From Patescibacteria group bacterium (GTDB lineage Bacteria > Patescibacteriota > Dojkabacteria > JAHIVN01): a DNA stretch of 43,090 nucleotides. A model generated the notes under the pieces. That model made no database searches. It was not told where the DNA came from and saw only the letters and a program-made list of their open reading frames with translations. Shown here in pieces: positions 1 through 43,090 of this stretch (position 1 is its first letter; the number at the start of each line of letters is the position of its first letter). The DNA lies in contig JAHIVN010000136.1 of assembly GCA_018816645.1 (NCBI GenBank), positions 1 to 43,090 of the forward strand, read 5' to 3'. The translations under genes were made by a program, and so were the position numbers.

Positions 1-1
1 A

Positions 2-91
2 TTATTTTCTTTGAGTATAGCTATTACTATTTTGTACCTTGGGTATAAGAGTAGAAGGGTTTTTTTCACAGATCCATTCTTTACTAAATAA
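2..91 (+). CDS. C-terminal end of a membrane protein (partial, runs in from the left)
   Basis: An open frame enters at the left edge and stops at a TAA at 89-91. The 29 visible residues are one hydrophobic run (LSIAITILYLGY) followed by a basic, aromatic tail (KSRRVFFTDPFFTK). That is what the last transmembrane segment and cytoplasmic tail of a membrane protein look like. Family and function cannot be told from so little. The gene converges on the minus-strand gene that ends at 109. Confidence 0.45.
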   Translation, partial: LFSLSIAITILYLGYKSRRVFFTDPFFTK

Positions 92-108
92 TATAGTTAT
101 TCAAATTC

Positions 109-1053
109 CTACTTAGTCCAATTCTTGTAAATTTCATTTAGGAAAATGATAAATTCATCTGTAGCTAGAGAATTCCCTTCTTGACTTGGATGATCATCGC
201 CAGAGGGGTAGGCAAGCGTGTTTCCACTTCCGCCAGTTAGGACATCGTAGAAATCAAAAACAGTGACATTCTCGTATTTATAATCACTCAGCCAGTCGTT
301 GACCAGCCAGTTGTTGAAAGCTCGTGCATTATCTGCATATGTTGCATCTGATAATGGTGGAGCAGTGACAACGATAAATAACTTGTCCTGTTTAGTCTCA
401 AAGTATTCAAGTAGGTCGATGTATATGCCTTTTGCATTCGCTACTGTGTGATACTGTGAATCAGCGCTTTCTCCTTTCAGAGAGTTATTGTTGATACTTG
501 GAATAAGATCGTTTGGATTTCCTTTAAGTGCAGAATTTGGGAAGCAGGATTTGAACATGATGATCTCATTCTCACCACTGGGATCACTGGATACTCTAGT
601 ATATGAAGAATTCTGGCTGCTTTCGGAGTAAAGTGCTTTGAGATATTTGCTGCTATCAGATCCCCGGAACCAAAGCCACCAGTGGCCTATATCGGTTGTG
701 TCTCCAATAGGACCGAGTCCTGAGCTTGTCGAAGGACCCCAGCCGTAGTTAGTATCGCTTACAAAGTAACCTTCATCCATCAGAGCCTTTCCCAGTCCGC
801 CATTGTCATCTGCCAGCCAGTTTTCACCGGTGGAATGGTGAATGAAGATTAATTTCTTGTTACCTGATTTAGCTGTCGTCGGTGTGGAAGTTATTTCCGT
901 AGTTATCGGCGGATCGTTTTGTGACAAGCTCTCGGTTGTTGGATTTTGATCGTCAGGTTTGTTGAATACTGTCAATAGTATTATTACTGATCCTGTTAAA
1001 ACTACCAGGAGAACTATGGCGCCGATTATGAAGTAGGAGGTTTTGATTTTCAT
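109..1053 (-). CDS. Membrane-anchored SGNH-hydrolase-like protein
   Basis: 314 aa. Residues ~7-30 form an N-terminal signal anchor, followed by a Thr/Ser/Pro-rich linker (~35-62), so the catalytic part should face outward. The domain begins with IFIHHSTGENW (Ser ~74, the putative nucleophile) and ends with GDDHPSQEGN, which supplies the Asp-x-x-His pair of SGNH/GDSL enzymes. A conserved FKSCFPNS block lies between. The substrate is unknown; SGNH enzymes remove acyl groups from polysaccharides or lipids. It is the last gene of a minus-strand run with the genes at 1080 and 1412 (spacing 26 and 32 nt). The segment PSTSSG (~109-114) is encoded by a repeat-like palindrome at 719-735. A second, classical SGNH enzyme lies at 21639. 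Confidence 0.8.
   Translation of the reverse strand: MKIKTSYFIIGAIVLLVVLTGSVIILLTVFNKPDDQNPTTESLSQNDPPITTEITSTPTTAKSGNKKLIFIHHSTGENWLADDNGGLGKALMDEGYFVSDTNYGWGPSTSSGLGPIGDTTDIGHWWLWFRGSDSSKYLKALYSESSQNSSYTRVSSDPSGENEIIMFKSCFPNSALKGNPNDLIPSINNNSLKGESADSQYHTVANAKGIYIDLLEYFETKQDKLFIVVTAPPLSDATYADNARAFNNWLVNDWLSDYKYENVTVFDFYDVLTGGSGNTLAYPSGDDHPSQEGNSLATDEFIIFLNEIYKNWTK
719..735. repeat. Short palindromic repeat inside a coding sequence
   Basis: CCTGAGCTTGTCGAAGG (17 nt; reverse complement CCTTCGACAAGCTCAGG) has imperfect self-complementarity (CCT...AGG, CTTCGA against TTGTCGAAG). A close variant, CCTTCGACTTCTCTCAGG, sits in the spacer at 11855-11872, and an interrupted one at 34893-34929. Here it lies in frame in the SGNH-like gene and encodes PSTSSG. 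Confidence 0.5.
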
Positions 1054-1079
1054 TTGTTGTATTCCAGAAATATTAAAAC

Positions 1080-1379
1080 TTATTTACACGGTCCAGGTGT
1101 ACCATCCTTTTCTATTATAACGCACTCTCTATTTTTCATTATACCTAGACATATAGAATATGTCGGACCATCAATGTTTTCTTCTCCATAAGTTATTCTC
1201 TTCCCTATACATTCACACGATCTGATAGGGTAATCGTTGCCAGGGACCCATCCATCAAATTCGTCACATTTAGGAAGAATGGAGGATAGGGGACCGAACG
1301 GTGTAAACATTAGGAATAATGAAAGCACAGATACAAGGATAAAAATTGAGAAAAGGATTATCACTTTTTTCTTACCCAT
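1080..1379 (-). CDS. Small membrane-anchored Cys-containing protein, unknown
   Basis: 99 aa. The start MGKKK plus a hydrophobic run (residues ~6-27) makes a signal anchor or signal peptide. The remaining ~70 residues should be outside the cell and hold six cysteines (PKCDEF, SCECIG, SICLG, ECVI, GPCK), enough for disulfides. I recognise no family. It lies between the VOC gene upstream and the anchored SGNH-like gene downstream on the same strand with short spacers, so the three are probably co-transcribed. A disulfide-stabilised secreted protein would fit the extracellular redox genes at 28043-29357, but that link is inference. Confidence 0.65.
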   Translation of the reverse strand: MGKKKVIILFSIFILVSVLSLFLMFTPFGPLSSILPKCDEFDGWVPGNDYPIRSCECIGKRITYGEENIDGPTYSICLGIMKNRECVIIEKDGTPGPCK

Positions 1380-1411
1380 GTTTTTTAGGCGTTTAATTTA
1401 CCTAATGTAAC

Positions 1412-1795
1412 TTAATTTCCTATAAACTGCAAACAATTGCCCTCTGGATCGAAGACGGTGAAGACTCTTCTTGTCTCCTTCGGGTTGAACTCTGACATAT
1501 TGACCGGTTCCTGTTCGATCTTGATTTCTTTTGCATTCTTGACTTTATCCCACCAATAGTCGAGCTTATCAACATAAAATGTGATTATATGGCGGTAAGG
1601 ATCTTTGTTGTAACCCTTTACTTCAGAATGTTCAGCGATCCATATCTCGTATTCATCGTTTGCCAAAACATTATAGCCGTAATCTTTTGGAAGCTTAAGA
1701 GTATTCTTAATTCTAAATCCAAGGGTTTCATTATAGAATTTTACCAGCTTGTCTGGAGTTTCTGAAAATAGGAAGATTTTATATTTGTTGAGCAT
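1412..1795 (-). CDS. VOC (glyoxalase/bleomycin-resistance fold) family protein
   Basis: 127 aa, the usual length of a single-domain VOC protein. The N-terminal βαβββ module reads KIFLFSETPDKLVKFYNETLGF, whose pattern 'D..v.FY...LGF' is typical. The C-terminal half ends in the diagnostic strand-loop VFDPEGNCLQFIGN. VOC proteins are metal-dependent isomerases, dioxygenases or drug-binding proteins; the substrate cannot be told. The usual metal positions are only partly conserved (a Glu or Gln near the end, a His in HIITFYV), so it could also be a non-catalytic binder. First gene of the minus-strand run 1795-109. A 7-bp inverted repeat lies upstream at 1833-1850. Confidence 0.85.
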   Translation of the reverse strand: MLNKYKIFLFSETPDKLVKFYNETLGFRIKNTLKLPKDYGYNVLANDEYEIWIAEHSEVKGYNKDPYRHIITFYVDKLDYWWDKVKNAKEIKIEQEPVNMSEFNPKETRRVFTVFDPEGNCLQFIGN

Positions 1796-1832
1796 ATTGA
1801 AGTTTTATAACTATTCATTTTTTCTACCTAAT

Positions 1833-1850
1833 ATTAACAAAAGTGTTAAT
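1833..1850. promoter_or_regulatory. 7-bp inverted repeat in a divergent intergenic region
   Basis: ATTAACA-aaag-TGTTAAT is a perfect palindrome with a 4-nt centre. It sits between the VOC gene (minus) and the unknown gene (plus). On the minus strand it overlaps a TAATAT that could be a -10 box. Either an operator or a small hairpin; no regulator is identified. Confidence 0.35.
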
Positions 1851-1882
1851 TGAAGGGAAATATTTTAGCTAACAAATCCTAC

Positions 1883-1911
1883 TTGCAATTATTACAAAGT
1901 TTATGTATCAA
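1883..1911 (+). promoter_or_regulatory. Possible promoter for the gene at 1924/1988
   Basis: TTGCAA (1883-1888), a 17-nt spacer, then TATCAA (1906-1911). Transcription would start about 1918, just before the ATG at 1924, which implies an almost leaderless message. Moderate match only. Confidence 0.3.
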
Positions 1912-1987
1912 TAAAGCTATATTATGACTTTTGACATGAATGAGCTTGAAAATGGCTTGTCCCAAGAAAGTGTGAAAGAGCTACCTT

Positions 1988-2779
1988 TTGAAGGACTGGT
2001 GTGTTTGTTACCCAAGGCTTATAACTTCTCCGCGCTTCGCTCTTGCAATTTCAAAGGCAACTATTACAGGAGACTATTCTGATCCGATGTTTTGGTCCGA
2101 AGAAATGGTGAATATCTTTGCAGCCATGAGTAGTGAGAGTAGCAGAGATATACCAGTTCTAGCCGGAGGTGTAAAAATATTCATAGCTAATCATACATCA
2201 ATTACAGCAGTTCTCCCGGCAATTGCAAAAAGAATGCCGTCTGGAGAAGACATGCCATATCTGTTTTCAGATATTAACGCCCCATATAAAGCAGCAATTG
2301 ACGAAGAAGCTTCGTTTGTTAGACAATTAATTGCAAGAGCTCTCTTACGTATAGAATTAAGTATTCCTTTTATAGTTCCAAATTTATCAGCAAAAGCTTC
2401 AAATCTGAAAGCAGAAATACTGAAGACAGCTAAAGTAGACGGATGTATCTATACAGGAAAAGATATGTTAAGAATGATTCGGGACAGCTCTCTGACGCAG
2501 AATCCAACTTCCTATATCATATTCATCGAAAATATTGCCAGCAGGGGACTAGATATTCATCCTCCGGATCCTGATCTGGTTCACCTAACTAACATTTTAT
2601 TAAGAAAACTACCGACAGCCAGGCTGGTCTTTCTTGGTTATAACTCTGATAATCATATTGCCATAACAAGAGATATACCCAGAACTGAAATTCCTTTTGA
2701 ATTAGAAAGTAATCAGTATCCGAGCAGTCAATATTATGGAGATATGTTGAGGGAAGCATTGATGAGTACTGTTCAGTAA
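1988..2779 (+). CDS. Unknown cytoplasmic protein; start uncertain, possible frameshift near 1990-2010
   Basis: 263 codons are open from a TTG at 1988. I do not recognise the family and see no membrane segment. Recognisable stretches are ITGDYSDPMFWSEEM, an Ala-rich helical middle, and IIFIENIASRGLDIHPPDPDLVHL. The start is doubtful. Just upstream, an ATG at 1924 in another frame opens a protein-like stretch (MTFDMNELENGLSQES...) with a promoter-like element placed for it, and no ribosome site precedes the TTG. Shifting frame around the GT-rich run at ~1998-2006 would join the two into a ~284-aa protein. It overlaps the convergent SDR gene by 7 nt. Confidence 0.6.
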   Translation: MKDWCVCYPRLITSPRFALAISKATITGDYSDPMFWSEEMVNIFAAMSSESSRDIPVLAGGVKIFIANHTSITAVLPAIAKRMPSGEDMPYLFSDINAPYKAAIDEEASFVRQLIARALLRIELSIPFIVPNLSAKASNLKAEILKTAKVDGCIYTGKDMLRMIRDSSLTQNPTSYIIFIENIASRGLDIHPPDPDLVHLTNILLRKLPTARLVFLGYNSDNHIAITRDIPRTEIPFELESNQYPSSQYYGDMLREALMSTVQ

Positions 2780-3507
2780 ACCCGCTTTATGCCGAGTCCG
2801 CCATCGATAACTATATCCTGACAGGTAACGGCATCATTCTCAATAACACTTCTCACAGCACAGGCTATTTCTTCCGGTGTTATAAATCTTTTAATCGGGG
2901 TTTGATTTACACACTCATTCTTTTCTTTTTGGCTGAACCTATCCCATAACTTTGTGAGTGTGTATCCGGGAGAGATGGTAACTGCTCTTAGCTTGTCTGC
3001 ATAGTTATAACCAAGATTTAGAGTAAATTTATTCAGAGCGGCTTTTGCAGCCGAGTAGCAGGTTAACTCCGGATATGTTGCGACTTCCTGCCGGCCCATG
3101 ATCGATGAGACATTTATTATTACTCCCCCTTTTGACAACCTTGGCAGCGCTTTTCTGCAGATTTCAACTATACTGAAAAAGTTCACTCGAAAAGTTGTCT
3201 GCCATTTCTCCGTGTCAAAAGGGTCTTTTGTATCGCTTTCTTCTATGCCGATAGTGTTGATTATTACATCAAGCCTCTTTGTATGAACAGAGATTTCCCT
3301 GAAGAGCTTATCGATTTTCTCTGATTTAGATAGGTCTGCTTTTATTGGAACTATCTGGCTGTTCTTGCTTCCAGCAAGTTTGACTATCTCATTTCGGTTG
3401 TGATGAGCAAATACTACAGCTCCTGCATGTGCAAGATTTTCTAGAATTGCCGAACCGATGCCTCCCGATGCACCTGTTATAAGTATGTTTCTGTTTTTAA
3501 TATTCAT
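2773..3507 (-). CDS. SDR-family NAD(P)-dependent oxidoreductase
   Basis: 244 aa, normal length for a classical short-chain dehydrogenase/reductase. The Rossmann glycine motif is TGASGGIG (residues 11-18). NTIG (84-87) takes the place of the usual NNAG, and the active site is Ser134/135 with Tyr151-x3-Lys155 (YSAAK). The ending VIDGG is the standard FabG-like C-terminus. It should oxidise or reduce a hydroxyl/keto group with NAD(P)H; the FabG-like look does not fix the substrate. It is the third gene of the ABC-F / phosphotransferase / SDR run, 86 nt after the phosphotransferase. It ends in TGA and overlaps the convergent gene by 7 nt. Confidence 0.9.
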   Translation of the reverse strand: MNIKNRNILITGASGGIGSAILENLAHAGAVVFAHHNRNEIVKLAGSKNSQIVPIKADLSKSEKIDKLFREISVHTKRLDVIINTIGIEESDTKDPFDTEKWQTTFRVNFFSIVEICRKALPRLSKGGVIINVSSIMGRQEVATYPELTCYSAAKAALNKFTLNLGYNYADKLRAVTISPGYTLTKLWDRFSQKEKNECVNQTPIKRFITPEEIACAVRSVIENDAVTCQDIVIDGGLGIKRVY

Positions 3508-3593
3508 ATAGAGATGAATGTAAGCTTATCCGACTAACTGACATTTTATTCGAAAATTACAATATAGTAAACTGCTTTACTTGAACATTTTTA

Positions 3594-4532
3594 TTAATCT
3601 ATACTTGATCTGTAAAATGGACTATTTAAATTTCTGATCGCCCAAGTGAAATGCCCCTCGTTTGGATCATTTGTCTCATACATATTTGCTGAGATAAGGC
3701 TATATATAAGGACATACAGTTTTAATAGCCTAAATGAGGACTTGGTAATCCTGTTCTTGATAATATCACCGACATAGTCTTTTAAACTGAATATTTTTAT
3801 CTCATCATACATGTCTGAAAAGGTCCAGCCTAAGGCTATATCAAACAAAGGATCACCAACTGTTGTCAATATCCCAAAATCGAGAACAGCCTGAACTTTC
3901 AAGTCGTCATCAACCAGCAGATTGGCCGGAAAGTAGTCCCCGTGTATGAGTCTGTAACTGGACAAGCTAATCTCTCGAAGAGTTTGGATAATTCCCTCCA
4001 CTAATAATCCTGCATTGTCTACTTTCCCCCCAAAAATTCTTTCTGACTCTTTATATTTATTAAGTAGATTATAAATTAGTAGATTATTCCAATTTGAATA
4101 CTTTCTGACTTCGAAGAATTTACCTTTCAGGTCGAGCGGTTCTGCTTTATCTAACAGATCAGTTTTTATTTTCTGTATGTTAAATAACACCTCTACATAT
4201 GAGTTTAGAGTTTTTTTAAGTTCGGTCTCGGTCATGTTTTTCAGTACTGTAGTTGTCAAACAGGTTCCTTGTAGTTTTTTTTCAGTAACTACCAACTTGC
4301 TTCCTATTTTCCGAATACTTAATATTTCAGGAGTTGAAAATTCTACATTAGTTGTATCCAAAGAGTTGTAGAATTTCATGAGCCGCTGAAGGTTCTTTTT
4401 GCCGATATCGGTTCCATATACCTTGATGATGGTTTCTTTGGTATATTCAAAAACCAGACACTGCCACCCTTTTCCAACGAGTTTCAGATCGGGGCTGTTT
4501 ATCTCCTGTAAAAGTTTTTTATAGTCCTGCAT
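3594..4532 (-). CDS. APH-type (aminoglycoside/macrolide/choline kinase-like) phosphotransferase
   Basis: 312 aa with a kinase-like fold. The N-lobe has a nucleotide-loop stretch GKGWQCLVFEY and a β3 Lys in IIKVY (~37). The catalytic loop is HGDYFPAN (His197, Asp199, Asn204) and the metal-binding motif is DFG (218-220). These are the marks of the APH/choline-kinase/fructosamine-kinase clan, which phosphorylates hydroxyls or amines on small molecules. The substrate is not visible. It starts 27 nt after the ABC-F gene and is co-transcribed with it. ABC-F plus phosphotransferase is the arrangement of known macrolide-resistance pairs such as msr(E)-mph(E), so an antibiotic-protection role is a reasonable inference. 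A housekeeping kinase remains possible. Confidence 0.85.
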   Translation of the reverse strand: MQDYKKLLQEINSPDLKLVGKGWQCLVFEYTKETIIKVYGTDIGKKNLQRLMKFYNSLDTTNVEFSTPEILSIRKIGSKLVVTEKKLQGTCLTTTVLKNMTETELKKTLNSYVEVLFNIQKIKTDLLDKAEPLDLKGKFFEVRKYSNWNNLLIYNLLNKYKESERIFGGKVDNAGLLVEGIIQTLREISLSSYRLIHGDYFPANLLVDDDLKVQAVLDFGILTTVGDPLFDIALGWTFSDMYDEIKIFSLKDYVGDIIKNRITKSSFRLLKLYVLIYSLISANMYETNDPNEGHFTWAIRNLNSPFYRSSID

Positions 4533-4559
4533 AATTTCATATCGATAGATTAATTTTTT

Positions 4560-6113
4560 CTACTTAAGCAATTGTTTATTATCAATTAAATAATACTCGT
4601 TTATCCCGATCTGTTCCAGGAAGTGAAAATCGTGCGATATCGCTGCAATTGTACCTTGGAATTCCTTCAGTGTTTCTGTTATAGCTTCAACAGTTTCTAT
4701 ATCAAGGTTGTTTGTCGGCTCGTCAAGTATCAGCATATCAATATCAGAGCTTGTTGCAATAGCAAAAGCCAGTCTTGCTGTTTCTCCGCCGCTAAGAATT
4801 TTAGCATTTTTTTGAATATCCAGGTTACCCGGGAAACACAGGTTTCCCAGAACCTTTCTAACATCTTCGTAACTAATATTAGCATTGTTATCCTGAACAT
4901 TCTTGATTATAGTTGCCTTTGGATTTATCAGGTCATATTTCTGATCAACGTACAAAGTTTTGTACTCGGAGCCGTAACTGACATTTTTCAGCAACGAGTC
5001 TTTTCTATTATAAGAGAACTGTTTAACTAACGTAGTTTTACCACTGCCGTTATCACCCAGAATTGCAAGTCTATCACCATGGTAAATATCGAAGTTAATT
5101 TTATCGATAAGTAATTTCCTGCTTGGGAGCAGAAGTGATCCGGTTTTGACACTTAAAACCAGTCCTGACTTCTGCCGAGTGTTTAACTTTAGGCAGATAT
5201 TTTTCCTTTGCTTTAGCTTCAGTGTATTTAGCATATCATTTGTTTTTTCTATAGACTTTTCCTTTTTAACCTTATCTGCTCCAAAACTAGTCTGCATATT
5301 CCGCCTCATAGAATTACGAGCGATTTTAGGTATGCTTCTATCGTTAGTTTTAGCCATCCGATCAAATTTTGCTTTTTCTTTTTGAAATCGTATGTTCCCT
5401 CTCTGAAAAGCGGTTTTAATCTTTTTTAATCTTTTTCTTTCGACCTCGAACTGGTCAATCTGAGATTGTATTTCATTATCCTTTTCGGTTTTGTAAAAGT
5501 CGTAATCTCCGCCATAAATGGTCAATTTGCACTTTTCGATTTCCCAAATTGTTTTTACTACTGAATTTAAAAAATCTATATTATGACTCACTACGACAAA
5601 AGCGATATCTGTTTTCTGCAGTACTGTTTTCAACTCATTCAACGAATGTAAGTCCAGATGATTAGTTGGTTCATCAAGCAGGATGACTTCTGGAGATTTT
5701 GCTAATGCAACGGCAAGATTGAGTTTTACAAGCTCTCCGCCGCTTAGTGTACTTAATAGCTGTGTTTCACTTAGTCTTGTTTTGAAAATGCTTTCGTATG
5801 CTATCAAGATTTGCCACCAATCCTCATGTATACCTTGAAGGTACAGATGCAGAGGTGTTTTCTTTCGGTAGAATTCTAAATCCAGTTGCGGAATGTACTC
5901 AATTGTGCAGTTTCGATTCACACTGCCCGAGTTTGACTTTATCAGTCCGGCAAGGCATTTAAGCAGTGAAGTTTTCCCACTTCCGTTTATGCCTACTAGA
6001 CCGATTCTGTCTCTATCGATGATAGATCCGGATAGGCTGTCAAGAATGTTCTTTCCGTCAAAAGCAAGCGATATCTTATTAAATTGTAGCAGCGTTTTGT
6101 TTTGGATACTCAT
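4560..6113 (-). CDS. ABC-F family ATPase (ribosome-associated, resistance/translation-factor type)
   Basis: 517 aa with two ABC ATPase domains and no membrane segment, the ABC-F layout. Domain 1: Walker A GINGSGKT (41-48), signature LSGGE (123-127), Walker B with DEPTNHLDL (147 on), His-switch SHN (176-178). Domain 2: GDNGSGKT (353-360), LSGGE (440-444), DEPTNNLD (464 on), SHD (493-495). The ~90-residue Lys/Arg-rich linker (~210-305) is the segment that enters the ribosomal E site in this family. ABC-F proteins either protect the ribosome from antibiotics or rescue stalled ribosomes; 517 aa and the basic linker fit both classes. It heads the operon with the phosphotransferase (27-nt gap). Promoter at 6288-6316; the long leader contains a short ORF and alternative hairpins, a layout seen in attenuated resistance genes. 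No Shine-Dalgarno before the ATG. Confidence 0.93.
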   Translation of the reverse strand: MSIQNKTLLQFNKISLAFDGKNILDSLSGSIIDRDRIGLVGINGSGKTSLLKCLAGLIKSNSGSVNRNCTIEYIPQLDLEFYRKKTPLHLYLQGIHEDWWQILIAYESIFKTRLSETQLLSTLSGGELVKLNLAVALAKSPEVILLDEPTNHLDLHSLNELKTVLQKTDIAFVVVSHNIDFLNSVVKTIWEIEKCKLTIYGGDYDFYKTEKDNEIQSQIDQFEVERKRLKKIKTAFQRGNIRFQKEKAKFDRMAKTNDRSIPKIARNSMRRNMQTSFGADKVKKEKSIEKTNDMLNTLKLKQRKNICLKLNTRQKSGLVLSVKTGSLLLPSRKLLIDKINFDIYHGDRLAILGDNGSGKTTLVKQFSYNRKDSLLKNVSYGSEYKTLYVDQKYDLINPKATIIKNVQDNNANISYEDVRKVLGNLCFPGNLDIQKNAKILSGGETARLAFAIATSSDIDMLILDEPTNNLDIETVEAITETLKEFQGTIAAISHDFHFLEQIGINEYYLIDNKQLLK

Positions 6114-6281
6114 GGTTTCTGATTCACAGATAATATATACGAAATCTGATTAGTCAGAAACTATTGGAGAGGGGAATTGGGTGGAAATTGCAAGACACGA
6201 AAATACCAAACTCTGTGTCAAAGCTTCTGACTAGATATTTGATATTTTGCCTGCCATCGGATTAAGAATATGATTTAATAC
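6114..6281 (-). promoter_or_regulatory. Structured 5' leader of the ABC-F operon with two mutually exclusive stems
   Basis: From the predicted start point (~6281) to the ATG is ~168 nt. Segment 1 (6222-6233) pairs with segment 2 (6151-6162): 12 bp with one G-U pair and a 59-nt loop. The 3' part of segment 1 contains the stop codon of the short ORF at 6231-6257. Segment 2 can instead pair through 8 bp (6154-6161) with segment 3 (6115-6122), which occupies positions -2 to -9 before the ABC-F start codon. The two pairings share segment 2 and exclude each other. This is the geometry of translational attenuation. Which state is ON cannot be settled by reading. Confidence 0.5.
6231..6257 (-). CDS. 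Putative 8-codon leader peptide (MAGKISNI) of the ABC-F gene
   Basis: An ATG at 6257 opens MAGKISNI and stops at a TAG at 6231-6233. It lies ~24 nt after the predicted transcription start and ~117 nt before the ABC-F gene. Its stop codon falls inside stem segment 1 of the leader, so a ribosome paused here would prevent the 1:2 stem. Leader peptides of this size are known for ABC-F and erm genes. No strong ribosome site precedes it, and a chance ORF this short cannot be excluded. Confidence 0.35.
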   Translation of the reverse strand: MAGKISNI

Positions 6282-6287
6282 ATATAA

Positions 6288-6316
6288 ATTATACCCCAGG
6301 TTAGGGGCTTTTGCAA
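6288..6316 (-). promoter_or_regulatory. Strong sigma70-type promoter of the ABC-F operon
   Basis: On the minus strand: -35 TTGCAA (6311-6316), a spacer of exactly 17 nt, -10 TATAAT (6288-6293, perfect consensus). The spacer contains a small CCCC/GGGG self-complementary stretch. Start predicted near 6281. Confidence 0.75.
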
Positions 6317-6656
6317 ATTTACGAAATTTCAGTTCTTCGACAAATAGTTTCTTGGTTAATTATGGATATTTCCAACCTGCTTCCTGCGTATGATGAGAAC
6401 TGCACTGAAAACACCATTAGCCAGCACCCAGGTCAAAGGATATGACCAAGTGAGTATTGAGTCGGAATTTAGTCAGAAATTCAATTCCTTTTGTTACCTA
6501 ATAATTTTATAAAGACTTCGGTTTGATATTATTTGATTTGATATAAATATCTTCTCGTTCACAATGGATTAAAAATCCTGCCCGATGGAAAAGGATCATA
6601 TTCAGGGAATATTTCTTCTCAACTAACGGAATTATCTAGCAAAAACTTCGGAAGGA
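6317..6656. other. Gene-poor stretch, possible gene relic
   Basis: I see no convincing gene in these 340 nt. On the minus strand, 6361-6480 reads as a short open stretch without any start codon (LTWSYPLTWVLANGV..VLIIRRK, then stop at 6361) that looks like the C-terminal membrane segment of a lost protein. It could be decayed coding DNA or chance. Confidence 0.3.
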
Positions 6657-6761
6657 TTATTTCTCTTGTTTTTTTCTATTTGCCATAACGATGCTGATCA
6701 AGCCCAAGACCATGATAAACGATGCTGTCAAAGAATAATTAAGCTTAAGTTTTTCAGACAT
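6657..6761 (-). CDS. Tiny single-pass membrane protein (34 aa), unknown
   Basis: ATG at 6761 to TAA at 6657. The product is MSEKLKLNYS, then a ~17-residue hydrophobic helix (LTASFIMVLGLISIVMA), then NRKKQEK. A polar N-terminus, one helix and a basic C-terminal tail give a clean small-membrane-protein profile, oriented with the tail inside. A weak purine-rich site (AGAAAG) lies before the start. It sits alone between the ABC-F operon and the DUF3795 gene on the same strand. It could be a small regulatory membrane peptide, a toxin-like peptide, or the relic of a larger anchor; nothing here decides. Confidence 0.45.
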   Translation of the reverse strand: MSEKLKLNYSLTASFIMVLGLISIVMANRKKQEK

Positions 6762-6915
6762 CTACTTTCTTAAAAAAACTGTTTAATGAGAATATATTGA
6801 GAATCTTCTTCAATTATACTAATTCTATTCCTAGATATTCCTTCTTAAATAAGTATTATTTTACTTAAGTCAGAGTTTGGAAAAAACTGGACATTTTATA
6901 AGTAATCATTTTTGT

Positions 6916-7485
6916 TTACTTTCTTAATTTTAATTCAACTCTTTTTCTGCTGGCAGATTTTTCAAGTTGTTCTTTAAGAAGTAGGGATTTGGCCTTGAGA
7001 TCATCTTCTCTAACTTTTTCAGTCTTTATTTTTTGTTTACCTATTCTTAATGACGTTTCTAATTCGTATACTGAAAGTATAGTAGTAGCTATGCAATAAA
7101 AGTTTTTTGATCTTCCTTCATCAAAATGCTTTAAGAAGATCTCTAGTAACTCAATCCGTCTTTTCTGCTGTTTAATAAATTTCTCCAAACCCTGTTTTTT
7201 AATAGAATTTAAATTTGAAATAGATTTTCTGTGAGTTACAAAAGAATCACCTTTATCCCAACCTTTAAGTTTCGAACATGGAAATTTATTACATTCTGCA
7301 CAGACTTCAAAATTTTGTTTTTTCACACAACAAGTCACAAGCGAACAGGATGGGTGCTTATCGGAAAAATCAGGACCACAACATCCTGGGCACCTCGAAG
7401 GACCTTTAATATAGTATCTTGGACATAAGCCACAATCTAACCCACAAACACCAAGTGTAGGATACTTTTTAATGACTTTATCCAC
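6916..7485 (-). CDS. DUF3795-type cysteine-rich protein
   Basis: 189 aa. The N-terminal ~75 residues hold the DUF3795 cysteine pattern: CGLDCGLCP (~14-22), CPGCCG (~32-37), SCSLVTCC (~46-53), CAECNKFPC (~62-70). That is enough for a metal site such as Zn or Fe-S. Residues ~90-189 are a Lys/Glu-rich helical region ending in a strongly basic tail (RKRVELKLRK). Proteins of this family are small, widespread in archaea and anaerobic bacteria, and functionally uncharacterised. It stands alone; the next plus-strand gene begins after the tRNA-Gln region. No clear ribosome site. Confidence 0.8.
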   Translation of the reverse strand: MDKVIKKYPTLGVCGLDCGLCPRYYIKGPSRCPGCCGPDFSDKHPSCSLVTCCVKKQNFEVCAECNKFPCSKLKGWDKGDSFVTHRKSISNLNSIKKQGLEKFIKQQKRRIELLEIFLKHFDEGRSKNFYCIATTILSVYELETSLRIGKQKIKTEKVREDDLKAKSLLLKEQLEKSASRKRVELKLRK

Positions 7486-7590
7486 GATTTTTAGTTAAAT
7501 CAATTATACTAAAATGCTAAATAATTATACTTTATCGACTTTCATATTTCTATAGAATTATTGTTTTTAATATCTTTATGAAATGATAAT

Positions 7591-7640
7591 GAATAGGGGA
7601 CTTATACCCTCCGGAGGCGGTCGGGCCATTAGACGACCAA
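7591..7640 (-). pseudogene. tRNA-like remnant sharing the D-arm of tRNA-Gln
   Basis: On the minus strand, 7638-7626 repeats 13 nt of the tRNA-Gln D-arm region (GGTCGTCTAATGG), followed by GACCGCCTCCGGAGGG where an anticodon arm would be. The arms do not pair properly and no T-arm (GTTCGA) follows. I read it as a decayed tRNA or partial duplication of the neighbour 45 nt upstream. Confidence 0.4.
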
Positions 7641-7682
7641 CACTCATTTTTATAAGTTCCTCCTTCAAAACCGTGACTTCAA

Positions 7683-7753
7683 TTGCCGGGCTTAGATTCG
7701 AACTAAGATTCAGCGCTTCAGAGGCGCTTGTCCTACCATTAGACGACCCGGCA
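7683..7753 (-). tRNA. tRNA-Gln (anticodon CTG)
   Basis: A complete cloverleaf reads on the minus strand. The acceptor TGCCGGG pairs with CCCGGCA, giving the U1-A72 pair characteristic of glutamine tRNAs. The D-arm is GTCT/GGAC with AATGGTA in the loop. The anticodon stem AGCGC/GCGCT closes the loop CTCTGAA, so the anticodon is CTG. A short variable loop (GAAT) and the T-arm CTTAG-TTCGAAT-CTAAG follow. Discriminator A; the 3' CCA is not encoded. Pieces of this gene recur at 7626-7638 and 7880-7891. Confidence 0.92.
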
Positions 7754-7787
7754 TTTTTTAGTGTTAGATTTTAATACACGTTACTTT

Positions 7788-7891
7788 CCGATTCATTATC
7801 CCGATTCGTTATACTCATCGGGACTAGGTCAGACTACGCATTTCTTTCGTGCCTCAAGAAATCCTAGTTCTGCCTTGAGGACGACCCGGCA
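7788..7891. repeat. Repeat-rich spacer beside tRNA-Gln (tandem 13-mer, hairpins, tRNA 5' fragment)
   Basis: 7788-7812 holds two copies of CCGATTC(A/G)TTAT one base apart. CCCGAT (7800-7805) pairs with ATCGGG (7817-7822). CCTCAAG (7852-7858) pairs with CTTGAGG (7874-7880). At 7880-7891 there is an exact 12-nt copy of the tRNA-Gln 5' end (GACGACCCGGCA on the plus strand). No gene is visible between 7754 and the promoter at 8001. Confidence 0.5.
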
Positions 7892-8000
7892 ACATTGACC
7901 CCAGGTATTTTACCAGAGAAGAGTGCAAACAGTAAATGCCCGAAATAGCACTTCAAAACGAAGGATATCTTAATTGATAACTGGGAATTGGTCATTGTTA

Positions 8001-8029
8001 TTTACTGCTTCCTGTTTACTGTGTATAAT
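8001..8029 (+). promoter_or_regulatory. Promoter of the RNase HI gene
   Basis: -35 TTTACT (8001-8006), 17-nt spacer, -10 TATAAT (8024-8029). Start predicted about 8036, leaving a ~15-nt leader before the ATG at 8051. This placement supports the ATG over the longer upstream GTG reading. Confidence 0.65.
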
Positions 8030-8050
8030 ACAAAGATTATTAAAAGTATT

Positions 8051-8461
8051 ATGGAAAGAAAAGTAAAAGTATATACTGACGGCGGGGCAAGGGGAAACCC
8101 AGGGCCTGCTGCAGCTGGAGTTGTGATATTTGATGAAGAGGGTAGACTACTAGCCATTGACGCGAAATATCTCGGTGAGACGACAAACAATCAAGCTGAA
8201 TATCAAGCACTAGAACTTGCGCTCGAACTTCTGCAAAAGAAGGACATTTCTCGAGATATCACTTGTTACTTGGACAGCGAGCTTATCGTTAAACAATTAA
8301 ACGGGGAGTACAAAGTCAAAAATTCTGACATTGCTATAGTAAAGAAAAGAATTGACTCATTGTCTGAGTTTTTTGAGAACATAGAGTTCATTCATATCAG
8401 ACGTGAGGAAAATAAGTTTGCAGATAAACTCGTAAATGTTATATTGGATGCAAGGGAGTAG
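8051..8461 (+). CDS. rnhA: Ribonuclease HI
   Basis: 136 aa from the ATG at 8051. It degrades the RNA strand of RNA:DNA hybrids (R-loops, primers) with two metal ions. The four catalytic carboxylates are present: Asp10 in YTDGGARGNPGPA, Glu50 in NNQAEYQAL, Asp75 in LDSELIV, Asp125 in NKFADKLVN. The length matches compact bacterial/archaeal RNase HI proteins without the basic handle of the E. coli enzyme. An upstream GTG at 7988 would add 21 hydrophobic residues with no counterpart in the family and overlap the promoter, so I reject it. The LCP gene follows 65 nt later with a small hairpin between. Confidence 0.95.
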   Translation: MERKVKVYTDGGARGNPGPAAAGVVIFDEEGRLLAIDAKYLGETTNNQAEYQALELALELLQKKDISRDITCYLDSELIVKQLNGEYKVKNSDIAIVKKRIDSLSEFFENIEFIHIRREENKFADKLVNVILDARE

Positions 8462-8488
8462 CTAATAGTTAATATGTAATAGCAAGTA

Positions 8489-8508
8489 ACTATCAAGTAA
8501 TTGATAGT
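8489..8508 (+). terminator. AT-rich hairpin after RNase HI
   Basis: ACTATCAA-gtaa-TTGATAGT, an 8-bp stem followed by ATTATTT. It could be a weak terminator between RNase HI and the LCP gene; the stem is AT-rich and the T run is broken. Confidence 0.3.
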
Positions 8509-8526
8509 ATTATTTAAGAAATTTCC

Positions 8527-9978
8527 ATGTCGAAAACATATTCTGTAGACATTACAGATAAAAGACAAAAAAGACGCAAAACTCTTCGAGAAAAGAAGAA
8601 GGATAAAAAACCACAAAAGGGAAAAGTTAAGGTTATTGTAACCTTACTCATTCTGTTTGGACTTCTTGGAGGTGTCGGTTACTATTTATATAATGCAGCT
8701 TCTAAATGCGATGGGGCAAATTGCAATCCGATACTGCGTCCCATCGAAGCTACGATTGATCCAAAACTTAAACAAGATAAAGGTCTTACGAATGTGCTTG
8801 TTGTTGGTATCGATACGAGAGAGGCTAATCCCGGTCTTATGAATACTGATACGATAATGATCCTGACTGTTGATCATGTAAATCAGTCTGTTGTCATGAC
8901 TTCGGTTCCCAGAGACCTCTGGGTTTCTTACACCCTGCCAAACGGAAATACTACTTCCAGTAAAGTGAATAGTGCATATGCGATGGGAGAATACTTCGAA
9001 AGTGGGAAGGGAATAGAGACATTAACAGGGGTTGTTGAAATGATTATTGGGCAGCCGATACACTATTATGTAAAAGTGACTTTGTCTGGATTTGTAGAGA
9101 TAGTTGATACTATAGGAGGTGTGGATATCGATATCCCGGAATATTATAAAGACGCATACCCGAAGTCAGAGCTTCCACAATCGTATCAAGACACCTGTGC
9201 TTCATTCTTTCATGCAGGAGAGTACTGTATTTTTGAATTTCAAGAGGGGACTGAACATATGGATGGCCAGAGAGCATTGATCTATGCCAGAAGTAGACTT
9301 CTTAGCCCCTTAGGAGATTTTGATCGTGCAAGAAGACAGCAGAGAGTCATAAGTTCTGTGAAAGATGAGGTACTCTCCAGTGATACATTACTTGATCCTG
9401 CCAAGCTCTGGGATATATATAATATCGTCAAGGATAACATCGAAACGTCAAATTTTACCATCAACGACATACGCGCTGCTCTCAAGCTCAAGGATGAATT
9501 TGACCCCGATAATATAGGACAACTTGTACTTGATCCAAATCTTGGTTACGTTCCCAATAAATACATCTATAGACCATATGACTTCCCAGGCAGAGGCTAC
9601 AACATTGAAGCTCACGACCTGACATATGCTTCGATTCAAGCATTATTTGGGGAAGTCAGGAAATATCCGCTCCTTTATAATGAAGCTCCCAAGATCTCAA
9701 TTTACAATGCAACAGGTAATCCGGTACTTGCGAAAGACTGGACAAGCGAAATCCTAAGTAAGGCATCTTTTGTACAGATCGTGGAAACGAACAAACTTAT
9801 CCAGGATCCAGAAGGGAATTTATCGGGCATCAAGATTTATAAATTTACTGATACAGAAAAACCGGGAACTGATGAATTCTTAAAGAAAGTTTTTGAAGTA
9901 GGTGAGATCACTACTGAGAACACAGAGGTGATAGAAGCTTATCGAGGAGAAGATTATGTGATTGTTGTAGGACCGTAA
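8527..9978 (+). CDS. LytR-CpsA-Psr (LCP) family cell-envelope protein with LytR_C domain
   Basis: 483 aa. A basic cytoplasmic N-terminus (residues 1-33) is followed by one membrane helix (~34-56) and an outward LCP domain (~85-340). LCP motifs: VGIDTRE (Asp95, Arg97), NTDTIMI (~106-112), SVPRDLWV (~126-133), and the arginine-rich RARRQQRVIS helix that binds the lipid pyrophosphate. A C-terminal LytR_C-type domain (~388-483) starts at KISIYNATGNP. LCP enzymes transfer polymers from undecaprenyl-pyrophosphate carriers to the cell wall or to surface glycoproteins. Cysteines at ~61, 66 and in the insert TCASFFHAGEYC (~222-233) could form disulfides outside the cell. Convergent with the ABC-2 gene that ends at 10170. 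Confidence 0.93.
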   Translation: MSKTYSVDITDKRQKRRKTLREKKKDKKPQKGKVKVIVTLLILFGLLGGVGYYLYNAASKCDGANCNPILRPIEATIDPKLKQDKGLTNVLVVGIDTREANPGLMNTDTIMILTVDHVNQSVVMTSVPRDLWVSYTLPNGNTTSSKVNSAYAMGEYFESGKGIETLTGVVEMIIGQPIHYYVKVTLSGFVEIVDTIGGVDIDIPEYYKDAYPKSELPQSYQDTCASFFHAGEYCIFEFQEGTEHMDGQRALIYARSRLLSPLGDFDRARRQQRVISSVKDEVLSSDTLLDPAKLWDIYNIVKDNIETSNFTINDIRAALKLKDEFDPDNIGQLVLDPNLGYVPNKYIYRPYDFPGRGYNIEAHDLTYASIQALFGEVRKYPLLYNEAPKISIYNATGNPVLAKDWTSEILSKASFVQIVETNKLIQDPEGNLSGIKIYKFTDTEKPGTDEFLKKVFEVGEITTENTEVIEAYRGEDYVIVVGP

Positions 9979-10038
9979 TCCGTATTCAGTAATCCTTAAT
10001 CTCTAAGCTGTTGCTTTCAGGAGCTTTGTTTTACAAGA

Positions 10039-10057
10039 CAAGGGGTTTTACCCCTTG
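10039..10057. terminator. GC-rich hairpin between convergent genes
   Basis: CAAGGGG-tttta-CCCCTTG, a 7-bp stem between the 3' ends of the LCP and ABC-2 genes. No T run follows on either strand. The same CAAGGGG/CCCCTTG stem occurs at 27401-27420, and a single arm (CAAGGGGC) at ~10082, so it may be a small repeat family as well as a transcription barrier. Confidence 0.4.
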
Positions 10058-10169
10058 CGAGGAAATGCTAATAGATTTATTCAAGGGGCTACTGTCAGAG
10101 GCGGGCAGGAAAGTCCCTAGTCCTTGATTTTATAGTTTTGTATATATACCGGCGTATCTGCTCATCGGC

Positions 10170-10985
10170 TCATGAGCTCACGGAAGAATAGCTTTTGAGT
10201 CCCAGTTTCCAGACGAGGTTGCTTCCTAGATAAAAAACAGTAGCGAGAATGACATAGTAGCTAGTTAGCGGCCAGTCTATGTTATTGAAGAAGATGACTG
10301 AAGTCGGTACTGTTGTGACTAGAGCAACTGGGATTATGAAACTTGCGATAAATCTTATAGCCCCTTGGTAAGCGGATGACGGGATCGACCCTGGATCATT
10401 TAATACAGTATGCAAAAATCCCCTTACCGACTCCATTCTTCCCGCCCAGAAAGCCAGCGATAATACTATGAAGAAGATTGAGTAGAATACTACCACTGAG
10501 CAAGCTGCAAGAATTAACAATTTCAAAACGAGGAGAAAAGTTATGACAATTTTCAGCTTGATGATAGATATGAAGAAAACAGCCAGTCCGAATAACGCAT
10601 TGGGTATACTGGCGATATCAAATTCATTGAACGAAGCAAGAAATTTTGAACCGATAGGTTTTGTGAGCAGTCCATCGATCTTGCCGTAGAAAATATTATC
10701 AGAAAGAGAGTTTAGGCTGATATCAAAAAGGAACCAGAAAATGTTCTGGAATATATGAAAAAATCCCATAAACCCTATGTATTGCCAGATACTGTATCCG
10801 GCGAAGGAGTCTGAGTAACTGTAAAGAATATAGATCCATACTATACTGGCTATCAGCCAGAGACTTATGGAGACTGTCGTGAGATAGAAGCTGGCCCGAT
10901 AGGTGAGTGCTTTCTGATAAGAAAGACTTAGGAGTCTAGCTAATATTTTCCCATATTTTAGAATGTTATGCACCATACGCTTCAT
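10170..10985 (-). CDS. ABC-2 type exporter permease (COG3694/PF06182-like), copy 1
   Basis: 271 aa with about six membrane helices. The family hallmark sits between helices 2 and 3: DNIFYGKIDGLLTKPIGSKF, matching the 'G.ld..l.kPi' loop, and the C-terminus ends WKLGLKSYSS. This is one half of the two-permease DUF990-type exporters that normally work with a dedicated ABC ATPase. The substrate is unknown. It overlaps the partner gene at 10966 by 20 nt, so the two are translationally coupled. The pair at 17259/18055 is paralogous and has the same 20-nt overlap. No matching ATPase gene lies in the window. Confidence 0.88.
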   Translation of the reverse strand: MKRMVHNILKYGKILARLLSLSYQKALTYRASFYLTTVSISLWLIASIVWIYILYSYSDSFAGYSIWQYIGFMGFFHIFQNIFWFLFDISLNSLSDNIFYGKIDGLLTKPIGSKFLASFNEFDIASIPNALFGLAVFFISIIKLKIVITFLLVLKLLILAACSVVVFYSIFFIVLSLAFWAGRMESVRGFLHTVLNDPGSIPSSAYQGAIRFIASFIIPVALVTTVPTSVIFFNNIDWPLTSYYVILATVFYLGSNLVWKLGLKSYSSVSS

Positions 10986-11754
10986 ATTTTTTGATACCGA
11001 ATTTATAAAGTAATTTGAAAATAATGATTATCAATATCACCCACAAGGCCTGCATTCCGAACATAAAGGGGAGATTGATTTCGTCCGGGGTAAATATGAT
11101 ATCTGCTGAAAAGGCAAAGGTGTATCTATAGAAAAGTAAGTTGTTGATCCCTGCCATCCAGGCTGGCATGAGAACTACTGGGAAAACCTGTCCTGAGAGA
11201 AGCATAAATAGTATTCTATTTAGTCTGCTTATCGGATCAACATTCTGGATGAAAAATGCACACATTCCTATGATCATATCCCAGAGAGAGAAGATGGTTG
11301 CTCCCAGAATCATAGAGACAAGTAAGAACAAAAGCTGTTCAATCGAAGTGATCGGTATTTTTAAATTGAAAACTATAAGAAGGACTATAAAAATAGGTGC
11401 GATAAGGATGAGACTTCCGAGCTTCCATCCTTGCTCGATGAAGATGTATCTCAAGATGGGATGGATAGGTTTGACTATGAAAGCGCTGATCCCGCCATCT
11501 TTGATGGAAGAGCCTAGATACTTGCTCACTGTCCCGCCTATGATGTACCAAAGGATCGCCATAACAAGAAAGTAGGTAAGAAGATCGGTCTGCTGGAAGC
11601 CGTTTATTTCCTTCTTGTCTCCATATACTGCTACCCAAGTCACATAGTTTACAAACGCCGGGAGCAAGCCGCAGAAGAACCAAAACAGATTGTCAAATCT
11701 GTGTTCGTATTGCCGCATGAGATTTACTTTGAAAACTGCCCAGTATTTTTTCAT
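10966..11754 (-). CDS. ABC-2 type exporter permease (COG4587-like), copy 1
   Basis: 262 aa with six predicted membrane helices and a charged cytoplasmic loop, SSIKDGGISAFIVKPIHPILRY, that carries the family's 'G..s..l.kP..p' motif. The C-terminus KKYEAYGA resembles the QKYESFGN of the paralogue at 18055. Together with the downstream gene it would form the heterodimeric membrane channel of an exporter. First gene of the pair. A TATAAT in an AT-rich stretch just upstream (~11773) may be its -10 box, but I could not find a good -35. Confidence 0.88.
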   Translation of the reverse strand: MKKYWAVFKVNLMRQYEHRFDNLFWFFCGLLPAFVNYVTWVAVYGDKKEINGFQQTDLLTYFLVMAILWYIIGGTVSKYLGSSIKDGGISAFIVKPIHPILRYIFIEQGWKLGSLILIAPIFIVLLIVFNLKIPITSIEQLLFLLVSMILGATIFSLWDMIIGMCAFFIQNVDPISRLNRILFMLLSGQVFPVVLMPAWMAGINNLLFYRYTFAFSADIIFTPDEINLPFMFGMQALWVILIIIIFKLLYKFGIKKYEAYGA

Positions 11755-11854
11755 GACTTAAGATTTTATTATATTTAAGAATTTATTAGTAGGAGAATCG
11801 AAGGACTGAAAGAATGCCCAATGATCAAATACCAATTACCAACGAACATCCAAT

Positions 11855-11872
11855 CCTTCGACTTCTCTCAGG
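11855..11872. repeat. Intergenic copy of the CCTTCGAC...CTCAGG palindrome
   Basis: CCTTCGACTTCTCTCAGG, related to the in-gene copy at 719-735 (reverse complement CCTTCGACAAGCTCAGG). It lies in the 133-nt spacer between the methyltransferase and ABC-2 genes, which otherwise shows nothing. Confidence 0.45.
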
Positions 11873-11887
11873 ATAAACAACTAATAA

Positions 11888-12391
11888 CTACTCCTTTATA
11901 TAAAGATAATTATTATCCAAGACCTTTTCATATTTCCAGCTTGGGAATTTGAAAATGTGGAGAATGATCTTGGATCTAGGGGTGGTTCTATTTTGCAATT
12001 TCTTTTCCAGTGATTTCATTATGCCCTTGACGGGATAAGAGGTGATGATGCTGTACTTTGGGAAATCAATGTTCCAAAGGCTTCTCCAATGTATAAATGC
12101 CTTGTTTCTTAGTCCTGCTTTGCGTATTTTCATTTTTGAAATTAGAACAAGTATTGGATTGATTTCATATCCGTGCGACTCAATACCTTTCTTTGCAAAT
12201 TCGATGACAATTCTTCCATCGCCGGAGCCCAGATCTACGACCTTGTCACCTTGTTTTGCTTCAGATAACTTGAGCAGTGCTTTGAGTCTTTTCTTGTCGA
12301 TTGGCAGGTATGGAGCTCCCTTGATAACAGGAGCGGCTACGATAAAAAATACAGGAACTAAAATAATTAGTAAGATCAAGACTTTTTCCAT
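11888..12391 (-). CDS. Membrane-anchored class I SAM-dependent methyltransferase
   Basis: 167 aa. A hydrophobic N-terminus (residues ~3-24) anchors a short Rossmann methyltransferase. Motif I is VVDLGSGDGRIV (~52-63), the acidic end of β2 is HGYEINP (~73-79), and IITSYPV (~115-121) matches the region after motif IV. The protein is shorter than most methyltransferases and lacks obvious substrate-recognition insertions. Similar membrane-linked small methyltransferases are common in CPR genomes and archaea; the substrate is not known. Own promoter at 12402-12429. It precedes the ABC-2 pair on the same strand by 133 nt. Confidence 0.85.
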   Translation of the reverse strand: MEKVLILLIILVPVFFIVAAPVIKGAPYLPIDKKRLKALLKLSEAKQGDKVVDLGSGDGRIVIEFAKKGIESHGYEINPILVLISKMKIRKAGLRNKAFIHWRSLWNIDFPKYSIITSYPVKGIMKSLEKKLQNRTTPRSKIILHIFKFPSWKYEKVLDNNYLYIKE

Positions 12392-12401
12392 AACAATAGG
12401 A

Positions 12402-12429
12402 TTATATTGGCTGGGGTGGGGGAAGTAAA
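12402..12429 (-). promoter_or_regulatory. Promoter of the methyltransferase gene
   Basis: Minus strand: -35 TTTACT (12424-12429), 16-nt spacer, -10 TATAAT (12402-12407). The transcript would begin within a few bases of the start codon at 12391, i.e. nearly leaderless. Confidence 0.5.
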
Positions 12430-12439
12430 GGGATTTTGT

Positions 12440-12585
12440 TTAGTAGGCAAAGAGCGGGACATACGGGTCTGGAACCCCACGTTCCAAGAATATTATACAA
12501 GAAATGAGACATTTGGGACAGCATAAAAAAAGTGAAATATAGATGTCACAGATAGCAATATCTTATCCTATAGTTTGCCTACTAA
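12440..12585. repeat. 146-bp element bounded by 12-bp perfect inverted repeats
   Basis: TTAGTAGGCAAA (12440-12451) and its exact reverse complement TTTGCCTACTAA (12574-12585) enclose 122 nt. Inside is a second hairpin, TGGAAC-cccac-GTTCCA (12470-12486). No ORF and no evident target-site duplication. Candidates are a MITE-like element or a structured RNA at the 3' end of the gene that ends at 12658. Confidence 0.5.
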
Positions 12586-12657
12586 CTTTTCCTTCCCAAC
12601 GAAAATTGATTCTATAGCTTTCTCATAAAATTATCTCCACTTTTTTAGAATAACTCC

Positions 12658-13569
12658 TTAATCTCTTGTCTTATCAACTTCAGTACGTAAAACATCATGA
12701 ATAGGAACTCTCCTTCTTATAAGTCTACATTCAAAATCTGTAATTTCAAGCCCTTTTTTTTCTGCCTGAAGCAAAATACCAGCTACATGCACTGTATGAC
12801 AAATACAGGCAATTGTAGAAGCACTTTCACCTAAAATAGATCTAAGCATAAAAGCCTCGCGTCTATCATAGTCCCATGCAAGTTCACTGCTTAATTTATC
12901 AGACCAGTCTATAAGATCATCCGAAAATACCTCTGCATAATCCCATTTTTCGAAAATTTCTTTTATTACTCTGACAATCTCTTGCCTTTGTTCTTCATTT
13001 GCATGATTCCAACCTAAATCCATCTGTAATTCTCTTACAACTTCTCCTGCCATCCCTCGTCCAATCATTTGGGCGTATTCTATAGGATTTCCCATTATAT
13101 CCATTGTTGCAGCAAAAATGTGTTTATCTTGGGGAACATTTAGTTTAGCATATTGAAGTTCAGAATCAACTACAGAACCAACGCAGCGTACTCTATCTTC
13201 TTCTAACCACCCAGGGGAATCTCCCTCTATGAGTAGAGTTACACCCTCCGGGAGTTTTCTAAGAAACTCATCGATTAGATTAGTTTCATAGGGATGTGGA
13301 CTAGCTCTAAAGATTCTTTCCCCATCTACAAATCTCAGACTGTACAGAGTCATATGCTGAGTACCTAGCATTGAAACTCTTTTACCATTAATCATAAAAG
13401 AAACTTCTATGTGAAAATAATGACCAACCATCCTTTCAAAGTTAACTCCAGCAGCAGAGAAACTAGCATCTTCCCTTAATCTATGAGCAACCTTAAAAGG
13501 AGTACCCTTATAATCATCTTGTTCTGTATCGTCTAAAAGTATATCTAGTTGATCTTTTTCTTCCTCCAT
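12658..13569 (-). CDS. Unknown protein, possibly a distant TraB-like family member
   Basis: 303 aa, apparently soluble, with an acidic N-terminus. I do not recognise it with certainty. Three spaced motifs resemble the TraB/PrgY fold, which uses GTxH, a Glu near the middle and a late His: MLGTQHMT (Gly69, His72), LLIEGDSPGW (Glu115), and CHTVHVAGI (~258-266). In TraB-like proteins these form a putative metal-dependent hydrolase site. Overall similarity is weak and the helical middle (YAQMIGRGMAGEVVREL) is unfamiliar. It stands alone; the inverted-repeat element at 12440-12585 follows its 3' end. TGTTAAA/TTTAACA arms lie just before its start, overlapping a poor promoter. Confidence 0.75.
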   Translation of the reverse strand: MEEEKDQLDILLDDTEQDDYKGTPFKVAHRLREDASFSAAGVNFERMVGHYFHIEVSFMINGKRVSMLGTQHMTLYSLRFVDGERIFRASPHPYETNLIDEFLRKLPEGVTLLIEGDSPGWLEEDRVRCVGSVVDSELQYAKLNVPQDKHIFAATMDIMGNPIEYAQMIGRGMAGEVVRELQMDLGWNHANEEQRQEIVRVIKEIFEKWDYAEVFSDDLIDWSDKLSSELAWDYDRREAFMLRSILGESASTIACICHTVHVAGILLQAEKKGLEITDFECRLIRRRVPIHDVLRTEVDKTRD

Positions 13570-13704
13570 GTTCCGATATTTTTGTTAAATGATAAAGATA
13601 TTTTAACATAGGGAGAATTGAGATCGCAATTAAATTTACACCCACACCACCTCCCCATCCCCATCAACAAAGTGCCATCTCTGTCTCCTTTTACCTTTTC
13701 TGGG

Positions 13705-13860
13705 ATGAACTTTGGGGAAATTCTTACACAAAGAAACTGGCGGGGTGCGTGGGACAAGGCTCGAACTTGGTTTGATTTACATCCGACATTTGAGTTAAGT
13801 TTACCAAATTTGTCATTTGATTTGGAAAAGAAGGATTTAATTCTTCTAGCAGAGTTTTAA
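13705..13860 (+). CDS. Possible small ORF or gene fragment (51 aa)
   Basis: ATG at 13705 to TAA at 13860. The second half (WFDLHPTFELSLPNLSFDLEKKD) looks protein-like, while the upstream part of the same open frame (from 13618) is low-complexity His/Pro. The DNA at 13755-13769 also looks like an antisense tRNA T-arm (CAAGGCTCGAACTTG), so the reading may be accidental. The rest of the spacer 13570-13905 shows nothing else. Confidence 0.25.
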   Translation: MNFGEILTQRNWRGAWDKARTWFDLHPTFELSLPNLSFDLEKKDLILLAEF

Positions 13861-13905
13861 GTTATTGATTCAGTCTTACAGTAAACAAGCTGGTATAATC
13901 TTTGC

Positions 13906-14661
13906 ATGAGCATACGAATAAAACGGTTCTACGATAAAATACCAAACTATGACAAAAGCAAAATCGACAACGACTTTGATAATATAGATGATCTGCTAAT
14001 AAGACTTGAAGGTTCTATAGATAATAAAGATATTAAAATAGTACACCAACCTATTGAAGACGCTTTTAAATCAAGGCTAACAATTATTTTATATCAAAAT
14101 AACTTAAGAGCTTTCTATTTACTTACCGGAATAGTTACAGAGTTAAACGCAGATAATTTACCAGCCGCTTTGCCATTAATTAGAGCATTTTACGAGTTGA
14201 TGATACAACTAGGTTATTTGTGCAGTCAGATCTTAAATCATAACGATTTGAATTACTTGCTTTCAGAACTATTTCATAAGGTATTTTTAGGAAATCGAAA
14301 TGAGGGTGCTGGCGTACTCGCTTTAGGCAAAGTAGAAACTATCAGTATTATGACGATGCTTAGCCATGCTGAGAAAGTATTTAATTCTATTGATCCTGAA
14401 GGTACTAAAGATAAGCAAATACTAACAAACTACTATGCAGATCTATCAAACAAGTGTCATCCCAACTTTAATAGCAATATGTTCTTTACCAGTCTTGATG
14501 AAAAAGGAGAACTATTAGGATTAGATGATATTGGAGAAAATATGAGCTCTGTCAAAGCACTTGTTTATCATGAATATATGAGTCCTCTTCTGAGTGCAAT
14601 AGATCATTACAAGTTGTATATGGACAAAATAAATGCTGATCCAAAAGTCGTAACTACTTAA
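13906..14661 (+). CDS. DUF5677-like helical protein, unknown function
   Basis: 251 aa, all-helical by composition, no signal or membrane anchor. The centre has PLIRAFYELMIQLGYL (~91-105), the 'R(A/S)..E' helix typical of DUF5677-like proteins. About 85 residues later follows YADLSNKCHPNFNS (His185), matching the family's late 'LS...H' motif. Assignment rests on those two motifs only. No biochemical role is known to me for this family; members turn up in accessory regions. It converges with the HEPN-like gene at 14654, overlapping by 8 nt. Confidence 0.65.
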   Translation: MSIRIKRFYDKIPNYDKSKIDNDFDNIDDLLIRLEGSIDNKDIKIVHQPIEDAFKSRLTIILYQNNLRAFYLLTGIVTELNADNLPAALPLIRAFYELMIQLGYLCSQILNHNDLNYLLSELFHKVFLGNRNEGAGVLALGKVETISIMTMLSHAEKVFNSIDPEGTKDKQILTNYYADLSNKCHPNFNSNMFFTSLDEKGELLGLDDIGENMSSVKALVYHEYMSPLLSAIDHYKLYMDKINADPKVVTT

Positions 14662-15652
14662 CGATCTGATAAATAACTCTAAAGATTGCAGTTGATACAA
14701 AGCTGAAGTATTTCGAATATTCATCATCACCAATACCATCAGTTATATCGTGTGATGTGAGATTTCGCAGAGCATAACTCACCCAAAAACTCATCACCAT
14801 TCCAGAGGTATTTGAATTCTCCGATACAAACCCAGCGACATCCTTCATAGAAGATACATTATTTGTTTTGTCAAAAAAGTCTGTTTGTATATTGGCGTTT
14901 TTTGGTAGAAAATTTTTACCAAAAGTACTACTCATCTTATTGTTAAAGGCTTCACCTATATTATTTATTTCTGGAAATAATATCCTACAAAGACTCTCAA
15001 AAATCAGACTTCCTTCTCTCAAATGTGATTGGAGGAGATTTGCAGAACTTCCTGTATTAATACACAGTTGTGAGATAACTGAGTACTCTGAGTATTGAGA
15101 GAGCCAATACGCAAGTGTAATTATTAAACTAACATTTTTATTATTCCACGAAGTAGTAATTTTTTCTACGATATTTTTCCAGTAATCTACATAATCCATT
15201 CCTAAAGAAATGCCAGTATTATCTTCAAATTTTTTGAATAACTCTTTCACAGGCTCTTTCAGTTTCTTGTATAGTCTAGTTGCAGTTCCAGAATCAGATT
15301 GTAAAGTTAGTAATTTATATGCAGGATTATTTTTGAAAGTTGCTTTATCTTTACGTCTGTCTTCTTCAATTGCCATCGATAAAAATAGCATCGCTTTATG
15401 AAAACTCCCAATATCTCCTTGAAGCCATGCCATTAAGTAATATGGTGTACCTTTATGTGCGAGATTATAGGTGGCAATGTCAAATTTCCGTACCTTATTG
15501 AGAATATCTAAATATCCAATATACCTAGCATAACTCTGATCTTTGACAGGGATTGAATTACCAGGTCCAAACTTTTCAAAGAACTTATCCCACTTCTGTG
15601 GATCAGATATACCTTTTAGAGCTTGAAGCTCTTTTTGTAATTGGTCATTCAT
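14654..15652 (-). CDS. Unknown helical protein with a C-terminal HEPN-like RNxxxH motif
   Basis: 332 aa, soluble, mostly helical. The C-terminal part reads WVSYALRNLTSHDITDG. RNLTSH (Arg296-His301) fits the R-x4-H, Asn-after-Arg signature of HEPN domains, many of which are RNases in toxin-antitoxin, CRISPR or abortive-infection systems. The motif sits in a helix before a final hydrophobic helix, as in HEPN folds. The first ~200 residues are unrecognised. Function as an RNase is inference from one motif. It overlaps its convergent neighbour by 8 nt, so the two transcripts would be complementary at their 3' ends. Confidence 0.7.
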   Translation of the reverse strand: MNDQLQKELQALKGISDPQKWDKFFEKFGPGNSIPVKDQSYARYIGYLDILNKVRKFDIATYNLAHKGTPYYLMAWLQGDIGSFHKAMLFLSMAIEEDRRKDKATFKNNPAYKLLTLQSDSGTATRLYKKLKEPVKELFKKFEDNTGISLGMDYVDYWKNIVEKITTSWNNKNVSLIITLAYWLSQYSEYSVISQLCINTGSSANLLQSHLREGSLIFESLCRILFPEINNIGEAFNNKMSSTFGKNFLPKNANIQTDFFDKTNNVSSMKDVAGFVSENSNTSGMVMSFWVSYALRNLTSHDITDGIGDDEYSKYFSFVSTAIFRVIYQIVK

Positions 15653-15696
15653 AAACAGAATTATACTATATCAATATAAATTATTAACATCTATCC

Positions 15697-15954
15697 ATGA
15701 CTCTAACTCCTTTCGAATGGCCCCAATATCATCTAGACCGAGTACGTAAAGTTTTTGAGCCTCGCTACGGTGAAAAACTCTCCGATGAAAGAGTAATAAA
15801 TATTGCCAACAACCTCTATGGATACGCAGTTGTATGCTATGACTCATGGAAAAAGAGAATTAAAAAAGAAGAGGATGAGATTCGAACCAGGAAAAGAAAT
15901 GGTGGACAAGAATTTCCACATACAGAAGAAGGTCAGGATAAATTACGAAATTAA
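15697..15954 (+). CDS. Small hypothetical protein (85 aa)
   Basis: ATG at 15697, TAA ending at 15954. It contains GEKLSDERVINIANNLYGYA followed by a charged tail (KKRIKKEEDEIRTRKRN). The 'LSDE.a..IA.NL..f/y' pattern is one I associate with short proteins of mobile or conjugative elements, where it resembles a helical DNA-associated module; that association is from memory and weak. It is divergent from the HEPN-like gene (44-nt spacer) and ends 63 nt before tRNA-Ser. Its last third lies in DNA containing tRNA-like TTCGAA words, so the C-terminus may not be ancestral. Confidence 0.55.
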   Translation: MTLTPFEWPQYHLDRVRKVFEPRYGEKLSDERVINIANNLYGYAVVCYDSWKKRIKKEEDEIRTRKRNGGQEFPHTEEGQDKLRN

Positions 15955-15959
15955 TAAAA

Positions 15960-15974
15960 GGTTCGAGTCGAACC
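15960..15974. repeat. Perfect palindrome built on a T-loop-like word
   Basis: GGTTCGA-g-TCGAACC: 7-bp arms with one central base. GGTTCGA is the T-arm consensus of tRNAs; tRNA-Ser lies 44 nt downstream. It may be debris of a tRNA T-arm in inverted duplication. Confidence 0.4.
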
Positions 15975-16017
15975 GAAGAAGCTTGCTAATTAGGGGAAAT
16001 TTCGAGCCAGTACCAAC

Positions 16018-16107
16018 TGGCGGAGAGACAGGGATTCGAACCCTGGATACTCTTTCGAGTATACTGACTCTCCAAGTCAGCGCATTCGACCACTCTGCCA
16101 TCTCTCC
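16018..16107 (-). tRNA. tRNA-Ser (anticodon GGA)
   Basis: Minus strand. The acceptor GGAGAGA pairs with TCTCTCC, discriminator G, and CCA is encoded (16018-16020). The anticodon stem CTGAC/GTCAG closes TTGGAGA, so the anticodon is GGA, reading UCC/UCU. A long variable arm (TATACTCGAAAGAGTA) is diagnostic of class II serine tRNA. The T-arm is CAGGG-TTCGAAT-CCCTG. The tRNA-Gln in this window has no encoded CCA, so the two differ in 3' maturation. Confidence 0.95.
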
Positions 16108-16144
16108 AATAAAAAAATTCTAAAGATCCTTCCCCCTCCTTCGC

Positions 16145-16250
16145 AGGCTCTGGAGGACTAATTCTACGCCAATGGCGGATTATTGAGCAAGTCAGGGCCG
16201 TTCGCCTGCCTGTCGAAGCTTCAGCGAAGACAGGACCACTCCATCTCTCC
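16145..16250 (-). pseudogene. Decayed tRNA-Ser copy interrupted by a palindromic repeat
   Basis: On the minus strand from 16250 the sequence reads GGAGAGATGG, then AGTGGTC (tRNA-Ser positions 1-20 minus three bases). About 35 nt of GC-rich repeat follow, then CTGACTTG (tRNA-Ser anticodon arm, left half) and degenerate sequence where the variable and T arms would be. It lies directly upstream of the intact tRNA-Ser on the same strand, as expected for a tandem duplicate that decayed after an insertion into its D-loop. Confidence 0.45.
16209..16234. repeat. 26-nt imperfect palindrome
   Basis: Outer arms CCTGTC/GACAGG and inner GAAGC/GCTTC-type pairing (CCTGTCGAAGCTTCAGC followed by GAAGACAGG). 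It is the insertion inside the tRNA-Ser remnant. Related GC-rich words (CCTGCGCAGACAGG, GGCGGGCAGG) occur in spacers near 28590, 10100 and 18945. Confidence 0.5.
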
Positions 16251-16454
16251 AAGTCTTAACGATTATAACATCTTAGAATGATACCTCAAAGTATAGAACT
16301 TTCAATGTCTGTAAAATGATAAAACTAGATGACTTCAATCTTTATCTGCTTCTCGTATCAATCTTTTGGTCATTTGTTCAAAAATATTACTTGCAATATT
16401 CCGAGTTGATATATATTATTTACATAGAGAACTATATAGGGGGTATATGGGGCG
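16251..16454. other. AT-rich spacer without a gene
   Basis: From the tRNA-Ser remnant to the phosphatase operator there is only AT-rich DNA. An open frame starting at 16316 reads as hydrophobic, Tyr/Ile-rich low-complexity and runs into the phosphatase gene in another frame; I do not accept it. Confidence 0.4.
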
Positions 16455-16478
16455 GTAAATATTTTTTTATATATTTAC
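16455..16478. promoter_or_regulatory. Inverted repeat directly before the phosphatase gene
   Basis: GTAAATAT (16455-16462) and ATATTTAC (16471-16478) flank TTTTTTAT. The structure ends 4 nt before the ATG at 16483, so a hairpin there would cover the ribosome landing site; it could equally be an operator. No Shine-Dalgarno is present. Confidence 0.4.
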
Positions 16479-16482
16479 TGTC

Positions 16483-17103
16483 ATGTTGCAGATATATCTT
16501 ACAAGACATGGTCAAGACGAGGACAACGCAAAAGGTTTGTTAAATGGGCAAAGAGATACAGATCTTACTGAAACTGGGATAAGTCAGGCAAGAGAGCTTG
16601 CTCTCAAAATTCGAGAAAATAATATTCAGATTGACTATATATATTCGTCACCTCTAAGAAGGGCTTTTCATACAGCCCAGATAGCAGATTCACTTCTTGG
16701 CGGCACTAAAGGGGTTTTCGCTTCAGACGATCTGAAAGAACGTGATTTTGGCATTATGACAGGAAGGTCGAAGGGGGAAATTGAAACATTCTGTTCACCA
16801 AACCTGCTTTCTACTGAAACGGTTTTATACTTTCTTAAACCTGAAGGGGGAGAGACTTATCCAGAACTGATTAAGAGGACTCAACGTATTCTTAGATTTA
16901 TAAAATTCCTTCATTTCAATGAGAATGTATTAGTTGTTAGTCATGGAGATACAGCTAAAATGTTATATGCTTCATATTATAACCTTGATTGGAAAAAAAC
17001 TCTGCAAATGTTCCATGTTGGAAATGCAGACCTTATCATGCTATCAGAAGAATCTCCTGTTGAAGAAACGCATATGCTTAAAATGAAACAGTATAATAAC
17101 TAA
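16483..17103 (+). CDS. Histidine phosphatase superfamily (phosphoglycerate-mutase-like) protein
   Basis: 206 aa. The N-terminal signature LTRHGQDEDN gives Arg8-His9-Gly10 with His9 as the phospho-acceptor. YSSPLRRAFHTAQ (~55-67) carries the second arginine, LKERDFG the conserved acidic loop, and VVSHGDTAKM (~157-166) the second catalytic His. This is branch 1 (dPGM/CobC/SixA-like). Substrate choice is not predictable from the motifs; small-molecule or sugar-phosphate phosphatase is most likely. The ATG at 16483 directly follows an 8-bp inverted repeat. Convergent with the second ABC-2 pair. Confidence 0.93.
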   Translation: MLQIYLTRHGQDEDNAKGLLNGQRDTDLTETGISQARELALKIRENNIQIDYIYSSPLRRAFHTAQIADSLLGGTKGVFASDDLKERDFGIMTGRSKGEIETFCSPNLLSTETVLYFLKPEGGETYPELIKRTQRILRFIKFLHFNENVLVVSHGDTAKMLYASYYNLDWKKTLQMFHVGNADLIMLSEESPVEETHMLKMKQYNN

Positions 17104-17258
17104 TAACTTTCAACCGTAACCCATAGACTATAATCCGTTATTAGTAATCATCAGGCATCTTAATCACTTTAATCAGATCTATCTTTTCAATCTACAATCT
17201 GACGATCAATTGCCGGATGCAAATTAACAATGAGATTTCGATTACCAAGGATCGATTC

Positions 17259-18074
17259 TTATCCGCCTCCACTGGTATATGACCTAAGTCCGCTCTTCCA
17301 TATCACTCTGCCGATGAATAGCCAAGCCACGGCAATAAGTGTAAATATAAGCAGTGTATTCTGCGGTATTCTTCCAAGTAATAGCCCGACAGGAACTGCT
17401 CCAAACAAGACAAAGGGAACGGCATATACAAAAAGAATTTTCCAAGCTCCATGAAATGCTGACATGGGTATTTTTGCAATCTCTGACAGAGATATAAATA
17501 CCCAATATCCGTGGCTGATGTTTCCAGCCCAGAAGCTTATCGAAAAAACGGAAAGTAGTATGGAATAGTAAATAACTGACAGCAAGACGATGACATACAG
17601 CATTTCCGGAACTATTGAAGCATCTAAGATAAAATCTGTGTTTGACAGGCCATAGTACATGAAGATTATGCCAATAACACATCTTGCCAGGTAAAACACA
17701 TGAAAATTCTCAAGTGATATAAGAAATAGCGGACTGATTGGTTTTGCGAGATACTGGTCAAGCTCTCCGTTTGGCACTTTGCTTGCTATGTTTCGTACGT
17801 TATCAAGAAGGACACTTTTGAGAAGTGAGATCGTAAATGTAAATGCTCCAAAGATAGCTATTACTTCAAATCTTCCCCAGCCTGCTATACTGTCAAACTT
17901 TGAGAAAATTATCTCGATAAATACCCAGTAAGATAGTATCTCGATAATGCTTCCGGATATCTGAGAAAGAAAATCGAGCCTGTAAGTCATTTCTGTACTT
18001 ATTGAAGCCTTCATCAGTACGAAGTAGACTCTTAGGTGCTTAACGATTTTCCTGCTAATTTCCGAAACTTTCAT
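17259..18074 (-). CDS. ABC-2 type exporter permease (COG3694/PF06182-like), copy 2
   Basis: 271 aa, six helices, the same length as copy 1 at 10170. The hallmark loop reads ASKVPNGELDQYLAKPISPLF, the 'G.lD..L.kPis..F' motif. The C-terminus WKSGLRSYTSGGG matches WKLGLKSYSS of copy 1, so the genes are paralogues. It overlaps its partner by 20 nt, exactly as in the first pair. The first ~20 residues (MKVSEISRKIVKHLRVYFVL) form an amphipathic lead-in before helix 1. Exported substrate unknown; no ATPase nearby. Confidence 0.88.
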   Translation of the reverse strand: MKVSEISRKIVKHLRVYFVLMKASISTEMTYRLDFLSQISGSIIEILSYWVFIEIIFSKFDSIAGWGRFEVIAIFGAFTFTISLLKSVLLDNVRNIASKVPNGELDQYLAKPISPLFLISLENFHVFYLARCVIGIIFMYYGLSNTDFILDASIVPEMLYVIVLLSVIYYSILLSVFSISFWAGNISHGYWVFISLSEIAKIPMSAFHGAWKILFVYAVPFVLFGAVPVGLLLGRIPQNTLLIFTLIAVAWLFIGRVIWKSGLRSYTSGGG

Positions 18075-18849
18075 ATTTCTGTAAACCCTTTTTATATAAG
18101 ATTCTACTCAAAATAATTAGTAATATCAGCCAAAGTACTTGTAGAAAATAGCCCAGGTATATTTGACTGTTTGAGATCAGGCTTTGAAATATCTCGATAG
18201 GAAAAGAGAATGTGTATCTGAAAGGAAGCAAGTATGCGGCTTTTTGGATCCCTAAAGGCATAAGCAATAAAGGGGCAATTGCTCCTCCAAAAATATAACT
18301 TGTCGTATTGTAAACTGTGTAAACTCCATCTACTTTTTGAAACCAATGAGTGAGATTTCCAATGATGAATTGAAGCAAGGCGAATATCAAAGTACTTAGA
18401 ATGATCGAAGGTAACGAGATGATCAAATGGATAAGCGAGAACTCGATGCTTAAGTTGCCTGAAAAAACTAAAAAGAATAAGATCAGAATTGGTATACCCG
18501 AAATAAGTCCAAAGGTTTTCCAGCCTTGTTCAAGAAGTATATCTTTAGCGTAGGGGAAGATCGGTTTCAGCAATGTGTTTGAAAGCTCTCCGCGTCTGAT
18601 TGAATTTGAGATCAAGTGCCAAAAAGTGCCTCCTATGATGTACCAGGTGATGAAAAGGTAAAAATAGTATGTTATGACTTGAGATATAGTCATCGAGCCG
18701 ATAGAGTCATGGCCTTTTGAAACGATCAGCCATGTAAAGGCCATGACAAAGCTTTCTGAGGCTCCTACCAATATCCAGATAAATGTTTTACCAGCATCAG
18801 AAAACATGTCCTGGACTGAGATTTTGTAAAGATGAATGTACTTATGCAT
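18055..18849 (-). CDS. ABC-2 type exporter permease (COG4587-like), copy 2
   Basis: 264 aa, six membrane helices. The cytoplasmic motif SNSIRRGELSNTLLKPIFPY parallels the GGISAFIVKPIHP loop of the paralogue at 10966. FITWYIIGGTFWHLIS corresponds to the paralogue's LWYIIGGTVSKYLG, and both C-termini end in KYE-aromatic-Gly. First gene of the pair; a good promoter lies 26-55 nt upstream (18875-18904). The two pairs sit 7 kb apart on the same strand and probably arose by duplication of the whole two-gene unit. Confidence 0.88.
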   Translation of the reverse strand: MHKYIHLYKISVQDMFSDAGKTFIWILVGASESFVMAFTWLIVSKGHDSIGSMTISQVITYYFYLFITWYIIGGTFWHLISNSIRRGELSNTLLKPIFPYAKDILLEQGWKTFGLISGIPILILFFLVFSGNLSIEFSLIHLIISLPSIILSTLIFALLQFIIGNLTHWFQKVDGVYTVYNTTSYIFGGAIAPLLLMPLGIQKAAYLLPFRYTFSFPIEIFQSLISNSQIYLGYFLQVLWLILLIILSRILYKKGLQKYESFGN

Positions 18850-18874
18850 GCCCTTTGTGAATAATGATTCCCGT

Positions 18875-18904
18875 ATTATACAAGTGTTTTCAGGTTACAT
18901 GCAA
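18875..18904 (-). promoter_or_regulatory. Promoter of ABC-2 pair 2
   Basis: Minus strand: -35 TTGCAT (18899-18904), 18-nt spacer, -10 TATAAT (18875-18880). Start about 18868, leader ~19 nt. Confidence 0.65.
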
Positions 18905-18935
18905 TGTGAAGAAATAATGATCCGTTAACAATGAC

Positions 18936-18950
18936 CCCGCCATAGGCGGG
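18936..18950. repeat. GC-rich hairpin CCCGCC/GGCGGG
   Basis: CCCGCC-ata-GGCGGG followed by CAGGCA. It stands out from the AT-rich spacer and shares the GGCGGGCAGG word with ~10100. Confidence 0.45.
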
Positions 18951-18989
18951 CAGGCAATAACTAATTTATAGTCATTTATAATTACCAGT

Positions 18990-19024
18990 GACCTACATCT
19001 AACATCTAACACTTAACATTTAAC
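18990..19024. repeat. Degenerate 7-mer tandem repeat
   Basis: Units atctaac, atctaac, acttaac, atttaac in a row. One of several spacers built from short drifting words (see also 21061-21090, 29358-29530, 34828-34895, 39070-39120). Confidence 0.4.
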
Positions 19025-19091
19025 ATATTGCTTTGTTACTTCCTCTGTCCTTGTAATTAAAAAAATAAGAAGATAACATCAAGGTAATGCT

Positions 19092-20252
19092 ATGAGTATA
19101 AAACTATCGCGAGATCAAAAGCTGGCACTCGAAAGTCTGCTTGACTGGTACAAAGATAAGAATAAGAACCAGTTTATCACATTGGGCGGCTATGCCGGGA
19201 CTGGTAAGACTACGCTTATCTCTGCATTTAGAAAAAAGCTGTATCAAGCAAAGAAAAAGGCAAAGGTGGCCTTTGTCACTTATACAGGTAAAGCTTCAAG
19301 GGTACTCGACACAAAGTTAAAAGAGGTAGGAGGTGTTTTCAAAGGAGACTTTGTAGGGACTATTCATTCACTGATTTATTCTCCTGTAACAAACGATAAC
19401 GAGGAGATCGTAGGCTGGGAGCTGAAGGAGGATGTGAAGTGTGATCTGATAATAATTGATGAGGCTTCCATGGTCAACAGCGAAATCTGGTCTGACCTGA
19501 TTTCATACAAAATCCCGATCATAGCAGTTGGTGATCATGGCCAGCTGCCTCCTATCGAAGGACGATTTAACCTGCTTGAGCGACCTGACATTCTCTTGGA
19601 ACAAATTCATCGGCAAGCCGAGGGAAACCCCATCATACAGATATCTATATGTGCCAGGCGTGATGGAAGAATTCCGTTTGGCCGTTTTGGCGACAGTGTC
19701 AAAAAAATAGGAAGAGATGATGATGAGGTGGGTGAACTACTGGAAGGAGTAGGCGAGGATACGATGGTTCTCTGCGGATACAACAATACTCGCGTAAAAC
19801 TCAATCAGCACATTCGAGCAAATATGGGCTTTGAAACAGATATGCCAGAGTCTGGTGATCGGGTGATCTGTCTTCGGAACAATCATGTTACGAGAATTTA
19901 TAACGGCATGCTGGGAAACCTGGATACATTTCAAAAGGGTGATGATGAGGAGTGGTATCTGGCGGAAATAAATTTCGATGATGGAGGTGATTTTAAGGGT
20001 TTGATATACCTGAAGCAGTTCAATAGTCCAGTTCCCTTCAACTTTACAAGTCAAAGACGCAAGGTGATGAAAGGCGATCTTTTTGATTTCGGCTATGCAT
20101 TGACGGTTCACAAGGCGCAAGGCGGCCAGGCAAGAAGGGTGATATTGTTCGAAGAACGGTTTCGTCAGATGGATGACGAGATGTGGAGACGGTGGCTGTA
20201 TACGGGAGTAACTAGGGCAGAGGAGGAACTATATCTAGTCGGTAATTCGTAG
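19092..20252 (+). CDS. SF1 DNA helicase (Dda/RecD/Pif1-like)
   Basis: 386 aa, the compact size of phage T4 Dda-type helicases. Walker A GYAGTGKT (33-40), Q-type N-terminal SRDQKLAL (6-13), motif Ia TYTGKASRVL, motif Ic GTIHSL, Walker B LIIIDEAS (~117-124), motif III VGDHGQLPPIEG, motif IV region EQIHRQAEGNPII, motif V FDFGYALTVHKAQGGQ, and motif VI YTGVTRAEEELYLV. Such enzymes unwind DNA 5' to 3' in repair, recombination or fork restart. Weak ribosome site (AAGG) before the ATG. Its TAG stop (20250-20252) is followed in the same frame by 33 open codons leading into the truncated kinase, an unusual junction. Confidence 0.92.
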   Translation: MSIKLSRDQKLALESLLDWYKDKNKNQFITLGGYAGTGKTTLISAFRKKLYQAKKKAKVAFVTYTGKASRVLDTKLKEVGGVFKGDFVGTIHSLIYSPVTNDNEEIVGWELKEDVKCDLIIIDEASMVNSEIWSDLISYKIPIIAVGDHGQLPPIEGRFNLLERPDILLEQIHRQAEGNPIIQISICARRDGRIPFGRFGDSVKKIGRDDDEVGELLEGVGEDTMVLCGYNNTRVKLNQHIRANMGFETDMPESGDRVICLRNNHVTRIYNGMLGNLDTFQKGDDEEWYLAEINFDDGGDFKGLIYLKQFNSPVPFNFTSQRRKVMKGDLFDFGYALTVHKAQGGQARRVILFEERFRQMDDEMWRRWLYTGVTRAEEELYLVGNS

Positions 20253-21065
20253 GCATTCGATTTTACTTGCAGTCCTTTTTACAGAAGTAACGTAGAAAAT
20301 GCGGAAAAAGTTTTTACGGAAGGCTTTAACCGGATTAGGAAAGAATACGATTTGCGAAAAGTAAAGTATTGCTATGCAGGTATAAGCGGCTGCCAAGGAG
20401 ATCCCCGCTATAATTCCCAACTTGAAAATCTGCTGAAAAAATGGGTATCAAATTGTAAGACAGAGGGAGACTTGTATTCAAGCTTTCGATCCTTATCTGA
20501 GAATGAAACAGGAATGCTGGCTATATCAGGATCCGGCACTGCAGTTGTATCATTCCTTGAAGACAGAACCGAAATATTTAGCGGTATAGGAGTAGGTGGA
20601 AAGGATTATGCTTATGGTGTTGAGTATTTGCTGATGAAGGGTACAATTAAGCCTGACTCAAAAGTTGGCAGGACAATTCTCAAGGATATCAAGCTTGAAG
20701 AGATAGAGTCAAAATTTCATGGTCGAGTTGGCCTTAATAATGAAATCCTAAATTCAATTACTCAGATACTAGCGGAAGCTTCAAAGAAAGATCAGGGTCT
20801 CACAAAGGAACTAGAAACCTTGAGCGATCTTTTTATAGCAAGGTGGCTCTATAAGATTACTGGTCATATCTACAAGTTCAACTTCAATGAGAAGAAATCG
20901 TTTGACCTTGTGCTGTCTGGGAGCATGTGGAAATGGGACCAATTGAGAAACGAGGTAATTCAGAACCTAGGAAAATCAGCCCCGAATGCAAATGTTATCT
21001 ATGATCCTCTGGTGAAACCAGTTGAGGGGTGTGTGAAGATAGCGGTGAAAGAAAACAGCAAATAG
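20253..21065 (+). pseudogene. N-terminally truncated BadF/BadG (GlcNAc-kinase-like) ATPase-fold protein
   Basis: The frame is open from the codon after the helicase stop to a TAA at 21065; the only start-like codon is TTG at 20352 (237 aa). Protein-like sequence begins before that TTG (SNVENAEKVFTEGFNRIRKEYD). CYAGISGC matches the end of the family's first subdomain. AISGSGTAVVSFL matches the 'isGTGS' phosphate loop, and the C-terminus (DLVLSGSM.., DPLVKPVEGCVKIAV) matches the final adenosine-site and 'pP..Ga..lA' elements of BadF/BadG/BcrA/D and N-acetylglucosamine kinases. The opening DGGGTKT ATP-binding hairpin (~30 residues) is missing. Either a pseudogene made by deletion, a non-catalytic product started at the TTG, or a readthrough extension of the helicase. 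Confidence 0.6.
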
Positions 21066-21206
21066 TGAAATAGTAAAGTAGTGAATAGTGCATTCATTGT
21101 AAATTTATCAAGCCCATCCGCTCACCAGCCCCTTAGCTTATCATCCTATCAGCCACTCCCGATTTAAAGCTATTGACCAAGCTCCTGAAAATAGTAAAAT
21201 GGATCT

Positions 21207-21530
21207 ATGGGAGGTAAAATATTTTTTCACAAACTCAAGAAAATTGTTTCGTTAAGATGGATTCTTTTGACTATTGTCTTGTTCGCTACAATAGGTTATC
21301 ACTTCAACATCCCGTTACCGACTGTCGAAACTACTGATGTAGAATGTCCTCAGGTACTAGTCACTGGGGATAACGGTCAGGTATATTATGAAGAATCTAT
21401 GTGTGGAGACGCAAAGAAATTACTTGTTGTGAATACAGCGGTAAATATTGTTGTCTGGCTGCTGGTAGCGCTCATCTTAGACCACTTCATCTTCCGGCTT
21501 GTTCTTGGACGAAATAATCATCTGATTTAG
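21207..21530 (+). CDS. Small two-helix membrane protein, unknown
   Basis: 107 aa from ATG 21207. A basic start (GGKIFFHKLKK) leads into helix 1 (~17-35). A ~35-residue outside loop with two cysteines (VECPQV, SMCGDA) that may pair as a disulfide comes next, then helix 2 (~74-98) and a short tail. No family recognised. Stretches like this, with DNGQVYYEESMCG between two helices, occur in small CPR membrane proteins. It stands alone between the truncated kinase and the convergent SGNH gene; no promoter stood out. Confidence 0.65.
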   Translation: MGGKIFFHKLKKIVSLRWILLTIVLFATIGYHFNIPLPTVETTDVECPQVLVTGDNGQVYYEESMCGDAKKLLVVNTAVNIVVWLLVALILDHFIFRLVLGRNNHLI

Positions 21531-21638
21531 GTTCGTCTATTTCATACTCTGTACCGCGGCTTTTAAACACGGAAAAAAAGACATTAAAATCAGGAGTTGA
21601 TTTGATAGGAAAGCTTTAAGAGGTTTGAGAACAACCTT

Positions 21639-22595
21639 CTACAAGAAGTTTATTATCTGATTATACCAGTTTGTTGCCATTATTGAGTACCCCGTTGTAT
21701 TTGGATGGAAGCTGTCTGACATAAGCGAGGGCTTTGCTTGTCCGGTCCCGCTGTCATAGAATGAGCTCCAATTGGTAGTAAAGTGTTTGTCATACCCAGA
21801 AAGGTTTGTCTGCAATTGTGAGTTGTAATAGGCGACACCTGCTGATCCAAGTACTCCTTCATAAGTGTTTGGAATGAAGGCTGAAATTATCAGTTTGGGT
21901 GTTGATTTGTCTGGATTCTGGTGAGACTTTACTGTGCTTATGATGCTCTGAACCTCAGATGTGGTTTGTGCTACGACTTGAAGAAACTTCTCAGGAGTTT
22001 GAGGCTCTGTCTCTTGCTTTAGATCATTTCCACCGATCAATAGAAGAACGAAATCAGGGTCATATGTATCAATCCAACTATTTACGCTTCCCAAAACTTG
22101 ATCTGCACGCCAGCCTCCCACTCCTTTATTTATGATATTGAAATCATATTGAGCGAATGCTGCTTTGAGTTTTGAATCTAACCTCGAGGGGTATGTATTA
22201 CTGCTTCCGCCGTATGGTGTACCATACGTGATACTGTCACCTAGACATAAGATTGTTATAGTTTCGAGCTGAGGTTTAGGTTCTAGAGTCTGTGGCGATA
22301 TTTGATCAGTTGCTTCCTCATCCCCTTGATCTTCTATATTGGGCTGAGATGTTGAGGACGTAGTGGTTTTTATTTTTACAGGTTCTTTATTCGGAGTGCC
22401 TAATTCCTCATTGGAATACAAAGATGGTTCTCCCGACGCCTCCGATATTTGGTCATAAGAAGTGCTTTCGTCTGTGAGATAATTTTCTTTGATTGACTCG
22501 GCAAATTGCAAAGTGTTGTAAATATTGAACGCTGCAAATACTGTGAGTACTAGGAAGATGATGCATAGAAATATGCTGTGGGCAGTAATTTTCAT
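21639..22595 (-). CDS. Membrane-anchored SGNH/GDSL hydrolase
   Basis: 318 aa. Signal anchor at residues ~6-26, an acidic Ser/Thr/Pro linker to ~110, then a GDSL-type domain. Block I ILCLGDSITYG with Ser121 as nucleophile, block II GVGGWRADQVL with the oxyanion Gly, block III LLIGGNDL with the oxyanion Asn, and block V DSFHPNTTGY with the Asp-x-x-His pair. All catalytic residues are present, so it should be an active extracellular esterase or deacetylase acting on surface glycans or lipids. Third gene of the operon that starts at 23226 (11 nt after the UPF0251 gene). Domain order resembles the anchored enzyme at 109. Confidence 0.92.
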   Translation of the reverse strand: MKITAHSIFLCIIFLVLTVFAAFNIYNTLQFAESIKENYLTDESTSYDQISEASGEPSLYSNEELGTPNKEPVKIKTTTSSTSQPNIEDQGDEEATDQISPQTLEPKPQLETITILCLGDSITYGTPYGGSSNTYPSRLDSKLKAAFAQYDFNIINKGVGGWRADQVLGSVNSWIDTYDPDFVLLLIGGNDLKQETEPQTPEKFLQVVAQTTSEVQSIISTVKSHQNPDKSTPKLIISAFIPNTYEGVLGSAGVAYYNSQLQTNLSGYDKHFTTNWSSFYDSGTGQAKPSLMSDSFHPNTTGYSIMATNWYNQIINFL

Positions 22596-22606
22596 AGTTA
22601 TTTGCG

Positions 22607-22891
22607 TTATAGCTTTGATTTTCTTTCTATGAGGATAGCCTTTCCTTCAATTAGGGCTTTTGTTATCTTTTCCATTGCCTTTACAAAATCTCTTTGATAC
22701 TGGCTTTGCGAGATTCCCATCTGTTTAGAAGCTGTATGCTGGTCTAGATCGTTTACAAATCTGAGTCGAAGTGTTTCAAGCTCCTCATCAGTTACCTTAA
22801 CTTCATCGAGCGCAGTCATGGGTATTCCTCTCGGCTTGAAATAGTAATCGTTGAATGTATGTTGAAGTCTTCTTCTGATTCTTCTTCTCAT
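22607..22891 (-). CDS. UPF0251/DUF134 family DNA-binding-like protein
   Basis: 94 aa, the usual family length. The start RRRIRRRLQHTFNDYYFKPRGIP matches the family's 'fkP.g.p' opening, followed by EVKVTDEELETLRLRFVNDLDQ. A sigma70-region-4-like helix-turn-helix follows (DQHTASKQMGISQSQYQRDF, ~51-70), and the end ALIEGKAILIE is typical. The fold implies a transcription factor; its targets are not established. It lies between the glycine/zinc-ribbon gene and the SGNH gene, and the operon promoter carries two matching palindromes, so autoregulation by this protein is a natural inference. 110-nt gap from the upstream gene contains a 12-bp hairpin. Confidence 0.88.
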   Translation of the reverse strand: MRRRIRRRLQHTFNDYYFKPRGIPMTALDEVKVTDEELETLRLRFVNDLDQHTASKQMGISQSQYQRDFVKAMEKITKALIEGKAILIERKSKL

Positions 22892-22953
22892 TTTATATTG
22901 AAAGCTAACAATTAATTATAGCAACAATTTATCACTGAGTCGATCAAATAGGG

Positions 22954-22980
22954 AAGCGATCCCGCAGAGCGGGATCGCTT
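22954..22980. terminator. 12-bp GC-rich hairpin inside the operon
   Basis: AAGCGATCCCGC-aga-GCGGGATCGCTT, perfect 12-bp stem with a 3-nt loop. It lies between the zinc-ribbon gene and UPF0251. No T run follows on the minus strand, so it may act as an RNA-processing or attenuation element, giving the first gene more transcript than the other two. Confidence 0.5.
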
Positions 22981-23001
22981 GAATTTGTAGCTCTTATAAA
23001 A

Positions 23002-23226
23002 CTACCTGCAAAATGCTCCTCTCAACGGAGTTTTGCACTTGGGACACTTTGTTTGCGAACAAGGTGTTCCTCGCTTATGAGGTTCTTTGTGGCCGCACTT
23101 TGGACACTCACATTCATTTGTTCCTCCTAGTCCTGCTCTTGCTCCGGTAGCTATTTTTTTTCTACCTCTAGCAAATCCTGTCCCAGGACCTTGTCCGCGC
23201 GGGCCTGTACCATTTCTTGCTGGCAT
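23002..23226 (-). CDS. Small glycine-rich/zinc-ribbon protein (DUF5320-like start)
   Basis: 74 aa. The opening MPARNGTGPRGQGPGTGFARGRKK is the 'GTGP.GqGp.TG' signature of DUF5320-type proteins. The C-terminal half has two Cys pairs and more (CECPKCGH, TPCSQTKCPKCKTP, FCR), enough for one or two zinc ribbons. Proteins with this start are often encoded next to UPF0251 genes and iron/molybdenum-cluster genes. The role is unknown; metal handling is a guess. It has the best translation signal in the window (AAGGAGGT, 5 nt from the ATG) and a strong promoter with two operator-like palindromes, so it is probably highly expressed when derepressed. Confidence 0.85.
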   Translation of the reverse strand: MPARNGTGPRGQGPGTGFARGRKKIATGARAGLGGTNECECPKCGHKEPHKRGTPCSQTKCPKCKTPLRGAFCR

Positions 23227-23231
23227 GATTT

Positions 23232-23239
23232 ACCTCCTT
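23232..23239 (-). promoter_or_regulatory. Perfect Shine-Dalgarno site
   Basis: AAGGAGGT on the minus strand, 5 nt before the ATG at 23226. Notable because most genes here have no recognisable site, so this gene is marked for strong translation. Confidence 0.85.
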
Positions 23240-23257
23240 AAATAAAAATATTAAATA

Positions 23258-23309
23258 GGGTAATAACCCAACACTATATTAACACATCTCTTATGATGGG
23301 TCAATACCC
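23258..23309 (-). promoter_or_regulatory. Promoter with two GGGTnnnnACCC operators
   Basis: Minus strand: -35 TTGACC (23299-23304), 17-nt spacer, -10 TAATAT (23276-23281), start about 23269. Palindrome 1, GGGTCAATACCC (23298-23309, plus-strand reading), covers the -35. Palindrome 2, GGGTAATAACCC (23258-23269), covers the start point. Their centres are 40 bp apart, about four helical turns, so two dimers would bind the same DNA face. Both are followed by an A on the plus strand. Confidence 0.7.
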
Positions 23310-23331
23310 AGTCAATTGTAAGGATTGCTGT

Positions 23332-24924
23332 TCATTTGTCGAGGGAATTTATCTTGTAGACAATCATCTCTCCATCTACAACAGCATATTTATCAAGTTC
23401 GATTTTATATACTTCTTTCAGTTCTTCCTTCTTTGCTATATTGGGAAACCAGGATGGAAAAATGATTATATATTCAGGATTTTTTTCTAAAATCAGTTTC
23501 CAAAGAGCTTCCTCGCGATCTGCTCTTGTATCATATATTCTTGTTTCAAGAATTTCGGGGGAAACCAAACCCATCATATCTATTATCTTACGATCGGAGA
23601 TATAAGTCATAGCCCCAATGTCATTCAAAGCAATAACGTCATTCGGTTTTGTGTTTTCAAGTATCCAATTTCCGAGTTTGACATGCATATCATTGATATT
23701 CTTTACATTCCAGCCAAACGTTGATGCCCAGACACTAAGCATTAAAATTAGGTAAATTGAAGCTGTCGTAAATACAAAGATTTTGATTTTGGCAGCTGCT
23801 ATTTTAAGCTTTTGTGCAGTGAATTCGATTCCCACTACGCCGATAATTGCATACAGCGGAATGAACGGCATAGTATATCTTCCGTGATGACGCAGATTGG
23901 GTGCAAAAATTGAAGCAAAAATCGGAAACCCGATTACTATAAGAAGAATGAGAAATAATCGATTATTGTCTTTAATCATTTTAAATAATTTACAAAGCCC
24001 GAGTGGTACAAAGATAGTCAAGGGAATATAGTCAATAAAAAGAAGATAGGAGTATCTTAGAAGGTAAAGAATTACAGAAACAAGTTTATCACCCAATGAG
24101 TGGTAAACTACTATATCTTGTGACTTAAATGTATTTGGAAGCAAGCTACCGGTACATCTGTAGCTGAAGATCAGATAAGGACCTATTAAAAGAGAGTAGA
24201 TTGCAATTGTAATGACCAACAGTTTCACTTTGGTAAAGAATGAATTCTTATCTGGAAGTGATCTCAACAAGTGGAAAATCTCGAGTGACATAAAGAAAAT
24301 AAAGATCAGATAACCTTCCGGCCTCACTGTTGATGCCAGCCCTAGCACAAGAACTTGTAAATATTTATTTTTCTTTGTGATGTGTAGAAGTAAGAATAAG
24401 AGCAGCAAAGCTGTAAAAAGAGTTACCTCCATTCCTGAAAGAGACGCCCAAGCAAACCTTCCTGTGAATAAGGTGAACACTGCCGCTGAGATACTAGATA
24501 ATTTCGATCGACTTAGTCTATATGCCAGTTTGTATGTCAGTATTCCAGAAAGTATAAAGAATATAGCACTCAGTGATTTTGCTATAAGTAAATGATCTTT
24601 TATAAAAAGATAAAAAAAGGATATGAGAATTGTCCAGCCTGGAGAAGTTGACCCTGGGGTAGGCTGATCCGGGTTGAATGAAAAGCCATTCCCTGCTACT
24701 AGGTTTTTCGAAAACTGGAAATGGATAAAAACATCATCAAGCGGTGCTCCGAAATTCCCGTTTGTCAATTTGTATTCATACGTTAGTACAATGCCCAATA
24801 TTATTACCGCAAAGATCAAAATTATTAGTTCTGGTCTTGCTTGTTGTAGCCGTTTGAAAAATTTCATATCCGGCATTATAGCGTTAATTATTATTTGTTC
24901 CAAGGTTTTTCTGGATCTAAACAA
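23332..24924 (-). CDS. GT-C fold membrane glycosyltransferase (ArnT/PMT-like)
   Basis: 530 aa with about ten to twelve membrane helices. The first outside loop has GAPLDDVFIHFQFSKN (Asp63, Asp64), the acidic motif that binds the polyprenyl-phosphate sugar donor in GT-C enzymes, then FNPDQPTPGSTSPGWT, a conserved stretch of this CPR/Chloroflexi-type subfamily. A soluble extracellular domain occupies the C-terminus from ~400 (NDIGAMTYISDRKIIDMMGL). Likely to glycosylate surface lipids or proteins using a polyprenyl-linked sugar. The first 20 residues are not needed for helix 1, so translation may begin at Met17 or Met20. It ends 106 nt before the zinc-ribbon gene start; that gene's promoter lies in the gap. 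Confidence 0.88.
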   Translation of the reverse strand: MFRSRKTLEQIIINAIMPDMKFFKRLQQARPELIILIFAVIILGIVLTYEYKLTNGNFGAPLDDVFIHFQFSKNLVAGNGFSFNPDQPTPGSTSPGWTILISFFYLFIKDHLLIAKSLSAIFFILSGILTYKLAYRLSRSKLSSISAAVFTLFTGRFAWASLSGMEVTLFTALLLLFLLLHITKKNKYLQVLVLGLASTVRPEGYLIFIFFMSLEIFHLLRSLPDKNSFFTKVKLLVITIAIYSLLIGPYLIFSYRCTGSLLPNTFKSQDIVVYHSLGDKLVSVILYLLRYSYLLFIDYIPLTIFVPLGLCKLFKMIKDNNRLFLILLIVIGFPIFASIFAPNLRHHGRYTMPFIPLYAIIGVVGIEFTAQKLKIAAAKIKIFVFTTASIYLILMLSVWASTFGWNVKNINDMHVKLGNWILENTKPNDVIALNDIGAMTYISDRKIIDMMGLVSPEILETRIYDTRADREEALWKLILEKNPEYIIIFPSWFPNIAKKEELKEVYKIELDKYAVVDGEMIVYKINSLDK

Positions 24925-24997
24925 TTAAAAATTCACCCTTTACAAACGACCGGCTTTAAAATAAACTGTATTTAGTTAACTTTTTACATCCCTCCAT

Positions 24998-27388
24998 ATG
25001 CCTAGTTCATCAAAATCACCTCAGAAGAAAACGGTAGAGAAGAAAGAAGTTATTAAAGAAACTGTTCCGAACCCAGCGAAAAAAAAGAAGTTTCCAACAT
25101 TTATTGCAGTTGCATGCGGATGCTTGGCATGCTGCGTTGTTAGCGGAATAATAGGAGGAGTTGTCTACTGGCTGAAATCTAAGGATAAAACTGGTCCTGT
25201 GTACAATGAGGAGCCACTAGTAGATATACTTGAACCGACCGGATCGAATTGGTATACAACATATGAAGATAATATCGTCCTTTCAGGGATAGCCAAAGAT
25301 TACGAAGAAAATATTGATAAGATCGAGTGGTCTGTAGAAGGCGGGGATTCTGGAACAATTACAGCAGGGGAGGAATGGAATACGAGTAATATTACTCTAA
25401 AAGAAGGCGATAATAAGATAACTGTTTCAGTATACGATAATGAGAAGAATGTTGGTACGGATAGTATCTTTGTAGTTTATAACAAAGAGGTAATATTCAT
25501 CGGGGATCCTATAGCAGTACCAGATGTGCTTTATAAAGATGACCCTGCGGTGGATGTTATCATAAGTGCTAAAGTGCGGGTGGAATCTGATAAAAAGATC
25601 GGTGAGGCACTTCTTTACGATGTCGATGATAAAGGTGAAATCAAAGAAAAAATCGGTGTTATGTTAGACAATGGAAAAGTTACGAATGGAGATGATATAC
25701 CTGGTGACGGGACTTTTAGCTACAAGGGGAAGATGAGTGCGACCTCACTTTCTCCAAAGTATATGAGAGTTGTGACTAAGCTTTCAGGTTCATCAATTTC
25801 CGGTATGTCGAGTTTAGTAAAAGTATCTGTGATTGAGCCGATCAGTCAGCAGGCGCTAGATCAGATAGAGCAGTTGAACCAGCAGGTATTGGATCTGCAG
25901 AACCAGCTGAATAATGATGGCGCTTCACAGCAGGAAATTGCAACTGAGATAAATACATGGGTAGGTCAACAGCCTGGCATAGCAGGAAATGGCGTTTCTG
26001 AACAAGGACAAGGAGTGTGGTGGGTGTATGAAAATACTTGTATTCCTGGGGGAATAATGATCAATCCTCCCGACACAAGAGGAGGTCAATCTGACGGGGC
26101 AGGTTTTGATGTTATAGCTCCCGGAAAAACTCTGGTAAGTAAAGCTAGTGCAGCATCTGACCTGAAAGTCGAAAGTACAAAAGCAATTTATCTTGGACCG
26201 TATAAGGATGACTTCGGAGCTTATGATGATTATAACGGTGCATGGAAAAAAATAAAGGAAAGTACGTGTCCTGAGTGTGAGACTGTAGAAAAAATGAACT
26301 ATGACGTGACAGTAGATGACTTTAAAAATCTAGATCAGTATGGGTTGATAGTGATTTCCTCACATGGCGATAACTGGTATGGTGGGATGTGGGGTGATAA
26401 TATCTGTTCAGAAGGGCTTCAGCAGTCACAGGTTGTGATTCTTACAAATCAGAAGCTGACAACTGAGAATATGAAAACATATGAAGCTGATCTTATGGCA
26501 AGAAGACTTGCAGTTCATGCAAATGGAAATCTAGTCGTACTTCCTTCATTTATCACACATTACAACTCGAACTTTCCAAATAGTGTAGTTTATGTAGCTA
26601 CCTGCCGAAGCTCGTATAACAATACTATGGCTTCAGCATTTCTTGGAAGTGGAGCAGACGCCTACTACGGTTTTGATGACTATGTGTTATCCAGCTACTG
26701 TTATGATGTCGGTACAGATCTGTTTGATAGTTTTGTCCTTGAGGGGGATGACGCATCTACGAGTTATTCTGGTACGGTCAGTGCTGTTGGATCGAGCGAC
26801 GGGCAGGGTGCAGATTTCCTCTGGACAGGAGAATCAACGCTCGAAATGGGAGGAAAGGACTTTGGAAATGTGAGCTTTGAGAGCGGTACATTCAACAGTT
26901 GGGCAGGAGCAGGGGATGATAGAATTATCACCTCACTCGGTCCCATCAAACCGAAAGACGGGAATTTCATGGCTATCATTAGCACTGGACTCGGCTCTGT
27001 ATCAGATAGCAAGAGTTCGATTAAACAGTCAATTTGCTATGGAAAGAGTGGTGGTAAGCTGAAATTTGATTACAACCTTGTATCCGAAGAACCACAGGAG
27101 TTTGTCGGTTCGCCGTATGACGATAGATTGAGTGCCTACATAATTGTAGATGGAAAGAAGACTAAAATTATGAGCAAGGGAGTGAACGATTCGACGTGGA
27201 TAAAGGTCCAGGGAATAGATTTTGAAGGAGGTGATGCGTCCACTTTCCAAACAGGATGGAAAACAATAACCTACTCTCTAAGTGGTGTAAAATCCGGTTC
27301 GAAAGTTGGGCTGTTGTTTGAGATCAAGGATGTCGGAGATAGTGCTTATGATACAGCGGCGTTGATTGATAATATAAGGGTGGATTAA
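24998..27388 (+). CDS. Anchored surface protein with Ig-like region, caspase-fold peptidase module and C-terminal binding domain
   Basis: 796 aa. Lys-rich cytoplasmic N-terminus (1-32), one helix with four cysteines (~33-58), then outside. Residues ~70-160 form an Ig-like domain (VDILEP..GSNWYTTYEDNIVLSG). A second β-domain to ~280 has the D-rich DDGDIPGDGTF-like pattern of bacterial Ig modules. A coiled Gln-rich linker follows (~285-325, QIEQLNQQVLDLQNQL). Residues ~390-600 look like a clan CD/CHAT-type cysteine peptidase: LIVISSHGD with His456 and VVYVATCRSS with Cys536 at the ends of core strands. The tail (~625-796) resembles a carbohydrate-binding/choice-of-anchor β-sandwich (VSFESGTFNSWAGAG ... 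AALIDNIRVD). A terminator-like palindrome follows. Confidence 0.82.
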   Translation: MPSSSKSPQKKTVEKKEVIKETVPNPAKKKKFPTFIAVACGCLACCVVSGIIGGVVYWLKSKDKTGPVYNEEPLVDILEPTGSNWYTTYEDNIVLSGIAKDYEENIDKIEWSVEGGDSGTITAGEEWNTSNITLKEGDNKITVSVYDNEKNVGTDSIFVVYNKEVIFIGDPIAVPDVLYKDDPAVDVIISAKVRVESDKKIGEALLYDVDDKGEIKEKIGVMLDNGKVTNGDDIPGDGTFSYKGKMSATSLSPKYMRVVTKLSGSSISGMSSLVKVSVIEPISQQALDQIEQLNQQVLDLQNQLNNDGASQQEIATEINTWVGQQPGIAGNGVSEQGQGVWWVYENTCIPGGIMINPPDTRGGQSDGAGFDVIAPGKTLVSKASAASDLKVESTKAIYLGPYKDDFGAYDDYNGAWKKIKESTCPECETVEKMNYDVTVDDFKNLDQYGLIVISSHGDNWYGGMWGDNICSEGLQQSQVVILTNQKLTTENMKTYEADLMARRLAVHANGNLVVLPSFITHYNSNFPNSVVYVATCRSSYNNTMASAFLGSGADAYYGFDDYVLSSYCYDVGTDLFDSFVLEGDDASTSYSGTVSAVGSSDGQGADFLWTGESTLEMGGKDFGNVSFESGTFNSWAGAGDDRIITSLGPIKPKDGNFMAIISTGLGSVSDSKSSIKQSICYGKSGGKLKFDYNLVSEEPQEFVGSPYDDRLSAYIIVDGKKTKIMSKGVNDSTWIKVQGIDFEGGDASTFQTGWKTITYSLSGVKSGSKVGLLFEIKDVGDSAYDTAALIDNIRVD

Positions 27389-27399
27389 AAGATCTTGGG

Positions 27400-27421
27400 G
27401 CAAGGGGCTTAAGCCCCTTGC
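27400..27421 (+). terminator. Terminator-like perfect palindrome
   Basis: GCAAGGGG-cttaag-CCCCTTGC followed by TTTATGC, 12 nt after the stop of the surface peptidase gene. The 8-bp GC-rich stem plus a short T run suits a terminator. It shares CAAGGGG/CCCCTTG with the hairpin at 10039-10057. Confidence 0.55.
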
Positions 27422-27438
27422 TTTATGCATTAATCTAA

Positions 27439-27939
27439 ATGAACATGAGCCTAAGAAACGAAATTCTAAAATTTCTCCAGACTAACGACAACCTGACGCT
27501 GGCTACTTGTTCAAGCGCAAAGCCCTGGAGCAGTGTGGTGATCTATGTCAATGATGATAAGTTTAACTTCTACTTCACTTCAGACCCAACCTCAAGACAT
27601 GCTCGAGAGATATCGAAAAACCCACATGTTTCCTTTGCTATAAATCATGAGAGAATAGAAGAAGGCTACATCAAGGCCATGCAGGTAGAAGGTTTCGCCG
27701 AGAAACTTAATCTGAAAGAAGTGCCGTTTGTCTTTAAACTATATCTAAAGAAGTTTCCTTTTGCCAAAAGTTTTCTACCTTCTTTTAAAAGATTATTGAA
27801 GAAAGGTTTCCGCTGGAAGTTTTATAAGATCAGGCCGGCAAGGATTTTTTATATGAACAAGGAACTTTATGATAAGGGGGTAAGAGAAGAATTTGAATTG
27901 GGGAATTCTGTGTGTAATGGTTCAAACACGGAGGTTTGA
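27439..27939 (+). CDS. Pyridoxamine 5'-phosphate oxidase-like (split-barrel) flavoprotein
   Basis: 166 aa. The N-terminal part fits the PNPOx-like FMN split barrel: LATCSSAKPWSSVVIYVND (~20-38), FNFYFTSDPTSRHAREISKNPHVSFAIN (~42-69) with the typical 'T...S.H...i..Np.Vs' flavin-contact run, then MQVEGFAEKL. The RPARIFYMNKEL ending (~134-145) matches the final strand. Likely a flavin- or heme-dependent reductase/oxidase of unknown substrate; true PNPOx would need PLP-binding residues not seen here. Two possible ATGs (residues 1 and 3). The last ~15 residues after EEFEL look non-conserved. Confidence 0.85.
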   Translation: MNMSLRNEILKFLQTNDNLTLATCSSAKPWSSVVIYVNDDKFNFYFTSDPTSRHAREISKNPHVSFAINHERIEEGYIKAMQVEGFAEKLNLKEVPFVFKLYLKKFPFAKSFLPSFKRLLKKGFRWKFYKIRPARIFYMNKELYDKGVREEFELGNSVCNGSNTEV

Positions 27940-28042
27940 ACTAGCTGATGAGTGATTAATCCAATGAGGTTGTAAGCTCTTGTGTTTAGCTTAAAAATAG
28001 AGCTTGAATAATATTCCAAGTGCGAGTAAAATTGCCTATCGT

Positions 28043-28555
28043 ATGAAAAGTCGAGTTTATTCAAAATTTATAGTGCCGATAATGATTCCTATCTTGGGAC
28101 TTATTTCTCCTCTTGGGGTGAAGGCTCAGGAAGTTTCTGCTCCTGCTGATCCTGGAGAACTCATACTTTTTGTTCGAGAGGGTTGCGAGTACTGTGCTTT
28201 GACTGAAAAATTCATCGAAGAAAAGGGACTGACTGATAAAATTTCGATTAAGGATGTCAACGAGGACCCGGCAAACGCAGCGGAGTACAATACATATGCT
28301 GATGAAGCAGGTATTCCTATCGACGATCGCGGGGTACCTATGCTTTATGACAATGGCGAAGTGATGGAGTCTGCTGATAAGATCATAATCAGGCTTGGTG
28401 AAAAATTTGAGGTTTCGACCGAGGGTTATCTTCCTGATATGAAGCCTTCTGGAAACGGCGAGGTATCCCCAGCGGTATTGATTGTGATATTTGGTATAGC
28501 AGCCGTTGTGATAGCAGGTTTTCTATTCTTGAGCAACAAGAAAGACAAGAGATAG
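28043..28555 (+). CDS. Secreted, C-terminally anchored glutaredoxin/thioredoxin-fold protein
   Basis: 170 aa from the ATG at 28043. A signal peptide (~1-28, ending VKAQ) is followed by a thioredoxin-fold domain. ELILFVREGCEYCALTEKF carries the redox pair Cys48-x2-Cys51, and RGVPMLYDNGEV supplies the cis-Pro strand. A C-terminal helix (~142-163) and a KKDKR tail fix it on the outer face of the membrane. It should shuttle disulfides outside the cell. The next gene, 130 nt downstream, is CcdA/DsbD-like, a natural electron donor. An upstream TTG at 28004 would add 13 residues in front of the signal peptide and is less likely. Confidence 0.85.
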   Translation: MKSRVYSKFIVPIMIPILGLISPLGVKAQEVSAPADPGELILFVREGCEYCALTEKFIEEKGLTDKISIKDVNEDPANAAEYNTYADEAGIPIDDRGVPMLYDNGEVMESADKIIIRLGEKFEVSTEGYLPDMKPSGNGEVSPAVLIVIFGIAAVVIAGFLFLSNKKDKR

Positions 28556-28685
28556 TATTTCAAATCTCTCCACCAAAGGCGCTTGCCTGCGCAGACAGGG
28601 ATCTTGCCAAGAGGCGGGAGAACTTAAGACTCAAAACTTCCTGCTATTGTTAATTTATTTAGGATCATAAGCAAATAGAGAACCT

Positions 28686-29357
28686 ATGACTAACGTAACA
28701 TTACCGCTTATAACTCTCGGTGCGCTTGGCGATTCGATAAACCCATGTGCGATAGCAGTGCTTGTATTTCTCGTGACATTTCTGATAACCATAAAGAAAC
28801 GGGGAGTAAAATTTTTGCTGATAGCATTTGTATACATCTTCTTTGTCTACTTGACGTATTTCTTAGCAGGACTTGGCCTTCTAAGTTCGGTCCAAAAATT
28901 AGAGATAGCACATATCGTTTATAGGATAACAGCAGTTGTCGTTATCTTGGCTGGTCTGGTAAACATCAAGGACTTCTTTTTTTCCGGTCGTGGTTTTTCA
29001 CTTGCTATACCTGAATCCAAGAAACCAATTATAAAAAAGTATATACAGAAAGCTTCTATTCCCTCAGCTATTGTGCTTGGGATACTTGTGTCTCTATTTG
29101 AACTTCCTTGTACTGGCGGGATATACCTTGCTGTTATAGGACTTTTAGCGGAGAAAGCCACCTGGACGGAAGGTTTTCTGTACTTGCTTTATTATAATCT
29201 GATCTTTGTTCTTCCTCTCATAATAATAGTTCTATTTTCATTCTTCAGCTTATCCTCTGAGACTATCAATTCCTGGCGCAAGAAAAACAAGCGGGGAATG
29301 CGGTTAATTATGGGAATTTCCATGATCCTGCTTGGTATATTGATGTGGGTGAGCTAG
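28686..29357 (+). CDS. CcdA/DsbD-type transmembrane electron carrier
   Basis: 223 aa with six helices. Both hallmark cysteines of the family are present in their proline contexts: SINPCAIAV (Cys21) in helix 1 and FELPCTGGIY (Cys142) in helix 4. They form the membrane-embedded pair that passes electrons from cytoplasmic thioredoxin to extracytoplasmic acceptors. The inter-half loop is basic (ESKKPIIKKYIQKA). The neighbouring secreted thioredoxin-fold protein (28043) is the likely acceptor, and the thioredoxin reductase at 36148 the ultimate NAD(P)H source. Gene order and spacing suggest an operon, although a GC-rich repeat-like stretch (28580-28620) lies between. Confidence 0.88.
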   Translation: MTNVTLPLITLGALGDSINPCAIAVLVFLVTFLITIKKRGVKFLLIAFVYIFFVYLTYFLAGLGLLSSVQKLEIAHIVYRITAVVVILAGLVNIKDFFFSGRGFSLAIPESKKPIIKKYIQKASIPSAIVLGILVSLFELPCTGGIYLAVIGLLAEKATWTEGFLYLLYYNLIFVLPLIIIVLFSFFSLSSETINSWRKKNKRGMRLIMGISMILLGILMWVS

Positions 29358-29528
29358 GAGCTCGTGTGCCTATGAGCTAATGAGCCCATAAGTTTATGTT
29401 TCCAGTAACTGGTGACTGTTATGAGATATCAGATACTGGCTTTCGCTTCTTTGTCATTCTGACTTCAGAGTTCAGGCAGCTACCGAATACCGGATCCCAG
29501 CTACCAGCTACCTGATACTGCTACAAGT
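29358..29528. other. Spacer of degenerate short repeats
   Basis: Words such as gctaccagctacctgatactg and agctaatgagc recur with drift. No ORF. The promoter of the next gene follows. Confidence 0.4.
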
Positions 29529-29557
29529 TTGTAATAGTCTCTGCTTTCAAGTACAAT
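29529..29557 (+). promoter_or_regulatory. Probable promoter of the gene at 29589
   Basis: TTGTAA (29529-29534), 17-nt spacer, TACAAT (29552-29557). Start about 29564, leader ~25 nt. A second TATAAT lies 5 nt further on without a matching -35. Confidence 0.45.
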
Positions 29558-29588
29558 AACTATAATTATAAATTAGTACTTATATCAA

Positions 29589-31022
29589 ATGAGCTGCCTC
29601 AAAGTCTTCCGCTGGATTCTTTCAATTCTGATTTTCGTAATCTTGTTCGCAACGATCCTTTTTGGGATTCCGTTGTCTATGCTGTCAAAGGTAGTAACAA
29701 ATCCTGAAAATGTAAAAAAACTAATCGCTGAAAGCGGAGTATATGAAACTGCTCCAGATATATTTGTCGGCCAATTTTTGAGTCATAGCAGTGAAGATAT
29801 TTATGCTTATGCAGGGATTGAGAGTGAGAATGACGTGAAAGAGATTACGAACAGAGTTCTTCCCTCTGAGTGGCTGAAAGAAAATACCGAGATAATCATA
29901 GATTCTTTTTATGACTGGCTTGAGGGAGAAACGGAGAATCCTGAGTTTACGATTGATGTAGCAGACAGGCAGAATGCACTTGTGGATGAATTTGCCCAGA
30001 TCACAAAGGATAATCTGCAAGAACTGCCAACTTGTACTGAGGGTGATACTACAGAATTCAATCCATTCTCTGCTACTTGTATTCCTTCAGGCTTTGACTT
30101 GCAGGAGCTGGAGAAGCAGATAGATGAGCAGCTGGCGAGCGGAAAATTCTTTGAAGAAACAGAGGTTTCTTCAGACCAATTCTTGAAGATCGATGAGACT
30201 GTGACTAAAAATGCACAAAGAATATACAGCGTTGTAAAAAATCTTCACAAGGTTGTTCTTGGAGTGATTGTTGTTCTTTCACTTGTACTCTTTCTCCTTT
30301 TACCGGGAATTTCGAACAAATTCTTTGTCATTGGTGTAAATTGGACGGTTTCAGGGTCTGCGCTGATGTTTGCGAATCTGCTTGCAAACAGCAAGTTTGA
30401 AAGTTTCTACTCAGATCGGCTTTCCGGAGTTTCAGTTGAGCAAAGAGAAATTGTCGATAAAATCATTAAGGCAGTCATAGATGTCAGTTCTACTTCTATT
30501 TGGCGTGAGTCGAGACAATATGCCGTAGTAATCATAGTTCTCGGAGTGGTCTTCATCATAGGCGGTCTGATCATGAAATTCTCGAAGGGAAGATACTATA
30601 TGAGTGAGGATAAAATAAAGGATAAACCCAAGAAAGAAGAACCTGAAAAAGTAAAGAAAGACCAGGTTATAAAAGAAACGGTAAAGAAAGAAGAGCCGAA
30701 ACCTGTGCCCAGACCTGAGGTCAAGTCGGAACTTTCAGTTGTGTCGATGCCTAAGCCGAAGTCAGAAATCAAGTTAGAACCAGCTGTTGTAACTGCTCCT
30801 AAACCAAAACCGAAGACTGTTCCCTTACCCAAACCGGTTGAAGAACCAGTAGAGAAACAGGTAATTAAGCCTGTGGTAAAGCCGGCAGTTGAAAGTGAAA
30901 GTGAAAGTGAGGACGCGCTTAGTGAAGTCGAAGAGATGGAGAAACGCTTGAATATGAAAGGAGAAGAGCTGTCTCAGCAGAAAGATGATGAGACAAAGGC
31001 AAGTGTGAAGCCAGGCAAATAA
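29589..31022 (+). CDS. Multi-pass membrane protein with long Lys/Pro/Glu cytoplasmic tail
   Basis: 477 aa. Helix 1 (~7-29), a ~190-residue outside domain with two cysteines (PTCTEGD, ATCIPSG) and helical composition, then three helices (~222-240, 247-265, 310-332). The cytoplasmic tail (~338-477) is highly charged and Pro-rich: alternating KPK/PVPRPE segments, a SESESESE run encoded by tandem GAAAGT, and a final coiled stretch EEMEKRLNMKGEEL. I do not recognise the family. The outside domain (NPENVKKLIAESGVYETAPDIF) has the 'v..~sgvY' look of a conserved but unnamed extracellular domain in Gram-positive and CPR membrane proteins. The tail shares QVIKETV with EVIKETV in the N-terminus of the 24998 protein. 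Confidence 0.75.
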   Translation: MSCLKVFRWILSILIFVILFATILFGIPLSMLSKVVTNPENVKKLIAESGVYETAPDIFVGQFLSHSSEDIYAYAGIESENDVKEITNRVLPSEWLKENTEIIIDSFYDWLEGETENPEFTIDVADRQNALVDEFAQITKDNLQELPTCTEGDTTEFNPFSATCIPSGFDLQELEKQIDEQLASGKFFEETEVSSDQFLKIDETVTKNAQRIYSVVKNLHKVVLGVIVVLSLVLFLLLPGISNKFFVIGVNWTVSGSALMFANLLANSKFESFYSDRLSGVSVEQREIVDKIIKAVIDVSSTSIWRESRQYAVVIIVLGVVFIIGGLIMKFSKGRYYMSEDKIKDKPKKEEPEKVKKDQVIKETVKKEEPKPVPRPEVKSELSVVSMPKPKSEIKLEPAVVTAPKPKPKTVPLPKPVEEPVEKQVIKPVVKPAVESESESEDALSEVEEMEKRLNMKGEELSQQKDDETKASVKPGK

Positions 31023-31043
31023 TTTATTAAATTTATCTATATA

Positions 31044-31433
31044 GTGGCCAGATTCAAAATTATCAAAAAATCCCAGGCAAAAATAGTTGACCTGGGAACA
31101 AAGATCATTCGCAAGTATGCCTCATCCGATCGGAAGCTTGAAATCAATCATATGAAGATAACGGGCCGGCATCCTGAAAATCCTGATCATTTTATATTCG
31201 AGACGAAATGTCATTTCATGGTATATATCATTTCTGGAGAAGGCTATGTTTATTGTGATGACAAAAAGTTTAAAGTCGGTGCGGGAGATGTAATAGATGT
31301 TCCGGTAAGCACTAGATATGCTGTAGAGGGTGATAACTTGGAATACTTAACATGTGAGCATCCAGCCTGGTTTGCAGAGCAGGCAAGTATCGTTGATTCA
31401 AAGGGAATTATGATTGAGGATACAAAGAAGTGA
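31044..31433 (+). CDS. Single-domain cupin protein
   Basis: 129 aa starting at GTG 31044, 21 nt after the previous stop. The cupin barrel shows ETKCHFMVYIISGEGYVYCDDKKFKVGAGDVIDVPVSTRYAVEG, i.e. motif 1 degenerate in its metal His residues and motif 2 'GD.i.vP....y.v.' well kept. Loss of most metal ligands suggests a ligand-binding rather than a catalytic role. Some similarity in layout to sugar-nucleotide or sensory cupins; substrate unknown. Probably in one transcript with the membrane protein at 29589. Convergent with the gene ending at 31452. Confidence 0.8.
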   Translation: MARFKIIKKSQAKIVDLGTKIIRKYASSDRKLEINHMKITGRHPENPDHFIFETKCHFMVYIISGEGYVYCDDKKFKVGAGDVIDVPVSTRYAVEGDNLEYLTCEHPAWFAEQASIVDSKGIMIEDTKK

Positions 31434-31451
31434 TTATACAGGTGTATTTTC

Positions 31452-31985
31452 TCAGCAGCAATCTTCCAGATTTTCCTCTAATTTCTTTATGGCATCCTGC
31501 TTTTCGGAGTCAGAAGTATTTGGTTTTGTTTTCTTCTTATTACCTGCAGAAATTACTTTCTCTTTGTTTTCGTTTTTTTTGAATTTAAACATAGCAAGGA
31601 TTGTCAATCCAATCATAAAAGTTATTGCCAGTCCTATTTGTATCATAGAACTATCCTTCTTCGCAACTGCATAAGCTAGAAAGAAACCCCATGGTACCCA
31701 GAGAACTCTTATCATCCAAAAATGTTTTATTTTACGCTCTTTAAACTTGTCTCTTAGTGCATACATAATTCCAACAACACTCCCTCCAAATAAAACACCA
31801 AGTAGAGTGCCATCTACTTCGAGAAAATTCAGCGTTCTGAGAGTAAGCAGAGCCAGCCAGGTTGTGCTTGAGGCTGCGCAAATGGCGCATAGCTTAATTC
31901 CTGTAAGCTGTTTGCTGAGAGGAGAGATGATAAAGGCAAAGAGAAAGAAGAGAATTGTTATTGAAAGAATTGTAAGGTAGATCAT
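31452..31985 (-). CDS. Membrane protein with CxxC in a helix and a terminal CC tail, unknown
   Basis: 177 aa, four or five helices. Helix 1 (~2-21) is followed by GIKLCAICAASSTTW, which places a CAIC redox-like pair at the start of helix 2 (~32-50). Two further helices lie at ~60-77 and ~89-107, and one at ~112-132. The cytoplasmic tail is basic and ends LEENLEDCC with two adjacent cysteines. The cysteine layout suggests a redox or metal role, but I know no characterised homologue. It follows TldE by 42 nt on the same strand and is probably the third gene of that operon. Confidence 0.7.
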   Translation of the reverse strand: MIYLTILSITILFFLFAFIISPLSKQLTGIKLCAICAASSTTWLALLTLRTLNFLEVDGTLLGVLFGGSVVGIMYALRDKFKERKIKHFWMIRVLWVPWGFFLAYAVAKKDSSMIQIGLAITFMIGLTILAMFKFKKNENKEKVISAGNKKKTKPNTSDSEKQDAIKKLEENLEDCC

Positions 31986-32027
31986 GCTAGATAATCAGGA
32001 AATTAAGTTATTGGGTTATTTTAGTTA

Positions 32028-33332
32028 TTACCCTTCAATTATAACATTTGGATTGAAACAAATCCCAGGCTGTGGGAAAAGATCCCACTTAGTAAATTTT
32101 ACATTATTAGCTAAATCTACAAAAATATTGCCTGTAATAATAACTTTTATAGTTCCTCTTAACTTCCCATTTTTTATGTAAATAGCATATGGTGCGGGCA
32201 AGGAATAGTCTCCTGTTGTCTGATTTTGTGTGTGCATGCCTAAAAAGTAAGGTATGAAGACAGCCTGTTCGCTCTCGTTCAATCGTTTCTCCAGAGCATC
32301 AACTTTAGTGTCCTTTTCGACAAAAGAAGTTGTATATGGGCCAGTGATAAGCGACGTAGGCGGCAGACCTAATTTCTGTGAATGCTTGAGGTCAAGTACC
32401 GGTGTTTTCAGTTGTCCATTTTTGATAAACGTTGCCTTTTCATTCTCTACTCCTTCAGATGTGAAGTTGGCTGCTCCGGGAGTCATCTCCTTCTGTGAAT
32501 CAGCACATAGAGTGAACCAAGGAGGCAGAATTTTCTTCTGGTCCTTGAAATCCTCTTTGCTGAATCGCGATAGCCGGTTTGCGACAAGGCTTCCTCTCAG
32601 GTTATTGATGACAAAAAATGATAGGAGGCTCCAGGCCGCTTCCGGTGACAATATCACAGCTATCTTTTCTTTCTGCTTCACCTTTACACTTGTATCTGAA
32701 GCCCTAAATAGTTTACCGAGCAGCTCTATACTGGCAGAATATGCCGAGATTTCTAATGGTGATCTAGAAGATAATGTAAAGAAAAATCTGGACTCAAGGC
32801 TCGACTGTAGGGTGTATGAGGAGAAAGAATCAGCAAGCTCCAAACCCTTTGAATTTATAACCTGTGTTTTAGATATTGATGCTAGTATATCTGTCTCGAA
32901 AGACTTTACCCCAAATGATGCTTCGATATCCTTTATCTTTCTCAGCTGATCAACTACAAAATCCTGATTTTCAGTCTGAATCTTCTTCAGCTCCTTAGAA
33001 TATTGTAAAGTTTTATTTTTGGGTCGGTAATTATCGAGAAAAGTTTTTGAGTATTCGTCTGTGATGCTTACTTCCCTTGCAGTGAGTACAGTTCTTTCAG
33101 GGTTTTCGAGATTTGCACTTGTAATGCTCGTTTTGCTGATATTCCCATCTGTCCATTCTATCAGAAGATCTCCGCTGATTTTGCTGCTGTTTGAAATTGG
33201 AGCATAAGCACCTCCGATGCTTTGTCCATAGATCCCGATAGAGAGGCTGTCATTCTTATATACTGATAACCGGTAGTTTCGTACTTCTTTTGTTTTTTTG
33301 AGATATTTCTGCAGATTATTCATATCAGCCAA
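32028..33332 (-). CDS. tldE: TldE (PmbA) subunit of the TldD/TldE metalloprotease
   Basis: 434 aa. TldE/PmbA is the partner subunit of TldD and lacks the metal-binding HExxxH; none is present here. Regions typical of the family: an N-terminal part with RNYRLSVYKNDSLSIGIYGQ, a central SAYSASIELLGKLFRA, and a C-terminal barrel with LTCADSQKEMTPGA-type and IKNGKLRGTIKVIITGNIFVDL (the conserved 'v.g...l.gNi'). It forms a heterodimer with TldD that trims unfolded or modified peptides, for example in maturation of ribosomal peptides in other bacteria. Its start overlaps the end of tldD by 8 nt, indicating coupling. Confidence 0.85.
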   Translation of the reverse strand: MADMNNLQKYLKKTKEVRNYRLSVYKNDSLSIGIYGQSIGGAYAPISNSSKISGDLLIEWTDGNISKTSITSANLENPERTVLTAREVSITDEYSKTFLDNYRPKNKTLQYSKELKKIQTENQDFVVDQLRKIKDIEASFGVKSFETDILASISKTQVINSKGLELADSFSSYTLQSSLESRFFFTLSSRSPLEISAYSASIELLGKLFRASDTSVKVKQKEKIAVILSPEAAWSLLSFFVINNLRGSLVANRLSRFSKEDFKDQKKILPPWFTLCADSQKEMTPGAANFTSEGVENEKATFIKNGQLKTPVLDLKHSQKLGLPPTSLITGPYTTSFVEKDTKVDALEKRLNESEQAVFIPYFLGMHTQNQTTGDYSLPAPYAIYIKNGKLRGTIKVIITGNIFVDLANNVKFTKWDLFPQPGICFNPNVIIEG

Positions 33333-34803
33333 TCGTTACATATTTATTTGGACTCAGTAAAATCATAGGAGCTTTTGTTGATTCAGGAATATACTGCCCA
33401 AACTTTCCACATAAACCAGGTATTCCAATAGGATCGCCAAATGCCATTTCGACTGAGTGTAGTGCTTCCAGCGTAACACCGCTAAATGAAACAGGTTTTA
33501 TAAGTTCAACAATGCTTTTAGTCATTTTGAAAGCCAGGGTGGCTGCAAACTGGAAGTTTCCTTTTTGGGAATCCACATTACCTCCGGATGACCCTAGTAG
33601 ATATATTATCTCAGAAAAACTGTCGAAAACCCCAGCTTCCCTGAGCACTTTCTGAATCTCCTTTGTGTTTGCTTCACGATGATCGAAGCTCAATGGAATA
33701 GTTTTATTCTTGTCTAGAATAATCTGAGTACAGCTCATGCGAGGAACAGGTATGTCTTCGTATGTTTCGCATACAGCTCCGCCCTCCAGCTGGCAGCCAG
33801 CCCTTTTTGCCGTGACGATATCACTTATTAAACTATTTAATTTACCCTTTTTTACAATAGTAATTTTGTTTCGTTTGATTCCGTAACTGCTATAAGGATT
33901 AAAGCCGCGGTCATTCTTATCAGCATAATCTAGGATATGGATAAATGGTTTTGCTACAACTTTGCCTTTGTCGAGCTTTTTGTTCAAAAGAAGGGGGCTG
34001 TCTTGATAAATATTGTCAGATTCAGCCGTATGGCCGAAAGCTTCATGTACAAAAACCCCTGCCATGGAACTATCAAGCAGGATTGCACGATTTGACCCGG
34101 AGACGTGGTTTGCAGCTTCTAGCTTGTCTGAGTATTGGAGCTTGTTTGCAAGCCTCTTTATATGTGCGGATTTTTCTTCACTATCATACACTAGCTCGTA
34201 GCCTTTCCCATAAGAAGATTCATAAAATTCGTTTCCTGCTTCTTTGCCGGAAGTATTGACTGTTGAAACAAGAATTGCTGCCGAAGTAGAAAAGTGCACA
34301 TCTGTTCCATCTGACCGGAAAATCCTCCAATCGTTGGTACTGAAACTTGCAGTATTTGAAAGGGCATATTGGGGATACTTTCTTTGGATATTACTGTGAA
34401 ACTTTAGCAGATCCTTTTCCATTTCCTTGTTTGTGATCGTAAAAGGATCGATCTCAGGTTTTTGAAAGACCTCTGCTTTAGTTGGTTCGATTTCGAATAT
34501 CTCTTTTATTTTCTCGAAGTTTGACTGCTTTGAAGTTTTTGCAGAATTTATTGCAGAGTGCAGACATGCTAAAAGACGCTTTTCATCCAGAATTGTATCA
34601 ACAGAAGCAAATCCAGTGTGACCGTTTTGCGTATAGGCTTGGATTCCGATGCCTGTACTTTCGGTAAGATTAGCGTTATCGATTTTTCCGTTTTTAGCAT
34701 TTATCGAACGGCTTTTGTAATCCTGAAGGCGAATTATTGTATAAATATTTTCCTTTTGAGCTTCAGAAATAAGCATTTGGGCAATTTTCTTTACGTTCTT
34801 CAT
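33325..34803 (-). CDS. tldD: TldD subunit of the TldD/TldE metalloprotease
   Basis: 492 aa, full length. The metal-binding motif is HEAFGHTAE (His253, Glu254, His258). The family C-terminus IPGLCGKFGQYIPES supplies the conserved Cys and 'cGK.Gq..p' motif. The N-terminal half (RSINAKNGKIDNANLTESTGIGIQAYT) is the standard substrate-channel domain. It should be a zinc peptidase acting on unfolded peptides together with TldE, encoded immediately downstream with an 8-nt overlap. No ribosomal-peptide precursor or modifying enzyme is visible nearby, so a general peptide-degrading role is the default. First gene of the operon 34803-31452. Confidence 0.95.
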   Translation of the reverse strand: MKNVKKIAQMLISEAQKENIYTIIRLQDYKSRSINAKNGKIDNANLTESTGIGIQAYTQNGHTGFASVDTILDEKRLLACLHSAINSAKTSKQSNFEKIKEIFEIEPTKAEVFQKPEIDPFTITNKEMEKDLLKFHSNIQRKYPQYALSNTASFSTNDWRIFRSDGTDVHFSTSAAILVSTVNTSGKEAGNEFYESSYGKGYELVYDSEEKSAHIKRLANKLQYSDKLEAANHVSGSNRAILLDSSMAGVFVHEAFGHTAESDNIYQDSPLLLNKKLDKGKVVAKPFIHILDYADKNDRGFNPYSSYGIKRNKITIVKKGKLNSLISDIVTAKRAGCQLEGGAVCETYEDIPVPRMSCTQIILDKNKTIPLSFDHREANTKEIQKVLREAGVFDSFSEIIYLLGSSGGNVDSQKGNFQFAATLAFKMTKSIVELIKPVSFSGVTLEALHSVEMAFGDPIGIPGLCGKFGQYIPESTKAPMILLSPNKYVTIG

Positions 34804-34827
34804 ATGAAATGAAGTATATTATAAAAG

Positions 34828-34895
34828 AAGGAAATAGTTAATAGCGGATAGCAGACATCAAATAGCAAATAGCGAACAGCTAACAGCTAATACTT
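34828..34895. repeat. Degenerate tandem words in the tldD/XRE spacer
   Basis: A chain of aatagc, atagcaga, aatagcgaac, agctaac, agctaat. It is followed by an interrupted CTTCGAC...AAGCTCAGG palindrome (34893-34929) that contains CAAGGGGC and GCAAGCAAGC. No ORF in 34804-35041. Confidence 0.4.
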
Positions 34896-35005
34896 CGACC
34901 ATGCCAAGGGGCAAGCAAGCAAGCTCAGGGCAGGAACGGCGGTTTATAGTTTACTGAAACAAACAGCAAGCTATTTCCTGGTGCTGGAACGTTGAATATG
35001 ATATA

Positions 35006-35024
35006 TTAATACATATAGTATTAA
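35006..35024. promoter_or_regulatory. Palindrome over the promoter of the XRE regulator
   Basis: TTAATAC-atata-GTATTAA, perfect 7-bp arms. It overlaps the -10 region set by a TTGAAT at 34992-34997 (17-18 nt spacing gives ATAGTA/TAGTAT), 17 nt before the ATG. Size and position suit an autorepressor operator for an HTH dimer. Confidence 0.5.
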
Positions 35025-35041
35025 ATCTTAGTCATTAGTTC

Positions 35042-35650
35042 ATGAGCGAAAAAATAATCGGAAAACAAATAAGAAAGGCAAGAATGGAGAGACAGCTTAC
35101 TCAAAGTGATCTTGGAAAGAAGATAGGTGTCACCTGGGAGATGATATCCAGGTATGAAAACGGTAAAAGCAGTTCTAGAAAAAACCTTGAGAAAATCGCA
35201 AAAGTGCTTTCAAAGCCTATCCAATTTTTCTTCGGAGTAGAGGAGGCTCCCATCACTGATGAGATAGCCAGGCTTTCGAACCTTCTCGAGAGCAAAAGAA
35301 GCGAATTGATAAGAAATACGGATGTGCCTCTTTTAGAATCTCTAGGCGAATTTAGTCTCGATGATGCTGTGAAGCTGACGCATCAAAGGTACACTTGTCC
35401 TAGCTGGATACGAAGTTCGTTTCGGGATATCTTTGCATTCAAGCTGGATGAGGTCGAATCTGATGTTGTTTCTGCAGGAGTTAATGATATTGGTTTTTTC
35501 ACCTCGGCTCTGGGCCCATTATCTGGAAGTTATATTCTACTTACTCGCAACGGACGTTTGAGTATAGAGAAGTATTCCAAAGGTCTAGAAGGTAAGGTCA
35601 TTGGTACTTTGCTTGCTATCGAGAGAAGATACATTAAGCTGCAAGTCTAA
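35042..35650 (+). CDS. XRE-family HTH regulator with a LexA/S24-like C-terminal domain
   Basis: 202 aa. The N-terminal HTH (residues ~6-60) reads IGKQIRKARMERQLTQSDLGKKIGVTWEMISRYENGKSS, a textbook XRE/Cro-C1 domain. A short coiled linker follows. Residues ~115-202 resemble the S24/LexA-like sensor (YTCPSWIRSSFRDIFAFKLDE ... DIGFFTSALGPLSGSYILLTRNGRL ... VIGTLLAIERRY). The usual Ser-Lys dyad is not evident, so autocleavage is doubtful and the domain may instead sense a ligand or only dimerise. A palindrome at its promoter suggests autoregulation. It overlaps the convergent gene at 35634 by 17 nt. Confidence 0.9.
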   Translation: MSEKIIGKQIRKARMERQLTQSDLGKKIGVTWEMISRYENGKSSSRKNLEKIAKVLSKPIQFFFGVEEAPITDEIARLSNLLESKRSELIRNTDVPLLESLGEFSLDDAVKLTHQRYTCPSWIRSSFRDIFAFKLDEVESDVVSAGVNDIGFFTSALGPLSGSYILLTRNGRLSIEKYSKGLEGKVIGTLLAIERRYIKLQV

Positions 35651-36137
35651 GCTTTTTACTAAAAGTACCTAGAGTTAATAACTCCAAGAAGGAACCGGCC
35701 TCTCCTATATACAGCAAAGTATCAATTTTAGTTACAAAATCTGCAATTGTATTTGTAAGCAGGCCTCCCTTATATTTTGAAAGCAGATATGGGATTATAC
35801 CGTCTCGTATAGTATCTTTGAAGTGCTCATAGGAAAGCATTCCTAATTGCTCGAAATTTAAGCTTTGTAAAAATGCTCCAATAATCGCACGTTCAAGCAG
35901 TTTAGGATTTCTGGCCCTTGCATTACTTAAGACGGTCAGGTCCCCAATTCTATAGCGATATGTTGCAGTTGAATGAAGTTGGCTGGCTGGAGTTACTTTC
36001 ACATATCCTTTCCCTTGGACTGCAATTTCTACAGATAAGTTCTGCATTACTAGGGCTATCCCGGTGTGAAATTTAGCAGATGAGAACCAGAGAGGTATAG
36101 CATCACTTTCATGAACCTCAGAATCTTCTTGAGGCAT
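35634..36137 (-). CDS. Unknown protein co-transcribed with thioredoxin reductase
   Basis: 167 aa, soluble, no recognised family. Early residues (FSSAKFHTGIALVMQNLSVEIAVQGKGYVKVT) look β-rich; the second half is helical (ARNPKLLERAIIGAFLQSLNFEQLGMLS). It starts 10 nt after trxB, so the two share a transcript. No cysteine is present, which argues against its being a redox partner. Its 3' end overlaps the XRE regulator's by 17 nt on the opposite strand, so the two messages could pair. Confidence 0.65.
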   Translation of the reverse strand: MPQEDSEVHESDAIPLWFSSAKFHTGIALVMQNLSVEIAVQGKGYVKVTPASQLHSTATYRYRIGDLTVLSNARARNPKLLERAIIGAFLQSLNFEQLGMLSYEHFKDTIRDGIIPYLLSKYKGGLLTNTIADFVTKIDTLLYIGEAGSFLELLTLGTFSKKLRLAA

Positions 36138-36147
36138 ATAATGAGTA

Positions 36148-37152
36148 CTAACTTGTTAAATATTTCTCAGCTTCAAGCGCAGCAGCTACTCCCATACCCA
36201 TAGCAGTCGTTGCCTGTCGGTATATGTAGTCAATCACATCTCCTGCGGCGAAGATTCCGGGAATAGTTGTCTGGTATTTATAAGTGAAATCAAATTTGGA
36301 ACTATCAAGTCCAAGGTTTACATTCTTATTCTTCTCCCAGAGATAAGATTCTGAAGTGTATATGTATCCTGTCGGACTCAATTCGATACAGCTGCCTTTG
36401 AGGAAATCCGTATCAGGTTTATGACCTATGGCGATAAAGAGGCCGTCAATGTCCAGTTTTGCAGGAACGTCAGTACCTTTCTCAGTTGCATTTTCGGACT
36501 TCAATAGTAAAATCCCTTCTACTTTTTCTGTCCCGAGGACTTCTTTTACTTCCGCATTCCATACAGGTTCGATTTTTGAATGATTTAAAACCCTGTCCTG
36601 CATGATCTTTGATGCTCGGAACTGGTCACGTCTATGAATGATGTAAACTTTTGATGCAAATTTTATAAGCGAGAGTGCTTCTTCCAGCGCAGCTTCTCCT
36701 CCGCCGACTACGGCAACAACCTTGTCTTTGTAGAAAAATCCGTCGCAGTTTGCGCAGGCAGATACTCCTTTCCCGCGCAGCCGTGTCTCCGACTCCAGCC
36801 CCAGCCACATCGCTTTTGCTCCAGTTGCGATGATAATAGACTTAGTCTCGGATGTTTTTCCACTTTCAAGTATTACCTTGTAAGGCTGTGAACTACATTC
36901 AAGTCCGGAGACTGTATCATCGATTACTTTTGCCCCGAGATCCTCCGCTTGCTTTCGAATGTTTGCCATAAGCTGTGCTCCAATGATTGATTTGATGCCA
37001 GGGAAGTTCTCAACTTCGGATGTCAGCATCAGCTGTCCACCTGGTGCTGAGCCTGCTATTACCAAAGGATTTAAGCCAGCCCTAGCTGTATAAATTGCTG
37101 CTGCCAGACCTGCCGGCCCGCTGCCGATAATGATGACGTTTTCTGGTTTCAT
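36148..37152 (-). CDS. trxB: Thioredoxin reductase
   Basis: 334 aa, usual length of low-Mr bacterial TrxB. The FAD motif is GSGPAG (10-15) with the ATG-type strand SIIIATGAKA (~106-115). The redox pair is Cys133-Ala-Asn-Cys136 (SACANCDGFF), where most relatives have CATC or CAVC. The nucleotide-binding motif is VGGGEAALEEAL (~149-160), followed by HRRDQFRAS, whose RR suits NADPH. The C-terminal FAD contact is GIFAAGDV. It reduces thioredoxin-like proteins and is the likely electron source for the CcdA-type carrier at 28686. No thioredoxin gene is adjacent. Confidence 0.96.
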   Translation of the reverse strand: MKPENVIIIGSGPAGLAAAIYTARAGLNPLVIAGSAPGGQLMLTSEVENFPGIKSIIGAQLMANIRKQAEDLGAKVIDDTVSGLECSSQPYKVILESGKTSETKSIIIATGAKAMWLGLESETRLRGKGVSACANCDGFFYKDKVVAVVGGGEAALEEALSLIKFASKVYIIHRRDQFRASKIMQDRVLNHSKIEPVWNAEVKEVLGTEKVEGILLLKSENATEKGTDVPAKLDIDGLFIAIGHKPDTDFLKGSCIELSPTGYIYTSESYLWEKNKNVNLGLDSSKFDFTYKYQTTIPGIFAAGDVIDYIYRQATTAMGMGVAAALEAEKYLTS

Positions 37153-37248
37153 GTAAGATTAGAAGTTAATCTTAAATACTTCTTGAATTTTAGTTGAATA
37201 TAGTGAGGAATGCAAAGACCGGGCAATGGTCCCTGCTACTGAATACTG

Positions 37249-38403
37249 CTACCTCTCTTCCGGAACAACGGCTTCAAGTCGCTGCTTCTCAACAATCTTT
37301 ACTCCAGCTGCAACTCCCATTCCGATCAGGGTGATTATTCCGATCAGAAGCAGCATTTTCCCAAGGCTGTTCTCAGGCGGCATTACATCATTTTGTTGAA
37401 GAGGATAGGTATTGAATTGCTCTTCGGAAACTGCCTGATAAGTTGAAAACGATGTTACATCAAATTCCAAAGTACCTTTTTTCTCTGAGGTTGAGTAGGT
37501 ATAAACTATATTGCTTACTTCCCCATTTGTCACCAGTTTCCCATCTTTTAGGATAAGCGGTGTCGTATCATAAGGAAGTCCGTACATGGTTATATGAGCC
37601 GGCTCGTCAAGAAAATCCAGATATTCTGAATCAATACTTACTTTACCAGTTGTGTCAAAGTCTATATACGCATCCAGTTTATTCAATTTCTGGATTCTCT
37701 CTTGAAAGGATAGATTCAGCTTATTCTGAAAGATAACTTTGTTTTTCTCTGTAACTTCAAGTGTGAAATTCTCCACGTTTTTCAGTTGTTTCTGTGTCAT
37801 TTTATCAAGTCTTGTCGTATTTGAATTCTGTGCAAGATATCTTTCGTGAATTTGAATTTTCAATTCGGTATTTTCTCCTTGGTTTTGTGTCTCAGTCTCA
37901 TTTTGAACTAGTTCTTGATTTCCGGAATTGTTTGAATCCGCTGCCTTTATGACAAGCGGAGCTATGACTTGTGTGGGATGATCCAAAGTAGAGGAATCGT
38001 TTTTATCTAGCCAAGTAACAACACTAAAATCTCCGAAGTACCCCAACGGAGCATTTTCGCTGATTTTATAGGTTTTGGTGTAACTAAATGTTTTATGGTT
38101 TACCATAGATGGTACTGGAACAATCCAATCTTCAGATGGCTCAAGGTACTGTTTGTATGAGCCAGACTGGATCTCAACGCCTGGATTTGTGAGCTGGTAG
38201 TCTTTTGCGGAATATTCTTCTTTGTAAGTACAATTGCTTACTAGGACTGTCAGTTTTACGGAATCACCACGAGTTACTTCGGCCGGAGAGTAGCTCAGTT
38301 CTGCATACATCTTTTGTCCATAGCATTCCTGTGCCTCTACTTTGTATGTCCACGTGAGACACATTGTAGAAGTAAGCATGAGTGAGACGATAAGTTTTTT
38401 CAT
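37249..38403 (-). CDS. Secreted, C-terminally anchored β-domain surface protein
   Basis: 384 aa. A signal peptide (1-24, ending KVEAQ) leads into an Ig-like β-domain (~30-150: AELSYSPAEVTRGDSVKLTVLVSNCT). An Asn/Gln/Glu-rich linker follows (~155-185), then a second β-rich region (~190-335), a membrane helix (~348-367) and a short basic tail. Two cysteines (QECYGQ, SNCTYK) may form a disulfide. I know no characterised relative; it looks structural or adhesive. It lies 30 nt after the NUDIX gene and 97 nt before trxB on the same strand, so these may form one operon. Confidence 0.75.
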   Translation of the reverse strand: MKKLIVSLMLTSTMCLTWTYKVEAQECYGQKMYAELSYSPAEVTRGDSVKLTVLVSNCTYKEEYSAKDYQLTNPGVEIQSGSYKQYLEPSEDWIVPVPSMVNHKTFSYTKTYKISENAPLGYFGDFSVVTWLDKNDSSTLDHPTQVIAPLVIKAADSNNSGNQELVQNETETQNQGENTELKIQIHERYLAQNSNTTRLDKMTQKQLKNVENFTLEVTEKNKVIFQNKLNLSFQERIQKLNKLDAYIDFDTTGKVSIDSEYLDFLDEPAHITMYGLPYDTTPLILKDGKLVTNGEVSNIVYTYSTSEKKGTLEFDVTSFSTYQAVSEEQFNTYPLQQNDVMPPENSLGKMLLLIGIITLIGMGVAAGVKIVEKQRLEAVVPEER

Positions 38404-38433
38404 TTAGAATGATTAAGTAATTTAAATAAAGAA

Positions 38434-39012
38434 CTAATCAAAGAGCAATTTGTTAATACCAGATAGATATTTCTTATCATAGTAAGCACTTAGAAACTCA
38501 TACATCAAGCTTTGTGGGTCGTATTGCCTATTGTAGACTAGGGCTAGAAGTTTGTCCAATGTTAATTTGTGAATACAGATACTTTCACCAGAATCAGTTC
38601 TTGGTTTAACTTTCCTAGTGCAATTTTTTGCAATAAAAGCATATACGAAATATTCCATTTTAGAAGCCGGCTGGAAAGTCTTCCACAATTCGATTTTCTC
38701 TGGAACAAAGCCAGTTTCTTCTCGAAGTTCTCTGAGAGAAGCATTCTTAGGTGACTCTCCATCATTCACGCGGCCTCCAGGAAAGGAGTAAAAGGGATGT
38801 TTGTTTGGCTGCTTCTGTTCTAGGAATAGTATTTTCTTATCAGTGGTTGTAGGGATGACTATGACAGAATTTTTTCTCTTCAACATCTCAAAAGTAGAAT
38901 ATGATCCGTCATACAAACGCTGCTGCCAGTGGTAGACATCAAATAAAATTCCTTTGAAAACCTTTTTCGCACTTTCAGGCATATTCGATTTTCTCTGAAT
39001 GATATTTTTCAC
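38434..39012 (-). CDS. NUDIX hydrolase
   Basis: 192 aa from a GTG at 39012; ATG at residue 11 is an equally good start. The Nudix box is exact: Gly80-x5-Glu86-x7-Arg94-Glu-Leu-x-Glu98-Glu99-x-Gly101, fitting GX5EX7REUXEEXGU. N-terminal strands (FKGILFDVYHWQQRLYDGSYSTFEML) match the ADP-ribose pyrophosphatase subgroup, which is the most likely activity: hydrolysis of nucleoside diphosphate-linked molecules with Mg2+. Other NDP-sugar substrates are possible. First gene of the minus-strand group that continues into the anchored surface protein and trxB. Confidence 0.93.
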   Translation of the reverse strand: MKNIIQRKSNMPESAKKVFKGILFDVYHWQQRLYDGSYSTFEMLKRKNSVIVIPTTTDKKILFLEQKQPNKHPFYSFPGGRVNDGESPKNASLRELREETGFVPEKIELWKTFQPASKMEYFVYAFIAKNCTRKVKPRTDSGESICIHKLTLDKLLALVYNRQYDPQSLMYEFLSAYYDKKYLSGINKLLFD

Positions 39013-39069
39013 CTTTTTACGACTTCTATTACTACATTATAGAGACAAAGAGTGGGGATAACAAGAAGG

Positions 39070-39120
39070 AACAGCATATAGCGTACGGTATATAGCTTAC
39101 AGCATACGGAATACAGGCAT
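39070..39120. repeat. Degenerate tandem words upstream of the NUDIX gene
   Basis: Recurring agcatatagc, gtatatagc and agcatacgg units. It is the same kind of drifting short repeat as in other spacers; no ORF in 39013-39217. Confidence 0.35.
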
Positions 39121-39217
39121 CTGTTTAGAGTTTTCTCATATTTATGAAATGCAGTTTTTTTTAAGCTGTGAGACGTATTGTTTTCTGATCTAGTTCAAAA
39201 ATTGTGATCGATAATAA

Positions 39218-39246
39218 TTGACTTGTATAGATCAGGTCCCTATATT
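39218..39246 (+). promoter_or_regulatory. Strong promoter of the giant surface protein gene
   Basis: -35 TTGACT (39218-39223), 17-nt spacer, -10 TATATT (39241-39246). Start about 39253, leader ~26 nt to the ATG at 39279. Confidence 0.7.
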
Positions 39247-39278
39247 ATATTACATTAAATTCGATACGAAAAGAGTTT

Positions 39279-42200
39279 ATGACTCACATAAAACAGATAG
39301 TCAAGCTTTGTGTTGGAATCCTTGGGTTCCTATGTGCTATTGGATGCATAGCTGTTTCTATTGAGAACGATGAAGTTCTTGCTAGTTCGGAGATTACGCT
39401 GGTTCCTATAGCCGATGCTATGGTTCGAGAAGATTATCCGGATAGAAATTACGGAGTTTGGAGTGATATGACCATTGGGAGAAGCTGGAACATGGGAAAT
39501 TACTTTTCGAACTCATTCGCATATATCAAATTTGACTTGAGCCCGCTAAATTCTCAAGTTGTAGTCGAGTCAGCATATCTCGATGTATACCACTATGTAA
39601 GAAGCGACTATGCTTCTGGAGATTATGTTGTCAATGTAGCTAAGGCAAACGGAAGCTGGGGAGAAACAGAGATTACTTGGAATAATAAGCCTTCGTTTTC
39701 CGGTATATATTCAAGCAATGTAATAAGCGGGTACGGGGGCCAATGGTTTAATCCACCGCAGAAGTATACATTTGATGTGACACAGCTGGTGCAAAAATGG
39801 GCCTCTGAAAGTTCAAATCAAGGTATGGTTCTTTACAAAGACAGTGGAAACTATGGGGGTTTTTGGTGCAGCAGGAATTATAATGACAGCACTTGCTTTG
39901 CATCTACACGGCCGAGACTCCGGATTACCTATTCCCAAAATTTCCCGCCAAACATCCCTAAACAAACTTCTCCTCTAAATATGAGTGTGCTGGGTGGTGA
40001 CTCATCATCACTAGGAGCTGAAGTTACTCTGAAGGTTAGTAGTTTAGGTGATTCTGAGGGGAATCTTGAGGGTACGTGGTTTTATTATAAAGACGCAAGA
40101 AGCCAAGAATGGGAGACTTCACCAATACGCACTGGTTCAAAAACAGCTCAATTTACTACATTTCTGCATGATGGAATTTGGTCCTGGAAAGCCCGGTCAA
40201 AAGATAGTATGGGGCTGTGGAGTGATTACTCTCCAACCTTTACATTTACTATAGATACAGCCCCTCCGTCCCGTCCGAATATTATAGCTGAGCCGGAATT
40301 TACTCCGGGAGATCAAAATACGATACTCGTGGAGGCGAGTACTGATGTGCTCTCCAGTAAGATTTACTATCAACTGAACGTATCCGAGGGAGATAACTGT
40401 GATACCAAAGTATCTGAAACTGGCTGGCAGGAAGCAAGAGAATTTAGTGTTTCGGGATTAAAACATAAAGTTTCGTATTGTTACAAAGCAAAAGCACAAG
40501 ACAATATTGGAAATACGACAGAATGGAGCGAAGGGGTGTTGTCATGCCAAGATGCTGTTCTTCCAGAGATAAATGGGATAGGTTTAGATAATAAAGTATT
40601 CAGTCCAAATGATGATGGCTTGTTTGATCAGTCAACTCTTACTTTTCAATTAGAAGAAGATTACCTTGATTACTGGGAAATTCGAATTGTAAATGCAGCT
40701 GGATTAGTTGAAAGATCCGTTCAAGGAAAAGATCTAGAAGGTACTTTTACTTGGGATGGGAAGGACAATGATAACGTAATTGTTTTAGACGGTCCGTATA
40801 AATTTGACCTTACCGTTTTTGATAAGGCTGGGAATAAGACAGAGGAACGAAACCAAGTTGCCACTGTTGATAACCATCCTTCTATACTAAACATTTCACA
40901 ACCAGCAAGCGATACATGGACTAAGGAAGAGTCTATCAAAATTGCAGGGATTACTGATCTTGGAACAGTTTTAAGTATCAACGGACAAGTTTGTGATATT
41001 GATGAGAGTGGAATGTTTGAGGAGACTAAACATCTGGAGCTGGGAATAAATGAATTTTACGTTGAAGCTCTGGATGGTGTTGGGAATTTAAGCAGTGAGA
41101 TAATCTATGTAAATAGAGAAATAGACAACCCTGTGGGTCAATTAACGTTTCCATCTGGAACAATTAATAATAAACAGCCAGAAATGATTTATAGACTGGC
41201 TGATGATACCGATGATTTCCAAAGTGGTGTGGATCCTGATTCTATAAACTTATCAATCACATATCCGAACGGGAGTGAATTACTTTTGATAAGCACGGGT
41301 ACAAATCTACAACCTGATCTTGGAACAGCGATAACAGATTGTCTTTATACTGGTAATCCGCTCTCGGTTGATTGTAATTTTAGATATGTGATCCAGGCTC
41401 CTCTTAGTCAAGATGGTGAGTACAGGACAAAGCTCTATTTCACTGATCTTGCGGGAAATCTGTCTGGTGAAGCAGCACATAATTTTTTCTTAGATTCGAA
41501 AACTTATCTTGTTATTGAAACGCCAAAGAACAATGATTTATTTAGCCACTCAAAGATCACAATACGCGGGCAGGCTGAAAAGGACAGTGTCCTCAGCGTT
41601 AGTGAAAGTAATGACGAGATATCATTTGAAGTGAATGAAGACAGTGAATATGTTTCCGATTGTTCAAACATTAGTAAAGACTCTTTTGGCGGAGAAGTAT
41701 GTGATTTTGGTCTGCTGGACTTTGAGCTGGATGCTGATACTGAGCAAGACACAGATACAGCTAACCAGATAGTATTCACCATAACTGATAAAGCGGGCAA
41801 TAGCCTCAATTTTGCAAGGAACGTATATGTAAACTTATATGCGGTCAATCTATCGATCAGCACAGATTTAGACTACATTTCACCAAATGGGGACGGAAGG
41901 CAGGATGGTCTGTTCTTTTATTCAAAAGCAGTCAGCAGAGAAGAGGATCAAAATCCTGAGGTTATGATTGACTCTTGGATTGTAAGTATCAAGAACGGTC
42001 AAGGAGAACTAGTTAATGAACTTAGCGGGACACTATCTCTTCCTGGAAGTATATACTTTGATGGAAAGGACAGCTTGGGTAATTGGCTAGAAAACGGAGA
42101 GTGCGAGTACTCATTGGGTGTTGTGACGTCGGATGGGATCAAATTTGTTACAGAGGAGAAAATATTTACTGCGACTTCAACACTTGACGGGAAAGTGGTG

Positions 42201-43090
42201 ATTACCAGTCCCAAAGATAACACTGTGACATCTAGGGGAGTTCTCAATATTCAAGGACAAGCTCCTATTGAAACAACTGTTTACGTGTGTGTTGACATGG
42301 TATGGACAAGTGAGGAGTGTGATGACGAGTTGGTTACAAAGGTCGATGAGAATGGTTTCTTTACAGCAATTGTGCCTATATCTAAAAAAGAATCTTATAT
42401 TTGGGCACAAGCAGTGGATCGATTTGGGAATGAAAGTCCTAAAAGCAATGTGATTAAAATTATCCTCGATTTTTCAGAACCTCTGATATCGGTACAGGCA
42501 CTTCCTGCGCTTTGTGGTATAAGTCAGAATATAATCTTTCGGAGTGTTGTAACCCAGAATACAGAAAATGTTCATATGGAATTTGCAGGTTACTCTAATC
42601 TTACGGAACTTCCAGAAAGCTCAGATTGGTACGAAATCGGTGAGCTGAGAGAAGGTTGTGCTCTTGATCAGTGTGTGTGGGACTATAACTGGAAAAGTCC
42701 TGGCTTGACTGGGGGAGTATATGAAATTGAGTTCACGGGTCGGAAGGCAGAGCTTGTGAAAACAATGAGTATCGGTATCAGGGTTGATGGAACAATACCA
42801 GATGTTCCTGTGATTACGAATATTAGGAAGAATGATAATAAAGAAAATCTCAGGCCGATGGATGGGAAATACTATACAAATGACGAAGCCGTAGAGGTAT
42901 CTGGGATCGGAGAGCCACTCACAAAGATAAACTTGGTTGTAAATGGTAAACAGGCTGCGCATGTGAAGGCTGATCCGCTGGGATATTGGTCTCTAGATCT
43001 GGTGTTGGAAGAAAATGCAAATTTACAGGAGTATCTTCTTAGTGCTGGAAGCGTTGATGCAGTGGGCAATGAAAGTGCGTCTTCTATTCC
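39279..43090 (+). CDS. Giant DNRLRE / Ig-like / FSPNGDG surface protein (partial, runs off the right edge)
   Basis: Open from ATG 39279 to the window edge, at least 1270 codons without a stop. Signal sequence/anchor ~5-27. A DNRLRE-type β-sandwich (~35-220) has the 'a.V.e..p..nyG....' opening (ADAMVREDYPDRNYG), WNNKPSFSG and FDVTQLVQKWAS. An Fn3/Ig-like unit (~245-330: WFYYKDARSQEWETSP) follows. FlgD/CHU_C-like modules are marked by FSPNDDGLFD (~441) and ISPNGDGRQDGLFF (~868), each followed by WEIRIVNAAG/WIVSIKNGQG-type strands. Bacterial Ig repeats fill the gaps and the visible end (DEAVEVSGIGEPLTKINL). Likely a cell-surface adhesin or structural protein. Its C-terminal attachment signal lies outside the window. 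Confidence 0.88.
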   Translation, partial: MTHIKQIVKLCVGILGFLCAIGCIAVSIENDEVLASSEITLVPIADAMVREDYPDRNYGVWSDMTIGRSWNMGNYFSNSFAYIKFDLSPLNSQVVVESAYLDVYHYVRSDYASGDYVVNVAKANGSWGETEITWNNKPSFSGIYSSNVISGYGGQWFNPPQKYTFDVTQLVQKWASESSNQGMVLYKDSGNYGGFWCSRNYNDSTCFASTRPRLRITYSQNFPPNIPKQTSPLNMSVLGGDSSSLGAEVTLKVSSLGDSEGNLEGTWFYYKDARSQEWETSPIRTGSKTAQFTTFLHDGIWSWKARSKDSMGLWSDYSPTFTFTIDTAPPSRPNIIAEPEFTPGDQNTILVEASTDVLSSKIYYQLNVSEGDNCDTKVSETGWQEAREFSVSGLKHKVSYCYKAKAQDNIGNTTEWSEGVLSCQDAVLPEINGIGLDNKVFSPNDDGLFDQSTLTFQLEEDYLDYWEIRIVNAAGLVERSVQGKDLEGTFTWDGKDNDNVIVLDGPYKFDLTVFDKAGNKTEERNQVATVDNHPSILNISQPASDTWTKEESIKIAGITDLGTVLSINGQVCDIDESGMFEETKHLELGINEFYVEALDGVGNLSSEIIYVNREIDNPVGQLTFPSGTINNKQPEMIYRLADDTDDFQSGVDPDSINLSITYPNGSELLLISTGTNLQPDLGTAITDCLYTGNPLSVDCNFRYVIQAPLSQDGEYRTKLYFTDLAGNLSGEAAHNFFLDSKTYLVIETPKNNDLFSHSKITIRGQAEKDSVLSVSESNDEISFEVNEDSEYVSDCSNISKDSFGGEVCDFGLLDFELDADTEQDTDTANQIVFTITDKAGNSLNFARNVYVNLYAVNLSISTDLDYISPNGDGRQDGLFFYSKAVSREEDQNPEVMIDSWIVSIKNGQGELVNELSGTLSLPGSIYFDGKDSLGNWLENGECEYSLGVVTSDGIKFVTEEKIFTATSTLDGKVVITSPKDNTVTSRGVLNIQGQAPIETTVYVCVDMVWTSEECDDELVTKVDENGFFTAIVPISKKESYIWAQAVDRFGNESPKSNVIKIILDFSEPLISVQALPALCGISQNIIFRSVVTQNTENVHMEFAGYSNLTELPESSDWYEIGELREGCALDQCVWDYNWKSPGLTGGVYEIEFTGRKAELVKTMSIGIRVDGTIPDVPVITNIRKNDNKENLRPMDGKYYTNDEAVEVSGIGEPLTKINLVVNGKQAAHVKADPLGYWSLDLVLEENANLQEYLLSAGSVDAVGNESASSI

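Follow-up and report, generated by a model that had tools for sequence, protein, structure and literature searches.

The leader in front of an ABC-F ATPase gene on contig JAHIVN010000136.1 of a Patescibacteria group bacterium (GCA_018816645.1) is probably a ribosome-mediated attenuator of translation, which would place a putative ABC-F ribosome-protection factor under inducible control; it would be of the same kind as the leaders of VmlR, CplR and LsaA. We analyzed the contig as one stretch of 43,090 nt, here called the window. The proposal was built from sequence, conservation and thermodynamics, and from these we infer the transcript, the translation of the upstream ORF (uORF), the inducer and the protective function of the ABC-F protein. 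An attenuator with a stall-sensing uORF had been suggested in an earlier note on this DNA, and that suggestion gains support from a sister species (G001, another species of the same genus), where the ortholog keeps both the ORF and the pairings. The features of the locus are the following:

6288..6316, minus strand: putative sigma-70-type promoter (-35 box TTGCAA at 6316-6311, 17-nt spacer, -10 box TATAAT at 6293-6288)
6114..6281, minus strand: leader RNA of about 168 nt, with the start of the transcript expected near 6281
6231..6257, minus strand: 8-codon uORF, MAGKISNI*, ATGGCAGGCAAAATATCAAATATCTAG, 27/27 nt the same in the sister species
6226..6259, minus strand: arm A of the default hairpin (MFE structure), formed by the uORF and the first nucleotides of segment 1, with the inner stem GUCAGA at 6231-6226
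6191..6222, minus strand: arm B of the default hairpin, with the inner stem UUUGAC at 6222-6217
6222..6233, minus strand: segment 1, UAGUCAGAAGCU, overlapping the uORF stop
6151..6162, minus strand: segment 2, AGUUUCUGACUA, common to the exclusive helices 1:2 and 2:3
6115..6122, minus strand: segment 3, UCAGAAAC, immediately 5' of the ABC-F start
4560..6113, minus strand: ABC-F ATPase gene, 517 aa, resistance-type (ARE-like) by sequence and fold

The promoter, described earlier as near-consensus, is present as TTGCAA-17-TATAAT and agrees with the consensus at 10 of 12 positions, but such sites are common by chance, with 16 found and 9.7 expected in the 3-kb region scanned. At the equivalent place, G001 has TTGAAA-18-TATAAT. 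In the window, the inverted repeat GCCCCTAACCTGGGGT at 6308-6293 (minus strand) shares positions with the -10 box of the ABC-F promoter; it may be an operator, or else a terminator from upstream may end there. Besides the start of the ABC-F gene itself, the leader contains a single ATG, that of the uORF, and the short ORF lies where it had been placed, with its stop inside segment 1. A repeat search of positions 6114-6290 returned only helices 1:2 and 2:3 as inverted repeats of at least 8 nt. The 12-bp pairing claimed for 1:2 (6222-6233/6151-6162) is there, with 11 Watson-Crick pairs and one G-U among its 12 positions, and the 8-bp pairing claimed for 2:3 (6154-6161/6115-6122) is 100% matched and ends directly before the ABC-F start. 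An intrinsic terminator would show as a stem with a T run behind it; none was found on the minus strand from 6281 to 6114, and control is therefore most likely exerted at translation. Shine-Dalgarno (SD) sequences are absent before the uORF and before the ABC-F start. Across the whole window, an SD-like motif lies upstream of only 3 of the 33 ORFs of at least 150 aa, and starts are preceded by A/T-rich sequence. Since the ABC-F start has no SD and SDs are rare in the window, structural hiding of the start region is a plausible lever.

The A:B hairpin (6259-6191), which contains the uORF, is strong and was overlooked in the earlier note. By folding energy, the free leader of either species has 2:3 with P=0.99 and 1:2 with P=0.00; for A:B, P is 0.99 (window) or 0.93 (G001). 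The free RNA lacks 1:2 because A:B locks segment 1 in the inner stem GUCAGA/UUUGAC. This overturns the assumption that 1:2 is the default state. It also removes a puzzle of polarity, in which a stall on the short ORF seemed to favor the stem that hides the start: the puzzle arose from the missing A:B hairpin and disappears once A:B locks segment 1. Both states were computed in the two species, and they exclude each other as had been claimed, with 1:2 on one side and A:B plus 2:3 on the other. The leader is more stable than expected from shuffled sequences, with a fold z of -2.45 in the window (1/200 shuffles equally stable) and of -3.64 in G001 (0/200). In folds of the growing transcript, A:B is formed before segment 2 exists, and 1:2 is able to compete at equilibrium at intermediate lengths, before segment 3. 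For the full-length leader, the predicted default is A:B together with 2:3, with the ABC-F start hidden.

Ribosome stalls were simulated by blocking the nucleotides under the ribosome and refolding the RNA, varying the P-site codon. With the P site at codons 1-3, A:B is abolished and P(1:2) rises to 0.83-0.95 in both species. Codon 4 gives a mixed outcome, and at codons 5-9 segment 1 is covered and P(2:3) is 0.94-0.99, again in both species. The outcome at 37 C is robust for footprint edges from +14 to +18, the limit shifting by about one codon (codon 3 or 4), and an edge of +12 is too short for full A:B disruption at codon 1. At 20 C, the switch in G001 is less complete: edge +16 gives P(1:2) of 0.53-0.66, and with edge +18 codon 3 reaches 0.08. 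Opening the start region becomes 4-7 kcal/mol cheaper under an early stall: in the window it costs 8.9 kcal/mol for the free RNA and 4.7-5.2 kcal/mol after the stall, in G001 11.7 and 4.9-5.5 kcal/mol. The AUG of the ABC-F gene is still partly paired in the ON model of both species; in that of G001 it is unpaired with a probability of only 0.03-0.12, being mostly paired with the 5' end of the leader. We also shuffled the leaders with the uORF kept, in two sets of 300. The contrast between the free and the early-stalled RNA was matched in 1/300 and 2/300 shuffles, that between late and early stalls likewise in 1/300 and 2/300, and both contrasts jointly in 0/300 and 2/300. In these models, a ribosome stalled at codons 1-3 switches the structure in the inducing direction. 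The stall-driven switch at the ABC-F start codon that had been envisaged thus stands for codons 1-3, but a late or stop-codon stall is predicted to keep the gene off.

The mechanism that we propose has the following steps. With no stalled ribosome, A:B would hold segment 1 and 2:3 would hide the SD-less ABC-F start. A drug would arrest the ribosome on arm A, at the start codon or within the first three or four codons; A:B being blocked, segment 1, just ahead of the ribosome, would pair with segment 2, and the segment 3 so freed would let the ABC-F start open. Further along, from codon 5 to the stop codon, a stalled ribosome would cover segment 1 and the gene would stay off. The uORF would in this way be a position-gated sensor of initiation-phase arrest, with its first three or four codons serving as the ribosome stop site and the rest as the arm to melt. 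The narrower claim of a purely translational, position-gated attenuator in CPR (on at codons 1-3, off at codons 5-9, with structure-only control of an SD-less start) is more tentative, and we give it slightly less than an even chance. If position gating is true, the cell would tell initiation-phase arrest from later arrest.

Attenuators of the ermC type are four-segment switches that act on translation only, and the leader described here has the same four-segment layout, most likely acting on translation alone. The erm leaders depend on a peptide-specific macrolide stall at a late codon, whereas late stalls are predicted to leave this gene off. The analogy with known leaders drawn in the earlier note consequently fits VmlR, CplR and LsaA, with their initiation stall, and fits the late-codon stalling of erm more poorly. 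An erm/MsrDL-like reading, in which the nascent peptide itself brings about the signaling stall, on the last codons of MAGKISNI or on the stop codon, would agree with the identity of the full peptide in both species, and MsrDL itself offers a precedent for stalling at the stop codon (PMC10314930). We nevertheless consider it unlikely, since a ribosome at codons 5-9 leaves 2:3 in place in both species. In addition, the sequence of codons 4-8 doubles as arm A, and its conservation is explained by this need, with no peptide effect required.

Pleuromutilins, lincosamides and streptogramin A stall ribosomes at or just after initiation (PMC9226507, PMC10201436). Very short uORFs precede the VmlR-type factors that resist these drugs, encoding MIN for VmlR, MRI for CplR, MK[L/Q] for VmlR2 and MAGN for LsaA; ribosomes on these uORFs are thought to be stalled just after initiation, and a start-hiding hairpin has been shown for vmlR and cplR (PMC9226507, PMC10201436). 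The leader of Bacillus subtilis vmlR (MIN; ARE2) resembles the one described here in having a very short uORF in a 5' hairpin that is opened by early drug arrest, and an alternative pairing that undoes the hairpin over the ABC-F start (PMC9226507). The ABC-F encoded here is most like VmlR2. On the other hand, vmlR also uses NusG pausing, and it has an intrinsic terminator and an SD, neither of which was found here. Clostridioides difficile cplR (MRI; ARE1) likewise combines a uORF hairpin with a hairpin over the start, and there translational attenuation is by itself sufficient for repression (PMC10201436); it differs by its terminator, its SD and its 3-codon uORF. The uORF of Enterococcus lsaA (MAGN) starts with M-A-G, as here, but it has 4 codons instead of 8, and the identity between the ABC-F proteins is low (21%, fold alignment), the likeness being drawn from the uORF peptide. 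The MAG match to LsaA could be due to chance. From these comparisons, we infer that the inducer is most likely a drug of the pleuromutilin, lincosamide or streptogramin A type, or another PTC drug.

The ABC-F protein has NCBIfam NF000355 ('ribosomal protection-like ABC-F') as its top model, with 371.9 bits (372.6 bits for the other ortholog) against a curated cut-off of 380 bits, so that both proteins fall short of it (that of the window by 8 bits). NF000355 leads the next model, Vga, by about 80 bits. Among solved proteins, the sequence is closest to those of VmlR2, VgaA-LC, VgaL and MsrE, and the best fold matches of the AlphaFold model (pLDDT 83) are VmlR2, PoxtA, VgaL and VgaA-LC, followed by the housekeeping Uup and EttA. 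A long two-helix linker joins the two ABC domains (helices 204-255 and 263-299, mean pLDDT 83), which is weak evidence for an ARE since housekeeping ABC-Fs carry such a linker too. The best reading of sequence and model is an ARE-like protein, outside NF000355 membership, with a predicted role in resistance. An APH-type kinase gene (3594-4532, minus strand) lies 27 nt behind the ABC-F gene and is possibly co-transcribed with it. G001 has a glycosidase-like and an MFS gene at the APH position, and the ABC-F/APH pairing is not conserved. Elsewhere in the window (10170-11754 and 17259-18849, minus strand), multi-pass membrane proteins sit side by side in two pairs that resemble each other, and these look like permease pairs of the ABC-2 type that arose by duplication.

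The leader could also be a general sensor of translation stress or starvation, responding with no antibiotic to slow initiation or to uncharged Ala, Gly or Lys tRNA. The switch reads ribosome position only, so any hold at codons 1-3 would act, and Escherichia coli toiL responds to several kinds of stress (PMC12121999). The toiL-topAI leader shares with this one a uORF RNA that pairs with the downstream start region and induction by start-codon arrest, but in toiL stalls at many positions induce, and the target is a toxin-antitoxin operon rather than an ABC-F gene (PMC12121999). The controlled gene is closer to drug-protection ABC-Fs than to housekeeping ones, and no amino acid is encoded several times in a row in the uORF, which makes amino-acid-starvation attenuation less likely. 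We judge this sensor about as improbable as the nascent-peptide stall, and drug-induced arrest in the initiation phase remains the reading we prefer.

The comparison with G001 gives evidence of selection. The two ABC-F orthologs are 59-60% identical and the leader layout is alike; SDR and glyoxalase-like genes lie downstream in both, although the intervening genes differ, which indicates that this is the same locus. The uORF is identical in 27/27 nt while the remaining leader is identical in 95/147 (65%; Fisher p=2.6e-5). In the ABC-F gene, third codon positions are 41% identical, and 41/105 four-fold sites of shared residues are identical (39%). The longest identical run starts at the uORF and spans 33 nt, compared with 14 nt in the 1.5-kb gene. 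Helix 1:2 has two one-sided changes from the window to G001 (U-A to U-G and G-U to A-U), both keeping the pairs, and segment 2 retains 11/12 nt, its change from U-A to U-G keeping the pair. Segment 3 (UCAGAAAC in the window) is swapped for AACUAGAU in G001, where 3 of the 9 aligned nucleotides before the ATG are shared, and the G001 segment still forms 8 bp with segment 2, on its 5' side or in the flank just 5' of it. This is suggestive of a helix 2:3 conserved in position but not in sequence, the covariation being anecdotal with n=2 leaders. By its sequence, then, this second, syntenic copy of the leader appears to be under selection. The refutation test by orthologous leaders that the earlier note set is thereby passed: the ortholog retains the short ORF and the pairings, and the changes preserve pairing (n=2).

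Base pairing could be the only reason for this conservation, if the leader served RNA stability or basal repression and the ORF were untranslated. The ORF is mostly helical from codon 4 on, and its complete identity leaves no way to separate a constraint on coding from one on structure. However, arm B drifts between the species whereas all 27 nt of the uORF side are unchanged, codons 1-3 (ATGGCAGGC) are conserved despite their weak pairing, and the early-stall switch is rare among shuffles; we find this explanation quite improbable, somewhat more so than the two preceding ones. Chance pairing with regulation absent is highly improbable. Some inverted repeats and weak promoter matches are frequent in such regions, but the ortholog already contradicts this reading, with conservation across 59% identity; the fold z-scores (-2.5 and -3.6) and the outcome for shuffled leaders also speak against it.

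In the class, the uORF is present in 2/86 genomes, that of the window and G001. No further real leaders came from scanning the class with a covariance model or the whole phylum with a pattern. The ABC-F homologs of 37-42% identity in G038 and G128 have no leader of this kind. That of G038 (42%) has its promoter directly before the start, with TATAAT ending about 8 nt before the GTG (L003, ABC-F start 3009, minus strand), and its mRNA seems nearly leaderless; before that of G128, no related uORF was seen. For the homolog in G024, the contig ends before the leader region. No exact match was found in viral contigs, and a search of genome contigs returned only distant ABC-Fs. Three candidates were discarded. 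A 'MAG' mini-ORF before the ABC-F gene of G040 (L014) was dropped because its region reads as RNase P RNA by conserved motifs; this apparent RNase P RNA (about 780-1085) lies immediately upstream of the ABC-F gene. A covariance-model match in the same genome (E=0.008) falls within an MFS transporter gene, and a MAGKISKT match in G314 is antisense within a cysteine-desulfurase-like gene.

The loss of uL30 is a hallmark of CPR genomes. This protein is absent in 39/39 relatives, including the genome of the window, and was found in 13/14 controls, which agrees with the earlier description of the genome as CPR-like. In the genome itself (91%-complete assembly), a 16S or 23S rRNA match was not found. 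The earlier note knew of no leader of this kind in CPR, and we likewise found no published case in the literature searched; the published work found on CPR resistance genes does not treat leader regulation, and no mention of the peptide MAGKISNI was found in the same literature. Drug-inducible ABC-F attenuators are well worked out in Firmicutes, and the principle is thus known from Gram-positives; what is new is a conserved case in a CPR lineage, with neither terminator nor SD. The prediction of position gating is sharp and testable in a standard reporter host, with no need for CPR culture. If the proposal is true, it would give CPR their first described leader peptide with a response to antibiotics, as far as the literature searched shows. 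It would mean that CPR use leader-peptide regulation despite their reduced genomes and scant use of Shine-Dalgarno sequences, and that compounds targeting the ribosome are encountered often enough for inducible protection to pay off in such reduced, probably host-dependent cells.
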